Shown one piece after another: positions 1 to 44,212 of a stretch of DNA of 44,212 nucleotides. Origin of the DNA: Hyphomicrobiales bacterium (GTDB taxonomy: Bacteria; Pseudomonadota; Alphaproteobacteria; Rhizobiales; HXMU1428-3). Made by a program: the position numbers and the translations under genes. Each line of letters starts with the position of its first letter. The first letter of the stretch is position 1. The notes beneath the pieces are model-generated. The model did no database searches. It worked only from the letters and a program-made list of their open reading frames with translations, and had not been told where the DNA came from. The stretch is from positions 5,160 to 49,371 of the forward strand of contig JAEPQF010000006.1 of assembly GCA_017640685.1 (NCBI GenBank), in the 5' to 3' direction.

Positions 1-135
1 CCGTTTACCTTCACCGCGCTCAATAGCTACGTTATATAGCTCTGCACGGCTATTATTAAGGTGAATAGTACCAGGTTCCCGAATAGGGAACGTCACATGC
101 TTGTTTGCACCACCATCAATCGCCTTTAACGTCAC
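1..135 (-). CDS. pckA: Phosphoenolpyruvate carboxykinase (ATP), N-terminal fragment
   Basis: The reverse strand encodes 45 residues running off the left edge of the window. A GTG start at 135 follows an AGGAG Shine-Dalgarno sequence ten bases upstream, and an in-frame TGA lies just before it. The segment around residues 22-45 (HLNNSRAELYNVAIERGEGK) matches the alphaproteobacterial PckA N-terminus, where a Leu-Tyr-x-x-Ala-[LI]-x-x-Gly-Glu-Gly pattern precedes the substrate-binding region. PckA converts oxaloacetate to phosphoenolpyruvate in gluconeogenesis. Its position divergent from chvI is the usual arrangement in Hyphomicrobiales, which strongly supports the call. The catalytic domain is outside the window. 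Confidence 0.8.
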   Translation of the reverse strand, partial: MTLKAIDGGANKHVTFPIREPGTIHLNNSRAELYNVAIERGEGKR

Positions 136-694
136 GACAAATCAACTCCTAAAATGGATATTGTTACTTTAAAATTGGCGGACACCTTCACACCAATTTT
201 TCACTCTGTTTTCTAAAGGGCAAGCTATATTTCAAATATATGACAAATGCCTCAGCCATTTTACTATTCTACAGGAGCAAAATGTTCAACCCACGAAATG
301 CCTAAAGTGATGCCATTTTAACAAAATTAAGGCATTACTGCGAAAAAATCGACATATTCTCATTTTAAAAGGAGAGCGAGCTCTTGTTTAACCTAAATAA
401 TGACTTGAGAAAAGTACCAAAAAGAAGGTGAACTTAATCCCATTTGTAAAGTGAATTAATCTTAAAAAAAAGCAAAGATCAAAGTGGAAAAGCTTTGAAA
501 TTAGGCAAATGCCGTAAAGTGATGGGCAAAACTAACAATTCATACACAGGGAATTAATGTTAAGATTATTGCCTTTCAGGTAAAAAGCAGTAACATTCAT
601 GGCGACTTTTGTGAGCTGCCTTAATATCTTCATAAAAAGACCTTATCGCGGCTGAGAGTTAAAAATATTGAAATAACAATAAGGCCTTAAAGAT
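136..694. other. Divergent intergenic region pckA/chvI
   Basis: About 560 bases without a gene. The stretch is A+T-rich and must hold the promoters for pckA (minus) and chvI (plus). I see no type I or type II repeat, no convincing ORF and no strong hairpin here. I could not assign a promoter with confidence. Confidence 0.6.
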
Positions 695-1402
695 ATGCCA
701 ACAGTAGCGCTTGTTGATGATGATCGAAATATCCTCACGTCTCTTCGTATCGTTTTAGAAACCGAAGGGTATCTTGTTCGCACCTATAATGATGGGGCTT
801 CAGGCCTTGAAGGGTTAACAAGTGAGCCACCCGATCTTGCCATTCTAGATATTAAAATGCCGCGCATGGACGGTATGGAGCTGTTACGCCGCTTGCGCCA
901 AGAATCAGAGCTACCCGTTATCTTCCTCACTTCCAAGGATGAAGAGATTGATGAGCTTTTTGGCCTCAAGATGGGGGCAGATGATTATATCAAAAAGCCG
1001 TTTTCTCAAAGATTGCTCTTAGAGCGTGTAAAAGCCATTATGCGTCGCTCAGCAGCAAGAGCCGTAGAGCCGGTTAAAAAAGACGCAAGTAACATTCTTG
1101 AGCGTGGGCTCTTGGTGATGGATGAAGAACGCCATACCTGCACATGGGACAACAAACCCGTAACCTTAACAGTCACTGAGTTTTTGATCCTTCAATCTTT
1201 GGCACAGCGCCCAGGCGTTGTAAAAAGCCGCGACGCTTTAATGGACGCGGCATACGATGACCAAGTTTATGTTGATGATAGAACAATTGATAGCCATATC
1301 AAACGTTTACGTAAAAAGTTCAAAGTCGTTGACGATAATTTTGATGTGATAGAAACCCTCTATGGCGTTGGCTATCGTTTTAAAGAAAAATCAGCACCAT
1401 AA
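695..1402 (+). CDS. chvI: Two-component response regulator ChvI (OmpR family)
   Basis: A 235-residue response regulator. The receiver domain covers about residues 1-118, with acidic residues D8-D10, phospho-acceptor D52 ([10 protein letters not shown]), T79 and K101 (KKPF). The C-terminal OmpR-type winged helix covers about 135-235, ending in the typical GVGYRF segment. With ChvG it forms the envelope/acid-stress system called ChvG-ChvI in Agrobacterium, ExoS-ChvI in Sinorhizobium and BvrS-BvrR in Brucella. The neighbours pckA, chvG, hprK and the PTS genes are its standard context. A terminator follows at 1426-1466, so chvG may also have its own promoter. Confidence 0.95.
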
Positions 1403-1425
1403 CTAATGGGCTATATTAAAAATTA

Positions 1426-1466
1426 CTGCGTCTGAAGTGCTAGCAAGTGCGAAGACGCAGTTTTTT
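1426..1466 (+). terminator. Intrinsic terminator after chvI
   Basis: CTGCGTCT (1426-1433) pairs with AGACGCAG (1453-1460), and a run of six T follows directly. It lies 24 bases after the chvI stop and before chvG. The loop is long (19 bases), so read-through into chvG is possible. Confidence 0.7.
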
Positions 1467-1564
1467 CTATCCATAAAAAGCCGTCATGTTACAATAAATT
1501 TAGTTATTGTAAGCTTGAAAATAAAACGACAGCCATCCGCAAAGCCTTTAAAGGATCAGTTTAA

Positions 1565-3418
1565 ATGTCACAGAGTAAAAAGTGGCAGCCAGAAACAGTT
1601 GTAAACTCAATAAAGTCTCTGTCTCCTACAAATAACCAAACTTCTCTAATGACATTTAAAAAAATTCTCGTTCACATCCGTTCTGCCTTTCGTTCTTTTT
1701 TGAATTTCTCAACCCTTGGCCGAACAATCTTTATCTCAAACATGATCGCCCTCGTGTTTTTGATGCTTGGAATTTTATACCTTAATCAACTACGTGCTGG
1801 ATTAATTGGCGCCAAAGTTGAAAGTTTGCAAACACAAGGTGAAATTATAGCCGGCGCAATTGCTGCCTCAGCAACAGCAGACACAGATCAAATCATTGTA
1901 GATCCAGATAGTCTCTTGGAAACAGGTGCAGATGCCCCTTTCATTACAGGAGATACATTTACATCTTTAGAATTTCCAATTGACCCAGAACGCGTCGCTC
2001 CTATATTGCGCCGATTGGTGCAACCAACAGGAACAAGAGCTCGGATATACGATTCTGATCAGACTTTAATCATTGATAGTCAAAGGCTTTACTCTGGCGG
2101 CTTGCAAACAAAGACTGAGATCAATCAAACAAATAACGACGATCAAAGTTTGTATTCTCAAATTGAGCAAGCCTTTAAGCGAGTGCTTTTTTACAGTGAT
2201 TTACCAATCTACCAAGAAGACAAAATTGGTGATGGTGCCGTTTATGATGAAGTCGGCGCAGCCAAAGCTGGCACATCAACACCAATGGTGCGTGTAACGA
2301 CTGAAGGAAAGCATATTGTCTCGGTGGCTGTCCCCATCATAAGGCTACGCCGTGTTTTAGGCGTGCTACTTTTATCTACGAAAGGTGGCGGCGTTGAGCA
2401 AACCATCCGCTCAGAAAGACGGGCTATTTTACGCCTGGCATTCCTTGCATTTGGTGTCAGTCTTTTAACGTCTCTCTTTTTAACAAGATACATCGCTCAA
2501 CCCATGCGCCGTTTATCAGCTGCTGCCAAGCGAGTTGGCGAAAGTATAAAGGCCAGAGAAGAAATCCCTGATTATACAGATAGAAATGATGAAATCGGCC
2601 AACTATCCGGCTCTTTCAGAGAAATGACTGCCGCACTTTATAGACGGTTAGATGCGATTGAAACATTCGCTGCTGATGTGGCTCATGAATTAAAAAATCC
2701 TCTTACATCTCTGAGAAGTGCTGCCGAAACCCTTGAGCTTGTTAAAACGGATGAACAGCGAACCAGATTAGTCGATATCATTCAAAATGATGTCAAAAGA
2801 CTGGATCGGCTTATCAGTGATATTTCTGATGCGTCACGATTAGATGCAGAATTAGCCAGAGAAGATACGGCAGTTCTGAACATTAAAGATGTACTTGAGG
2901 GAACGCTAAACGTCTTCAATGACATTCATAGAGGTAATCAAACAGCCGTAAAATTAAATATGTTTGAAGCTAAAGATGAGCGTGCTTTTCTTTTACGAGG
3001 CCATGATAGCCGCTTAGGTCAAGTTCTTATAAACTTACTTGAAAATGCGCTGTCTTTTTCACCTCAAGATGGCAAGGTCTGGGTCTCTGCTTCAAGAAAA
3101 GATGGAAAAATCATTCTTTATGTTGATGATGAAGGGCCAGGTATTCCTCCAGAGCATTTAGGTAAAATTTTTAAGCGGTTTTATACAGATCGCCCTGAAG
3201 GAGAAGAGTTCGGCAATAACTCAGGTTTGGGCCTAAGCATTTCTCAGCAAATTATCACGGCGCATAAAGGAACGATTAGAGCTGAAAATAGATATACTTT
3301 GCCTGGCGAACCACGAATTGAAACAGAGGAGCAAATTGGCAATCGGCAACCTTTAGGTGCCAGATTTGTCATTGAGTTACCTGCCATTCATAAAATGAAG
3401 CAAGATGATAATTCATAA
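1565..3418 (+). CDS. chvG: Sensor histidine kinase ChvG (ExoS/BvrS type)
   Basis: A 617-residue membrane sensor kinase. A first transmembrane helix lies near residues 54-73, then a periplasmic domain of about 215 residues, a second helix near 288-308, a HAMP linker, and a HisKA domain with phospho-acceptor H374 (DVAHELKNPL). The ATPase domain has N-box N490/N494 (LINLLENALSF), G1 DDEGPGIPPE and G2 NSGLGLS. It senses envelope or acid stress and phosphorylates ChvI; in the periplasm of relatives it is held off by ExoR, which is not in this window. The first 40 or so residues are cytoplasmic and poorly conserved, so a start at the internal Met29 is possible. Its 3' end overlaps hprK by 14 bases. 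Confidence 0.94.
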   Translation: MSQSKKWQPETVVNSIKSLSPTNNQTSLMTFKKILVHIRSAFRSFLNFSTLGRTIFISNMIALVFLMLGILYLNQLRAGLIGAKVESLQTQGEIIAGAIAASATADTDQIIVDPDSLLETGADAPFITGDTFTSLEFPIDPERVAPILRRLVQPTGTRARIYDSDQTLIIDSQRLYSGGLQTKTEINQTNNDDQSLYSQIEQAFKRVLFYSDLPIYQEDKIGDGAVYDEVGAAKAGTSTPMVRVTTEGKHIVSVAVPIIRLRRVLGVLLLSTKGGGVEQTIRSERRAILRLAFLAFGVSLLTSLFLTRYIAQPMRRLSAAAKRVGESIKAREEIPDYTDRNDEIGQLSGSFREMTAALYRRLDAIETFAADVAHELKNPLTSLRSAAETLELVKTDEQRTRLVDIIQNDVKRLDRLISDISDASRLDAELAREDTAVLNIKDVLEGTLNVFNDIHRGNQTAVKLNMFEAKDERAFLLRGHDSRLGQVLINLLENALSFSPQDGKVWVSASRKDGKIILYVDDEGPGIPPEHLGKIFKRFYTDRPEGEEFGNNSGLGLSISQQIITAHKGTIRAENRYTLPGEPRIETEEQIGNRQPLGARFVIELPAIHKMKQDDNS

Positions 3419-3869
3419 AACCATTCAACATGGAACACTCATCAATTTCAAAGGCAAAGGTGTCTTGTTGCTTGGGCCATCCGCTTCAGGTAAATCTGAT
3501 CTGGCTCTACGTTTGATTGCACCCCCAAATCCTTATGCAAGCGAAAAAATCCCGACCCATTTGGTGGCTGATGATCAGGTTGAAATCTCTATAGAAACTA
3601 TCCAAGGAGAGCAAATGCTCTTAGGGTCGGCACCAGAAACGTTAAAAGGTTTGTTAGAAGTCAGGCATATAGGAATTAAATCGGTTCCATATTTAGAAAA
3701 AAGCACGATTGACTACGTAATTAAGCTGAAAAAATATGATGAAATCGAGAGATTGCCGGCAGAAAATCTAGAAATTGAACTTGTGGAGGGACACGCTCTT
3801 CCACTTTTTCATATAGACCCGTTTGAAGCTTCCGCATTGAATAAACTATATCTGCTCATTGATGGTTAA
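3405..3869 (+). CDS. hprK: HPr kinase/phosphorylase, short alphaproteobacterial form
   Basis: A 154-residue protein with Walker A GPSASGKS at 24-31, the acidic VADDQV motif at 55-60 and the HprK signature GLLEVRHIGI at 83-92. It lacks the N-terminal domain of the roughly 310-residue Firmicutes enzymes, as is normal in alphaproteobacteria. It is expected to phosphorylate and dephosphorylate the regulatory serine of HPr (Ser50 of the HPr at 4594). The start lies inside the end of chvG, so translational coupling is likely. In Brucella this kinase and the PTS proteins are linked genetically to BvrR/BvrS, which fits this context. Confidence 0.93.
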   Translation: MIIHKTIQHGTLINFKGKGVLLLGPSASGKSDLALRLIAPPNPYASEKIPTHLVADDQVEISIETIQGEQMLLGSAPETLKGLLEVRHIGIKSVPYLEKSTIDYVIKLKKYDEIERLPAENLEIELVEGHALPLFHIDPFEASALNKLYLLIDG

Positions 3870-4026
3870 AGCTTGTACTTTATCAAATCTCATAAAAAAG
3901 TTATCAAAATCAAACAAAATCACTTGCCAGCAGCCACAATCATAGACAATGTAATCTTTTGAAGATGTTGGCATCACAAATTAATATAAAAATAATAGTC
4001 ATTAAAAAATATATTTGGGAAAAATA

Positions 4027-4428
4027 ATGATTGGTCTTGTTATTGTCACCCATGGGAGACTGGCAGAGGAATTTAGAGCGGCATTAGAACATGTTGTTGG
4101 CCCTCAAGATAATTTAGAAACCGTATCAATTGGTCCCGATGATGATATGGAAGCACGCCGGAAAGACATCATAGATGCGATTGGCCGTGTAGATGATAAT
4201 GACGGTGTCGTATTGCTAACAGATATGTTTGGCGGCACACCGTCAAATCTTGCAATTTCAATTATGGATCATGCAAAAATTGAAGTTATAGCAGGTATCA
4301 ACCTGCCATTGCTCATTAAGCTTGCAAGCCTTCGTAATGAAACTGACATAGAAGCGGTTATTTTAAAAGCACAAGAAGCAGGTCGAAAATATATCTCAAT
4401 CGCAAGCCATGTACTCAGCGATAAATAA
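4027..4428 (+). CDS. PTS EIIA component, mannose family (regulatory PTS)
   Basis: A 133-residue protein with the EIIA-Man fold. The phosphorylated histidine is H9 in IVTHGRLAEE, and DMFGGTPSN is the second conserved motif. I chose the ATG at 4027, preceded by TTGGGA, because an upstream TTG at 4015 has no better ribosome-binding site and the family starts directly at MIGLVIVTHG. No EIIB/EIIC permease is nearby, so this is part of a sugar-independent regulatory phosphorelay with HPr and HprK, as known for Hyphomicrobiales. It is often called ptsM or manX; I leave the symbol open. Confidence 0.92.
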   Translation: MIGLVIVTHGRLAEEFRAALEHVVGPQDNLETVSIGPDDDMEARRKDIIDAIGRVDDNDGVVLLTDMFGGTPSNLAISIMDHAKIEVIAGINLPLLIKLASLRNETDIEAVILKAQEAGRKYISIASHVLSDK

Positions 4429-4593
4429 GTATTAAGCGATAAATAATAATCAAAAATCGCATTTATAAATTCAACAACAAAAACAAAAAGATAATAAGAT
4501 AACGATCTAAAGTCGAGGCCAACAGCCATTTTTAAATGAAGCCACTGGGGAGTGTTTCATTTAAAAAGATGAAAGACGGAGAGGGAAGAACAG

Positions 4594-4875
4594 ATGACGG
4601 AACAATCCACCATTGCAGAAGTAACAATCTGCAATAAAAAGGGGCTTCACGCCAGAGCTTCAGCAGCCTTCGTCAAATGCGCTGGGCAATATAATGCTGA
4701 AATAGACGTGACTAAAGATGGTCAAACAGTAGGTGGTAGCTCAATAATGGGCTTGATGATGCTTGCAGCCTCTCAAGGCTCATCAATCGTAATTGAAGCC
4801 AAAGGGCCAGAAGGAGATGAGGCATTAAAAGCACTCATCACACTCATCGAAGCTAAATTTCATGAAGGAGAGTAA
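4594..4875 (+). CDS. HPr phosphocarrier protein
   Basis: A 93-residue HPr with active-site H19 (KKGLHARAS) and regulatory serine S50 in GGSSIMGLMML, the target of HprK. A strong ribosome-binding site (GGAGAGGGAA) precedes the ATG. It carries phosphate between EI (not in the window) and the EIIA encoded just upstream. Both phosphorylation sites are intact, so it can be controlled through both the His and Ser routes. It is the last gene of the chvI/PTS block before the repeat cluster and ahcY. Confidence 0.95.
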   Translation: MTEQSTIAEVTICNKKGLHARASAAFVKCAGQYNAEIDVTKDGQTVGGSSIMGLMMLAASQGSSIVIEAKGPEGDEALKALITLIEAKFHEGE

Positions 4876-5073
4876 GGCAAGCCACTTGAAATAAGTTAGC
4901 TGCTCACCAAATAAGCTTGTCACTGATCAGACAGCATATAAAACTTTCTTTATATCCCTCTTGCTCTTTTCTGCAGACGGCTTTATAAGGTTTTTTGAAT
5001 AAAACCCAGAGCTTTCTCCCCAAAAGCGAATTAGCTCTAGGGGTAGCTATGCGGTTGGTAACTGATGTGCAAA

Positions 5074-5165
5074 GCAGTTGCTTTATCGGCAACAGAAGCA
5101 CATTGCGGATGCTTTATGGGCATCTGAAGCATAGAAATGCGGTTGGCTATTGGGCAACTGAAGCA
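5074..5165 (+). repeat. Three adjacent type I hairpin repeats upstream of ahcY
   Basis: Three copies in a row: 5074-5100 (arms GTTGC/GCAAC), 5104-5131 (GATGC/GCATC) and 5138-5165 (GTTG/CAAC). Each has the outer TGC...GCA closure and the TGAA (or AGAA) linker. A degenerate fourth copy may lie at 5050-5070. They occupy most of the 327-base gap between HPr and ahcY. The third copy contains an in-frame ATG at 5137 that would artificially extend ahcY. Confidence 0.85.
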
Positions 5166-5202
5166 CAGAAATAAAACAAAGAGCTTAACTAAAGGACGAG
5201 TG

Positions 5203-6603
5203 ATGACAGAATTTACAGATTATGCAGTCGCTGATATCAGCTTGGCTGATTTTGGATATAAAGAGATTGCTATTGCAGAAACAGAAATGCCAGGCCTAAT
5301 GGCTGTGCGCGAAGAGTATAAAGATGCACAGCCACTTAAAGGTGCTCGCATTTCAGGTTCTCTGCATATGACAATCCAAACAGCCGTTTTAATTCAAACA
5401 TTAAAAGCGCTGGGTGCTGAAATTCGTTGGGCATCATGCAACATCTTCTCAACTCAAGATCACGCCGCTGCAGCCATTGCAAAAGACGGCATTCCAGTTT
5501 TCGCTCATAAAGGTGAGACATTAGAAGAATATTGGAACTTCATCGACAAAATCTTTGATTGGGGTGACGACAGCACAGCCAACATGATCCTCGATGATGG
5601 CGGCGATGCAACCATCTACATCATCCTTGGTGCTGAAGCTGAAAAAGATATTTCTGTACTTGATAATCCAGGCAACGAAGAAGAAGAAGTTCTTTTCGCA
5701 ACCATCAAAAAACGCCTAGAGCAAAGCCCAGGTTGGTTTGCAAAACAAAGAGATGCCATCAAAGGTGTATCTGAAGAAACAACAACAGGTGTTCACCGTC
5801 TTTATCAAATGGTTGAACAAGGACGCCTACCATTCCCAGCTATCAATGTGAATGACAGTGTGACCAAATCAAAATTTGACAACCTCTATGGCTGCCGCGA
5901 AAGCCTTGTTGACGGTATCAAGCGTGCAACAGACGTTATGATGTCTGGTAAAGTTGCAGTTGTTTGTGGCTTTGGTGATGTTGGCAAAGGTTCTGCTGAA
6001 AGCCTGCGCAGCCAAGGTGCTCGTGTGATTGTCACTGAAATTGACCCAATCTGCGCTCTGCAAGCTGCTATGCAAGGTTATGAAGTGAACACACTCGAAG
6101 AAGCAGCACCTGAAGGCGATATCTTCGTGACAACAACAGGCAACAAAGACGTGATCACAGTTGATCATATGCGCGATATGAAAGACCGCGCAATTGTTGC
6201 AAATATTGGTCACTTTGACAGTGAAATTCAGGTTGCAGCTTTGAAAAACTACACATGGCACAACGTGAAACCACAAGTAGATGAAGTTGAGTTCCCTGAT
6301 GGAAAACGACTCATTCTTTTGGCTGAAGGCCGTTTGGTCAACTTGGCTTGTGCAACAGGCCACCCAAGTTTCGTGATGAGTGCTTCATTCACCAACCAAG
6401 TCTTGGCTCAAATCGAGCTATGGGACAATAACGACAAATATAACAATGAAGTTTATGTATTGCCTAAGAACTTGGACGAAAAAGTAGCTACGTTGCACCT
6501 TGAAAAACTCGGCGTGAAATTGACAAAACTGTCAAAAGAACAAGCTGATTACATCGGTGTAGAAGTTGACGGCCCTTATAAGCCAGAACATTACCGCTAC
6601 TAA
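5203..6603 (+). CDS. ahcY: Adenosylhomocysteinase
   Basis: A 466-residue enzyme that hydrolyses S-adenosylhomocysteine to adenosine and homocysteine, using NAD. The NAD-binding Rossmann motif [13 protein letters not shown] begins at residue 256, and the C-terminus ends in the family-typical KPEHYRY. The length fits the bacterial form with the extra insertion of about 40 residues relative to mammalian enzymes. I chose ATG 5203 (MTEFTDYAV), which follows AAAGGACGAG; the ATG at 5137 lies in a type I repeat and adds 22 non-homologous residues. I see no SAH-type riboswitch in the leader, only repeats. Confidence 0.97.
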
Positions 6604-6615
6604 ACTATATATAAC

Positions 6616-6647
6616 TGTCGCAGGCTTCTTTTATGGGGCCTGCGACA
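6616..6647. terminator. Perfect inverted repeat after ahcY, possible terminator
   Basis: TGTCGCAGGC (6616-6625) and GCCTGCGACA (6638-6647) are perfectly complementary over 10 bp with a 12-base loop. It lies 13 bases after the ahcY stop. No T-run follows on the plus strand, so it may act only as an mRNA 3'-end structure. Confidence 0.45.
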
Positions 6648-6749
6648 AATCAGATACCTGCAAATAAATACGCCCCCCCTCATCAGACACATACCAAGAA
6701 CATAATCTTTCCATATGAAGAAGAGTAGTGCTTTTTTGCACCTGGACAT

Positions 6750-6846
6750 CGGCGGTACATAGTGCGGTACATGGCGCGACTAGCGTCCAGTACCTAGGCA
6801 CGGCGCCGTTGCAAGCCTGCCGCGATAGCGGCAGATTAGCCGTGAA
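6750..6846 (+). repeat. Degenerate type II multi-hairpin repeat
   Basis: Lies in the 358-base gap between ahcY and divL. It keeps the ACATGGCG...TAGCG block (about 6769-6786) and a perfect hairpin CTGCCGC/GCGGCAG (6817-6823 and 6828-6834, GATA loop) followed by ATTAGCCGTGA, matching hairpin C of the type II copies near 30 and 39 kb. The middle part has diverged. Confidence 0.55.
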
Positions 6847-6961
6847 CCGCAACTTATTGTGTGTAAGCCGATGAAAGCAGTGCTCTTTATTTGAGTGTGG
6901 CCTTGTTAAGCGTGTAGATTAATGAGTGATTCGCAAAATATTTTTTTGGGTTTAAGGCTCA

Positions 6962-9499
6962 ATGCAGGCAAAAAAGAAAATGAAAGATAAAGTGCAAAAT
7001 CTAGGCGCTGCGCTTCCTCAGTTTGGGCATGTTTTGCCTTTAATTGTCGTGAGTGCCGCATTTGTAGGTCTAGCCATCTGGGCAGCTCAAATTTCAGGCT
7101 TAGAAGGGGCACCTCTTTTTAGTTCATGGGATTTCTTAGCCGCCATCTTAAGTTTAGGGGCTTTAGTTTTCTCAGCGATAATTTCTTTTTACGCCATCCA
7201 AACCCAAAAAACAGCGCAAACTGAGCGTGAAAGAGCCCAAAAAGACGTCGGGCAAATCCGCCAGGAATTAAACTTGGCGCAAGCCATGCTGAAGGCAGAA
7301 CCACAGCTTTTAATGTTGTGGGATGAAAAGGGCGAGCCAAATCTCATCATTCACACGCTAGATACTGACACAGGCATTCCGTTTCACTTTTCTGAGACTT
7401 TATATTTTGATCAATGGCTTGAATTACCATCCGCAATAGAGCTTCGCAATAAACTAGAAAGCCTCTTTCGAGATGGCAGCGCATTCACGTTAACAATCAG
7501 AACTTTAACAGGCCATCACCTTGAAGCAGATGGTCGCTCGGCTGGTGGCACACCAATATTAAGGTTGAGAAATATCGCGGGGAGCGCCAGTGAAATTGCG
7601 AATATTTACGAACATCGCCGGAACTTAACACAGCTTGTTGAAGCGCAGCATTCTTTGCTAAATGCACTGCCAATGCCAGTTTGGTTCCGTGATGAGGCCG
7701 GTAAGCTCACATGGGTCAATAAATCATATATGGATCATGTGGGCGCAGTGAATTTGGATGATATTAAATCTCGTCAAATCGAGTTGCTAGAATTGCGCCA
7801 AAGAAAAGCTGTTGCTGAAACCATTGAAGATAATAAAACTTTTTCAGAGCGGTTTCATACTATCATTGCTGGCCAAAGACGCACATTTGATGCCGTTGCC
7901 ATCCCGCTAGTTGAGGGAAGTGCCGGCCTTGCTATGGATATGGGCGATATTGAAAGCGCTGAAGGTCAGTTAGAAAACCTCATTGAAGCACACACAAAAA
8001 CATTAAACAGAGTGGCAACCGCAACCGCTATATTTAATGGAAATCAACGACTAACCTTCTGCAACCAAGCCTATGTTGATCTTTGGGGGCTAGATCAAAA
8101 TTGGTTAGATACAGGGCCAGAAGAAGGTGAAATTCTTGATAAATTGAGTTCTATGCGCCGCCTGCCTGAAGAGGCAGATTATAATGCATGGCGCGAGACC
8201 CAGTTAAAAGTATATGAAACTCAGGAAAACAATGAGGAATGGTGGCACTTACCTGATGGCCGCACCATTCAAGTGATGAGTGAACAACGCTCTGATGGCG
8301 GCGTTACGCATCTTTATGATGATGTTACAGAACGTTTCGCCATGGAAAGCCGCTATAATGAATTAATTGGCGTTCAAAGAGAAACTTTGGATAATTTAGC
8401 TGAAGGCGTTGCTGTGTTCTCAACGGACGGTCGCTTGCGCCTCTTTAATCCAGCCTTTGCAGAAATTTGGCAGCTAGATAAAACATTCTTGAAAAATGTG
8501 CCTCACATTGATGAGGTCATTTTTAAGTGCCGTACTTTACTGGATGATGCCTCATGGGATGATGTCCATAGCGCGGTGACATCTATTAGTGACCGCCGTG
8601 ACAGACAATCAGCAGAGCTCACAAGACCTGATGGGAAAATCATAGAATATACCGCCTCTCCTTTGCCAGATGGCGCAACTCTTTTGACATATAGTGATGT
8701 CACTGTTCACCGCCGCATGGAACGCGTCTTGCGCGAGCGAAACGAAGCTCTGGTCGCAGCAGACAATCTTAAAAACACCTTCATTTCACATGTCTCATAT
8801 GAATTAAGATCACCGCTTACAAACATCATTGGCTTTAGTGAGTTGATGAGCGCGAAAACCAGTGGTGATTTAAATGAGAAACAAAGCGAATATTTAACAG
8901 ACATTCGCAATTCATCAGATAATCTTCTCGCCATTGTTGATGACATTCTAGACTTAGCCACAATCGATGCTGGCAGGCTTGATCTGAATATTGAAACTGT
9001 GCCCGTGAAAGATGTCGTAGATAGTGCTGCAAAACGTTTGCAAAAACAATATGATAAAGAAAAAGTTGACCTTCAAATCGACTTGGCAAAGAATATCGGC
9101 AGTTTCGATGTTGATAGCAAGCGCATTAGCCAGGTGATCTACAATCTCTTAAGCAACGCTGTTGGCTTCTCTGATGAAGGCGCTAAAGTAAGCGTCTCTG
9201 CTAAAAAGTGCAAAGACCAAATTGAAATTGCTGTGATAGACAGCGGCTGTGGCATCCCAGAGGCCGAACAAAGTTCGGTTTTTGACCGGTTCGAGAGCAA
9301 ATCACGCGGTTCAAACCATCGCGGTGCAGGGCTAGGTTTGTCAATTGTGAAAAACTTAGTTGAAGCTCACGATGGTTCTGTTCATCTAAGCTCTCATGAA
9401 GGTATGGGGACAACGATTACAGTCTCACTCCCCATTAAACAAACGGGAACAGAAAGTGATAATAGAGCTCTTGACGAAAAGAAGAGCAATGCAGCATAA
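6962..9499 (+). CDS. divL: DivL-type PAS pseudokinase (Tyr in place of phospho-acceptor His)
   Basis: An 845-residue protein. Two N-terminal transmembrane helices lie near residues 23-43 and 57-77, then a coiled region, at least three PAS-like segments (about 230-320, 345-455, 470-585), a HisKA-like domain and a full ATPase domain with N-box N728/N732 (IYNLLSNAVGF), G1 DSGCGIPE and G2 GAGLGL. The H-box reads HVSYELRSPL: Y613 occupies the position of the phospho-acceptor histidine. This is the hallmark of DivL, which in Caulobacter binds DivK~P and controls CckA and so CtrA activity at the cell pole. Location directly after ahcY is as in other Hyphomicrobiales. The start could also be Met7 (6980). 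Low-level kinase or phosphatase activity is not excluded. Confidence 0.88.
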   Translation: MQAKKKMKDKVQNLGAALPQFGHVLPLIVVSAAFVGLAIWAAQISGLEGAPLFSSWDFLAAILSLGALVFSAIISFYAIQTQKTAQTERERAQKDVGQIRQELNLAQAMLKAEPQLLMLWDEKGEPNLIIHTLDTDTGIPFHFSETLYFDQWLELPSAIELRNKLESLFRDGSAFTLTIRTLTGHHLEADGRSAGGTPILRLRNIAGSASEIANIYEHRRNLTQLVEAQHSLLNALPMPVWFRDEAGKLTWVNKSYMDHVGAVNLDDIKSRQIELLELRQRKAVAETIEDNKTFSERFHTIIAGQRRTFDAVAIPLVEGSAGLAMDMGDIESAEGQLENLIEAHTKTLNRVATATAIFNGNQRLTFCNQAYVDLWGLDQNWLDTGPEEGEILDKLSSMRRLPEEADYNAWRETQLKVYETQENNEEWWHLPDGRTIQVMSEQRSDGGVTHLYDDVTERFAMESRYNELIGVQRETLDNLAEGVAVFSTDGRLRLFNPAFAEIWQLDKTFLKNVPHIDEVIFKCRTLLDDASWDDVHSAVTSISDRRDRQSAELTRPDGKIIEYTASPLPDGATLLTYSDVTVHRRMERVLRERNEALVAADNLKNTFISHVSYELRSPLTNIIGFSELMSAKTSGDLNEKQSEYLTDIRNSSDNLLAIVDDILDLATIDAGRLDLNIETVPVKDVVDSAAKRLQKQYDKEKVDLQIDLAKNIGSFDVDSKRISQVIYNLLSNAVGFSDEGAKVSVSAKKCKDQIEIAVIDSGCGIPEAEQSSVFDRFESKSRGSNHRGAGLGLSIVKNLVEAHDGSVHLSSHEGMGTTITVSLPIKQTGTESDNRALDEKKSNAA

Positions 9500-9533
9500 C
9501 CCCATTGTTTGCCTATATTTTTTGGAGTAATGC

Positions 9534-11111
9534 GTGAGCCAAATCTGTGAAATTTCAGCAGAGCTTATGAAGGTCAATCAAGCTGAATTAGAAACCATAG
9601 CCGAAAAATTATCTTGCCTCTTAAGCAAAGGGGATACTTTGTTCCTAAAAGGTGATTTAGGAGCTGGAAAATCCACTTTCGCCAGAGCGCTTATTAAAAG
9701 CTTAGCGAACAATTCAGAACTGGAAGTTCAAAGCCCAACTTTTCCCATTCTCATTCCTTATGAAACAGCAAAAGCTGATATTTCTCATTACGACCTTTAT
9801 CGCATCTCAGACTTTAGTGAAGTTGAAGAGCTAGGCCTTTATGACGAGTTAGATACTCACATCACCCTTATTGAATGGCCAGAGCAGCTTGGGCAAAATC
9901 ATAATATCAATGATCGTTTTGAAATTGGTCTAGAAGAAGCTGAACAAGAAAAAGGGAAAGAAGATCACCGCTTGCTAACGGTCAAAGCCTTTGGAAAACA
10001 AGAAAAAAAACTTGAACGTTTTTGTAAAATTGGTGAATTTTTAGAGGGTACAGATTGGCAAAATGCCCAGTGGCAATTCTTACAAGGAGATGCCTCAACC
10101 AGGTCTTACATCCGCTTGAGAGATGGCGCATCTGAAGCCCTCTTAATGAACGCACCTCCTCAACCAGATGGCCCACCCATTAGAGATGGCAAGCCTTATA
10201 GTCAAATCGCTCATTTAGCTGAAGATATGGCAAGCTTTGTCGCTGTCTCAAACGCGCTCATTGATGCAGGGCTTTCCGCACCAAAGGTTCACAAATTTAA
10301 TATCAAAGACGGTCTTTTGTTGATAAATGATCTTGGCGATCATCAGCTTTATCATATGATCGTGGAAGAAAATGCGAACCAGCAAAATTTATATGAAACT
10401 GCGATTGATATTTTATGCAAACTTCGCGAGCACAAACCTTCGCCCATGAAAGTCGGTGAGGGAATTTATCAACTCCCCTCTTATTCTCATGAGGCTTTGT
10501 CCATAGAAGCAGAATTGGTCATAGATTGGTATTGGCCGAAGTTAAAAAACACAAAAATCTCTGATAGTGATCGAGAGCATTATCAAAAGCTTTGGGCAAA
10601 GATGTTTGATTGTTTAGCACCAAATAACAATCATTGGGTTTTAAGGGATTTCCATTCGCCTAACCTGATGTATTTGCCAAATGAAAGCGGTGTGAAGTCA
10701 ATCGGCATCATAGATTTTCAAGATGCCGTTCTTGGCCATGCAGCCTATGATGTTGTTTCACTTTGCCAAGATGCCCGCATAACAGTACCTAAAGACGTCG
10801 AGCAGCATCTTCTCTCTCGCTATCTCAATCAAGCTGAAAGCAATGATCCATCTTTCGACAAAGAAGACTTCTTAAAAGCTTATGCAATCTTGGGAGCGCA
10901 GCGGGCGAGTAAATTGCTAGGTATTTTTGTACGTCTTGCTGTGAGAGATGGAAAAAAACACTATCTAGCTCACATCCCCCGCATTTGGGATTATTTAGAA
11001 CGCAATTTAAAACATCCTCATTTGATTGACATATTCAATTGGTACGAAACACATTTTCCAGATGATTTACGCATAAAATCTGAAGAAGATCTCAGTCGTG
11101 TCAGTAATTAA
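9534..11111 (+). CDS. TsaE-AmgK fusion: t6A ATPase plus N-acetylmuramate/GlcNAc kinase
   Basis: A 525-residue two-domain protein. Residues about 1-150 are TsaE (YjeE), with Walker A GDLGAGKST at 40-48; TsaE is the ATPase partner of TsaB/TsaD in making the t6A tRNA modification. Residues about 165-510 form an APH-type sugar kinase, with GDASTRSYIRL near the glycine-loop position, the Brenner motif RDFHSPN (D372) and IIDFQDA (D394). AmgK-like kinases phosphorylate MurNAc or GlcNAc at C1 in cell-wall recycling, and the next gene, murU, catalyses the next step. Start: GTG 9534 after TTTTTTGGAG; the gene begins 34 bases after divL. The fusion is known in alphaproteobacteria; single genes are the rule elsewhere. 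Confidence 0.9.
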   Translation: MSQICEISAELMKVNQAELETIAEKLSCLLSKGDTLFLKGDLGAGKSTFARALIKSLANNSELEVQSPTFPILIPYETAKADISHYDLYRISDFSEVEELGLYDELDTHITLIEWPEQLGQNHNINDRFEIGLEEAEQEKGKEDHRLLTVKAFGKQEKKLERFCKIGEFLEGTDWQNAQWQFLQGDASTRSYIRLRDGASEALLMNAPPQPDGPPIRDGKPYSQIAHLAEDMASFVAVSNALIDAGLSAPKVHKFNIKDGLLLINDLGDHQLYHMIVEENANQQNLYETAIDILCKLREHKPSPMKVGEGIYQLPSYSHEALSIEAELVIDWYWPKLKNTKISDSDREHYQKLWAKMFDCLAPNNNHWVLRDFHSPNLMYLPNESGVKSIGIIDFQDAVLGHAAYDVVSLCQDARITVPKDVEQHLLSRYLNQAESNDPSFDKEDFLKAYAILGAQRASKLLGIFVRLAVRDGKKHYLAHIPRIWDYLERNLKHPHLIDIFNWYETHFPDDLRIKSEEDLSRVSN

Positions 11112-11133
11112 TAAGTAACTAAATACTCAGAAA

Positions 11134-11189
11134 GCGATGGTTGCGAGCCCCGGTTGCAGGTGGGCAAGCTGAAGGAGCACTAAAAAGGA
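11134..11189 (+). repeat. Type I hairpin repeat before murU
   Basis: A left arm GGTTGC at 11139-11144 is followed by a full copy at 11151-11175 (GGTTGCAGGTGGGCAAGC) and the conserved tail GAGCACTAAAAAGG ending near 11187. Its purine-rich tail ends about ten bases before the murU start. Confidence 0.7.
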
Positions 11190-11199
11190 TTACTAGGGA

Positions 11200-11919
11200 A
11201 TGATCAAACAAGCATTTATCTTAGGGGCAGGCTTTGGTTCAAGAATGCGCCCTTTAACAGATACGATCCCAAAACCAATGGTCCCGCTTGCTGGCAAACC
11301 TTTGATTGATCACGTCATAGATCGTTTAACCTCTGTCGGTGTGGAAAAAATCGTCGTCAATGTTCATTACTTGGCTGATGTTCTTGAAAATCATTTGCGC
11401 AAAAAAAACGATGTAGAAATTATCATCTCGGACGAAAGAGATGAATTGCTAGATACAGGCGGCGGAGTTTTGAAAGCGCTCCACCATTTTGGCGATGAGC
11501 CATTTTTTATTCATAACTCAGATTCTGTTTGGGTTGAAAACGGACATAACAACCTGGCTGAAATGGTGAAACTATTCGATCCGCAAAAAATGGACAATTT
11601 ACTTTGCTTAGCCAATAGACATACATCTCTTGGCTATGACGGCAATGGAGACTTTCTCTTAAGCAATGAATATCTGATCAGCAGAAAACCGAAAGAAGTC
11701 GCATCTGACCATGTTTTCATAGGAGCCAGTATCGCGACTAAAAACTTGTTTGATCAAAGCCCAACAGGCCCCTTTTCTCTCAATAAATTATGGGATGCTG
11801 CCATTGCCAAAAATCGCGTTTACGGCATCAAACATCAAGGCATTTGGATGCATGTGGGGACAACTGAGGCCTTAAGCCAAGCAGAGGATTGCATTCGCCA
11901 ATCCGAACTAACATTATAA
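11200..11919 (+). CDS. murU: N-acetylmuramate alpha-1-phosphate uridylyltransferase
   Basis: A 239-residue nucleotidyltransferase of the sugar-1-phosphate type. The nucleotide-binding loop LGAGFGSRMRPLTD and the following KP lie at residues 8-26; LDTGGG at 84-89 and the metal-binding aspartate in HNSDSV (D108) follow. In Pseudomonas and relatives MurU makes UDP-MurNAc from MurNAc-1-phosphate, bypassing de novo synthesis and the fosfomycin target MurA. The AmgK domain directly upstream supports this role over glucose-1-phosphate or mannose-1-phosphate transferases, which share the motifs. An AGGGA sequence directly precedes the ATG. Confidence 0.85.
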   Translation: MIKQAFILGAGFGSRMRPLTDTIPKPMVPLAGKPLIDHVIDRLTSVGVEKIVVNVHYLADVLENHLRKKNDVEIIISDERDELLDTGGGVLKALHHFGDEPFFIHNSDSVWVENGHNNLAEMVKLFDPQKMDNLLCLANRHTSLGYDGNGDFLLSNEYLISRKPKEVASDHVFIGASIATKNLFDQSPTGPFSLNKLWDAAIAKNRVYGIKHQGIWMHVGTTEALSQAEDCIRQSELTL

Positions 11920-12024
11920 ATATAATTACAGACGTTTGCGTACTAAATTGCTCATTCATATGATTTGAGTGAGTATTTAAGTTGAAAAAAGATATTCAAT
12001 TTAAGTTAACGCGGCTACAACCTC

Positions 12025-12050
12025 GGTTGCTAGTAGGCAACTTAAGAGTC
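12025..12050 (+). repeat. Type I hairpin repeat
   Basis: GGTTGC (12025-12030), TAGTA loop, GGCAACTTAAG. It is in the same orientation as its neighbours and stands about 60 bases before the nested copy at 12084. Confidence 0.7.
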
Positions 12051-12083
12051 GCAAAAAGAGTGGGCCTTAAGCTGTACAAATGT

Positions 12084-12152
12084 GGCGGTTGCTTGTGCCG
12101 GATGCATTGTGGGCATCTGAAGGCACACTAAGAGAGGGCAACCTGAAGCTGC
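12084..12152 (+). repeat. Type I repeat inserted in the loop of another type I repeat
   Basis: The outer copy begins GGCGGTTGCTTGTG (12084-12097) and continues GGCAACCTGAAGC from 12137. Between them lie 39 bases that form a second copy, with arms GGATGC/GGCATCT, a six-base outer stem TGTGCC/GGCACA that uses outer-copy bases from 12094, and the tail ACTAAGAGAG. Removing 12098-12136 restores an uninterrupted consensus outer copy. Confidence 0.85.
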
Positions 12153-12160
12153 ATCAAATC

Positions 12161-12191
12161 GCGGCGGTTGCTTGTGGGCATCTAAAGGCAC
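12161..12191 (+). repeat. Chimeric type I repeat with mismatched arms
   Basis: The left arm is of the GGTTGC class and the right arm of the GGCATCT class (GGTTGCTTGTGGGCATCT), leaving one T-T mismatch in the stem. The outer closure GCC...GGC is nearly kept. It looks like an exchange between two stem classes, or a point change awaiting compensation. Confidence 0.7.
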
Positions 12192-12214
12192 AACCAAAGA
12201 AGAGTCCTATTGTG

Positions 12215-15200
12215 ATGACAAATATTGTTCATATTCCATCAACAGCCCCGTTTCTAGATAGTCTTGTCTCAGCTATCCTAGAAGGCTCACTTCCCTTTCA
12301 AAAAGGGGAAGCTCCAAAAGTTGAAGAACTTGCGAACATCACTTTATTACTTCCCACAAGACGGGCATGCCGTGTCTGCGGTGAAGCTTTTTTAAGACTG
12401 TCAAAAAGCAAAGCGATCATCCTGCCAACCATTCGCCCTTTAGGTGATGGAGATGATGATGAAGGCTTGATCTATGAAGCGCTAAACAGTGGTTTTGGTG
12501 CAAAAGGAAATGATCAAAGCCTCATAGATATGAAACCGGCAGTCTCGAGCCTCGAGCGACACCTCATATTAACTCAAGCGATACTCAGTTGGCGAAAGAA
12601 CCCAGATTTAACTCCAGAGCCACACTTGACTAAGGAGCAAGAGCAACAAGAAAGCCAGATAAAACCAGCCCAAGCCTCTTTGATGGCCCATGAGCTTGCT
12701 AAATTAATTGATAATGCTGAGACAGAAGAAGTTGACCTTTCCAAATTAGAAGAAATAGTGCCAGACCAGTTCTCAGAGCATTGGCAACACACGTTAGATT
12801 TTCTAACCATCATCACCAAAGTCTGGCCAGACTATTTAAAAGCAACAGACCAGTTAAGCCAAGCCTCAAGACGCAATCTTTTGCTAAATAAAGAAACCGA
12901 ACGTTTAGAGAATGATAAACCAGATGCCCCAATCATCATCGCTGGTTCAACAGGTAGTGTCCCAGCTGCCGCCCGGTTAATGAAAGCTGTTGCCAACTTA
13001 AAAAATGGTGTGATTGTACTCCCCGGCCTTGATCAAACTCTCGATGAAAAAGCATTCGCCAATCTAGTCCCTAACCACCCAGAACACCCACAATTTGGTT
13101 TATCAAAACTATGCGCAGATATCGGCGTCTCAAGATCAGATATCAAAGCGGTAGAGGGAACTATAAGAACTGCTAGTGAGGTATCGTTAACGGCATTTAT
13201 AAGTGAAGCTCTCCGTCCATCCAGCTCAACAGAGCAATGGCAAGATTACATTAAAAAATTAGAAGAAACCCCAGCTGAAAAAGAAAACTTAAAAGCTGGG
13301 TTTGAAAATATTTCTCTCAACCTTGCGCGAGATGCACAAGAAGAAGCAGAGATGGTCTCACTTATCTTGCGCCGCACCGCTGAGGAAGAAAAGCAAACAG
13401 CGGCCCTCGTCACACCAGATAGATTGTTAGCAAGACGCGTCGCTGTTCGCTTGGAAGAATGGGGAATTAAAGTCGATGACTCAGGTGGCCGCCCACTCGC
13501 CAAAACCATGCCAGGTGCTTTTTTCGATAGTATCATTCAATGCCAGAATTCAGGCTTTGAACCAGCCTTTCTTTTGGCACTTTTAAAGCATCCACTCACA
13601 AGCCTCGGGCTTGAACGCGGTGATAGTCGGTTAGCAGCCAGAGCCCTTGAAATATCAACTCTAAGACAACCTTGGATGGGAAGAGGGCTGGAAGGCTTAA
13701 TCAAAACCTTTCAAACAATGAAAGATCTGTGCCTTCAAGAAAGTTCAGATGAAGCAGAGAAAATAGAAGAAAAACTTACGCAAAGCGATGTGCACATTCA
13801 CCCCGCCATCAAACGCTTAAAAGAAGAAGAATGGAAACTCGCCGAGCAGTTGTTAGAGCGTTTGGTAAAAGCTTTCGCGCCATTATCAAAGCTATTTCAA
13901 TCATCAAATGATCATAATCTACAAAGCTTTTTAGAAGCCCATATTTTCACAGCAGAGCATCTCGCTCAATCCTTTGAAGAGCGAGAACAATTTGATCAGG
14001 CTAAGAACGCTGATGAACATGAGGACTTAGAAATTGGTAGCCAATTGTGGGCTGGTGCTGCTGGCGAACAATTGGCAAAACTCTGTGCTGAAATCATTTC
14101 AATTAAAAATATCTCTCCCAATTTAAAAGCAAGAGATTACCCAGAATTTTATCGAAGCTTAATCGCTGGGGAAACCGTTCGCCCACTCACACCAGTTCAT
14201 CCAAGAATTTTCATTTGGGGTCCGTTTGAAGCCCGCTTGCAACAAACAGATGTTGTCATCCTAGGCGGTCTAAATGAAGGCACTTGGCCAAATACGGCGA
14301 ACGCAAACCCATGGCTCTCTCGCCCCATGTGCCAAGAACTTGGCTTACCAGCACCAGAGCAGCACATTGGGTATGGCGCGCACGACTTTGCCTCACTCCT
14401 CTGCGCTAAAAATGTTTATTTAACAAGAGCTGGTAAAACCGATGGCGTGCAAACTGTGCCATCAAGATGGATCATGCGGATGACCGCTTTGCTAGATGGC
14501 CTAGAGGCTGGCGAATTTTTAAAAGCCAAAACAACAGAACCATTTGATCAATGGGCAGCACTTAGAGATAAAGTCGAGCCAGCCACTAAAATTAAAAGTC
14601 CAGCTCCAAAGCCTCCAGTGGATGCCCGCCCGCGCCGCCTAAGCGTCACCCGCATTGAAGAATGGATTGCCAACCCTTACAGCATTTTCGCCCGTTCAAT
14701 TTTAAAACTCACGCCCTTAGAGCCCTTAGGTGCCCCACCCAATGCTGCCATGCGCGGTCAAATCATTCACAAAGCCATGCAAATTTTCACAGAGCGATAC
14801 CCAAAATCATTGCCTCTCAATAGTGAAGAAGAATTGGCGAAAATTTCAGCTGAGCTAATGACAGAAATTGCCAACCACCCTCAAATCGGCACATTCTGGC
14901 AACCTAGATTTGAGCGCTTCACCAAATGGTTCGCTGAAACAGAACCAGCCAGACGAAGTGGCTTGAAAGAATGCCACACAGAATTAAATGGCTGGCTAGA
15001 AGTGAAAGCACTATTTGCGTCATTTGTCCTAACGGCAAGAGCTGACAGAATAGACGAAGCTGAAGATGGTCGTTTTCATATTTATGATTATAAAACTGGA
15101 ACAGTGCCAAGTCCCTCTAAAGTCAAAGCGCTCTTCAGCCCGCAATTACCATTAGAAGCTGCCATTCAACAAGAGGCCGGTTTTAAAGGTTTACAAAAAG

Positions 15201-15466
15201 GTGAGGTAACAGCCCTTTCTTACATCGCCGCAAAGGGAGGAAGCCCTGCAAGTGTAGAGACCACAATTGATGGCGAACAAATGGGCGAGCTCATTGAGCA
15301 ATCCCTAAAGCAACTGGAGAACTTGGTCGCTAAATTTGATAAAGCTGACACGCCTTACAAGGCACTTCGCCGTCATGATTTTAAAGGTCATTATGAATAT
15401 GATGATTACGCTCACTTAGCCCGCGTGCAAGAATGGGGCGCTGAAGATGAGAGCGAGGACAAGTAA
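12215..15466 (+). CDS. addB: Double-strand-break repair protein AddB (alphaproteobacterial)
   Basis: A 1083-residue subunit of the AddAB helicase-nuclease. The N-terminus starts MTNIVHIPSTAPFLDSL and has a helicase-like motif LLLPTRRACR at 44-53. The C-terminal RecB-type nuclease domain has RGQIIHKAMQ near residue 846 and the catalytic IYDYKTG near 955. I chose ATG 12215 after AAGAAGAG. An in-frame ATG at 12080 would add 45 residues translated wholly from type I repeats, with no homology to AddB. AddB works with AddA, encoded with a one-base overlap, to resect broken DNA ends for RecA. The iron-sulfur cluster cysteines of Firmicutes AddB are not obvious here. Confidence 0.93.
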   Translation: MTNIVHIPSTAPFLDSLVSAILEGSLPFQKGEAPKVEELANITLLLPTRRACRVCGEAFLRLSKSKAIILPTIRPLGDGDDDEGLIYEALNSGFGAKGNDQSLIDMKPAVSSLERHLILTQAILSWRKNPDLTPEPHLTKEQEQQESQIKPAQASLMAHELAKLIDNAETEEVDLSKLEEIVPDQFSEHWQHTLDFLTIITKVWPDYLKATDQLSQASRRNLLLNKETERLENDKPDAPIIIAGSTGSVPAAARLMKAVANLKNGVIVLPGLDQTLDEKAFANLVPNHPEHPQFGLSKLCADIGVSRSDIKAVEGTIRTASEVSLTAFISEALRPSSSTEQWQDYIKKLEETPAEKENLKAGFENISLNLARDAQEEAEMVSLILRRTAEEEKQTAALVTPDRLLARRVAVRLEEWGIKVDDSGGRPLAKTMPGAFFDSIIQCQNSGFEPAFLLALLKHPLTSLGLERGDSRLAARALEISTLRQPWMGRGLEGLIKTFQTMKDLCLQESSDEAEKIEEKLTQSDVHIHPAIKRLKEEEWKLAEQLLERLVKAFAPLSKLFQSSNDHNLQSFLEAHIFTAEHLAQSFEEREQFDQAKNADEHEDLEIGSQLWAGAAGEQLAKLCAEIISIKNISPNLKARDYPEFYRSLIAGETVRPLTPVHPRIFIWGPFEARLQQTDVVILGGLNEGTWPNTANANPWLSRPMCQELGLPAPEQHIGYGAHDFASLLCAKNVYLTRAGKTDGVQTVPSRWIMRMTALLDGLEAGEFLKAKTTEPFDQWAALRDKVEPATKIKSPAPKPPVDARPRRLSVTRIEEWIANPYSIFARSILKLTPLEPLGAPPNAAMRGQIIHKAMQIFTERYPKSLPLNSEEELAKISAELMTEIANHPQIGTFWQPRFERFTKWFAETEPARRSGLKECHTELNGWLEVKALFASFVLTARADRIDEAEDGRFHIYDYKTGTVPSPSKVKALFSPQLPLEAAIQQEAGFKGLQKGEVTALSYIAAKGGSPASVETTIDGEQMGELIEQSLKQLENLVAKFDKADTPYKALRRHDFKGHYEYDDYAHLARVQEWGAEDESEDK

Positions 15467-18400
15467 TGAACAAACATTCTGTAGAGCCAATAGTTGATCT
15501 CACAAAAATTTATGAGCAAACAACCATAAGCCAGGCCAACGCGGCAGATCCGAAAACATCTGCTTTCGTTTCGGCCAATGCAGGCACTGGCAAAACATAC
15601 ATCCTAGTTAATCGTGTGCTGCGACTTTTGTTGCGCGGTAATGAACCCCATAAAATTTTGTGTCTTACTTTCACCAAAGCCGCCGCCGCTGAAATGGAAA
15701 ACCGGCTGTTTGAAACATTGGCCAAATGGGTCACCATGCCCACTGAAGATCTATTAGATCGTGACAACAATGAAAGCCTCGCCAAAGTTTTAGGAAAAGA
15801 GCCAAAAGAGCAAGAAATAGAACTCGCCCGCCGTCTCTTTGCAAAATCAATTGAAACCCCTGGCGGCATGAAGGTGCAAACCATTCATAGTTTTTGCGAA
15901 AAGCTGTTGCAGCGCTTCCCATTAGAAGCCGAAGTGCCACCGCACTTTAAAGTGCTCGATGAAACGGTCGCAAGTGACATCATCAAGCGCGCTATGGATC
16001 AAGTGCTCACAAAAGCTTTGAAAAATCCTCAAAGTGAGGAAAGCGAAGCTTTAAGCAAAGTCATCAGCTTTATAAATGATAGCCAGTTTGAAAGTCTCAT
16101 CTCAAATGCCTTGCAACAAAAAGCCGTTTGGGGCCCGCTCATCTCACCAGATAAGAAAGCGCTCATCGCCTCTTTATCAACCCTGTTGCAATTACCAGAA
16201 AATCAATCATTACCACACTGGCAAGAACAAATGGCGAGCTCAATTGATGACGAGCTCATAAAATCTCTTGTGCCGATTTTGAATGATGAAGGAAGTAAAA
16301 GAGATGGCGAACTGGCCAAAAAACTTGATGAAGCGCTGAACACGAAATCAAATGATCACCGTATCAGAACGTTGCAAAAAGCGTTTTTAACAGAGAAAAA
16401 TGAACCACGCTCTGAAAAGACACTGCTCACCAAAGCCATCAAAGAAAATTATCCTGCAATAGCAAGTCAGCTTTTCAGAGCACAAGGCAGTTTTTATGAA
16501 GCCTTTATCGCCTATGAAAGTTTGATGGTAGCGGACGCCACAAAATCTTTGCTTATTTTGGCAGATAAAATCATCACTCTTTATGAGCAGCAAAAACGCA
16601 TCCGCGCTGCATTAGATTATCAAGATTTAATTGAAAAAACAGCCTCACTTTTAAGCTCTCGTCAAAACACAGCCTGGGTCTTGTATAAACTCGATCAAGG
16701 TCTCGATCATATTTTGGTTGATGAAGCCCAAGATACAAGCCCCGAACAATGGCAGGTGATCACCAGCCTAACAGAAGAGTTCTTTTTTAGTGAAGGCGCC
16801 AGAGACGCCATTATAAAAACAGATAAATCAGATAACACTGACCAAAAATACGACCGCCGCATTGAAGAGCGCACACTGTTTGCTGTGGGGGATGAGAAGC
16901 AATCCATCTATGGCTTCCAGGGAGCCGAGCCAAAACAATTCAGTGAAATGGGTGAGCACTTTACAAAAAGTGCAGAACGCGCCAATAAAAATTTTAAAAC
17001 CATTCCGCTCAACCTATCCTTTCGTTCAACCAGTGCAGTTTTAAATTCAGTTGACCTTGTTTTTCAAAAACCTCACTTGAGAGATTGCCTCACAATGTCG
17101 GGCGCAGAAATCACTCATTATTCCAATCGTCAGCTAGAAACGGGCTTGGTTGAAATCTGGGATACTGAAAAGGATGAAAAACTAGAAAAATCAGAAGCCT
17201 TTAATCCACTTGAAGAAGGCGAAGCTCATAACGCAAGTGGCCGCTGCGCTGAAAGAATAGCAAAGCAAATCAGAACCTGGCTTGATGAAGGGGAGATCTT
17301 AGCTTCAAAAGGGCGCCCGGTTGAAGCGGGTGACATCCTCATTCTTGTTCGCAAACGCGCCCCCTTCGCCCCTATGATCATCAGAGCCTTAAAGGCGCAA
17401 AACATCCCCGTCGCTGGCGCAGACCGTATTGTCATCACAGAGCAATTAGCGGTGATGGATATGCTCGCCCTCGGTGATTTTCTTCTCCTTCCTGAAGATG
17501 ACCTTGCACTAGCATGTGTTTTAAAAAGCCCAATCTTCAACCTGGATGATGATGATCTGTTCCAACTTTCCCATGGTCGTAAAGGCTCACTCTGGCAAAG
17601 TTTGCGTTATTTCGCCAAACGGGAAGAAAAATATAACGAGGTCGCAAGCCAACTCAGCCTCTGGCTTTCAAGAGCAGACATCCTGCCGCCCTTTGAATTT
17701 TTCGCCAACCTTCTTGAAGGAGAGGGCTTGCGCAAAAAATTCATCGCTCGCTTAGGTGCGGTTGCTGGAGATGCGCTTGATGAGTTTATCAATCTCTCCC
17801 TTCAATATGATGAGCTAGAGCCTCCATCCTTGCAAGGCTTTCTTTCTTGGCTCCGCCGCTCAGGGGCAGAAGTAAAACGCGATATGGAAAAGGGGCGCAA
17901 TGAAGTGCGCGTTATGACAGTCCATGGTGCTAAAGGCCTTGAGGCTGACATTGTCTTCTTGCCAGACACCTGCTCAAGCAAATCAGCAAGCCAATCTGAA
18001 AGCTTGCTAAAAATCAAACAGCCAGACTTGCCTGAAAGTCCGAAAAATAAAAACCTGGTCTCAACCACGCTTTGGTCATTGCCTAACAAAAGTCACCTGG
18101 CGCCCATTAAAGAAGCACGTAACGCAATTTCTGAAGACGCAAAAAGCGAACAAATGCGCCTGCTTTATGTGGCCATGACAAGAGCAAGAGACCGCCTTTA
18201 TGTTTGTGGGTTTGAAGGCACAAGAGGGCGCTCAAAAGATTGTTGGTACAACCTGATTGATGAAGGGTTAGAAGGGCACCTTAAAGAGATCAAAAAAACA
18301 GATGGCACAACCGTTCGCCAGTTCCAAACAGGGGAACAATCAAAACCAATTGAAAAGAGCCAAACAGAAGAAGAGGAAACGCACACACCGCCATTGCCAG

Positions 18401-19080
18401 AGTGGGCCAAAACCAAAGCAATCACTGAACCAGTGCGCACCATTCCGGTTGCCCCCTCAAGTGTCATTCCTTATGAAACACCAGAAGATGATGAGGATAA
18501 ACTCCCGGTCGAGCCAGCTCTCATCAGCCCTAAGAAAATGGGGGATGATGGCCGTTTTATCAGAGGGCGCTTGGTTCACAAACTTCTGGAGTATCTCCCT
18601 GATGTAGCAGAAAGTGAGAGACTTAAAGCGGCTGAAACACTTGCCAAACATCATGGACGAGATTTGAGAAAAGAACATCAAATCTCAATCATCAATGAAA
18701 CTTTGGCAATCATAAATAATACTGATTACAAAGATTTATTTGGACCAGGTTCTAAAGCAGAAGTTTCATTAATCGCCAAAATAACGCCGAAGAAAACAGG
18801 CGCAACGCCTATTCTTTTACAAGGCCAAATTGATAGGCTAGTGGTGAAAGAAAACGAAATTTTGATCATAGATTATAAATCAAACAGGCCAAGTCCACGA
18901 AAACTTGAAGATGTTGCAGAGGCCTATCAAGCTCAATTAGCCGCATATCGCATTGCATTGAGGGAGATTTACCCTCATCACAAGCTGAAATCAGCTCTAT
19001 TGTGGACAGATGGACCATATTTGATGGAAATTCCAGATGATATGTTAGATAAATATGAAGCAATTTTGAACAAGGAATAG
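15466..19080 (+). CDS. addA: Double-strand-break repair helicase-nuclease AddA
   Basis: A 1204-residue UvrD/RecB-family helicase. Walker A is ANAGTGKT (37-44); Walker B is LVDEAQDTSPEQW; further motifs are GDEKQSIYGFQGAEP, MTVHGAKGLE and LLYVAMTRARDRLYV. The C-terminal nuclease has RGRLVHKLLE, GQIDRL and IIDYKSNR near residue 1135. Its ATG shares the last A of the addB stop (TAATG), indicating translational coupling. AddAB replaces RecBCD in alphaproteobacteria and loads RecA at breaks. Confidence 0.96.
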   Translation: MNKHSVEPIVDLTKIYEQTTISQANAADPKTSAFVSANAGTGKTYILVNRVLRLLLRGNEPHKILCLTFTKAAAAEMENRLFETLAKWVTMPTEDLLDRDNNESLAKVLGKEPKEQEIELARRLFAKSIETPGGMKVQTIHSFCEKLLQRFPLEAEVPPHFKVLDETVASDIIKRAMDQVLTKALKNPQSEESEALSKVISFINDSQFESLISNALQQKAVWGPLISPDKKALIASLSTLLQLPENQSLPHWQEQMASSIDDELIKSLVPILNDEGSKRDGELAKKLDEALNTKSNDHRIRTLQKAFLTEKNEPRSEKTLLTKAIKENYPAIASQLFRAQGSFYEAFIAYESLMVADATKSLLILADKIITLYEQQKRIRAALDYQDLIEKTASLLSSRQNTAWVLYKLDQGLDHILVDEAQDTSPEQWQVITSLTEEFFFSEGARDAIIKTDKSDNTDQKYDRRIEERTLFAVGDEKQSIYGFQGAEPKQFSEMGEHFTKSAERANKNFKTIPLNLSFRSTSAVLNSVDLVFQKPHLRDCLTMSGAEITHYSNRQLETGLVEIWDTEKDEKLEKSEAFNPLEEGEAHNASGRCAERIAKQIRTWLDEGEILASKGRPVEAGDILILVRKRAPFAPMIIRALKAQNIPVAGADRIVITEQLAVMDMLALGDFLLLPEDDLALACVLKSPIFNLDDDDLFQLSHGRKGSLWQSLRYFAKREEKYNEVASQLSLWLSRADILPPFEFFANLLEGEGLRKKFIARLGAVAGDALDEFINLSLQYDELEPPSLQGFLSWLRRSGAEVKRDMEKGRNEVRVMTVHGAKGLEADIVFLPDTCSSKSASQSESLLKIKQPDLPESPKNKNLVSTTLWSLPNKSHLAPIKEARNAISEDAKSEQMRLLYVAMTRARDRLYVCGFEGTRGRSKDCWYNLIDEGLEGHLKEIKKTDGTTVRQFQTGEQSKPIEKSQTEEEETHTPPLPEWAKTKAITEPVRTIPVAPSSVIPYETPEDDEDKLPVEPALISPKKMGDDGRFIRGRLVHKLLEYLPDVAESERLKAAETLAKHHGRDLRKEHQISIINETLAIINNTDYKDLFGPGSKAEVSLIAKITPKKTGATPILLQGQIDRLVVKENEILIIDYKSNRPSPRKLEDVAEAYQAQLAAYRIALREIYPHHKLKSALLWTDGPYLMEIPDDMLDKYEAILNKE

Positions 19081-19245
19081 CCGATAAAGGGCAGGGGATG
19101 AAAATCTGAAGACTTGACTTTATTTCATTCGTTCCTATTTTCTAGCTAACAAGAAAACGAGCCGAAAAGCTTTCAATTTTTATTTGTCCAAGTGACTAAA
19201 AATAAAAGCTGAAACACAAAGCTAAATACACAAAGGATGAGAAAA

Positions 19246-19572
19246 ATGGCAACAATCTCTGTTTCAGATGAAACGTTCGAAGCCGAAGTACTAAATTCTA
19301 ATGAGCCAGTATTGGTTGATTTCTGGGCAGATTGGTGCGGACCATGTAAAGCGATTGCCCCAACCCTGGATGAAGTTGCATCATCAATGTCAGGCAAAGC
19401 GAAAATCGTAAAAGTAAATCTTGATGATGGACCAAACACATCAGCCAAATATGGTGTGCGTGCCGTACCAACATTCATGGTGTTCAAAAACGGTGAACTA
19501 GCAGACACAAAGACAGGCGCAAACGGCCTCACCAAAACAACCATCGAAGAATGGCTAAATTCTCACATGTAA
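19246..19572 (+). CDS. trxA: Thioredoxin
   Basis: A 108-residue thioredoxin with active site WCGPC (C31 and C34) and the cis-proline segment AVPTFMVF. I chose the ATG at 19246, eight bases after AAAGGA; the ATG at 19237 overlaps that ribosome-binding site. It reduces cytoplasmic disulfides and is the usual downstream neighbour of addA in this order. A strong terminator follows. Confidence 0.97.
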   Translation: MATISVSDETFEAEVLNSNEPVLVDFWADWCGPCKAIAPTLDEVASSMSGKAKIVKVNLDDGPNTSAKYGVRAVPTFMVFKNGELADTKTGANGLTKTTIEEWLNSHM

Positions 19573-19593
19573 GGTGAGAAAAAATAAATTTTT

Positions 19594-19635
19594 AAAAAGC
19601 CTGGCATTTGACTGAAAAAAAATGCCAGGCTTTTT
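19594..19635. terminator. Strong bidirectional intrinsic terminator after trxA
   Basis: AAAAAGCCTGGCATT (19594-19608) and AATGCCAGGCTTTTT (19621-19635) are perfectly complementary over 15 bp and end in a T-run on plus, with an A-run on the other side that serves the minus strand. Confidence 0.92.
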
Positions 19636-19673
19636 TGTATCTAAGTTCAACTTTGACCTGATGGAGCATAAAG

Positions 19674-20075
19674 ATGAATGAAATGACAGAGCTCATTGCC
19701 ATGATCGCAGGGCCATATTTATTCATCACCGGATGTGGATTTCTCATATCGCAGCATTTTTATATGAAGATGATTGAGGAAGCAGATAAATCTGATCCCA
19801 TTTTAATTAATCTGTCTGGAGCCACTCATTTCATTGTAGGTCTGTTGATCTTGGTAAAACATTTTACATGGAGTTCCGCCACTGAAATTATTGTGACATT
19901 AATTGGTTGCGCAGCAACTCTCAAAGGCGCGCTACTAATTGTTGCTCCAGCCCTTGCATTAAAAACTGACAAACCATCACTTTATAAATTATATCTCAGC
20001 AGCACTGTATTTATAGGCCTAGGCGCCATCTTGACTTACCAAGCCTATGGTCCTCTATTCGGTTTGACCCTTTAA
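19674..20075 (+). CDS. Small integral membrane protein of unknown function
   Basis: A 133-residue hydrophobic protein with four likely transmembrane helices (about residues 8-28, 46-64, 70-92 and 107-127). A GGAG ribosome-binding site precedes ATG 19674. I do not recognise a family motif. It is an isolated plus-strand gene between the trxA terminator and a convergent hairpin, so it is probably transcribed alone. It has no cysteine pairs or charged motifs that suggest transport or redox work. Confidence 0.75.
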   Translation: MNEMTELIAMIAGPYLFITGCGFLISQHFYMKMIEEADKSDPILINLSGATHFIVGLLILVKHFTWSSATEIIVTLIGCAATLKGALLIVAPALALKTDKPSLYKLYLSSTVFIGLGAILTYQAYGPLFGLTL

Positions 20076-20105
20076 AGTGTTAAACAAAGCGCACCACTTA
20101 AATTA

Positions 20106-20137
20106 AGCACACCATCTAAAAAAGAAGATGGTATGCT
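20106..20137. terminator. Hairpin between convergent genes, possible terminator
   Basis: AGCACACCATCT (20106-20117) pairs with AGATGGTATGCT (20126-20137) with one C-A mismatch; the loop is A-rich. It sits between the converging ends of the membrane-protein gene and the cupin gene. Neither side has a long T-run. Confidence 0.5.
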
Positions 20138-20149
20138 AACTGTAAGTAA

Positions 20150-20731
20150 TTATCTTTGGATTATTGATTGTACGGGTTTGGCCTGAGCTTCGAACAAAGC
20201 CTTAAAGTCTTTAAAGCCAAGAGTAGCTGCCGTCTTCAATTCAGGATCAAGAATCTCGTAAATAACACCATCTGTTCCCCAGTTGCTGAAAAGGGCAATA
20301 CAATCTACATCACCACCACCTTCATCATGTGGAGGCCCACCAGCTTTTTTCTGCACATAACTACCAGTCGGGCGAATTTCTTTAAGAACGCCATCTTTAT
20401 CATAGAGCCTTAACTCACCTTGTATGATGAACGTACTATAATCTGCATGATGACGATGCAAAACCACTTTTTTATTGGCAGCAAATTTGAAGACGATGTC
20501 GACAATTTTAGCTGAAGGGTCCACGCGAATGATGTGATACCAAAGGTTTTCAATACCATCTAATGTGTTCCATTTGATATTTGATTGATCAAATTCTCCA
20601 GCAAATTTTTTGGCAACAGCCGAGCCGGAACCAAGCACACTCAAAGCGGCTACCGCTCCCATTCCCAAAACCCCTTCGCGTCTTGTGATAGCAACATCAG
20701 TCATGGATTTTCCATCCGTTTTTTCAGTCAT
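20150..20731 (-). CDS. Tat-exported cupin-domain protein
   Basis: A 193-residue protein. The N-terminus has a twin-arginine type signal, ITRREGVLGMGAVAAL, followed by a hydrophobic stretch and an Ala-rich cleavage region near residue 40. The cupin core has HRHH (H92, H94, H95), E106 and H135, the expected metal ligands of a small-barrel cupin. I chose ATG 20731, five bases after GGAAGGAG; an ATG at 20749 overlaps the ribosome-binding site. The substrate cannot be predicted; related proteins are annotated only as cupin. It is divergent from the NTF2-like gene at 21120 across an operator-like region. Confidence 0.8.
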   Translation of the reverse strand: MTEKTDGKSMTDVAITRREGVLGMGAVAALSVLGSGSAVAKKFAGEFDQSNIKWNTLDGIENLWYHIIRVDPSAKIVDIVFKFAANKKVVLHRHHADYSTFIIQGELRLYDKDGVLKEIRPTGSYVQKKAGGPPHDEGGGDVDCIALFSNWGTDGVIYEILDPELKTAATLGFKDFKALFEAQAKPVQSIIQR

Positions 20732-20888
20732 AATTGCTCCTTCCAACAAACATGTTTCTGACTATTGAGAGGAACAAGCTTAATTTGAAAAAACGCAGAC
20801 CAATGTAATAAGTTTTCAATAAACTCTAAGTCTTATGTACCTGGTTAAAGAAAGATGAATTTGAGGAATACATCTGCGAACATTAAAA

Positions 20889-20939
20889 TTACATCTAGAC
20901 TTTAATTTTACATATCTGATGATTACATGAGAAATGTAA
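20889..20939. promoter_or_regulatory. Cluster of TTACAT motifs in a divergent promoter region
   Basis: TTACAT occurs at 20889-20894, 20908-20913 and 20923-20928, and in inverted form as ATGTAA at 20934-20939. The last two form a perfect dyad, TTACAT-GAGAA-ATGTAA. AAAATTA/TAATTTT is a second dyad overlapping the first two sites. The region lies between the divergent cupin and NTF2-like genes, so it may bind a shared regulator. The regulator is unknown. Confidence 0.4.
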
Positions 20940-21119
20940 GATTAGAAAAACTAAAACAAGGGATGGTAAGGAGGCGGTTTCAATTTTTAAAACCAATAGA
21001 TCTTGACTCTACCTGCTTAGCCAAATACCGTCCGGCCAGAAAAAACAAAGAGCTTGAATTCTATGGCAAAATCCATCGATTTCTCGCGATTTGAAATGTG
21101 TCACTTAAGGAGAATAATA

Positions 21120-21602
21120 ATGAGTAACGAGATTACAGAACAAGAGCTTGCTGACGCACGTAAAATTTGGGGTGATGCCCTTATCGCTATTTCAAAAGCC
21201 TATGAAGAAACAGGCATTCAGGCAGCAACTGAACTAGCTAATGGCGCGCTAGATGCAGCCTATGGTTACAATCTAGGCCCCGTACTTTTCAAACCAACAC
21301 TGGCAGGCGGTGAACAAACATTCCGTCCAACACGCGAAGGCGCATTGTCATATTTCGTGGCCCACAATGACAAATACCCAGCTGATACAGGCTTTGGTTT
21401 AAAAGGTTGGCGTAAAGTTGAAAGTGAAACCTCTGCTAGCTTCATCCAAGGTGATGTCGCCATGTGGATGGGCTGGGTTACCTTCACCGATAAAGATGGC
21501 GCGGTGACGAAAGTGGATAAAAGCTGGGGCTATAAAAAAGATGCAGAAGGCGTGTTGCGCATTGTTTTGCATCACTCCTCATTGCCATATCAACCGGCAT
21601 AA
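21120..21602 (+). CDS. NTF2/SnoaL-like domain protein
   Basis: A 160-residue soluble protein. The layout is an N-terminal helix (about 1-45), then a beta-rich core with RPTREGALSYFVAHND, GFGLKGWRKV, GDVAMWMGWVTFTDKDG and a C-terminal LRIVLHHSSLPY, typical of a cone-shaped NTF2 fold. I chose ATG 21120 after AAGGAG; an upstream ATG at 21054 lacks such a site. Close relatives in databases often carry the name phosphoribosyl-AMP cyclohydrolase, but the metal-binding cysteines of HisI are absent, so I think that name is wrong. Function is unknown. Confidence 0.75.
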   Translation: MSNEITEQELADARKIWGDALIAISKAYEETGIQAATELANGALDAAYGYNLGPVLFKPTLAGGEQTFRPTREGALSYFVAHNDKYPADTGFGLKGWRKVESETSASFIQGDVAMWMGWVTFTDKDGAVTKVDKSWGYKKDAEGVLRIVLHHSSLPYQPA

Positions 21603-21721
21603 TTCTGGTTTGAAAAAACTCAAAACTAAATGCAGAAAAATAGGGTTAGCTGTATAATTTTCTCATATTCTGAGAGAAAAGAAAGCAGCTAATCTCTAGT
21701 TTTTAAAGCGAGAAAATCGAA

Positions 21722-23047
21722 CTAGTGCGTCTCTTGCAATCCCAAAACATAGCCAGCCAGATAAAGCGAACCGCAAATTAAAACGCGCACCCCTTCATGG
21801 CGCCCCTCAGCACTAATCTGTAACGCGGCATCAAGGGTTGCAGCGCTCTCAGCCTCAAATCCCATTTCACAAGCCAAGTCAGCAAGTGTATCAGGGTTCA
21901 TGGCATTCTCTTCTCCAGGAATGGGAACAGCAATCACTTGAGAGGCAAGGCCGAGAAATTCTTTTAAAAACCTGCGAACATCTTTCCCCTCCATCATCCC
22001 AACAATCATATGAAGCGGGCGTGGAACACGCTCTTCTAAATCTCCTAGAATATCGGCGAGAACGAGTGCTGCAGCCGGGTTATGTCCGCCATCAAGCCAA
22101 AGTTCATCTTCAGTGCGCAAATGCGGTGAGTAATCTTCAGCTTTCAATCTTTGCATACGAGCTGGCCATTGTGCGGTCTCCATCGCATTAGCAAGGAGCT
22201 CAGGATCAAGTCGCTCTTTTAATAAATTCTGCGCCACACAAATGGCAAGACCTGCATTTTCAATCTGATGACGCCCAAGCATATGGCGGGGTAAAGGTAA
22301 GTCAAACAACGCCTCGGTTGATGAATAAACAAGCCGCCCTCGCTGGGCATAAACATCATAATCCTGCCCGCGTAAATATGTCGGCGCAGAAAGTTCAGCA
22401 GCACGCTGTTCAATTAGCTCTCGTGGTTCAGCTTCTTGAAGTCCGACAAAAACCGGCGTTTTTGATTTTAATATCCCGATTTTCTCACGCGCAATTTCGC
22501 GAACGGTCTCGCCAAGAAACTTAGTATGATCAATAGAAATGGGAGAAAGAATAGTGGCCGCTGGAGAGGCAATAACATTTGTAGAATCAAGGCGTCCCCC
22601 AAGCCCCGTTTCTAATAAACACCAGTCGGCCTCAGTCTCTGAAAAAGCTAAAAAGGCTGCAGCTGTCGTGATTTCAAAAAAGGTAATTGGATCATTGCCA
22701 TTCACATCTTTTGTTCTTTGCAGCACATCAATTAGCTGCTCCTCAGAAATCGGTGATGTTTGAAAATGACTATTTTTTTTAATGGGGAGATTAATGCGCT
22801 CATGAAAGGAGACAAGATGAGGAGACGAAAATCTTTGTACCCGGTCTTCATGCGCTTCTAAAATAGCCGTTAGAAAAGCCAGCACAGACCCTTTGCCATT
22901 TGTTCCAGCAATATGAATGACTGGTGGCAGTTTTTCATGTGGGTTGCCCAGTTTTTCAAGTAAATTGTGAATGCGATCAAGTGACAGATCTATCAATTTA
23001 GGATGCAGTTTATGCATCTCTTCAAGCAAAGTTTCTGAACGTTTCAT
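21722..23047 (-). CDS. folC: Bifunctional folylpolyglutamate/dihydrofolate synthase
   Basis: A 441-residue Mur-ligase-family enzyme that adds glutamate to dihydropteroate and folates. The ATP-binding loop HIAGTNGKGS lies at 45-54; FSSPHLVSFHERI is the omega-loop region and LDGGHNPAA is in the C-terminal domain. I chose ATG 23047 after AAAAGG; a TTG at 23080 would add 11 residues. It follows accD by about 57 bases on the same strand, and accD-folC is a conserved alphaproteobacterial pair. Confidence 0.95.
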   Translation of the reverse strand: MKRSETLLEEMHKLHPKLIDLSLDRIHNLLEKLGNPHEKLPPVIHIAGTNGKGSVLAFLTAILEAHEDRVQRFSSPHLVSFHERINLPIKKNSHFQTSPISEEQLIDVLQRTKDVNGNDPITFFEITTAAAFLAFSETEADWCLLETGLGGRLDSTNVIASPAATILSPISIDHTKFLGETVREIAREKIGILKSKTPVFVGLQEAEPRELIEQRAAELSAPTYLRGQDYDVYAQRGRLVYSSTEALFDLPLPRHMLGRHQIENAGLAICVAQNLLKERLDPELLANAMETAQWPARMQRLKAEDYSPHLRTEDELWLDGGHNPAAALVLADILGDLEERVPRPLHMIVGMMEGKDVRRFLKEFLGLASQVIAVPIPGEENAMNPDTLADLACEMGFEAESAATLDAALQISAEGRHEGVRVLICGSLYLAGYVLGLQETH

Positions 23048-23104
23048 TGAGGCCTTTTGCGCAAATTGATTAATCGTCAACTGGATAATAAAACGATATA
23101 AATT

Positions 23105-24190
23105 TTAAGAGGCAGTTTTATCAGCGTTATTTTTACTTTGAACATCTTCATGAGGAACATCAGGTTGCTCTAAAGGTGTTTCATCACCGCTCTCAATGTC
23201 TCCATCAACGGCAGGTTCGTCAGATTTCACCGAAATAATTTCAGTTTCATGATCATCATCTGAGTCAACAAGAGTTTCAGCGACAGCTGCACCATTTGTG
23301 TGTCCGTCATGCTCACCAGCAACTGTATCACTTAGAGGCACAGGCTCTTTCATTAAGATATGACAAAGAGACGAAAGTTGGTTTTTCATCTCGTGACGAT
23401 GAACAACCATATCAACCATACCATGCTCAAGCAGATATTCAGCGCGTTGGAAGCCTTCAGGTAACTGCTCGCGAATGGTTTGCTTAATTACCCGCGGGCC
23501 CGCAAAACAAATGAGCGCCCCAGGTTCTGCAATATGAACATCACCAAGCATAGCGTATGACGCAGTAACACCGCCGGTTGTCGGGTTAGTAAACACAACA
23601 ATATAAGGCAGTTTCGCATCTCGTAGGCGCTGAACCGCAACAGTTGTCCGCGGCATTTGCATAAGAGATAAAATCCCCTCTTGCATGCGCGCCCCGCCAG
23701 AAGCAGCGAACATAATAAACGGCACTTCAAGCTCAACCGCTTTCAGCATCGCGGTTACAATGGCTTCACCAGCGGCCATTCCAAGAGAACCACCAAGGAA
23801 ATTAAAATCCTGACAAGCGGCAACAACATCCATGCCATTAATTCTGCCAAGACCTGCAAGCACTGCATCTTTCAACTCGGTTTTCGCTTTGGCATCTTTC
23901 AAGCGATCAACGTATTTTTTTTCGTCGCGGAATTTTAAAGGATCATGCGCAACTTCAGGAAATTCGATTTCCTCATATTCGCCATCATCAAAGGTTGATT
24001 TTAAGCGATCTGGCGCGGACATCCGCATGTGATAGTCAGAAACAGGAACAACAAATTGATTAGCTTCCAAGTCTTTGTGAAAGACCATTTGTCCGCTCTC
24101 AGGGCACTTAACCCAAAGATTATCCGGCATTTCTCTTTTAGAGAGAATGTCCTGAATTTTGGGACGAACAACATTGTTAATCCAGTTCAC
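23105..24190 (-). CDS. accD: Acetyl-CoA carboxylase carboxyltransferase subunit beta
   Basis: A 361-residue carboxyltransferase subunit that with AccA makes malonyl-CoA. The crotonase-like core includes [21 protein letters not shown] and [12 protein letters not shown]. The N-terminal zinc-ribbon region ([17 protein letters not shown]...) has kept only one of the four zinc-binding cysteines; loss of these is usual in Hyphomicrobiales AccD. A tail of about 75 residues after position 285, rich in Asp and Glu, extends beyond the E. coli protein. It is probably co-transcribed with folC. Confidence 0.95.
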
Positions 24191-24552
24191 GTCACTAACG
24201 CCTTTCTAAAACAATCCCATTCTTGGGAGAAGCTGAGCACTTTCTTGGCCCTAAAATACATCAATAAACCTATTAATGACCATTAAAATACAATGAAATC
24301 ATAGGTTTTTATGGAACTAACTTTAATTTTGGTTAAAGCTATTTTTCATCGCTCTAAAAACTAATCTTGGCAAACTATATAAAAAAGAGCGGATCTTCAA
24401 ACAATAAATTTATCCCACCAAAGCAGTAAATTTAAAGGAAAATTCTATTCTATGCCATTTTCCTGGATATAGGGAATTATTCCTTAAATTCTAGCAAAAA
24501 TGCCCTAAAAATACAAAAAATTGCACATTAATTTACCTATAGTTCCTTAGCT
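24191..24552. other. A+T-rich gap between accD and trpA
   Basis: A 362-base stretch with no gene. A weak dyad GGAAAAT/ATTTTCC (24437-24443 and 24457-24463), read on the minus strand, is followed by TTT and could end the trp transcript. The accD promoter must also lie here. No mobile repeat copy is present. Confidence 0.5.
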
Positions 24553-25377
24553 TTAAGTGCGAACACCTTGAGCCAGTTCAGATATAAGCATTTTTACGCG
24601 GCTAGCAAGCCCTTCTCTTGGGCTTCCATCTTCGTTTAAATTGGCTTCAATTTCACGAACAATAGCAGAGCCAACTACAGCACCAGCGGCGCCAGCTGTA
24701 ATTTCACGCACCTGCTCAGCAGATTTTACGCCAAAGCCAACAGCAATTGGCAGATCAGTTTGAGCTTGTATACGAGCTACATTCTTCAAGACATCAGAAA
24801 TATCAGGCGCATTCACACCAGTAATCCCAGTTACAGAAACATAATAAAGGAAACCACTGGTATTTTGTAAAACCATTGGCAAGCGTTCGTCATCAGTGGT
24901 CGGTGTTGCGAGGCGAATGAAATTTAAGCCAACATTCATAGCAGGAATACAAAGTTCTTCATCAGCTTCAGGCGGTACATCAACCACAATCAACCCATCA
25001 ACACCAGCCTCTTTGGCATCTGCAACAAATTTCTCAGCACCATAACGATAAATAGGGTTGAAATATCCCATTAACACAATCGGCGTGTCATTGTCTGTTT
25101 TACGAAATTCACGAACCATCTCAAGCGTTTTGATCATGGTTTGCCCATTCGCCAATGCGCGCTCAGAGGCGAGTTGAATTGCAGGGCCATCAGCCATTGG
25201 GTCAGAAAAAGGCATGCCTAATTCAATGACATCAGCACCAGCCTCGGGTAATGATTTTAAAATCTCTAAAGAGACATCATAAACCGGGTCACCCGCTGTG
25301 ATGAAGGTAACAAGAGCACCGCGATTTTCGGTTTTTAATTGCTCAAAACGGGCATCAATACGTGTTTTTATTGTCAT
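24553..25377 (-). CDS. trpA: Tryptophan synthase alpha chain
   Basis: A 274-residue TIM-barrel subunit that cleaves indole-3-glycerol phosphate. Catalytic residues are E52 in [11 protein letters not shown] and D63 in MADGPAIQ. It forms the alpha2-beta2 complex with TrpB, encoded 12 bases upstream in the same operon. Confidence 0.97.
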
Positions 25378-25389
25378 AATTTTTCAGTC

Positions 25390-26619
25390 TCACCCTTTAA
25401 TATTCATGCCCAAATGTTCAGCCACAGCAAACACATCCTTATCACCCCGTCCACAAAGGTTCATCACAAGCAAATGATCTTTTGACAAAGTCGGCGCAAG
25501 TTTTTTCACAAAGCCAAGCGCGTGGGAAGGTTCAAGTGCTGGAATAATTCCTTCATATTTTGAGCACATCTGAAACCCATCAAGAGCTTCTTGGTCAGTC
25601 GCAGATACATAATTGACCCGGCCTATATCCTTGAGCCATGAATGCTCAGGTCCAATACCCGGATAATCAAGACCAGCCGAAATCGAGTGACCTTCTAGAA
25701 TTTGCCCATCATCATCTTGCAAAAGATAAGTGCGGTTACCATGCAAAACCCCGGGTTGCCCGCCATTGAGTGATGCCGCATGGTCAGGCCCATCAAGCCC
25801 GCGGCCCGCAGCTTCAACACCGTAGATGCTAACGTCCTTGTCATCAAGGAAAGGGTGGAACAAACCAATTGCGTTGGAGCCACCCCCAATGCAAGCCACA
25901 AGACTATCAGGCAAACGCCCTTCAGCTTCCATCATCTGTTCGCGAACTTCGCGGCCAATGACAGATTGAAAATCACGCACCAATTGGGGGTAAGGGTGCG
26001 GGCCAGCAGCCGTACCGATGATGTAAAATGTATCATCCACATTAGTCACCCAATCGCGCAACGCTTCATTCATCGCATCTTTTAATGTGCCGCGGCCAGC
26101 GGTAACGGGCCGAATTTCAGCGCCAAGCATTTTCATGCGGAACACATTCGGGCTTTGGCGTTCAACATCCATCGCCCCCATGAATACCGTACATGGAAGG
26201 TTAAAACGAGCTGCCACAGTGGCGACTGCTACACCATGTTGGCCAGCACCTGTTTCAGCAATAATGCGTGTTTTGCCCATGCGCTTTGCAAGTAAAATTT
26301 GGCCAAGACAATTGTTAATCTTATGAGACCCTGTGTGGTTCAATTCATCACGCTTGAAGTAAATTTTCGCACCGCCCAAATGCTCAGTTAATCGCTCCGC
26401 ATGGTAAAGCACACTTGGCCGACCAGCATAATAAGTCAGAAGGTAATCAAGTTCTTTTTGAAATTCCGGGTCAGCTTTGGCTTGCTCATAAGATTTTTCA
26501 AGATCAAGGATGAGTGGCATCAGGGTCTCAGCAACAAAGCGACCACCAAACAGTCCAAAATGTCCGTTTTCATCCGGCCCATTCATCAAACTATTTGCCA
26601 AATTATCTACTTGTGTCAT
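25390..26619 (-). CDS. trpB: Tryptophan synthase beta chain
   Basis: A 409-residue PLP enzyme that condenses indole with serine. The PLP lysine is K100 in [19 protein letters not shown] and GGGSNAIG bind substrate and phosphate. It is the middle gene of trpF-trpB-trpA on the minus strand, a typical alphaproteobacterial order with trpC/trpD elsewhere. Confidence 0.97.
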
Positions 26620-26713
26620 CGGACTGAAATCCCTCTTTAATTTATTATTATGGCAAAGCCAAATTAATCTCTTTTTGTTATCTGCAGTTTAGGCTAATTT
26701 AGTGTTTCGTTAT

Positions 26714-27367
26714 TTATGTTGCGCCCTTGGCTGCTTTAATAAAATCTTGAATTAATGCTCTGTCTTTAACACCAGGAGATGTTTCAACACCAGAAGAGAC
26801 ATCAACAATTGACGCCCTGGTTAAAGCAATGGCCTCTGCAACATTTTCAGGTGTTAACCCACCAGATAACATAAAATTTCGTTTTTCTTTTTGGCCCGTT
26901 AAAGCGGTCCAGTCAAATGGTATTCCATTTCCACCCGGTAAATCAGTGAGTTTAGGGTCTGCTTTCGCATCAAAAAGAATGATCTCAGCTGCAGAATAGT
27001 CATCAGCCAAAGCAACATCACTAGCAGTTGTAACGCCAATAGCTTTAATCAGAGGCGTTTGAAACCGCTCATTTATCTCGTTCGTTCTCTCAGCAGTTTC
27101 GCTCCCATGAAGTTGAATATAATCTGGCTGAACTTCTTTGTAGATCAATTCTAGTTCTTCATCAGTAGCATTAACAACTAACGAAACAATTTTTGGGCGC
27201 TCATTGTCTGGAGTTTGCCTTAAAAAACGGGCAAGTTCACTTGCTTGAGAAACGCTGACATGACGAGGGCTTTTGGGGAAAAATACAAAGCCAACAAAAT
27301 CAGCACCAGCGTCTATAGCGGCGCCTAACATGTCTTCGTCTTTTATGCCACAAATCTTAACTTGCAA
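26714..27367 (-). CDS. trpF: Phosphoribosylanthranilate isomerase
   Basis: A 217-residue TIM-barrel enzyme. It has the N-terminal VKICGI with the catalytic cysteine, IQLHGSE, the aspartate region LFDAKAD and the phosphate-binding FMLSGGLTPENV. I chose TTG 27367, seven bases after GAGGA, giving MQVKICG as in the family; a more distant TTG at 27397 would add ten unconserved residues. It lies 94 bases before trpB, and the type I repeat cluster at 27434 lies just upstream. Confidence 0.92.
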   Translation of the reverse strand: MQVKICGIKDEDMLGAAIDAGADFVGFVFFPKSPRHVSVSQASELARFLRQTPDNERPKIVSLVVNATDEELELIYKEVQPDYIQLHGSETAERTNEINERFQTPLIKAIGVTTASDVALADDYSAAEIILFDAKADPKLTDLPGGNGIPFDWTALTGQKEKRNFMLSGGLTPENVAEAIALTRASIVDVSSGVETSPGVKDRALIQDFIKAAKGAT

Positions 27368-27433
27368 AAGAATGTCCTCAAGCCATGCATTGACCAAATT
27401 GGTTGCTGGGCTTTTTATTAAATTAAAATAAAG

Positions 27434-27538
27434 CAGTTGCCGCGACGGTTGCTTTTGTGGTTGCTGGTGGGCAAGTAAAGCGCCACTAAGAGGATTCTAT
27501 ATGGGCATATGAAGCAAAGAAAAAGCAACCTGAAGCAC
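27434..27538 (+). repeat. Nested type I hairpin repeats
   Basis: The left arms GGTTGC at 27448-27453 and GGTTGC at 27459-27464 are followed by a complete small hairpin (GGTTGCTGGTGGGCAA, tail GCGCCACTAAGAGG to 27493), then GGGCATATGAAGCA (27503-27516) and GCAACCTGAAGCAC (27525-27538), the right arms of interrupted outer copies. The plus orientation here opposes both flanking genes. Confidence 0.75.
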
Positions 27539-27567
27539 AAAATAGAAAGAAGCTAGCTTCCTTCCTT

Positions 27568-27906
27568 CTATTTCGGTGCGGGTAAAGCTGAGGGTGAATT
27601 GGTCGCAAGTTCACGGCTCAAACGTTCTGCTTCTTTGCGCCACTCCTGCGCTTCATGGCTCCGCAACTTAGCAGCGTTACGCCACTTGCCCTGTCCAGCC
27701 CAAGCGGCCAGTCCGCCAATTAAAATACCAGTTAAAAGCGCGCCAAAGAGAAAAGCGAAAAAAGGAGCGTCAATAGCAAGAAAAGGCGTCTCTGGTGATA
27801 TGGGATCAAGAGTTAGTCGAACCATATGGCGGTTTGCCACAGCGAGCGCAATAAGAATAGCTGCCAAAGGAATGAAAAAGAGCAGATTTAATAGTTTCTT
27901 GAGCAC
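27568..27906 (-). CDS. lapA: LapA-domain (DUF1049) membrane protein
   Basis: A 112-residue protein with two transmembrane helices (about 5-25 and 48-70) and a C-terminal basic coiled segment (LRSHEAQEWRKEAERLSREL). This matches LapA, which with LapB assists assembly and control of lipopolysaccharide synthesis in E. coli. The alphaproteobacterial homologue regularly sits near trpF and ihfB. A GTG start at 27906 follows GAGGA. A separate LapB is not in the window, so the role is inferred. Confidence 0.8.
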   Translation of the reverse strand: MLKKLLNLLFFIPLAAILIALAVANRHMVRLTLDPISPETPFLAIDAPFFAFLFGALLTGILIGGLAAWAGQGKWRNAAKLRSHEAQEWRKEAERLSRELATNSPSALPAPK

Positions 27907-28036
27907 GAAAAAATCCTCAATTTATGACATCAATGATTAGAATATATATGCAAATTTTTAAAGATAAAACAACTAGCGAAAGAGGAGAGTAAAAAAGGCC
28001 TGATAAAAAGGGTCACTCCTATTTAGCCTCTATCCC

Positions 28037-28496
28037 TTATGCACAGCGCTCTTTTTGCCAAAGTTTAACATGAGGCAAATAATCCCAACCAAAGGCATAA
28101 TCTGTAGAGCCATGCTCATTTAAATGACTGAGCTTATCTTTAGCTTCGGCAATAGTTGGTTTATGACCAGCCTCAACCCACCAAAGGGCTAAATGCTTCA
28201 AACCATTCATCTTTCTTTTTGTAAATCTGCTTATGAACTGTTTGCCAAACAAATTTTTCCAAATGAGCAGGGCTTTCCCAAACACTCATATTCACAATAA
28301 GAAGCGGGTTCCCATCTTCAAAAACAACATCAAGTGCATTATTGTCGTCATCTTGCAATCGCCAAATAAACCCATCTGAGCGATCGGCAACAGAATTAAC
28401 AATATCAATATTGTTTACAAACCCAGCAATGCGAGGATCATCAATAGGATATTTTAAGCGAGCTACATTAACTTGTGCCAAATGGCGCATTTGCAA
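28037..28496 (-). pseudogene. DUF3291-family protein, frameshifted
   Basis: Two overlapping reading frames together make one DUF3291 protein. Residues 1-103 come from the frame starting at 28496 (HLAQVNVARLKYP, FIWRLQDDDNN, VNMSVWESPAHLEKFV, up to KKKDEWFEAF), which then ends in TGA. The remaining conserved part, HLALWWVEAGHKPT followed by YAFGW, is in another frame down to 28037. Between WFE and LWWV about 14 bases are missing compared with the usual family spacing. This is either a recent deletion or an assembly error near 28205. The protein's function is unknown in the family. Confidence 0.75.
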
Positions 28497-28534
28497 AAGT
28501 CCTAAATTTTGGTCAAGCTAGAACGAGAAGGCCA

Positions 28535-28840
28535 TTAGCCTTCATATTCAGCGTTCAATCTCTCACGCAGTTCTTTACCCGTTTTGAAGAAGGGAACAAA
28601 CTTTTCTTCAACATTAACCGGTTTGCCCGTGCGTGGGTTCCGACCCTTGCGAGCAGGACGATGCTTTACGGTAAAAGCACCAAACCCTCTCAGCTCAACA
28701 CGCCCTCCATTTTCAAGAGCGGTAATGATTTCATCGAAAATGACATTCACAATTTTATCAACATCGCGATGAAACAAATGTGGGTTAGCAGCAGCTATTT
28801 TTTGAATAAGCTCAGACTTTATCATTAGTTGCCCCGTCAT
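28535..28840 (-). CDS. ihfB: Integration host factor subunit beta
   Basis: A 101-residue DNA-bending protein of the HU/IHF family. The beta-arm has the intercalating proline in GRNPRTG (P69), followed by [13 protein letters not shown]. The ATG at 28840 follows GAAGGA with good spacing; the family-typical start MIKSEL lies five codons later (28825) and is the alternative. It pairs with IhfA to bend DNA at promoters and recombination sites. Confidence 0.94.
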
Positions 28841-28880
28841 AATTTTATTCCTTCAGTTTTGTTACCTTAGCAAACTTTAA

Positions 28881-29852
28881 TCAGGGGTGCCATTTCGAAA
28901 TTAACTTACCTGAATGACGAGCACTAATTAAACCGGTTTGTGACATATTTTGTAAATAAGGCTTTAGATCTAAGCCAAAAAGCCCTGCAATATAAAGGCT
29001 TGCGCGTCCTATGATACCACCAGAGGGTTGAATTTCTTGGGTCCAGTCAATGATGGGGAGATAATTCGGGATCTTTTTGGCTTTTGAAAGCCAGTTCAAT
29101 GCCTGTTCTTCACTGCCAATTTCATCAATCAAGCCATATTGTAAAGCCTGCCGTCCAGAATAAATACTTCCTTCCATGAAGCCTGGGATCTGTGTGGGCT
29201 GAATATTGCGGCGTTTGACAACCAAATCAACAAACCATTTATGGCTGTCAGCAATCATTTTTTGCGTTGAAGAGCGGCCAAATTCATCAAGCGGCTGAAA
29301 AGGAGAGGGAACGGCCTTGAGGTCTCCGCTTTTCATTTCATTCATTTTAACACCAAGCTTATCCATCATATTGGAAACTTCAGCCCATTGCATAATCACA
29401 CCAACAGAACCTGTAATGCTGTTGCTTCGTGCGATAATATGTTCAGCAGCCACACCGGACATATAAGCAGCTGACGTTGCCATCGTTCCAAATAACGCAA
29501 CAACAGGGCGATCCTTCGCAATCCGTCTTAAGTCTTGATAAAGCGCCTCACCACCAGTTGTGGTGCCACCAGGGCTGTTAAAATGAACAATTAAGGCCTT
29601 TACAGATTTATCAGCAGCTATTTTCTTAAGCATTTGGGCTCTGGCTTTATCCTCAAGAATAACACCAGAAACTTCAATCCGAGCGATTTGATCCGCCATA
29701 CCAAGTTTTGCTGCAAATTCCTTATTGAAAGAAACAAGGCTAAAAAGCCCCGCGATGACAGCAAAAATAGCCAGAAATCGCCATAAGACGAGTTTCTTTT
29801 TGAGCTTCCGACGATCGAGGATAAATTCAGGCTGTTCAGACATAGATGCCAA
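28881..29852 (-). CDS. sppA: Signal peptide peptidase SppA, short form
   Basis: A 323-residue membrane serine protease. One N-terminal transmembrane helix lies at about 22-41 after a basic segment. The catalytic dyad is Ser127 (MATSAAYMSG) and Lys179 (SGDLKAVPSP); FNSPGGTTTGGE forms the oxyanion region. The length corresponds to the 36-kDa type, not the 67-kDa duplicated E. coli type. It digests signal peptides left in the membrane. The ATG three codons downstream (29843) is an alternative start. It precedes ihfB by 40 bases and is probably in one operon with it. Confidence 0.94.
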   Translation of the reverse strand: MASMSEQPEFILDRRKLKKKLVLWRFLAIFAVIAGLFSLVSFNKEFAAKLGMADQIARIEVSGVILEDKARAQMLKKIAADKSVKALIVHFNSPGGTTTGGEALYQDLRRIAKDRPVVALFGTMATSAAYMSGVAAEHIIARSNSITGSVGVIMQWAEVSNMMDKLGVKMNEMKSGDLKAVPSPFQPLDEFGRSSTQKMIADSHKWFVDLVVKRRNIQPTQIPGFMEGSIYSGRQALQYGLIDEIGSEEQALNWLSKAKKIPNYLPIIDWTQEIQPSGGIIGRASLYIAGLFGLDLKPYLQNMSQTGLISARHSGKLISKWHP

Positions 29853-30077
29853 ACTCTCTCAGTTGCATTAATGAGGATTAATTTGCGGCTCATAGTAAGG
29901 CAAATCACCCGAGAGGTGCAACAACTACCTAATAATATTAGTAAAAAATGACTTTAAAGTGAAGAATATTACCCAAACGACCTAAAAAGCCACCACTTGC
30001 AGGTAACCCAAAGCACAAAAAAGCATCGCCATTTTGCAAACGGCAGCACTTTTAATTTTATTGTAATCTCAACATCC

Positions 30078-30266
30078 AAAGAAGGAGCTCAGCCCTTTCT
30101 TGTCCTCCAGTTGCCCACTTCGGGCAATGGGATGTGGCGAAGCGTCAGCGTAGCCCGATGCACAAGATCAGCCCGAACGGAGTGGAGCGAGTACGGGATA
30201 AGCTGATCGCAAAAAAACATCGCACCTCGTAGGCCCATGAGCCTTAGCTCATGGAATAGCCGTGAA
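30078..30266 (+). repeat. Type II multi-hairpin repeat carrying a type III insert
   Basis: Framework blocks seen: GAAGGAG (30080), GATGTGGCGAAGCG (30131-30144), GCGTAGCCCG (30148-30157), GCACCTCGTAGGC (30222-30234) and AATAGCCGTGAAAGA (30255-30269). Hairpin A is TTGCCC/GGGCAA (30111-30126), hairpin C is CCATGAGC/GCTCATGG (30235-30254). Hairpin B (GATG...CATC) is interrupted by the type III element at 30160-30217. The gap to the right holds type I copies. Confidence 0.8.
30160..30217 (+). repeat. Type III hairpin element inside a type II repeat
   Basis: A 58-base unit with stem GATCAGC/GCTGATC, inner stem CCG/CGG, loop AACGGAGTGGAGCGAGTA and a terminal GCAAAAAAA. A second copy at 38363-38419 differs at paired positions that keep both stems intact. 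Confidence 0.75.
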
Positions 30267-30285
30267 AGATTAATACGTCTGCCAT

Positions 30286-30380
30286 ACCGGTTGCATCGTA
30301 AGAGGTCTGAAGGCGCATTACGCGCGGGTTACAAGTGGGCAACCTGAAGGTGCATAAAAAAAGAGCATCTGAAGCATAAA
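30286..30380 (+). repeat. Nested or degenerate type I repeats
   Basis: A left arm GGTTGC lies at 30289-30294, a fuller copy at 30322-30356 (GGGTTACAAGTGGGCAACC, then TGAAGGTGCA), and a right arm GAGCATCTGAAGCA at 30364-30377. The order left arm, full copy, right arm again suggests insertion of one copy into another. Confidence 0.65.
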
Positions 30381-30476
30381 AATGCTTTGTGATAATTCAC
30401 ACATTTATTCTTTTCGCAATCTCCTATTGTCAAATCATCAACAGCGCGGGGCAATAAAGCGAAGCGCAACTAAACA

Positions 30477-30520
30477 GCGCGGTTGCAAGTGGGCAACCTA
30501 AAGCGCCATTAAGAGAGAGA
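30477..30520 (+). repeat. Type I hairpin repeat abutting a gene start
   Basis: GCGC plus GGTTGC, AAGTG loop, GGCAACC, TAAA linker, GCGC (30477-30504): both the inner and the four-base outer stems pair. The tail CATTAAGAGAGAGATAGAG reaches to eight bases before the ATG at 30528, so the repeat tail may supply its ribosome-binding site. Confidence 0.8.
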
Positions 30521-30527
30521 TAGAGAA

Positions 30528-30797
30528 ATGAACACTTTAAAAACAATGATCATCAGCGCAATCGCAGTTCTAACAATCAGTTTCACAGCACTAACCGCTT
30601 CAGCAAGCGACGCCAATGCAGGTGGATGGAAAAAACACTACTACGGGCACAACCACTATTACGGCCATAACTATGGTTACAAATATAAGCGCGGTTACTA
30701 TGGCAAGAAATTCTACAAAAGAGGCCACTTTAAATTTAAGAAGTTCAACAAGGGCCGTAAATTCCGCAGAAACTTCCGTCGTAACTTCCGCCGCTAA
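30528..30797 (+). CDS. Small secreted His/Tyr/Lys/Arg-rich protein
   Basis: An 89-residue protein with a clear Sec signal peptide (about 1-26, ending TASASDANA) and a mature part made almost only of Gly, His, Tyr, Lys, Arg, Phe and Asn, including YYGHNHYYGHNYGYKY and a C-terminal repeat of RRNF (FRRNFRRNFRR). The net charge is strongly positive. I recognise no family; such proteins could bind DNA, polysaccharide, metal or the outer membrane. An intrinsic terminator follows, so it is transcribed alone. Its ribosome-binding region overlaps a type I repeat tail. Confidence 0.7.
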   Translation: MNTLKTMIISAIAVLTISFTALTASASDANAGGWKKHYYGHNHYYGHNYGYKYKRGYYGKKFYKRGHFKFKKFNKGRKFRRNFRRNFRR

Positions 30798-30825
30798 TTG
30801 AGTTAAGAACAAACGACAATAAAAC

Positions 30826-30856
30826 AAAAAACCGGTCTCGAAAGGGACCGGTTTTT
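30826..30856. terminator. Intrinsic terminator after the secreted basic protein
   Basis: AAAAACCGGTC (30826-30836) pairs perfectly with GACCGGTTTTT (30846-30856) around a nine-base loop, ending in a T-run. The A-run on the left would serve the minus strand too. Confidence 0.9.
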
Positions 30857-30884
30857 ATTATTTGAATAAATCAAAACCATCTAG

Positions 30885-31034
30885 ACGAAGAAGGCGTACC
30901 CCCCAATTAGTTGAGAGCGAAAAACGTAGGCCTCTGCGCGTTTGTTGATGGGCAACCTGAAGTGCAAATTATAGAGGCCGTCAGCGCTTAGCGCTGCACC
31001 TCGTAGGGCGGCAGCTTCGCTGCCTTTGCCCGTG
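30885..31034 (+). repeat. Type II multi-hairpin repeat interrupted by a type I repeat
   Basis: Begins GACGAAGAAGGCGTA. Hairpin GGCCTCT/AGAGGCC (30929-30935 and 30973-30979) has a type I copy in its loop. Then follow hairpin B CAGCGC/GCGCTG (30982-30996), the block GCACCTCGTAGG, hairpin C GGCAGC/GCTGCC (31010-31024) and the end block GCCCGTGAGAGAA. The element ends about 15 bases from the dnaJ stop. Confidence 0.75.
30936..30965 (+). repeat. Type I repeat inside a type II hairpin
   Basis: GCGCGTTTG, loop TTGATG, GGCAACCTGAAGTGC. The left arm has one change that weakens the stem. It sits in the loop of the type II stem GGCCTCT/AGAGGCC. Confidence 0.65.
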
Positions 31035-31049
31035 AGAGAAAACAAACTT

Positions 31050-32207
31050 TTAATCCGAAGATTTATCGAAAAAGTCTTTCACCTTTGCGAAAAAGCTTGT
31101 TGACTCTGGGTTGGTGTCATCACTCGAGGCTTTTTCAAAATCTTTCAAAAGATCTTTCTGACGACGTGACAGATTTTTAGGTGTCTCAACTTCAACCTGA
31201 ACATACATATCTCCAGAAGCTTTTGAGCGCAGTACCGGCATGCCTTTACCCTTGAGGCGGAATTGCTTCGCGGTAGATGTTCCTTCAGGAATTTTCATGC
31301 GTGTGCGTTCACCGTTGACAGTTGGAACTTCAATTTGCCCGCCAAGTGCGGCAGTAATCATAGAGATTGGTACTTTACAAAAAATATCAGCACCATCACG
31401 GCTGAAGATTTCATGTGGTTCAATGGTGAGAAAAATATAAAGATCACCGGAAGGACCACCACGAAGGCCAGCTTCACCCTCACCAGCTAAGCGAATACGT
31501 GTGCCATCCTCAACACCTGCTGGAATGTTGACACTTAAAACCCGCTCTTTTGTAATGCGGCCAGTGCCAGAGCAATCATGACAAGGGTCGGCAATGATTT
31601 CCCCGCGGCCATGACAAACCGGACATGTGCGCTCTATGGTGAAAAAACCTTGGCTTGCGCGCACCTTTCCAAGACCGCCACAAGAAGAACAAACACTAGG
31701 TGTTGTTCCTTTTTTCGCGCCAGTTCCGTTACAGGTTTCACAGGTTACAGAACTAGGCACGGTAATCTCAGCTGTTTTGCCTTCAAAGGCATCTTTGAGG
31801 GAAATTTCCATATTATAGCGCAAATCAGAACCGCGCTCTTGGCCATTGCGTGTCTTTTGGCGCCTCGCTCCACCGCCGCCAGCGCCCATAAAGTCGCCAA
31901 ATAAATCGTCAAAAATATCAGACATAGACGCGCCAAAATCGCTATCAAACCCGGCACCACCACCAGGCCCATAACCACCGCCATCAAAAGCTGCATGCCC
32001 AAGCTGATTGTAAGCCGCGCGTTTTTGGGGGTCTTTTAAAATCTCATAAGCTTCATTAACTTCTTTGAACTTAATTTCAGCTTCTTCGTCACCTGGGTTG
32101 CGGTCAGGGTGAAGTTCTTTAGCAAGCTTTCTAAAAGCTGATTTTAATTGCTTTTCGTCGGCATCACGGTCAACACCTAAGACTTCATAATAATCACGCT
32201 TTGCCAT
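31050..32207 (-). CDS. dnaJ: Chaperone DnaJ (Hsp40)
   Basis: A 385-residue co-chaperone. The J domain has HPD at 33-35 (LHPDRNPGD); a Gly-rich linker follows ([12 protein letters not shown]), then four zinc-binding repeats [24 protein letters not shown] and CHDCSGTG, and the C-terminal substrate-binding domains. It stimulates DnaK, encoded 298 bases upstream on the same strand. That gap is filled with type I repeats and the dnaK terminator, so the dnaK-dnaJ operon has probably been partly uncoupled. Confidence 0.97.
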
Positions 32208-32324
32208 TTAGCTTTGCCTCTACTAAATTCTTTGATCTATCCATCTCAGGTTTTATCAATATTCTATAACGTATCGATCAAAAGTATAGAACCCGGTTTA
32301 GGGATATGTGCAAATACTTTTCTA

Positions 32325-32352
32325 TGCGGATGCTCTGTGGGCATCTGAAGCA
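32325..32352 (+). repeat. Type I hairpin repeat between dnaK and dnaJ
   Basis: TGC, GGATGC, loop TCTGTG, GGCATCT, GAA, GCA: both inner and outer stems pair, and the flanks extend the outer stem to TATGC/GCATA. A degenerate right arm CATCTAGAGCA follows at 32362-32372. Confidence 0.85.
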
Positions 32353-32383
32353 TAAAAAAGTCATCTAGAGCACAATTAACAAG

Positions 32384-32445
32384 TGCGGATGCTTTTTTTG
32401 CGGATGCTTTGTGGGCATCTGAAGCATAAAAAAGGCATCTGAAGC
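32384..32445 (+). repeat. Type I repeat nested in a type I repeat
   Basis: Outer left arm TGCGGATGC (32384-32392), a full inner copy at 32399-32426 with stem GGATGC/GGCATCT, an A-run, then the outer right arm GGCATCTGAAGCA (32433-32445) with the tail CAACTAAAAAAG. The inner copy therefore occupies the apical loop of the outer one. Confidence 0.85.
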
Positions 32446-32449
32446 ACAA

Positions 32450-32482
32450 CTAAAAAAGAATCCCGCCGGAAAATTCCGGCGG
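32450..32482 (-). terminator. Intrinsic terminator after dnaK
   Basis: On the minus strand CCGCCGGAA and TTCCGGCGG (32474-32482 and 32463-32471) form a GC-rich hairpin, followed by GATTC and a T-run at 32456-32450. It lies 23 bases after the dnaK stop, so dnaJ expression needs read-through or its own promoter. Confidence 0.85.
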
Positions 32483-32505
32483 AACATAATGTACATAAAA
32501 CTCAG

Positions 32506-34443
32506 TTAAGCAGATTTTTTATCTTCTGAGTCATCGTCTTTCACTTCTTCAAAATCAGCGTCAACAATGTCGTCATCATTTCGTTGATCAGCATCAGCGC
32601 TTGGGTCATAGCTATCATCTGGAGCTGCATCATCAGGATTTGCATCCTTGTACATAGCTTCACCAAGCTTCATAGCAGCTTGTGCCAAAGCTTCAGATTT
32701 TGAATTGATGGCATCAATGTCATCACCTTCAACAGCTTCTTTCAACTCTTCCAATGCAATGCCGATGGTTTCTTTATCTTCTTCACCAACCTTTTCGGCA
32801 AATTCTTCTAAGCTTTTCTCAGTTGAATGAATTCTAGCTTCTGCTTGGTTCTTCGCATCAACAAGTTCCGCGCGCTTGCGGTCTTCTTCAGCATGAGATT
32901 CGGCGTCTTTCACCATCTGATCAATGTCAGCATCCGATAAACCACCAGAGGCTTGAATGCGAATTGAGTGCTCTTTACCAGTGGCTTTATCCTGCGCTGC
33001 AACGTTTACAAGACCGTTCGCGTCAATGTCAAAAGTCACTTCAATTTGAGGCATGCCGCTAGGTGCAGGTGGAATGCCAACCAAGTTAAATTGGCCAAGC
33101 AATTTATTATCCATCGCCATTTCACGCTCACCTTGGAACACTCTAATGGTCACAGCATCTTGATTGTCTTCTGCAGTCGAAAAGATCTGGCTCTTCTTAG
33201 TTGGAATTGTTGTATTGCGATCAATCAAACGAGTGAAACGACCACCCTTTGTCTCAATACCAAGTGAAAGTGGAGTTACATCAAGAAGAAGAACATCTTT
33301 CACATCACCCTGAAGAACGCCGCCCTGAATAGCAGCACCCATCGCCACCACTTCGTCAGGGTTCACACCTTTATTCGGCTCTTTGCCAAAGAATGATTTT
33401 ACAGTCTCAGTGATCTTCGGCATCCGTGTCATGCCACCAACAAGAACGATCTCATCAATATCACCTGCCTTTAGGCCAGCGTCTTTCAGAGCATTTTCCA
33501 TTGGAGCAATGGTGCGTTTCACCAAATCTTCAACCAAAGTTTCAAGCTTAGACCGAGTTAATTTCATAGTCAGGTGTTTCGGGCCTGATTGGTCAGCTGT
33601 GATAAAAGGAAGGTTAATCTCTGTTTGCGTTGCTGATGAAAGCTCAATTTTAGCTTTTTCAGCAGCTTCTTTCAAACGTTGTAGTGCCAATTTGTCGCTG
33701 CGAAGGTCAATCGAATTTTCTTTCTTAAACTCTTCTGCCAAGTAATCAACAAGGCGCATATCAAAGTCTTCACCACCAAGGAATGTGTCACCATTGGTTG
33801 ATTTCACTTCAAAAACACCGTCACCAATCTCAAGGATAGAAACGTCAAAAGTACCACCACCAAGGTCATAAACAGCAATCGTTGCACCTTCATTACGATC
33901 AAGGCCATAAGCAAGGGCAGCAGCCGTTGGCTCATTGATGATCCGTAAAACTTCAAGGCCAGCGATTTTACCAGCGTCTTTAGTCGCTTGGCGTTGGGCA
34001 TCATTAAAGTAAGCCGGCACAGTAATCACAGCTTGTGTCACATCTGAGCCAAGATAACTCTCAGCTGTTTCTTTCATTTTTTGCAAAATAAACGCAGAAA
34101 CTTGAGAAGGAGAATATTGTTTGCCCTGCGCCTCAACCCAGGCATCACCATTGTCTGCCTTTATAATGCTGTAAGGCACAAGCTTTTGGTCTTTCTTAAC
34201 AGTCGGGTCATCAAACCGGCGACCAATAAGACGCTTAATTGCAAATAATGTATTTTCTGGGTTGGTTACCGCCTGACGTTTTGCCGGTAGACCTACCAGA
34301 CGTTCGTCATCATCGGTAAACGCGACCATAGATGGCGTCGTGCGCACACCTTCTGCATTTTCAATTACTTTTGGAGCAGAACCATCCATAACAGATACAC
34401 AACTGTTGGTGGTTCCTAAATCAATTCCGATAACTTTCGACAT
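32506..34443 (-). CDS. dnaK: Chaperone DnaK (Hsp70)
   Basis: A 645-residue Hsp70. The ATPase domain has [11 protein letters not shown] at the N-terminus, [15 protein letters not shown] and [12 protein letters not shown]; the substrate-binding domain includes [14 protein letters not shown]; the lid ends in an acidic [12 protein letters not shown]-type tail. I chose ATG 34443 (MSKVIGID), eight bases after GAAGG; an ATG at 34458 overlaps that ribosome-binding site. It folds proteins with DnaJ and GrpE and controls sigma-32. Confidence 0.98.
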
Positions 34444-34473
34444 TTCCTTTGCCTTCATATTTTATAACAAACC

Positions 34474-34504
34474 GAAATGAACAAATTGACCTGTCTCAAG
34501 AGAC
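34474..34504 (-). promoter_or_regulatory. Possible heat-shock (sigma-32) promoter of dnaK
   Basis: On the minus strand CTTGAGA (34500-34494) resembles the alphaproteobacterial sigma-32 -35 element, and CATTTC (34479-34474) about 17 bases on is a weak -10. The -35 element overlaps a small dyad GTCTC/GAGAC. The -10 match is poor, so this is tentative. Confidence 0.3.
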
Positions 34505-35020
34505 CTTAAATATTCAAAAAATAAGGAGCAGAAGAAGACTAAAAAGGTCAATCTTTCTAAACGCGGTTTCTTAAAATTTGCTATTCCGCATCATTAAGCT
34601 TCACAAGCATCATTTTGCTTAAATAGCAGTGCCTGATAGCTTGTATATAGGTAGCTAGCCCAAGTACGACAAGTATTTGTTACTGAAAAATGTGAGTAAA
34701 TATTGGCCAAACAAATATCTGCCAGTTGGCTTTAAAACCTGAATGACAAGGGAATAAGCAAATTTATGCGATCTGACAAGTATGAAATGAACTTTGATTG
34801 AGTTCATTTGAGGAAATTGATTCGAAGACATTAAGAACAATTATTAGCTTTTAAAAATGGAATTTAAAACACAAGCTGCTAAAAGGTATTAAAAACAGTA
34901 AGTTAAGTAAGATTAATTCTTAGTCGTTCACTGCACAGAAATTAGAGTTTAATTAACTTTGGGCAATTACATTAGCTGTTACGAATAAAAATCTATCAAA
35001 TGATTTAAAAGGTTATAGCT
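34505..35020. other. Divergent A+T-rich region dnaK/chemoreceptor
   Basis: About 516 bases with no ORF of coding character and no repeat copies. Several TTAA motifs occur (for example near 34906-34920), but no clear TTAA-N7-TTAA CtrA box. The chemoreceptor promoter must lie here; I could not assign it. Confidence 0.5.
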
Positions 35021-36505
35021 ATGTTCTCACTTTCAAACTCAAACAATGATGCCCAAGCTAAATTAGAAGCTTTAGATAGATCACAAGCTGTGATTGAGTT
35101 TGAGCCTGATGGTACGATCCTGAGAGCAAATGATAATTTTTTAGGGGCAATCGGCTATTCCCTGGAAGAAATAAAAGGCAAACATCACTCAATGTTTGTT
35201 GACCCGGAAGAAGCCAATGGCGCGGAATACCGCCAATTTTGGTCAAACTTGGCAGCAGGTGAGTTTAAATCAACAGAATTTAAACGTGTTGCTAAAGGTG
35301 GTCGTGAAATATGGATTCAAGCATCGTATAACCCAATTTTAGATAAAAGCGGCAAGGTATATAAAGTCGTTAAATTTGCGTCAGATATTACAGCACAAAA
35401 ACAAGAATATGCTGATTTTCTTGGTCAGGTAAATGCGATTAGCCGGTCTCAAGCGGTGATTGAGTTTGATCTTACAGGGACCATTCAAACCGCGAATGAA
35501 AATTTTCTAGGGGCTGTTGGCTATTCACTAGATGAAATCAAAGGTAAACATCACCGGCTATTTATGGACCCAACAGAAGCCAATTCAGCTGCTTATCAAC
35601 AATTTTGGGATGCACTTGCACGCGGCGAATTCCAAGCCGGCGAATATAAACGCGTTGGTAAAGGCGGCAACGAAATCTGGATTCAAGCCAGCTACAATCC
35701 GATTATGGATATGAATGGAAATCCATATAAAGTGGTTAAATTCGCAACGGATAGAACCCAAGCTATTCAAGATCGTATGCGCCGCGAAGAGGCACAAAAG
35801 GAAATTAACAACGGCATTACGGAAATTAGAGATGCTGTAATGAATGCAAGTTCACAAGCAACAGAAGCGGCTTCAGCTTCAGGCCAAACATCACAAAATG
35901 TACAAGCTGTAGCTGGCGGCCTAGAGGAGCTTGCTTCTTCAGTTCAAGAAATTAACCAGCAAGTGACAAATGCACTTGAAATTTCAATGCAAGCTGTATC
36001 TCAAGCAGATAACACTAATACTATTATCTCAGGCCTTGCAACAGCCGCGCAGAAAATTGGTGATGTTGTAAGTCTGATTTCTGAAATTGCTGAGCAAACC
36101 AACCTCCTTGCTTTGAACGCAACAATCGAATCAGCAAGAGCTGGTGAAGCTGGCAAAGGTTTTGCGGTTGTGGCATCTGAGGTGAAATCACTGGCAGGCC
36201 AAACAGCGAACGCAACAGAAGAAATTAGTAATCAGATTGCCATGGTGCAATCGACCACAGAAGAAGCGGTAACAGCCATTCAAACAATCACTGAAACCAT
36301 TGGTAAAATTAATGAAATCTCTTCCATAATTTCAGCCGCCGTTGAAGAGCAATCAGCTGTAACGGGCAATATGTCAGCGAACATGCAAACAGCTGCTGAC
36401 GGTGTGAACGAAATTTCAAGCGGTGTTAGCGAAATCGCCCAAGCAACTGAAATGGTTGATATTGCGACACAACGCGTACAAGAAAGTTCAGCTGCCCTTG
36501 GTTAA
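35021..36505 (+). CDS. Soluble methyl-accepting chemotaxis protein with two PAS domains
   Basis: A 494-residue chemoreceptor without transmembrane helices. Two consecutive PAS domains (about 15-130 and 137-252) are very similar to each other: both contain [29 protein letters not shown] and YKVVKFA. The signalling hairpin tip is [18 protein letters not shown] at about 355-372, continuing [13 protein letters not shown]. Cytoplasmic PAS-MCPs of this kind sense redox, oxygen or internal metabolites, often via flavin or heme, but no cofactor ligand can be named. It would pass signals to CheA/CheW, which are not in the window. It stands alone, ended by a strong terminator. Confidence 0.93.
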
Positions 36506-36543
36506 ATGGTTTTGGGTTTAGGGAAGACTTAAAATAAATCAGT

Positions 36544-36581
36544 AAAAAGCCATCTCCAAAAAGATTTGGGGATGGCTTTTT
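36544..36581. terminator. Intrinsic terminator after the chemoreceptor
   Basis: AAAAAGCCATC (36544-36554) pairs with GATGGCTTTTT (36571-36581), and CC/GG bases extend the stem toward the loop. A T-run ends the structure. Confidence 0.9.
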
Positions 36582-36860
36582 ATTTGAAGTTATGAGTTTA
36601 TGGAATTGAGTCGCTTGATTTTTTTAAATATAAACGGTTGAGTAAAAATAAATTTGCTCAATAAACAAAAGCCCTCAGGTGTAAAGCGACCTCCCCGTTG
36701 AATGATTTAAGTCATAGAGCTGTTATCCAAAATCATGTTTTTGTCACATGAATGTCAATTTAAATCAGTAAAAACGTCTAATTCCGATGAAAGGTGCCAT
36801 TGTTTTTTATTATGGCTCCCCATATGTATTTAGTGGGTATCTGAAGCATAGAAAAAAGTA

Positions 36861-36952
36861 CGGATGCTTGCGGCGGTTGCTTTTGCGGATGCTACGACGG
36901 TTGCTGGTAGGCAACTGAAGGAGCACTAAAAGAGTGGGCATCTGAAGCACAA
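36861..36952 (+). repeat. Deeply nested type I repeat array
   Basis: Four left arms occur in succession: GGATGC (36862), GGTTGC (36875), GGATGC (36888) and GGTTGC (36899). The last closes as a complete hairpin (GGTTGCTGGTAGGCAACT, tail GGAGCACTAAAAGAG), followed by the right arm GGGCATCTGAAGCAC (36937-36951). This looks like repeated insertion of copies into earlier copies with loss of some right arms. A related right arm, GGGTATCTGAAGCA, stands alone at 36836-36849. Confidence 0.75.
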
Positions 36953-37033
36953 AAAAGTTTAGCGTGATTCTAAAAGGTAAAACTGTCTTGAGATTTATTC
37001 AATAAAGACATTTAGCAATAAGGGCGATCACCG

Positions 37034-38056
37034 ATGGTTTTTAAAAACAAGTTTGACGCTGAAACTAATCAGCAAACGAAAAACCACTTCGCAAAACTTG
37101 GCTCATTGTCAAAGCATTATCTAAGCGGTATTTCTCATATGGCCAATGATCATAAAGCGATTGGTGCCGCACACCATCAGCCGCTAAAAGCGCGATTGCT
37201 GAAAAAAAGGAAGCAATTACAAAGCTATGGCCGAATGGGCAACCTTGAAGTTCGCCTGGCGTCTCGTAAAAAAGAAATCAAAAAAGCACAAAGATTACGC
37301 TATAAAGTTTTCTATAAAGAAATGTCTGCCATTCCTGATATCCAAACCAAAATGAAGCGTAGAGACATCGACGTTTTTGATAAGATTTGCGATCATCTTT
37401 TGGTCCTGGATCATGAATATAACAGTTCGAAATATCCCTTCATTCCAAAATCAAAGATCGTAGCTACATATCGCATTTTGACGGAAGAGATGGCCAAATT
37501 ATCAGGCGGTTTCTATACTCAAAATGAGTTTGATATTGAGCCATTGCTGGCAAGACATAAGATGACACATAAGTTTTTAGAACTAGGTCGTTCTTGTGTC
37601 TTAAAGCCATATAGAAGCAAGCGCTCAGTTGAGCTTTTATGGCGCGGTTTGTGGGCATACATTCAAGAAAACCAAGCGAATGCTATTATCGGCTGTGCGA
37701 GTTTTGAAGGCATTGACCCTAAAGAGCATGCTCTTGCTTTAAGCTTTTTGCATCACCATGCCTCTGCACCAGATGAGTGGAAAGTTAAGGCGCATAAAAA
37801 CCGTTATGTGAATATGAATCTCATGCCAAAAGAAGAGATTGATATGAAAGCAGCTTTAAAAGCGATGCCACCATTGATCAAAGGGTATCTTCGTTTAGGC
37901 GCTTACATCGGTGAAGGTGCTGTGATTGATCACCAGTTTGGTACAACGGACGTTATGATCATTATGCCAACTGAAAATATCAGCGATCGTTATATCAATC
38001 ACTTTAGTGCCCCAGAAGAAAAGAACACAAACCTTTCTGGTACATATTTGAACTAA
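37034..38056 (+). CDS. olsB: L-ornithine N(alpha)-acyltransferase (OlsB)
   Basis: A 340-residue acyltransferase of the GNAT/autoinducer-synthase-like fold. The conserved region starts near residue 69 (GNLEVRLASRKKEIKKAQRLRYKVFY) and includes DKICDHLLVLD, GGFYTQNEFDI, FLELGRSCVLKPYR, IIGCASFEGID, HALALSFLHHH and YLRLGAYIGEGAV. OlsB adds a 3-hydroxyacyl chain from acyl-ACP to ornithine, the first step to ornithine lipids; OlsA then completes the lipid. olsA is not next to it here. The first 65 residues are basic and not typical of the family, so an internal start is possible, but ATG 37034 follows AAGGGCGATCACCG. The gene is flanked by repeat clusters. Confidence 0.88.
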   Translation: MVFKNKFDAETNQQTKNHFAKLGSLSKHYLSGISHMANDHKAIGAAHHQPLKARLLKKRKQLQSYGRMGNLEVRLASRKKEIKKAQRLRYKVFYKEMSAIPDIQTKMKRRDIDVFDKICDHLLVLDHEYNSSKYPFIPKSKIVATYRILTEEMAKLSGGFYTQNEFDIEPLLARHKMTHKFLELGRSCVLKPYRSKRSVELLWRGLWAYIQENQANAIIGCASFEGIDPKEHALALSFLHHHASAPDEWKVKAHKNRYVNMNLMPKEEIDMKAALKAMPPLIKGYLRLGAYIGEGAVIDHQFGTTDVMIIMPTENISDRYINHFSAPEEKNTNLSGTYLN

Positions 38057-38085
38057 AATTTGCGCTGTCTCTCGTACCTAATCTG

Positions 38086-38110
38086 CTTTAGATGCCCACA
38101 AAGCATCCGT
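38086..38110 (-). repeat. Type I hairpin repeat in reverse orientation
   Basis: GATGCCCACAAAGCATCC, the reverse complement of the usual GGATGCTTTGTGGGCATC, stands 30 bases after the olsB stop. It is the only clear minus-orientation copy I found. Confidence 0.75.
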
Positions 38111-38124
38111 ACACTATTACGTAA

Positions 38125-38214
38125 GGTTGCTTGCGGCGGTTTTTGGTGGGAAACCTAAAGCCGTCTCAAAAAATGTGCAACCGAAGGCACCAAAAGAGAG
38201 AGCATCTGAAGTGC
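38125..38214 (+). repeat. Nested type I repeats including a GTTTT/AAAAC-type stem
   Basis: Outer left arm GGTTGC (38125-38130), inner copy from about 38134 with stem GGTTT/GAAACC and outer closure CGGC/GCCG, then the outer right arm GCAACCGAAGGCACC (38177-38191) with the tail AAAAGAGAG, and another right arm GAGCATCTGAAGTGC (38200-38214). Confidence 0.75.
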
Positions 38215-38218
38215 GATA

Positions 38219-38256
38219 GCGCGGTTGCTTGTGGGCAACCTGAAACGCCACTAAAA
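38219..38256 (+). repeat. Type I hairpin repeat
   Basis: GCGC, GGTTGC, TTGTG, GGCAACC, TGAAACGCC, with the tail ACTAAAAAAG. It is followed at 38260-38280 by TTAGCCCGTGAGAGATAA, the isolated end block of a type II repeat. Confidence 0.8.
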
Positions 38257-38362
38257 AAGCATTAGCCCGTGAGAGATAACAAGCAGTATTATTTATATAC
38301 GAAGGAGGAGTGACGTCTCTTCGGCGTCAGGACATGGCGAAGCGATAGTGTAGCCCGGCGGC

Positions 38363-38419
38363 GCACAAGATCAGTCTGAACGGAGCGCAGCGAGTACAGA
38401 TAAACTGATCGCAAAAAAA
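38363..38419 (+). repeat. Type III hairpin element inside a type II repeat
   Basis: A 57-base unit with stems GATCAGT/ACTGATC and CTG/CAG, loop AACGGAGCGCAGCGAGTA and end GCAAAAAAA. The paired positions that differ from the copy at 30160 change together. Confidence 0.75.
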
Positions 38420-38442
38420 GCCCCGCCCTTCGTAGGTAATAG

Positions 38443-38470
38443 TGCGGATGCTTTGTGGGCATCTGAAGCA
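38443..38470 (+). repeat. Type I hairpin repeat inside a type II element
   Basis: A perfect copy: TGC, GGATGC, TTTGTG, GGCATCT, GAA, GCA; flanks extend the outer stem to GTGC/GCAC. It occupies the position of hairpin C in the surrounding type II repeat. Confidence 0.85.
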
Positions 38471-38494
38471 CAAAAAAATCTCCGTGAGAGAAAA

Positions 38495-38716
38495 TTAAGC
38501 AGCTTGAGCTTTAGAACTTCCAGATGCACAATTCGAATAAGCGATAATATCAATCGCACATTGCCAGTTTGGGTGACTAATTGTTTGTTGAACACCGTAG
38601 GTGCGCAAAGCATCTTTAGGTGTGCCACCTTTTCTGAATACATCGGCACAAATTGACCGCGCCATAGATAAAGCAAGTTCCCATTCAATTGGATTAACAT
38701 AATCAGGACGTGACAT
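38495..38716 (-). CDS. Small conserved-looking hypothetical protein
   Basis: A 73-residue soluble protein with no signal peptide. A good ribosome-binding site (AGAGGAATAGAGT) precedes the ATG at 38716. The sequence WELALSMARSICADVFRKGGTPKDALRTYGV looks helical and ordered, with normal amino-acid composition, and contains three cysteines. I recognise no family. It is the only convincing gene in the repeat island from 38057 to 40169, with a type II repeat ending exactly at its stop codon. Confidence 0.6.
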   Translation of the reverse strand: MSRPDYVNPIEWELALSMARSICADVFRKGGTPKDALRTYGVQQTISHPNWQCAIDIIAYSNCASGSSKAQAA

Positions 38717-38915
38717 ACTCTATTCCTCTTCTGTCAGCTTATCGTTCGTTAGAGTCTCGGCTCTAAATATGGTTAAAAAGTGCGCTTCAAAAAACTTATC
38801 CACAGACAGTTGCCGGACTTGAATTGACAGAAATTTCCAAATTAACTCAAAACTTTAAAAGCACAAATGCTCATAGAGTTGAAAAGAAATACAACAATCA
38901 AACCAGCATTACGAA
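38717..38915. other. Upstream region of the 73-residue gene
   Basis: About 200 bases, A+T-rich, with no repeat copy. A single perfect DnaA-box sequence (TTATCCACA) lies at 38796-38804 with no second box near it. I see no gene. Confidence 0.4.
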
Positions 38916-39030
38916 GAAGGAGTGACGCATTTTCGGCGTCAGGACATGGCGGAGCGGGAGCGTAGCCCGGCGCCTAGCGCCGCACCTCGTAGGCCTGTCG
39001 CTTCAGCGACAGAATAGCCTGTGAGAGATA
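38916..39030 (+). repeat. Type II multi-hairpin repeat, most complete copy
   Basis: An uninterrupted copy of about 115 bases. Hairpin A is TGACGC/GCGTCA (38923-38928, 38936-38941); then GGACATGGCGGAGCG; hairpin B is GGCGC/GCGCC (38969-38973, 38977-38981); then GCACCTCGTAGGC; hairpin C is CTGTCGC/GCGACAG (38995-39001, 39006-39012) closed further by GGC/GCC; the end is TAGCCTGTGAGAGATAA. This copy can serve as the reference for the family. Confidence 0.85.
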
Positions 39031-39072
39031 AAGCGAAAGTTGCGAGTGGCCAATCACAAAATACTCAATCTA

Positions 39073-39200
39073 AAACTACGAAGAAGGAGCACCACTTTTC
39101 TTAAGCAGTGTGACATGGCGAAGCGCTAGCGCAGCCCGGGGCAAGCCCCGCCCCTCGGAGAAGCCCGCTGCTTTGCAGCGGAGTAGCTCGTGAGAGAAAA
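39073..39200 (+). repeat. Type II multi-hairpin repeat
   Basis: Starts TACGAAGAAGGAG. GACATGGCGAAGCGCTAGCG is conserved; hairpin B is GGGGC/GCCCC (39138-39149); the block CCTCGGAGAAGC replaces CCTCGTAGGC; hairpin C is CCGCTGC/GCAGCGG (39165-39171, 39175-39181); the end block is TAGCTCGTGAGAGAAAA. It follows the previous copy by only about 43 bases in the same orientation. Confidence 0.85.
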
Positions 39201-39335
39201 TAATGGTGGCAAGTGATCTTGGTCGAAATAGGTACACAACATACGCAATACTGGGGTTCGTGCATCTATCAGGGGTTTGGACCTGTTTCACTTGCCACTG
39301 AGATGGATTTCAGCTTTCAATTTATGAAGTCTGAA

Positions 39336-39404
39336 AGGCCGGTCGCTTGTGGGCAACCTGAAGGCCCAATTAAAAAGCCGGTTGCTTGTGGGCAACCTAA
39401 AGGC
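39336..39404 (+). repeat. Two tandem type I hairpin repeats
   Basis: Copy one (39336-39366) has outer stem GGCC/GGCC and arms GGTCGC/GCAACC with one C-A mismatch. Copy two (39377-39404) is perfect, with outer stem GCC/GGC. The tails are CAATTAAAAAG and CAGTTAATGAG. Confidence 0.85.
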
Positions 39405-39439
39405 CAGTTAATGAGTCCATCCCGAATTCTTCAGGCAAT

Positions 39440-39506
39440 CGTTTGAAGAAGAGAGGTGACTAGAAACAAACACCTCTTGAGCTGGGGGATGGCTCTTCTT
39501 CAAACG
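39440..39506. repeat. Fourteen-base perfect inverted repeat with internal dyads
   Basis: CGTTTGAAGAAGAG (39440-39453) and CTCTTCTTCAAACG (39493-39506) are perfect complements enclosing 39 bases. Inside, AGAGGTG/CACCTCT (39452-39458, 39471-39477) and GAGC/GCTC form alternative stems that compete with the outer one. No T-run follows. It may be a structured RNA, an element end or a recombination site; I cannot decide. Confidence 0.6.
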
Positions 39507-39779
39507 TTGTGATGGTCTGATACGCGACCGTAAACTCTGTAAGAACTGCCTCGCTGGCCAGCCACCTCGTTTGGGTGTGAGGGGGGACTTGCGAGACTGC
39601 TTGGCAGAGACACATTTACGAATGCGTCCATGCGAGGCAGCTCTAGAAACTGAAAGAGCGGGTGCAACAATGGTCCGTGGCGTGGCTTGATCTTTATGTT
39701 GATCGGTCAAGGTGCCAAAAAAACGCTCATCGGATGATGTGATTTTTTTATTTGGTACCATAACTCAAATCCACTTCAC

Positions 39780-40169
39780 TTATATAAGGTCCATTCAACC
39801 CGCTCTTTAGAAGGCAAATTTCCTGTACTCAATACTCTCCGGCATAACTTTTACTAATCCGTACTGAAACAACCCTACGCAACACCTATGGGACTCAATA
39901 CTAAACGGAACTCTTTACTAACAACCGGTACTCAATATTTACGCATTACACATTTTACGCATTACTCAATTCAGGAAGGTACGCTTTACTCTCTCGCCTC
40001 CGTCTGATGTTTATAATTAACCGTAGCAAAGGGGCGACAATGTGGAATAAAAATGAAAAGATTAAGATGAATTAACTTTTTTGTTGCTAAAAAGACACGA
40101 GAAATTCGAAGGTATAATGATGAAAAAAAGTCGAATTTAAAAAAGTTGAGAGTTAAGTCTTTGAACTAT
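39780..40169. other. Low-complexity A+T-rich spacer with short TACTCAATA repeats
   Basis: No gene is visible. The motif (T)ACTCAAT(A) occurs at 39826-39834, 39893-39900, 39929-39937 and 39963-39970, with related TTTACT and TACGCATTA words between. The spacing is irregular. The dsbB stop lies at the right edge. Confidence 0.45.
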
Positions 40170-40679
40170 TTAAGCTTTGTCACAAGCCTTCAACGCGGTG
40201 AATAAAGAGAGAAGCCCAAGGCCAAGAGAGGCAAGAGCGCTATAACCGGCCATAGATATCCCCAAAAAGCTCCACTGGACTTTGTCGCAAGGTACAACTT
40301 TTACTGTTTCAAGAGATTTTAAGAGATCAATTGTGGCGTCAAGGTTACCGGTTGCGGAGCAGCCAGAGGGCCCAGCCCATAATTTCCACTCAACACCAGA
40401 GTGATAAATCCCAAGCACCATATTTGCAAAGAACACAACCGTCATAATGAAAAGGATGATGCGGCTAATCTGAGGTAAATCTCGACCATACATAAAAAGA
40501 GCAAAAGGAATAAGGGCAATAGCAATGTAGTAAGCCCACCTTTGTTTGTAGCAGAGATCACAAGGAGCTAGCTCACCAAGATGTTGAAATCCCAAAGCCC
40601 CAAGAATTAAAGCAAGGCTTGCAATAAAAATAAGCCCCATTAAAAGTTCGGCATTTTTGGTAAGATCAATCATATTCAT
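40170..40679 (-). CDS. dsbB: Disulfide bond formation protein DsbB family
   Basis: A 169-residue membrane protein with four transmembrane helices (about 13-33, 48-62, 68-90 and 143-163). The first periplasmic loop has the redox pair C40-x-x-C43 (APCDLC) and the second loop has C104 and C128, the layout of DsbB. It should reoxidise a periplasmic DsbA-type protein and pass electrons to quinone. No DsbA is nearby. It begins 45 bases after the YqaA-type gene and is probably co-transcribed with it. Confidence 0.9.
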   Translation of the reverse strand: MNMIDLTKNAELLMGLIFIASLALILGALGFQHLGELAPCDLCYKQRWAYYIAIALIPFALFMYGRDLPQISRIILFIMTVVFFANMVLGIYHSGVEWKLWAGPSGCSATGNLDATIDLLKSLETVKVVPCDKVQWSFLGISMAGYSALASLGLGLLSLFTALKACDKA

Positions 40680-40724
40680 ATCTTAAATCCATAGTTTACA
40701 ATCTTCAAAGGTGAGCACTGGTGT

Positions 40725-41306
40725 TTAAAACAAAAACTTAATCATGAAAAACCCACCGATTAAGACAACTGTAAATACCAATGTGAGTATACCAAGATAT
40801 TTTTCAATAAAGGCTTTGATTGTTTCGCCAAATAAATACAACAAACCGGCTACAATAAAAAAGCGCGCACCTCGAGAAACCAAACTCGCAACAATGAAAA
40901 TCGGCAAACTTAATCCCGCGACACCGCTAGCAATGGTAAAAGCTTTATAAGGGATAGGCGTAAATCCGGCGATAAAAACAATAATGGCACCATATTCTTT
41001 ATAATTCTCGAAAACAAAGTCCATTTTATGAGAGAGACCATAAAAATCAACAATCGGCTGGCCAACCGTTTCAAACAGTGCAGCGCCGATAAAATAACCA
41101 AGAATACCCCCAAGAACAGAGCCAACAGTGGTGATAAGCGCAAAGCGCCACGCCTTTATCCGCTCGGCTAAAACCATAGGTACAAGCATCAAGTCAGGGG
41201 GAAGAGGAAAAAAAGAACTTTCAGCAAAAGAAACACCAAACAGCGCAGATGGCGCATGTTTATGCTCAGCAAGGCGAAGGACCCAATCATATAAACGGCG
41301 CAGCAT
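40725..41306 (-). CDS. YqaA-family (VTT/SNARE-associated) membrane protein
   Basis: A 193-residue membrane protein of the DedA-related YqaA group. Seen: the FAESSFFPLPPDLMLVPMVLA segment, a Gly-rich helix GSVLGGILGYFIGAALFE and FIAGFTPIPYKAFTIASGVAG, where the Pro-x-Pro motifs typical of VTT proteins lie, then two more helices. I chose ATG 41306, six bases after TGAGG; an ORF extension to 41390 is not conserved in type. DedA relatives help lipid or proton-coupled membrane homeostasis; the exact substrate is not known. Confidence 0.85.
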   Translation of the reverse strand: MLRRLYDWVLRLAEHKHAPSALFGVSFAESSFFPLPPDLMLVPMVLAERIKAWRFALITTVGSVLGGILGYFIGAALFETVGQPIVDFYGLSHKMDFVFENYKEYGAIIVFIAGFTPIPYKAFTIASGVAGLSLPIFIVASLVSRGARFFIVAGLLYLFGETIKAFIEKYLGILTLVFTVVLIGGFFMIKFLF

Positions 41307-41434
41307 CAACTTCCTCATAAAACGCAAAAAAGTGAGCGCTTTCAATCGAAGAGCGCTTATGGACAAAGCGTGTATACAGCTTTCTATCACCTAATGATAG
41401 AGGGGAGCTGTAAGCACGAATAAATAAAGTCAGC

Positions 41435-41600
41435 TCGGTTGCTGGTGGGCAACTAAAGCGTCCTAAAAAGTTGTTTCTTATGCGGATGCCGCGGCGGTTT
41501 CTGGTGGGAAACTGAAGCTGCATCAAAAAAGTGAGCATCTGAAGCTAAGATTGCGGATGCCTAGTGGGCATCTGAAGTTAAGAAATGACAACTGAAGCGC
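41435..41600 (+). repeat. Type I repeat cluster with a nested copy
   Basis: A copy at 41435-41460 (GGTTGC/GCAACT); an outer left arm GCGGATGCC at 41482; an inner copy with stem GGTTTC/GGAAACT at about 41495-41515; the outer right arm GAGCATCTGAAGC at 41533-41545; a separate copy at 41551-41578 (GGATGC/GGCATCT); and an orphan right arm CAACTGAAGCGC at 41589-41600. Three stem classes occur in one cluster. Confidence 0.8.
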
Positions 41601-41619
41601 TAATAGACGATTATTCGAG

Positions 41620-42249
41620 TCATTGTTTTGCCGAACTGCGTAAACCAGTCAAAAGCAGCGCACCAAACAAGGTGTTTATAGTCGCTACCAGAACTAACAA
41701 ACATAGTGTGGCTTTAGACATCGTCTCCATTGTACCTTCAATAAGAATGGCATGAACAATTGTCCCGATCACAATCACAAGTGCCAAAAAACTATGAGCC
41801 AAACGCCAGTTTATTGGTCGTAACCGTAAGCGTCGCCGAAATATCGCTAAAAGGGTTGTAGTAAAAAGCGACAGCATGGCAATCACGCCCCAGTTTGAAA
41901 ATGGTGTGGGAGAATTAAATGTAAGGGCGTCGATCACATCTGGAGGGCTGGTTATCCATAGCCCTCCAACATGCCCCAAAACGGCTAAAAGTAGTAAAGT
42001 CCCTATCCATGGGTGGGCACGTCTTGCTAAGTGTTTCGAAAGCCCAGGAAAACTGCCTCCAATGAGCAATGGTTGAATAAGCAAGAGGCCCAAGCCAACC
42101 ACTCCAGAAAAACAGGCAATGATATAAATAGGACTGCGCCAAGCAAGTAATGGGCTTGTGACAACGAATATAAATGGCACCGCTAAGGCTGCAATTAAAG
42201 CACACCAAAAAAAGACAATGTGGATGACATTCTTCTTCTCTAAAGTCAT
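41620..42249 (-). CDS. Ferric reductase-like transmembrane di-heme protein
   Basis: A 209-residue protein with about six transmembrane helices. Four histidines lie in two pairs with identical spacing, H79-x13-H93 (RRAHPWIG, LGHVGG) and H152-x13-H166 (RLAHSFLA, IVHAIL). This is the bis-histidine layout of two stacked b-hemes in the ferric reductase/NOX/MsrQ-type superfamily. There is no FAD/NAD domain, so electrons must come from another protein or quinone. It starts three bases after the stop of the Tat-exported dioxygenase-like gene, indicating one transcript and a shared periplasmic process. Confidence 0.8.
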   Translation of the reverse strand: MTLEKKNVIHIVFFWCALIAALAVPFIFVVTSPLLAWRSPIYIIACFSGVVGLGLLLIQPLLIGGSFPGLSKHLARRAHPWIGTLLLLAVLGHVGGLWITSPPDVIDALTFNSPTPFSNWGVIAMLSLFTTTLLAIFRRRLRLRPINWRLAHSFLALVIVIGTIVHAILIEGTMETMSKATLCLLVLVATINTLFGALLLTGLRSSAKQ

Positions 42250-42252
42250 TGC

Positions 42253-42747
42253 TTAAATTGGTTCAAGGACGAAATGCGCCTCAAGACCCTTATCTTTTGA
42301 ACTGGGCATAACTGGGCGTAAAAAAACCGTCTTATAGTCACCACTATCATAAGCGAGGTGGCCGTGAGGTTGCCCAAAAGCGGGGACGATATGCGGCATT
42401 TCAAGGCGGAATTTCCCATTTTCATCAGTGAGGGTTGCGCCATGACTTTGAGGTTCGTTTTCATATCCCTCTGTTGTATGAGCCCAGATTTGAATACGTT
42501 GTCCCACTAAAGGAGCTCCATCACCAGCGTGGCGCACTGTACCACTCATCCAAAAACCGCCTCCACCTATCCGTTCCACAATAGGAGCGCCAGGGCGGTA
42601 ATTATTAGATCCGCCTCGCATAGAAGGAGTGGGGGCAAGATTTTGAGCTTGAGCCGGTAAAAGGCCAGAAATTTGACTTACCCCAGCTGCAATCATGGCC
42701 CCACCCGCAGTGAGAAAATGACGTCGATTAATGTTATTGGAGTTCAT
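42253..42747 (-). CDS. Tat-exported intradiol dioxygenase-like protein
   Basis: A 164-residue protein with twin-arginine signal NRRHFLTAGGAMIA and a cleavage site near residue 35 (PAQAQ). The mature part resembles the beta-sandwich core of intradiol ring-cleavage dioxygenases: SGTVRHAGDGAPLVGQRIQIW, then ENGKFRLEMP and QPHGH. Y95, H128 and H130 are candidates for the iron ligands, but the full two-Tyr two-His set is not certain. I chose ATG 42747 after GGAGG; a longer upstream frame is not signal-like. Coupled to the di-heme membrane protein. Confidence 0.75.
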   Translation of the reverse strand: MNSNNINRRHFLTAGGAMIAAGVSQISGLLPAQAQNLAPTPSMRGGSNNYRPGAPIVERIGGGGFWMSGTVRHAGDGAPLVGQRIQIWAHTTEGYENEPQSHGATLTDENGKFRLEMPHIVPAFGQPHGHLAYDSGDYKTVFLRPVMPSSKDKGLEAHFVLEPI

Positions 42748-43182
42748 GTTAGTACCTCCATTAAAGTAAGTCTGTCTTTGAAAAAAACAAAACATTATAT
42801 AATGGCAAAATATAGAATTTGTTTCCCAAGCGATCAATTCACAACTTACTGAGGCAACGGTTTTTGTAGATTATATCGAACGATTGGGAACCAGCTTTCA
42901 TTTTTAATTCCAATATTGCAAAAATTATAAATTCTGAAGAGTTATCTATGAGAGCAATTTTTAAGACGCATGGCCCCCCTACTCTACTAACATGTTTGCT
43001 TCTAAACTTTAGTATAAGTTCCTTGAATTAATAGCGAGGGCCTATACTTTCTTCTCAAAAATTTCTTAGTTTTATCAAGCCATCCTCATATTTTTCTCAT
43101 TTTTATCAGGTATGGTTTTCTGAGACATTTCTGGTGAGTGATCAAAAATACTAAAAGTCTGAGGAAAGGAACGATTACCGAA
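42748..43182. other. Divergent intergenic region
   Basis: A 435-base A+T-rich stretch between the minus-strand dioxygenase/di-heme pair and the plus-strand secreted-protein pair. No ORF of coding character, no type I or II repeat and no clear operator are visible. Promoters for both pairs must be here. Confidence 0.5.
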
Positions 43183-43641
43183 ATGAAGTTAAAGTTATTA
43201 TTGAGTCTGATACTGGCGCTGGGCCTTATTGCCCCTGCATCAGTTACATCTGTTTCTGCAAAACCAATTTGCGATAAACTTGGTTTTGCTGGTCTGCTAT
43301 CATCTTGTAACCGCGGAAAACCAATTGAGGTGACCCTTTCTGCAGGTAAGCCTCTGGGTAAGGATGTGGTTCTTGAATCTGGCACATACTACAAGATGCA
43401 AATTACAGCCGATGGGTCAGCTGAATTGGCAATTACTGGTGCAAGCTTCTTCCGTGCAATCTGGATGAATGAAATTGTGATTAGTAATATCGAAGTTCGC
43501 CCAATGGCCATCGATTCTATCGAATTTGATGCCGCCGGCAAGGCTGAAGTTTCGTTCATTGCGATCAAACCTGGCAACTACATCGTGCGTATCCCCGGCA
43601 CGACAGGTAAGACACAGCAGTTCAAAATCAGTATCAAGTAA
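43183..43641 (+). CDS. Secreted protein of unknown function
   Basis: A 152-residue protein with a Sec signal peptide (about 1-26, ending SVSA). The mature N-terminus has two cysteines (C30 and C42) that could form a disulfide. The remainder looks beta-rich, with GTYYKMQITADGSAELAITG and a final KPGNYIVRIPGTTGKTQQF, as in small Ig- or cupredoxin-like domains, but copper ligands are absent. I chose ATG 43183; a GTG at 43138 adds 15 residues before the signal. It is 29 bases upstream of the PepSY-like gene and probably co-expressed. I recognise no named family. Confidence 0.75.
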   Translation: MKLKLLLSLILALGLIAPASVTSVSAKPICDKLGFAGLLSSCNRGKPIEVTLSAGKPLGKDVVLESGTYYKMQITADGSAELAITGASFFRAIWMNEIVISNIEVRPMAIDSIEFDAAGKAEVSFIAIKPGNYIVRIPGTTGKTQQFKISIK

Positions 43642-43670
43642 TATAATTTCTAAGTAAAGGAACCTTCATT

Positions 43671-43967
43671 ATGAAAACTATCATTAAAACCCTTACAATT
43701 GCTCTTGTTGCACTTTCTTTAGCTGGTCCAACAGCTGCTTTTGCTGGCAAGCATGGTGATCATGACCATGATGATGAAAAAGTAGATAAAGCCACAGTTG
43801 AAAAAATCATGGCTAAGTTGAAAGAAATGAAATGTGAGATGGACCCGAAAGACATCGAAAAAGAAGACGACGGCTATGAGCTTGACGACGTGTTCTGTGA
43901 AGGTGGCAAGCAGTTTGACATCGAGCTAGACAAAGATTTGAACGAAACTGGCCGTAAAGCTGAATAA
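43671..43967 (+). CDS. Secreted PepSY-like small protein
   Basis: A 98-residue protein with a signal peptide (about 1-25, TAAFA) followed by an acidic, His-rich segment, KHGDHDHDDE, and a PepSY-type alpha-beta domain (VEKIMAKLKEMKCEMDPKDIEKEDDGYELDDVF, ending with FDIELDKDLNETGR). It has two cysteines (C55 and C76). PepSY domains bind or inhibit periplasmic partners and often accompany ferric-reductase-like heme proteins, which is notable given the di-heme gene 1.4 kb away. The DHDHDD segment could bind metal. A strong terminator follows. Confidence 0.75.
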   Translation: MKTIIKTLTIALVALSLAGPTAAFAGKHGDHDHDDEKVDKATVEKIMAKLKEMKCEMDPKDIEKEDDGYELDDVFCEGGKQFDIELDKDLNETGRKAE

Positions 43968-44054
43968 GCTAGATTTTTGATAAGTCTATTGTGCTTGTCA
44001 TTCATTTACGTTTAGACACCAAAGTACGTTAGACGCTAAAATAACGAAACAAGC

Positions 44055-44090
44055 AAAACGCCCCTTACTTTTAAATGTGGGGGGCGTTTT
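44055..44090. terminator. Intrinsic terminator after the PepSY-like gene
   Basis: AAAACGCCCC (44055-44064) pairs with GGGGCGTTTT (44081-44090), giving a GC-rich stem ending in T. It is 88 bases after the stop codon. The remaining 120 bases of the window show no gene. Confidence 0.88.
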
Positions 44091-44212
44091 ATATTAAAGA
44101 GGCACCGCCTTCTCTTTTAAAAACATTCGCTTGAGAGCAATAAACTCTCGAATATCCCTTGCATAATCTTATTATCTGTTGTAGATCGGCCCTTGTTCTG
44201 ATTTTCTTATCC

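Follow-up and report, generated by a model that had tools for sequence, protein, structure and literature searches.

Hairpin copies of roughly 39 bases, scattered by the hundred, frequently nested in another hairpin's tip and almost always oriented alike with respect to replication, point to an uncharacterised mode of spread of short DNA via exposed hairpin loops. One such case lies at positions 12080-12154 of the window, a stretch of 44,212 nucleotides (G000:C197:5160-49371) from an assembly, 3.5 Mb in 230 contigs, of an uncultured Hyphomicrobiales bacterium, and is best explained as a bulged-hairpin unit of about 39 bp placed within the apical loop of another. The unit itself is best explained as a non-coding mobile repeat: it occurs in many copies with defined ends, nests in loops only, has one orientation per contig and, where GC skew is strong, per replication strand, and turns over fast, and an unrelated palindrome, P52, behaves alike. 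We give a little better than an even chance to the proposal that a putative enzyme puts such palindromic units into hairpin loops laid bare at replication forks, and that the units are then recombined.

A hairpin unit within the loop of another

The outer arms read ATGTGGC-GGTTGC at 12080-12092 and GCAACC-TGAA-GCTGCAT at 12138-12154, and between them lies the inner unit (Table 1). The + strand of 12080-12154, taken as single-stranded DNA, forms a single stacked double hairpin (-16.3 kcal/mol, z -3.13), a fold equalled in none of 200 shuffles, and the hairpin within a hairpin loop described by the first-pass annotation is thus real. Its claim that removal of 39 bases (12098-12136) restores the outer element also held up, since the remainder, ATGTGGCGGTTGCTTGTGGGCAACCTGAAGCTGCAT, folds like a normal unit with the loop TTGTGG, which is among the commonest loops (24 of 263 units); the outer loop reads equally well as TT^GAGG, one change from TTGTGG. 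Of the boundaries that it proposed, the size of about 39 bp stands but the start does not, the inner unit beginning 2-3 bases earlier, with T12096-G12097 forming part of its basal stem TGCC/GGCA, a stem present in 11 units. Outer loop and inner stem share this TG, which leaves the junction ambiguous by 2-3 bases. No target duplication flanks the site at 12084, as had been noted before, and at other nests, inspected by eye, the junction ambiguity is at most 2-3 bases.

Table 1. Hairpin units and related elements in the window
Feature	Position	Strand	Remarks
Second nested composite, degenerate, immediately upstream of the nest	12002..12074	+	Family D8; like 36876-36948 and 41473-41545
Outer unit, left half	12080..12094	+	Basal stem ATGTGGC, apical stem GGTTGC, loop start TT
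Inner unit	12095..12133	+	GTGCC-GGATGC-loop ATTGTGG-GCATC-TGAA bulge-GGCAC, A-rich tail ACTAAGA; each end ambiguous by 2-3 bases
Outer unit, right half	12134..12154	+	Loop remnant GAGG, apical stem GCAACC, bulge TGAA, basal stem GCTGCAT
Third unit, chimeric, adjoining the nest	12162..12202	+	Left half outer-like (GGCGGTTGCTTGTG), right half inner-like (GGGCATCTAAAGGCACA)
R element	30124-30215
P52 within third hairpin of R element	30160..30215 (ends approximate)	+	Unrelated palindrome, A-rich tail
Nested copy, inner and outer of same class	32386..32450 (ends approximate)	+	GTGC-GGATGC (TTGCGGATGC...GCATAAAAAAG) GCATC-TGAA-GCAC
Nested copy, GGTTGC-class inner	36882..36948 (ends approximate)	+	Outer TTGC-GGATGC / GCATC-TGAA-GCAC; GTGG remnant 3' of insert
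Probable nested copy, GGTTTT-class inner	38125..38195 (ends approximate)	+	Outer GGTTGC / GCAAC
R element	38298-38400
P52, second copy, same R-element position	38363..38420 (ends approximate)	+	In third hairpin of R element
R element	38910-39010
R element	39079-39150
Direct tandem of two units, period 39	39337..39416	+	Family D1; second mode of unit accumulation
Nested copy, GGTTTC-class inner	41478..41545 (ends approximate)	+	Outer ATGC-GGATGC / GCATC-TGAA-GC; GTGA remnant retained

The nested hairpin has a nucleotidyltransferase gene on one side and, on the other, an AddB-like gene carrying a PD-(D/E)XK nuclease domain. A mechanically called open reading frame starts at 12080, within the repeat, while its relatives start at ATGACAAATATTGT, here position 12214, and the nested repeat is therefore intergenic. 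Removing the 14 bases that separate the two TTGTG repeats of the nested copy gives the chimeric third unit, which is, for this reason, probably a deletion derivative. At least four further nests occur inside the window, and nesting recurs across the genome and the genus. A repeat of a different kind is found in the PAS-PAS chemoreceptor gene at 35021-36505, which carries two diverged internal copies at a spacing of 366 bp (families D6 and D11; Pfam).

The unit as a repeat family

The basal stem of each unit measures 4-7 bp. Above it come a TGAA bulge, located 3', an apical stem of the class GGTTGC, GGATGC or GGTTTC and a loop of 6-7 bases ending in GTGG; an A-rich 3' tail (56% A against a background of 29%) completes the unit. 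With a loose pattern the unit was found at 219 places in G000, and with exact cores at 348 in G002. For a set of units picked without use of the basal stem, 877 of 1064 basal positions pair, compared with 634 +- 12 when partners are shuffled; the sequence of this stem varies and its pairing is preserved by compensatory differences. The ends, running from basal stem to A-rich tail, are defined in nests, singletons and P52, and the discrete tailed unit of about 39 bp proposed earlier is supported. Tandem arrays with the period of the unit are common.

Two other readings of the unit were rejected. A permuted unit, with the right half preceding the left and a REP-like 5' GTGG foot, is incompatible with single copies, in which the left half comes first and the right half last; base counts in the flanks revealed neither a GTAG or GTGG foot 5' of the hairpin, GTGG being located in the apical loop, nor a constant CGTC end. 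An RNA function or terminator was set aside because no Rfam family matched above gathering score in the window and gene direction has at most a weak bearing on orientation.

Nesting is recurrent and falls in apical loops

A composite parser yielded 54 candidates, with the left half present in 50. Among the 263 parsed units, a left outer half precedes 90, a right outer half follows 55 and both are present for 42, where 18.8 would be expected if the halves were independent (Fisher p 5e-13), and the outer basal arms match one another better than reshuffled arms (98 against 74.2 +- 4.9, p 2e-4), both p values being somewhat optimistic because orthologous copies of G002 and G004 were both counted. 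The outer apical arms also fit one another better than reshuffled arms. When the split was allowed anywhere in the outer unit, every split scoring at least 11 fell in the apical loop, which bears out the apical loop, named earlier as the target, as the recurrent position of strong interruptions of units by units; the confinement could be due in part to survival or detectability instead of targeting.

The description of the insertion as clean was an overstatement. The 3' part of the outer loop is usually altered after insertion, a GTGG-like residue remaining 3' of the insert in about 9-12 of 46 nests, and some outer units are chimeric (L055, L059).

R elements, P52 and other inserted repeats

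Nesting extends to other families. The R element (ACGAAGAAGGAG ... GCCGTGAGAGA) is about 115-120 bp long and has four hairpin modules; their stems vary from copy to copy yet remain paired. The members in the window are oriented strictly with the units. Of the 66 R elements parsed, 15 hold P52, a 52-bp palindrome that ends in an A run, in the loop of the third hairpin; others carry 39-bp units in their first, second/third or fourth hairpin segments.

Slippage or tandem duplication within one locus is a conceivable source of nests, given that same-period tandem arrays are common and that G002 has gained a 36-bp unit relative to G004 (g2c5 66098). Simple slippage is disfavoured, however, by the mismatch between inner and outer classes, which holds at 12084 and, on a slightly looser nest count, in 39 of 46 nests, and by P52 and R having no sequence in common; we regard this origin as very improbable.

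An additional inserted repeat of about 98-131 bp was observed in G002:C1 near 1069520 (L098) and 994770 (L094) and at G004:C4:188295-188519 (L075). It has TAG on both sides at L094, some copies contain a 39-bp unit, and its appearance suggests a DDE-transposon MITE.

Orientation and replication

Almost all copies run in one direction per contig (229:15 for units, 95:3 for R starts and 30:0 for P52), and where |GC skew| exceeds 0.08 units lie on the C-rich strand by 105:4. Among the matches listed, nearly all copies on the 1.16-Mb contig of G002 are on the + strand. The direction of flanking genes is at most a weak predictor of unit orientation, and this one-way orientation irrespective of gene direction implies a coupling to replication. 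By the usual GC-skew rule, the reverse complement of the unit would be on the lagging-strand template. On about half of the contigs, where GC skew is weak, orientation is also one-sided, there without a tie to fork direction. Contig C177 of G000, among the contigs with several exact matches, has copies listed in both orientations and may contain the origin or terminus, or a misjoin.

Comparison across related genomes

Eight genomes of the genus (G000-G007) were compared, from assemblies incomplete to varying degrees; the named relatives are Hyphomicrobiales metagenome assemblies, one of them labelled Methyloligella sp. DHS20C07. G002 and G004, at about 90% identity, are sisters by this measure, G003 shows 82-86%, and G003 and G000 are more distant.

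The intergene between the NTP-transferase and addB genes holds a different tandem array ending in a nest in G002, a short remnant in G004 and no element in G007, and an empty site with an uninterrupted outer copy, proposed earlier as proof of insertion at 12084, was found in none of these three. Filled and unfilled forms of a loop occur at three other orthologous sites. At site 1, G007 has no unit, G002 one intact unit and G000 one nested unit, and G003 and G004 have a tandem pair of which the second is nested; the lone uninterrupted copy of G002 is probably a secondary loss. At site 2, the loop TATGTGG is intact in G000 and G004 and filled in G002 and G003, and exchange between arrays was observed. 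At an orthologous R site, the loop is CTA in G000 and GA in G002, and it contains P52 in G004 and a truncated P52 in G003. Since G002 and G004 are sisters and G003 is more distant, all three sites call for a loss or a gene conversion within a single lineage. At site 2 and at the P52 site, however, the outgroup has an unfilled loop, which favours gain by insertion there.

Turnover of the elements is fast. Of 49 orthologous intergenes where at least one of G002 and G004 carries a unit, 37 differ in count, and whole arrays have been gained and lost between genomes.

Search for a putative mobilising enzyme

The genome-wide search for enzymes covered the IS110, Y1 and reverse transcriptase families. 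Y1_Tnp (RAYT) gave no match in the incomplete assemblies of G000, G001, G002, G003, G005, G006 and G007; two Y1 transposases are encoded in G004 only (G004:C1:11499-15370; L122 and L123). A single IS110 transposase gene is confined to G002 (G002:C1:91629-92048; L165). Reverse-transcriptase domains occur only at G000:C178:10472-11074 (L139) and G005:C2:542686-543117 (L140), and none was found in the heavily loaded G002 and G004. As mobilisers, Y1/RAYT was rejected for its lack in seven of the eight genomes, IS110 as a single gene limited to one genome, and reverse transcriptase for its restriction to G000 and G005. No protein of the Y1/RAYT, IS110 or reverse-transcriptase families is common to the loaded genomes, and the enzyme is not a shared member of any of these.

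These distributions bear on two further explanations. Transposition of the RAYT/REP type, with a Y1 HuH transposase cutting near GTGG, would fit the conservation of GTGG in the unit loop, REP feet being GTAG or GTGG in the account consulted, and the use by Y1 elements of single-stranded lagging-template DNA described there (PMC6006769); it is the least probable of the mechanisms considered here, given the distribution of Y1_Tnp and the position of GTGG in the loop and not at the stem foot. RNA-mediated spread, whereby hairpin transcripts with 3' oligo(A) would be reverse transcribed and joined into looped DNA, would account for the A-rich tails of the unit and of P52 and for the maintained hairpin structure. 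We judge it improbable nonetheless, because the heavily loaded genomes lack the reverse-transcriptase domain and orientation follows contig and replication strand, not genes.

Insertion and template switching

Two models remain: insertion by an enzyme at fork-exposed loops, and replication template switching among copies. According to the first, palindromes of a single template strand would be extruded at the fork, and a putative trans-acting enzyme would put another unit into the exposed loop, in the ~39-bp family immediately 5' of GTGG. Tandem arrays, chimeras and losses would arise afterwards, as copies recombine and slip.

The second dispenses with a dedicated mobile element and invokes replication-associated template switching together with homeologous recombination between hairpins that are scattered in their hundreds. 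The polymerase would stall at hairpins of one template strand, switch at short homologies (GTG, TTGTG) in the loops and then return, and the model predicts nests, chimeras, tandem arrays and strand bias. Consistent with it are the chimeric unit at 12162-12202 and the chimeric outer units, the exchange of arrays at site 2, arrays gained or lost in their entirety, the microhomology at the 12096-12097 junction, and the strand bias of the copies. Enzyme insertion is nevertheless favoured, because the inserted units have defined ends in nests, singletons and P52 alike, the two arms of outer units fit together, and most nests combine different classes, and template switching as the sole process seems to us rather unlikely. 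The chimeras, the array exchange and the changed loop remnants imply that recombination acts too.

A broader form of the insertion model, in which a fork-coupled process of this genus places A-tailed palindromes of several unrelated kinds in the apical loops of other palindromes, in one strand orientation only and by an enzyme outside the recognised transposase classes, is put forward tentatively, its likelihood falling somewhat short of even.

Relationship to known palindromic repeats

Short palindromic repeats in the organelle DNA of Volvox carteri are intergenic and often lie within one another, with no proven enzyme (PMC2670323). The units resemble them as short palindromes nested in non-coding DNA, a likeness of behaviour and not of sequence descent. 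The Volvox repeats belong to organelle DNA and are described as running both ways along one strand, whereas the units here have one orientation per contig or replication strand on a bacterial chromosome, with the apical loop mapped as the insertion position. GC clusters of yeast mitochondria, such as GC42, are mobile hairpins of about 42 nt that show presence/absence polymorphism and the merging and shuffling of units (PMC4478555), all features similar to those of the present units; GC42 has AG target nucleotides, whereas the units show no duplication, an A-rich tail and strand-biased loop nesting.

Among bacteria, REP and REPIN sequences with RAYT are likewise short, bulged intergenic palindromes in many copies (PMC3116915, PMC6006769), but seven of the eight genus genomes yielded no Y1 transposase, the units lack a GTAG/GTGG 5' foot, and the arrays are head-to-tail whereas REPINs are inverted pairs. 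CGTC-tagged palindromic repeats, including the Rickettsia RPEs, are also described as bacterial families without a dedicated transposase (PMC3733652), but the units have no constant CGTC end. ISPsy8 and IS621 target REP palindromes, ISPsy8 at the symmetry axis of the predicted hairpin (PMC1525189). A palindrome is the target in both cases, but there the insert is a complete IS that encodes its transposase and here it is another short palindrome.

Target-site duplication, a feature of MITEs of DDE transposons, was not seen for the units at nests checked by eye. Elements of the IS200/IS605 type show replication-oriented insertion into single-stranded DNA without duplication; here, one-sided orientation and absence of duplication are seen from sequence alone. 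We found no report of loop-nested, replication-oriented palindromes in a bacterium in the portions of the open-access literature consulted.

Nested palindromes of organelles were noted earlier, and their mechanism was left open (PMC2670323). This bacterial genus offers hundreds of copies, several relatives, a mapped insertion position and a clear link to replication direction, and the spread of transposase-free short palindromes becomes directly testable. Fork-coupled loop insertion, if true, would constitute a structure-targeted and sequence-tolerant form of DNA mobility, and the results suggest that hairpin loops exposed in replication can be hot spots for DNA insertion.

Follow-up and report, generated by a model that had tools for sequence, protein, structure and literature searches.

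Type II repeats in the analysed window

The window, that is the whole stretch of 44,212 nt that was analysed (contig C197:5160-49371), belongs to a draft genome of 3.5 Mb in 230 contigs (G000). Using a covariance model built from 30 type II copies (R1) we found in the window six type II repeats, each of them on the + strand. The core of the finding is a complete copy without insertion at 38913..39027 (115.3 bits, E 1.4e-31). It opens with a conserved unpaired 5' motif, GAAGAAGGAG (38913..38922), which is evident from the sequence and the alignment of copies, and continues with hairpin A (38923..38941; helix 1), a TGACGCA/GGCGTCA stem with one mismatch in the sequence. Hairpin M (38948..38967; helices 2 and 3) lies within the framework ACATGGCGnAGCGnnAGYGYAGCCCG, and M types that are perfect palindromes occur in other copies. 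Hairpin B (38969..38981; helix 4) reads GGCGC-cta-GCGCC and is followed by the linker GCACCTCGTAGG (38982..38993; helices 5 and 6), the 5' side of an outer stem. Hairpin C (38995..39012; helix 7), CTGTCGC-ttca-GCGACAG, was assigned by stem match, and the 3' end AATAGCCTGTGAGAG (39013..39027), the 3' side of the outer stem, from the sequence and the 30-copy structure.

A second copy at 39080..39196 (96.4 bits) has CCGCTGC/GCAGCGG as hairpin C and an imperfect hairpin A; these last two copies of the window make up the region described in an earlier sequence-only reading. The copy at 38301..38490 (62.8 bits) holds a type III element within hairpin B, and its C region contains a type I element (families D3 and D17); the copy at 30078..30268 (80.1 bits) carries a type III element in B and has CCATGAGC/GCTCATGG as C. 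A diverged copy with a type I element is located at 30887..31038 (39.0 bits; C is GGCAGC/GCTGCC) and a degenerate one at 6717..6846 (20.3 bits, E 1.4e-4; C is CTGCCGC/GCGGCAG). The conserved framework blocks and all five C stems quoted in the sequence-only reading were recovered in + strand copies detected with the model, with arms starting at 38995/39006 (CTGTCGC/GCGACAG), 39165/39175 (CCGCTGC/GCAGCGG), 31010/31019 (GGCAGC/GCTGCC), 30235/30247 (CCATGAGC/GCTCATGG) and 6817/6828 (CTGCCGC/GCGGCAG).

Type I palindromes are present in the window at 30327-30519, 32319-32456, 36830-36956, 38138-38261, 38437-38477 and 39341-39418. They take the forms GGTTGC-tngtgg-GCAACC-TGAAG and GGATGC-tttgtgg-GCATC-TGAAG, in many copies whose own outer stems vary. 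The type III element ACAAGATCAG...CTGATCGCAAAAAA lies within the hairpin B loop of type II copies, in the window at 30160-30220 and 38363-38410.

Anatomy, fold and stem variation

In the type II unit of about 115 nt an outer stem surrounds the last of four hairpins (A, M, B and C). From 5' to 3' the unit runs from GAAGAAGGAG through hairpin A, GG, ACAT and hairpin M to hairpin B, GC[C/A]CCTCG[G/T]AGG, hairpin C, AATAGCC and GTGAGAG. Hairpin M has the form GGC-gaa-GC-gnna-GC-gna-GCC or is a plain palindrome, for example GGCAGC-atc-GCTGCC, and in the outer stem CTC..GGC is paired with GCC..GAG, so that hairpin C is enclosed. The repeat is non-coding, without a reading frame, and is dispersed in the manner of REPs and MITEs.

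In the alignment of 30 copies, 97.7% of the 870 pair cells were standard pairs, compared to 79.8% when the letters of the 3' side were shuffled and 29-48% when the partners were slid. The covariation score was 0.460; shuffling gave 0.139 and sliding no more than 0.076. Both-sided changes were found at 21 of the 30 pairs. The structure itself comes from copies of this kind, which makes the slid control favourable by construction; the weight therefore rests on the shuffles and on the number of both-sided changes. Folding of single copies was not decisive (z about -2 to -0.7). What is conserved in the type II units is the fold, not the stem sequence. The pattern noted by the sequence-only reading is thus real, with pairing far beyond chance, but it had been over-read, since each stem was described there as perfect, unrelated to the others and without intermediates.

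Among the parsed copies genome-wide the stems were perfect in 91/149 cases for A, 104/149 for B and 93/132 for C, and hairpin A is imperfect already in the window (TGACGCA/GGCGTCA; CACCACT/AGCAGTG). Imperfect stems thus make up about 30-39% of A, B and C stems, and many of them lie one step from a perfect stem. G.T pairs outnumbered A.C pairs on the element strand (110 vs 56, and 79 vs 39 when M was left out because its search pattern favoured G.T); the p values, 3e-5 and 3e-4, are optimistic because the copies are partly related by descent. To judge from this excess, the element strand is the one on which the fold is maintained, either as RNA or as single-stranded DNA. The stems form a few families that are connected through single-pair steps. 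Those of hairpin C compose networks such as CCAAGCGC-TCAAGCGC-TCAAACGC, CCATGAGC-CTATGAGC and CCGCTGC-CTGCTGC-CTGCCGC-CTGTCGC-CTGTCAC, and the five quoted C stems had seemed unrelated because one or two had been drawn from each family.

Distribution of the repeat family

With the exact framework motif, allowing at most three mismatches, we counted 71 copies in G000, about 50 in G002, 54 in G004 and 33 in G003. Among the remaining four members of the genus the motif was rare or missing. When the motif was read backwards there were no copies in G000, compared to the 71 forward. The R1 model, with no more than 150 candidates scored per genome, gave at least 135 copies in G000, at least 150 each in G002 and G004, and at least 148 in G003, as well as at least 137 in G001, 43 in G005, 17 in G006 and 28 in G007. 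The metagenome-assembled genomes (MAGs) of this genus are labelled Methyloligella sp., Rhodomicrobium sp. and Hyphomicrobiales bacterium.

Across genome contigs the exact pattern was found only in three named MAGs, all of the order Hyphomicrobiales, and the same scan gave no viral match. The confinement to one genus that the exact pattern had suggested turned out to be wrong, as the structure model found members beyond it: 22 of 150 Hyphomicrobiales genomes had R1 matches, and some of these genomes belong to different families within the order (G032, 26 copies; G018, 30; G033, 9; G126, 8), with much lower scores. These copies retain B, GGAGGC, C and AATAGCCGtGAG, and their stems differ. BLAST against plasmids and phages returned no match to the type II repeat. 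The sequence-only reading had also considered that the family might match a known structured RNA; no Rfam family was matched at the gathering score, where the sole hits were to the neighbouring tmRNA, and nothing meaningful appeared at E up to 5. The type II repeat is a real structured repeat family that is undescribed.

Orientation and gene context

The most surprising feature, which was absent from the sequence-only reading, is a strand lock. Of the motif-defined copies 182/183 lie on the A-rich strand (A > T over the surrounding 20 kb), and the model-found copies lie on this strand in 236/247 cases (G002 123/130; G004 113/117). Several of the 11 exceptions in the model set are inverted beside another copy or near GAATTC-centred palindromes. 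The sole motif-defined exception, G000:C151:5794, is near the start of its contig and is possibly a local inversion or an assembly join. The type I element GTGGGCATCTGAAG (GCATC form, 118 vs 1) and type III (32 vs 0) are likewise strand-locked. On G002 contig C1 and G004 contig C18 the minus strand carries the 16S rRNA gene and the plus strand all motif-defined copies; as the copies run opposite to 16S rRNA, the element strand has lagging-strand sense. In a second family, genome G032, the lock is again near-absolute per contig, with the copies sharing one orientation on every multi-copy contig, and G018 has inverted doublets.

The genes flanking the copies were arranged ++ in 44, -- in 46, convergently in 62 and divergently in 9 cases, compared to background gap counts of 284, 292, 154 and 247, respectively. 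Divergent gaps, which hold promoters, are avoided, and two copies lie within ORFs. The strand lock is independent of the direction of the flanking genes.

A functional structured RNA, for instance a 3' UTR element or a small RNA with a selected fold that has spread by duplication, would agree with the strong covariation, the G.T excess on the element strand and the enrichment downstream of genes and in convergent gaps. We nevertheless regard this explanation as unlikely, because the orientation tracks replication and not transcription (++ 44 vs -- 46), the more than 100 copies per genome are polymorphic with loops that carry other inserted elements, and an Rfam family is lacking.

Somewhat harder to sustain, and in our judgement rather improbable, is that the repeats are REPs moved by an IS200/IS605-like or RAYT Y1 transposase, as folded single-stranded DNA entering the lagging-strand template. 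Such elements are oriented by replication (PMC5371812), the type II repeats are intergenic palindromes, and one type I insertion showed no visible target duplication. However, the Y1 transposase domain PF01797 was found in neither G000 nor G002 (G004 gave two hits), inspection of the type II framework by eye revealed no GTAG/GGAG at a hairpin foot, and E. coli REPs occupy both strands (PMC12306157). Moreover, the exposed lagging-strand template is the other strand from the one with the G.T excess, so that the G.T polarity agrees poorly with a plain IS200-like model; an RNA would agree better, as would a strand that anneals into the nascent lagging strand. A retroelement of the group II intron or retron type was rejected, as the reverse transcriptase domain PF00078 was missing from G002 and G004 (one was present in G000). 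Neither a Y1 transposase nor a reverse transcriptase was found in G002, a genome with at least 150 copies.

Changes between orthologous copies

The genomes G002 and G004 have about 94% flank identity and share 17 loci at which both immediate flanks are conserved. In the 13 alignable orthologue pairs, a set in which the identity filter favours gradual cases, 647 stem pairs were unchanged, 46 were changed on one side and three on both sides. Of the one-sided changes, 18/46 were between a Watson-Crick and a G.T pair. All three both-sided changes were in one element (L101:8482/L126:10113) and were non-adjacent; runs of double changes did not occur among these pairs. Gradual compensation, which the sequence-only reading had set against the rewriting of whole arms, was observed in hairpins B and C of this element: B changed from GGCGC/GCGCC to GGCAC/GTGCC, and C from CCAAGCGC/GCGCTTGG to TCAAGCAC/GTGCTTGA at two separate pairs, stepwise. 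Its hairpin M had changed type.

At about four of the 17 loci a block had been replaced, namely the linker and C (L097:14923/L116:9933), M, linker and C (L103:9981/L124:12216), A and M (L099:8894/L127:3391), and a complex change in an array (L090/L142). With lower certainty, hairpin A changed from CTCAGCCC to TACTGCCC between G000 L195 and G004 L114 while M, B and C were nearly identical, and L194/L128 showed a block change in C. In the replaced blocks both arms and usually the loop were altered, and the new A arms are present in other copies. The comparison of sister orthologues that had been proposed revealed mostly single one-sided steps and a minority of whole-hairpin replacements.

These data bear on the proposal that one arm is copied onto the other by template switching in a single step, by which the stems would stay perfect and jump in sequence. 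Published work documents the process in RNA stems (PMC8794818), the hairpins here are short and tight, and in G003 L202/G002 L087 two C changes were confined to one arm. Nevertheless we hold it to be improbable, as one-sided changes dominate (46 vs 3, with none in runs), imperfect intermediates are common, and the swapped hairpins differ in both arms and the loop, so that neither arm was the template. The block replacements support exchange between copies, which predicts them, and not copying of arm onto arm. The swapping of cassettes, also raised in the sequence-only reading, has therefore stood up better, with types reassorted among copies in addition to the replaced blocks.

Reassortment, nesting and presence or absence

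Hairpin types were unlinked across up to 89 copies (A-C, p 0.24; A-B, p 0.96; M-C, p 0.37). Only the adjacent linker and C were linked, as the pairing of the two requires, and M-B was weakly positive within G000 (p 0.008). Discrete types that are long-lived and show no linkage point to exchange between copies; the same outcome is expected from recurrent mutation towards a few stable stems.

The presence of type I (GGTTGC-tagtgg-GCAACC-TGAA) and type III (AAGATCAG...CTGATCGCAAAAAA) elements in the A, B and C loops varies between G002 and G004, and one 34-nt type I insertion had clean junctions and no visible target duplication. Whole type II units are also polymorphic between the sisters, mostly as extra units 3' of an existing GTGAGAGAAAA end, and for these arrays deletion between repeats is an equal explanation. 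The ends of type II insertions relative to empty sites are mostly ambiguous because the neighbours are other repeats. Few clean single-copy type II insertions are proven, as many of the differences fall within arrays, where deletion between repeats may account for them. Near-identical tandem type II units at L104 7961-8469 in G002 are missing at the same place in G004, which suggests a recent expansion or loss of the array. The presence of another element, AGCGTTCCGCCCAAAAGTGGATACCGGTTTTGGG...GGAACGCTAAAAC..., differs between the sisters as well (L101, L108, L105/L129, L074/L138). This element presumably resembles intergenic elements of other Rhizobiales, and palindromes related to it can hold a type II copy inside.

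Proposed explanation and relation to known systems

Taken together, the hairpin puzzle is mostly ordinary compensatory drift plus module swapping. Type II repeats are probably structure-defined repeats of the alphaproteobacterial order Hyphomicrobiales that diversify by drift and by exchange of modules and are strand-locked through a folded single strand. One source of hairpin diversity is compensatory drift at fixed positions, passing through G.T intermediates, as observed directly in the copies; a second is the exchange of whole hairpin modules between copies, seen as block replacements and free reassortment, and the route of this exchange may be recombination within and between intergenic arrays. 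The strand lock would most likely arise at the replication fork, with a folded single strand as the form in which new copies enter or survive. More tentatively, and with considerable doubt, we propose that these are order-wide repeats propagated at the fork as a folded strand without a known transposase, strand-locked, with a shared stem repertoire from which loci swap stems.

A polar segregation signal of the KOPS or SRS type, in which GAAGAAGG would guide FtsK, is very improbable despite the strict polarity along contigs and GAAGAAG being a reported KOPS motif of Lactococcus, because outside the elements GAAGAAGG shows no clear strand skew (109 vs 91), GGGNAGGG favours the opposite strand (42 vs 71) and the polarity is opposite to the KOPS expectation.

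The structure-defined, strand-locked repeats proposed here resemble REPs and REPINs in being short intergenic palindromes of high copy number that occur in arrays and doublets and are enriched in convergent gaps, and in REPINs the hairpin spacers likewise show compensatory changes (PMC3116915; PMC3733652). In contrast to these, the type II unit is about 115 nt long, has four hairpins and a conserved framework and is locked to a replication strand, and the RAYT hallmarks, a Y1 transposase (in G000 or G002) and the GTAG/GGAG foot, were not seen. With MITEs, RIME and ABC elements they share the character of non-coding mosaics of small nested palindromes and the inverted doublets of G018, but terminal inverted repeats were not seen in the home genus and the orientation with respect to replication is near-uniform there; RIME was compared by description. 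The folded single-strand ends, the lack of a visible target duplication and an orientation that recapitulates replication (PMC5371812) are reminiscent of IS200/IS605 elements, whereas TnpA was not found in G000 or G002, the body has multiple hairpins and the strand of G.T excess has lagging-strand sense. Integron attC sites fold on one strand, with varying stems, a conserved structure and an orientation biased by replication (PMC5371416), as do the type II repeats. Unlike attC sites, the type II repeats are dispersed and not in one array, they have no cassette genes, and R'/R'' boxes were not recognised.

With more than 100 natural replicates of four hairpins per genome, and sisters that are about 94% identical, stem change becomes directly measurable as a single step, a double step or a whole-module swap. 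A strand lock that is independent of transcription would identify the strand and the molecule by which such palindromic repeats without a transposase spread or act.

Two further arrangements were observed in other families of the order. In G018 (L222, L225, L229) the copies form head-to-head inverted doublets, 16-22 nt apart and REPIN-like, with TCTCACGG...CCGTGAGA as outer ends. At L226 (G126:C12:47309-47826) five diverged units lie in tandem with a spacing of about 103 nt.
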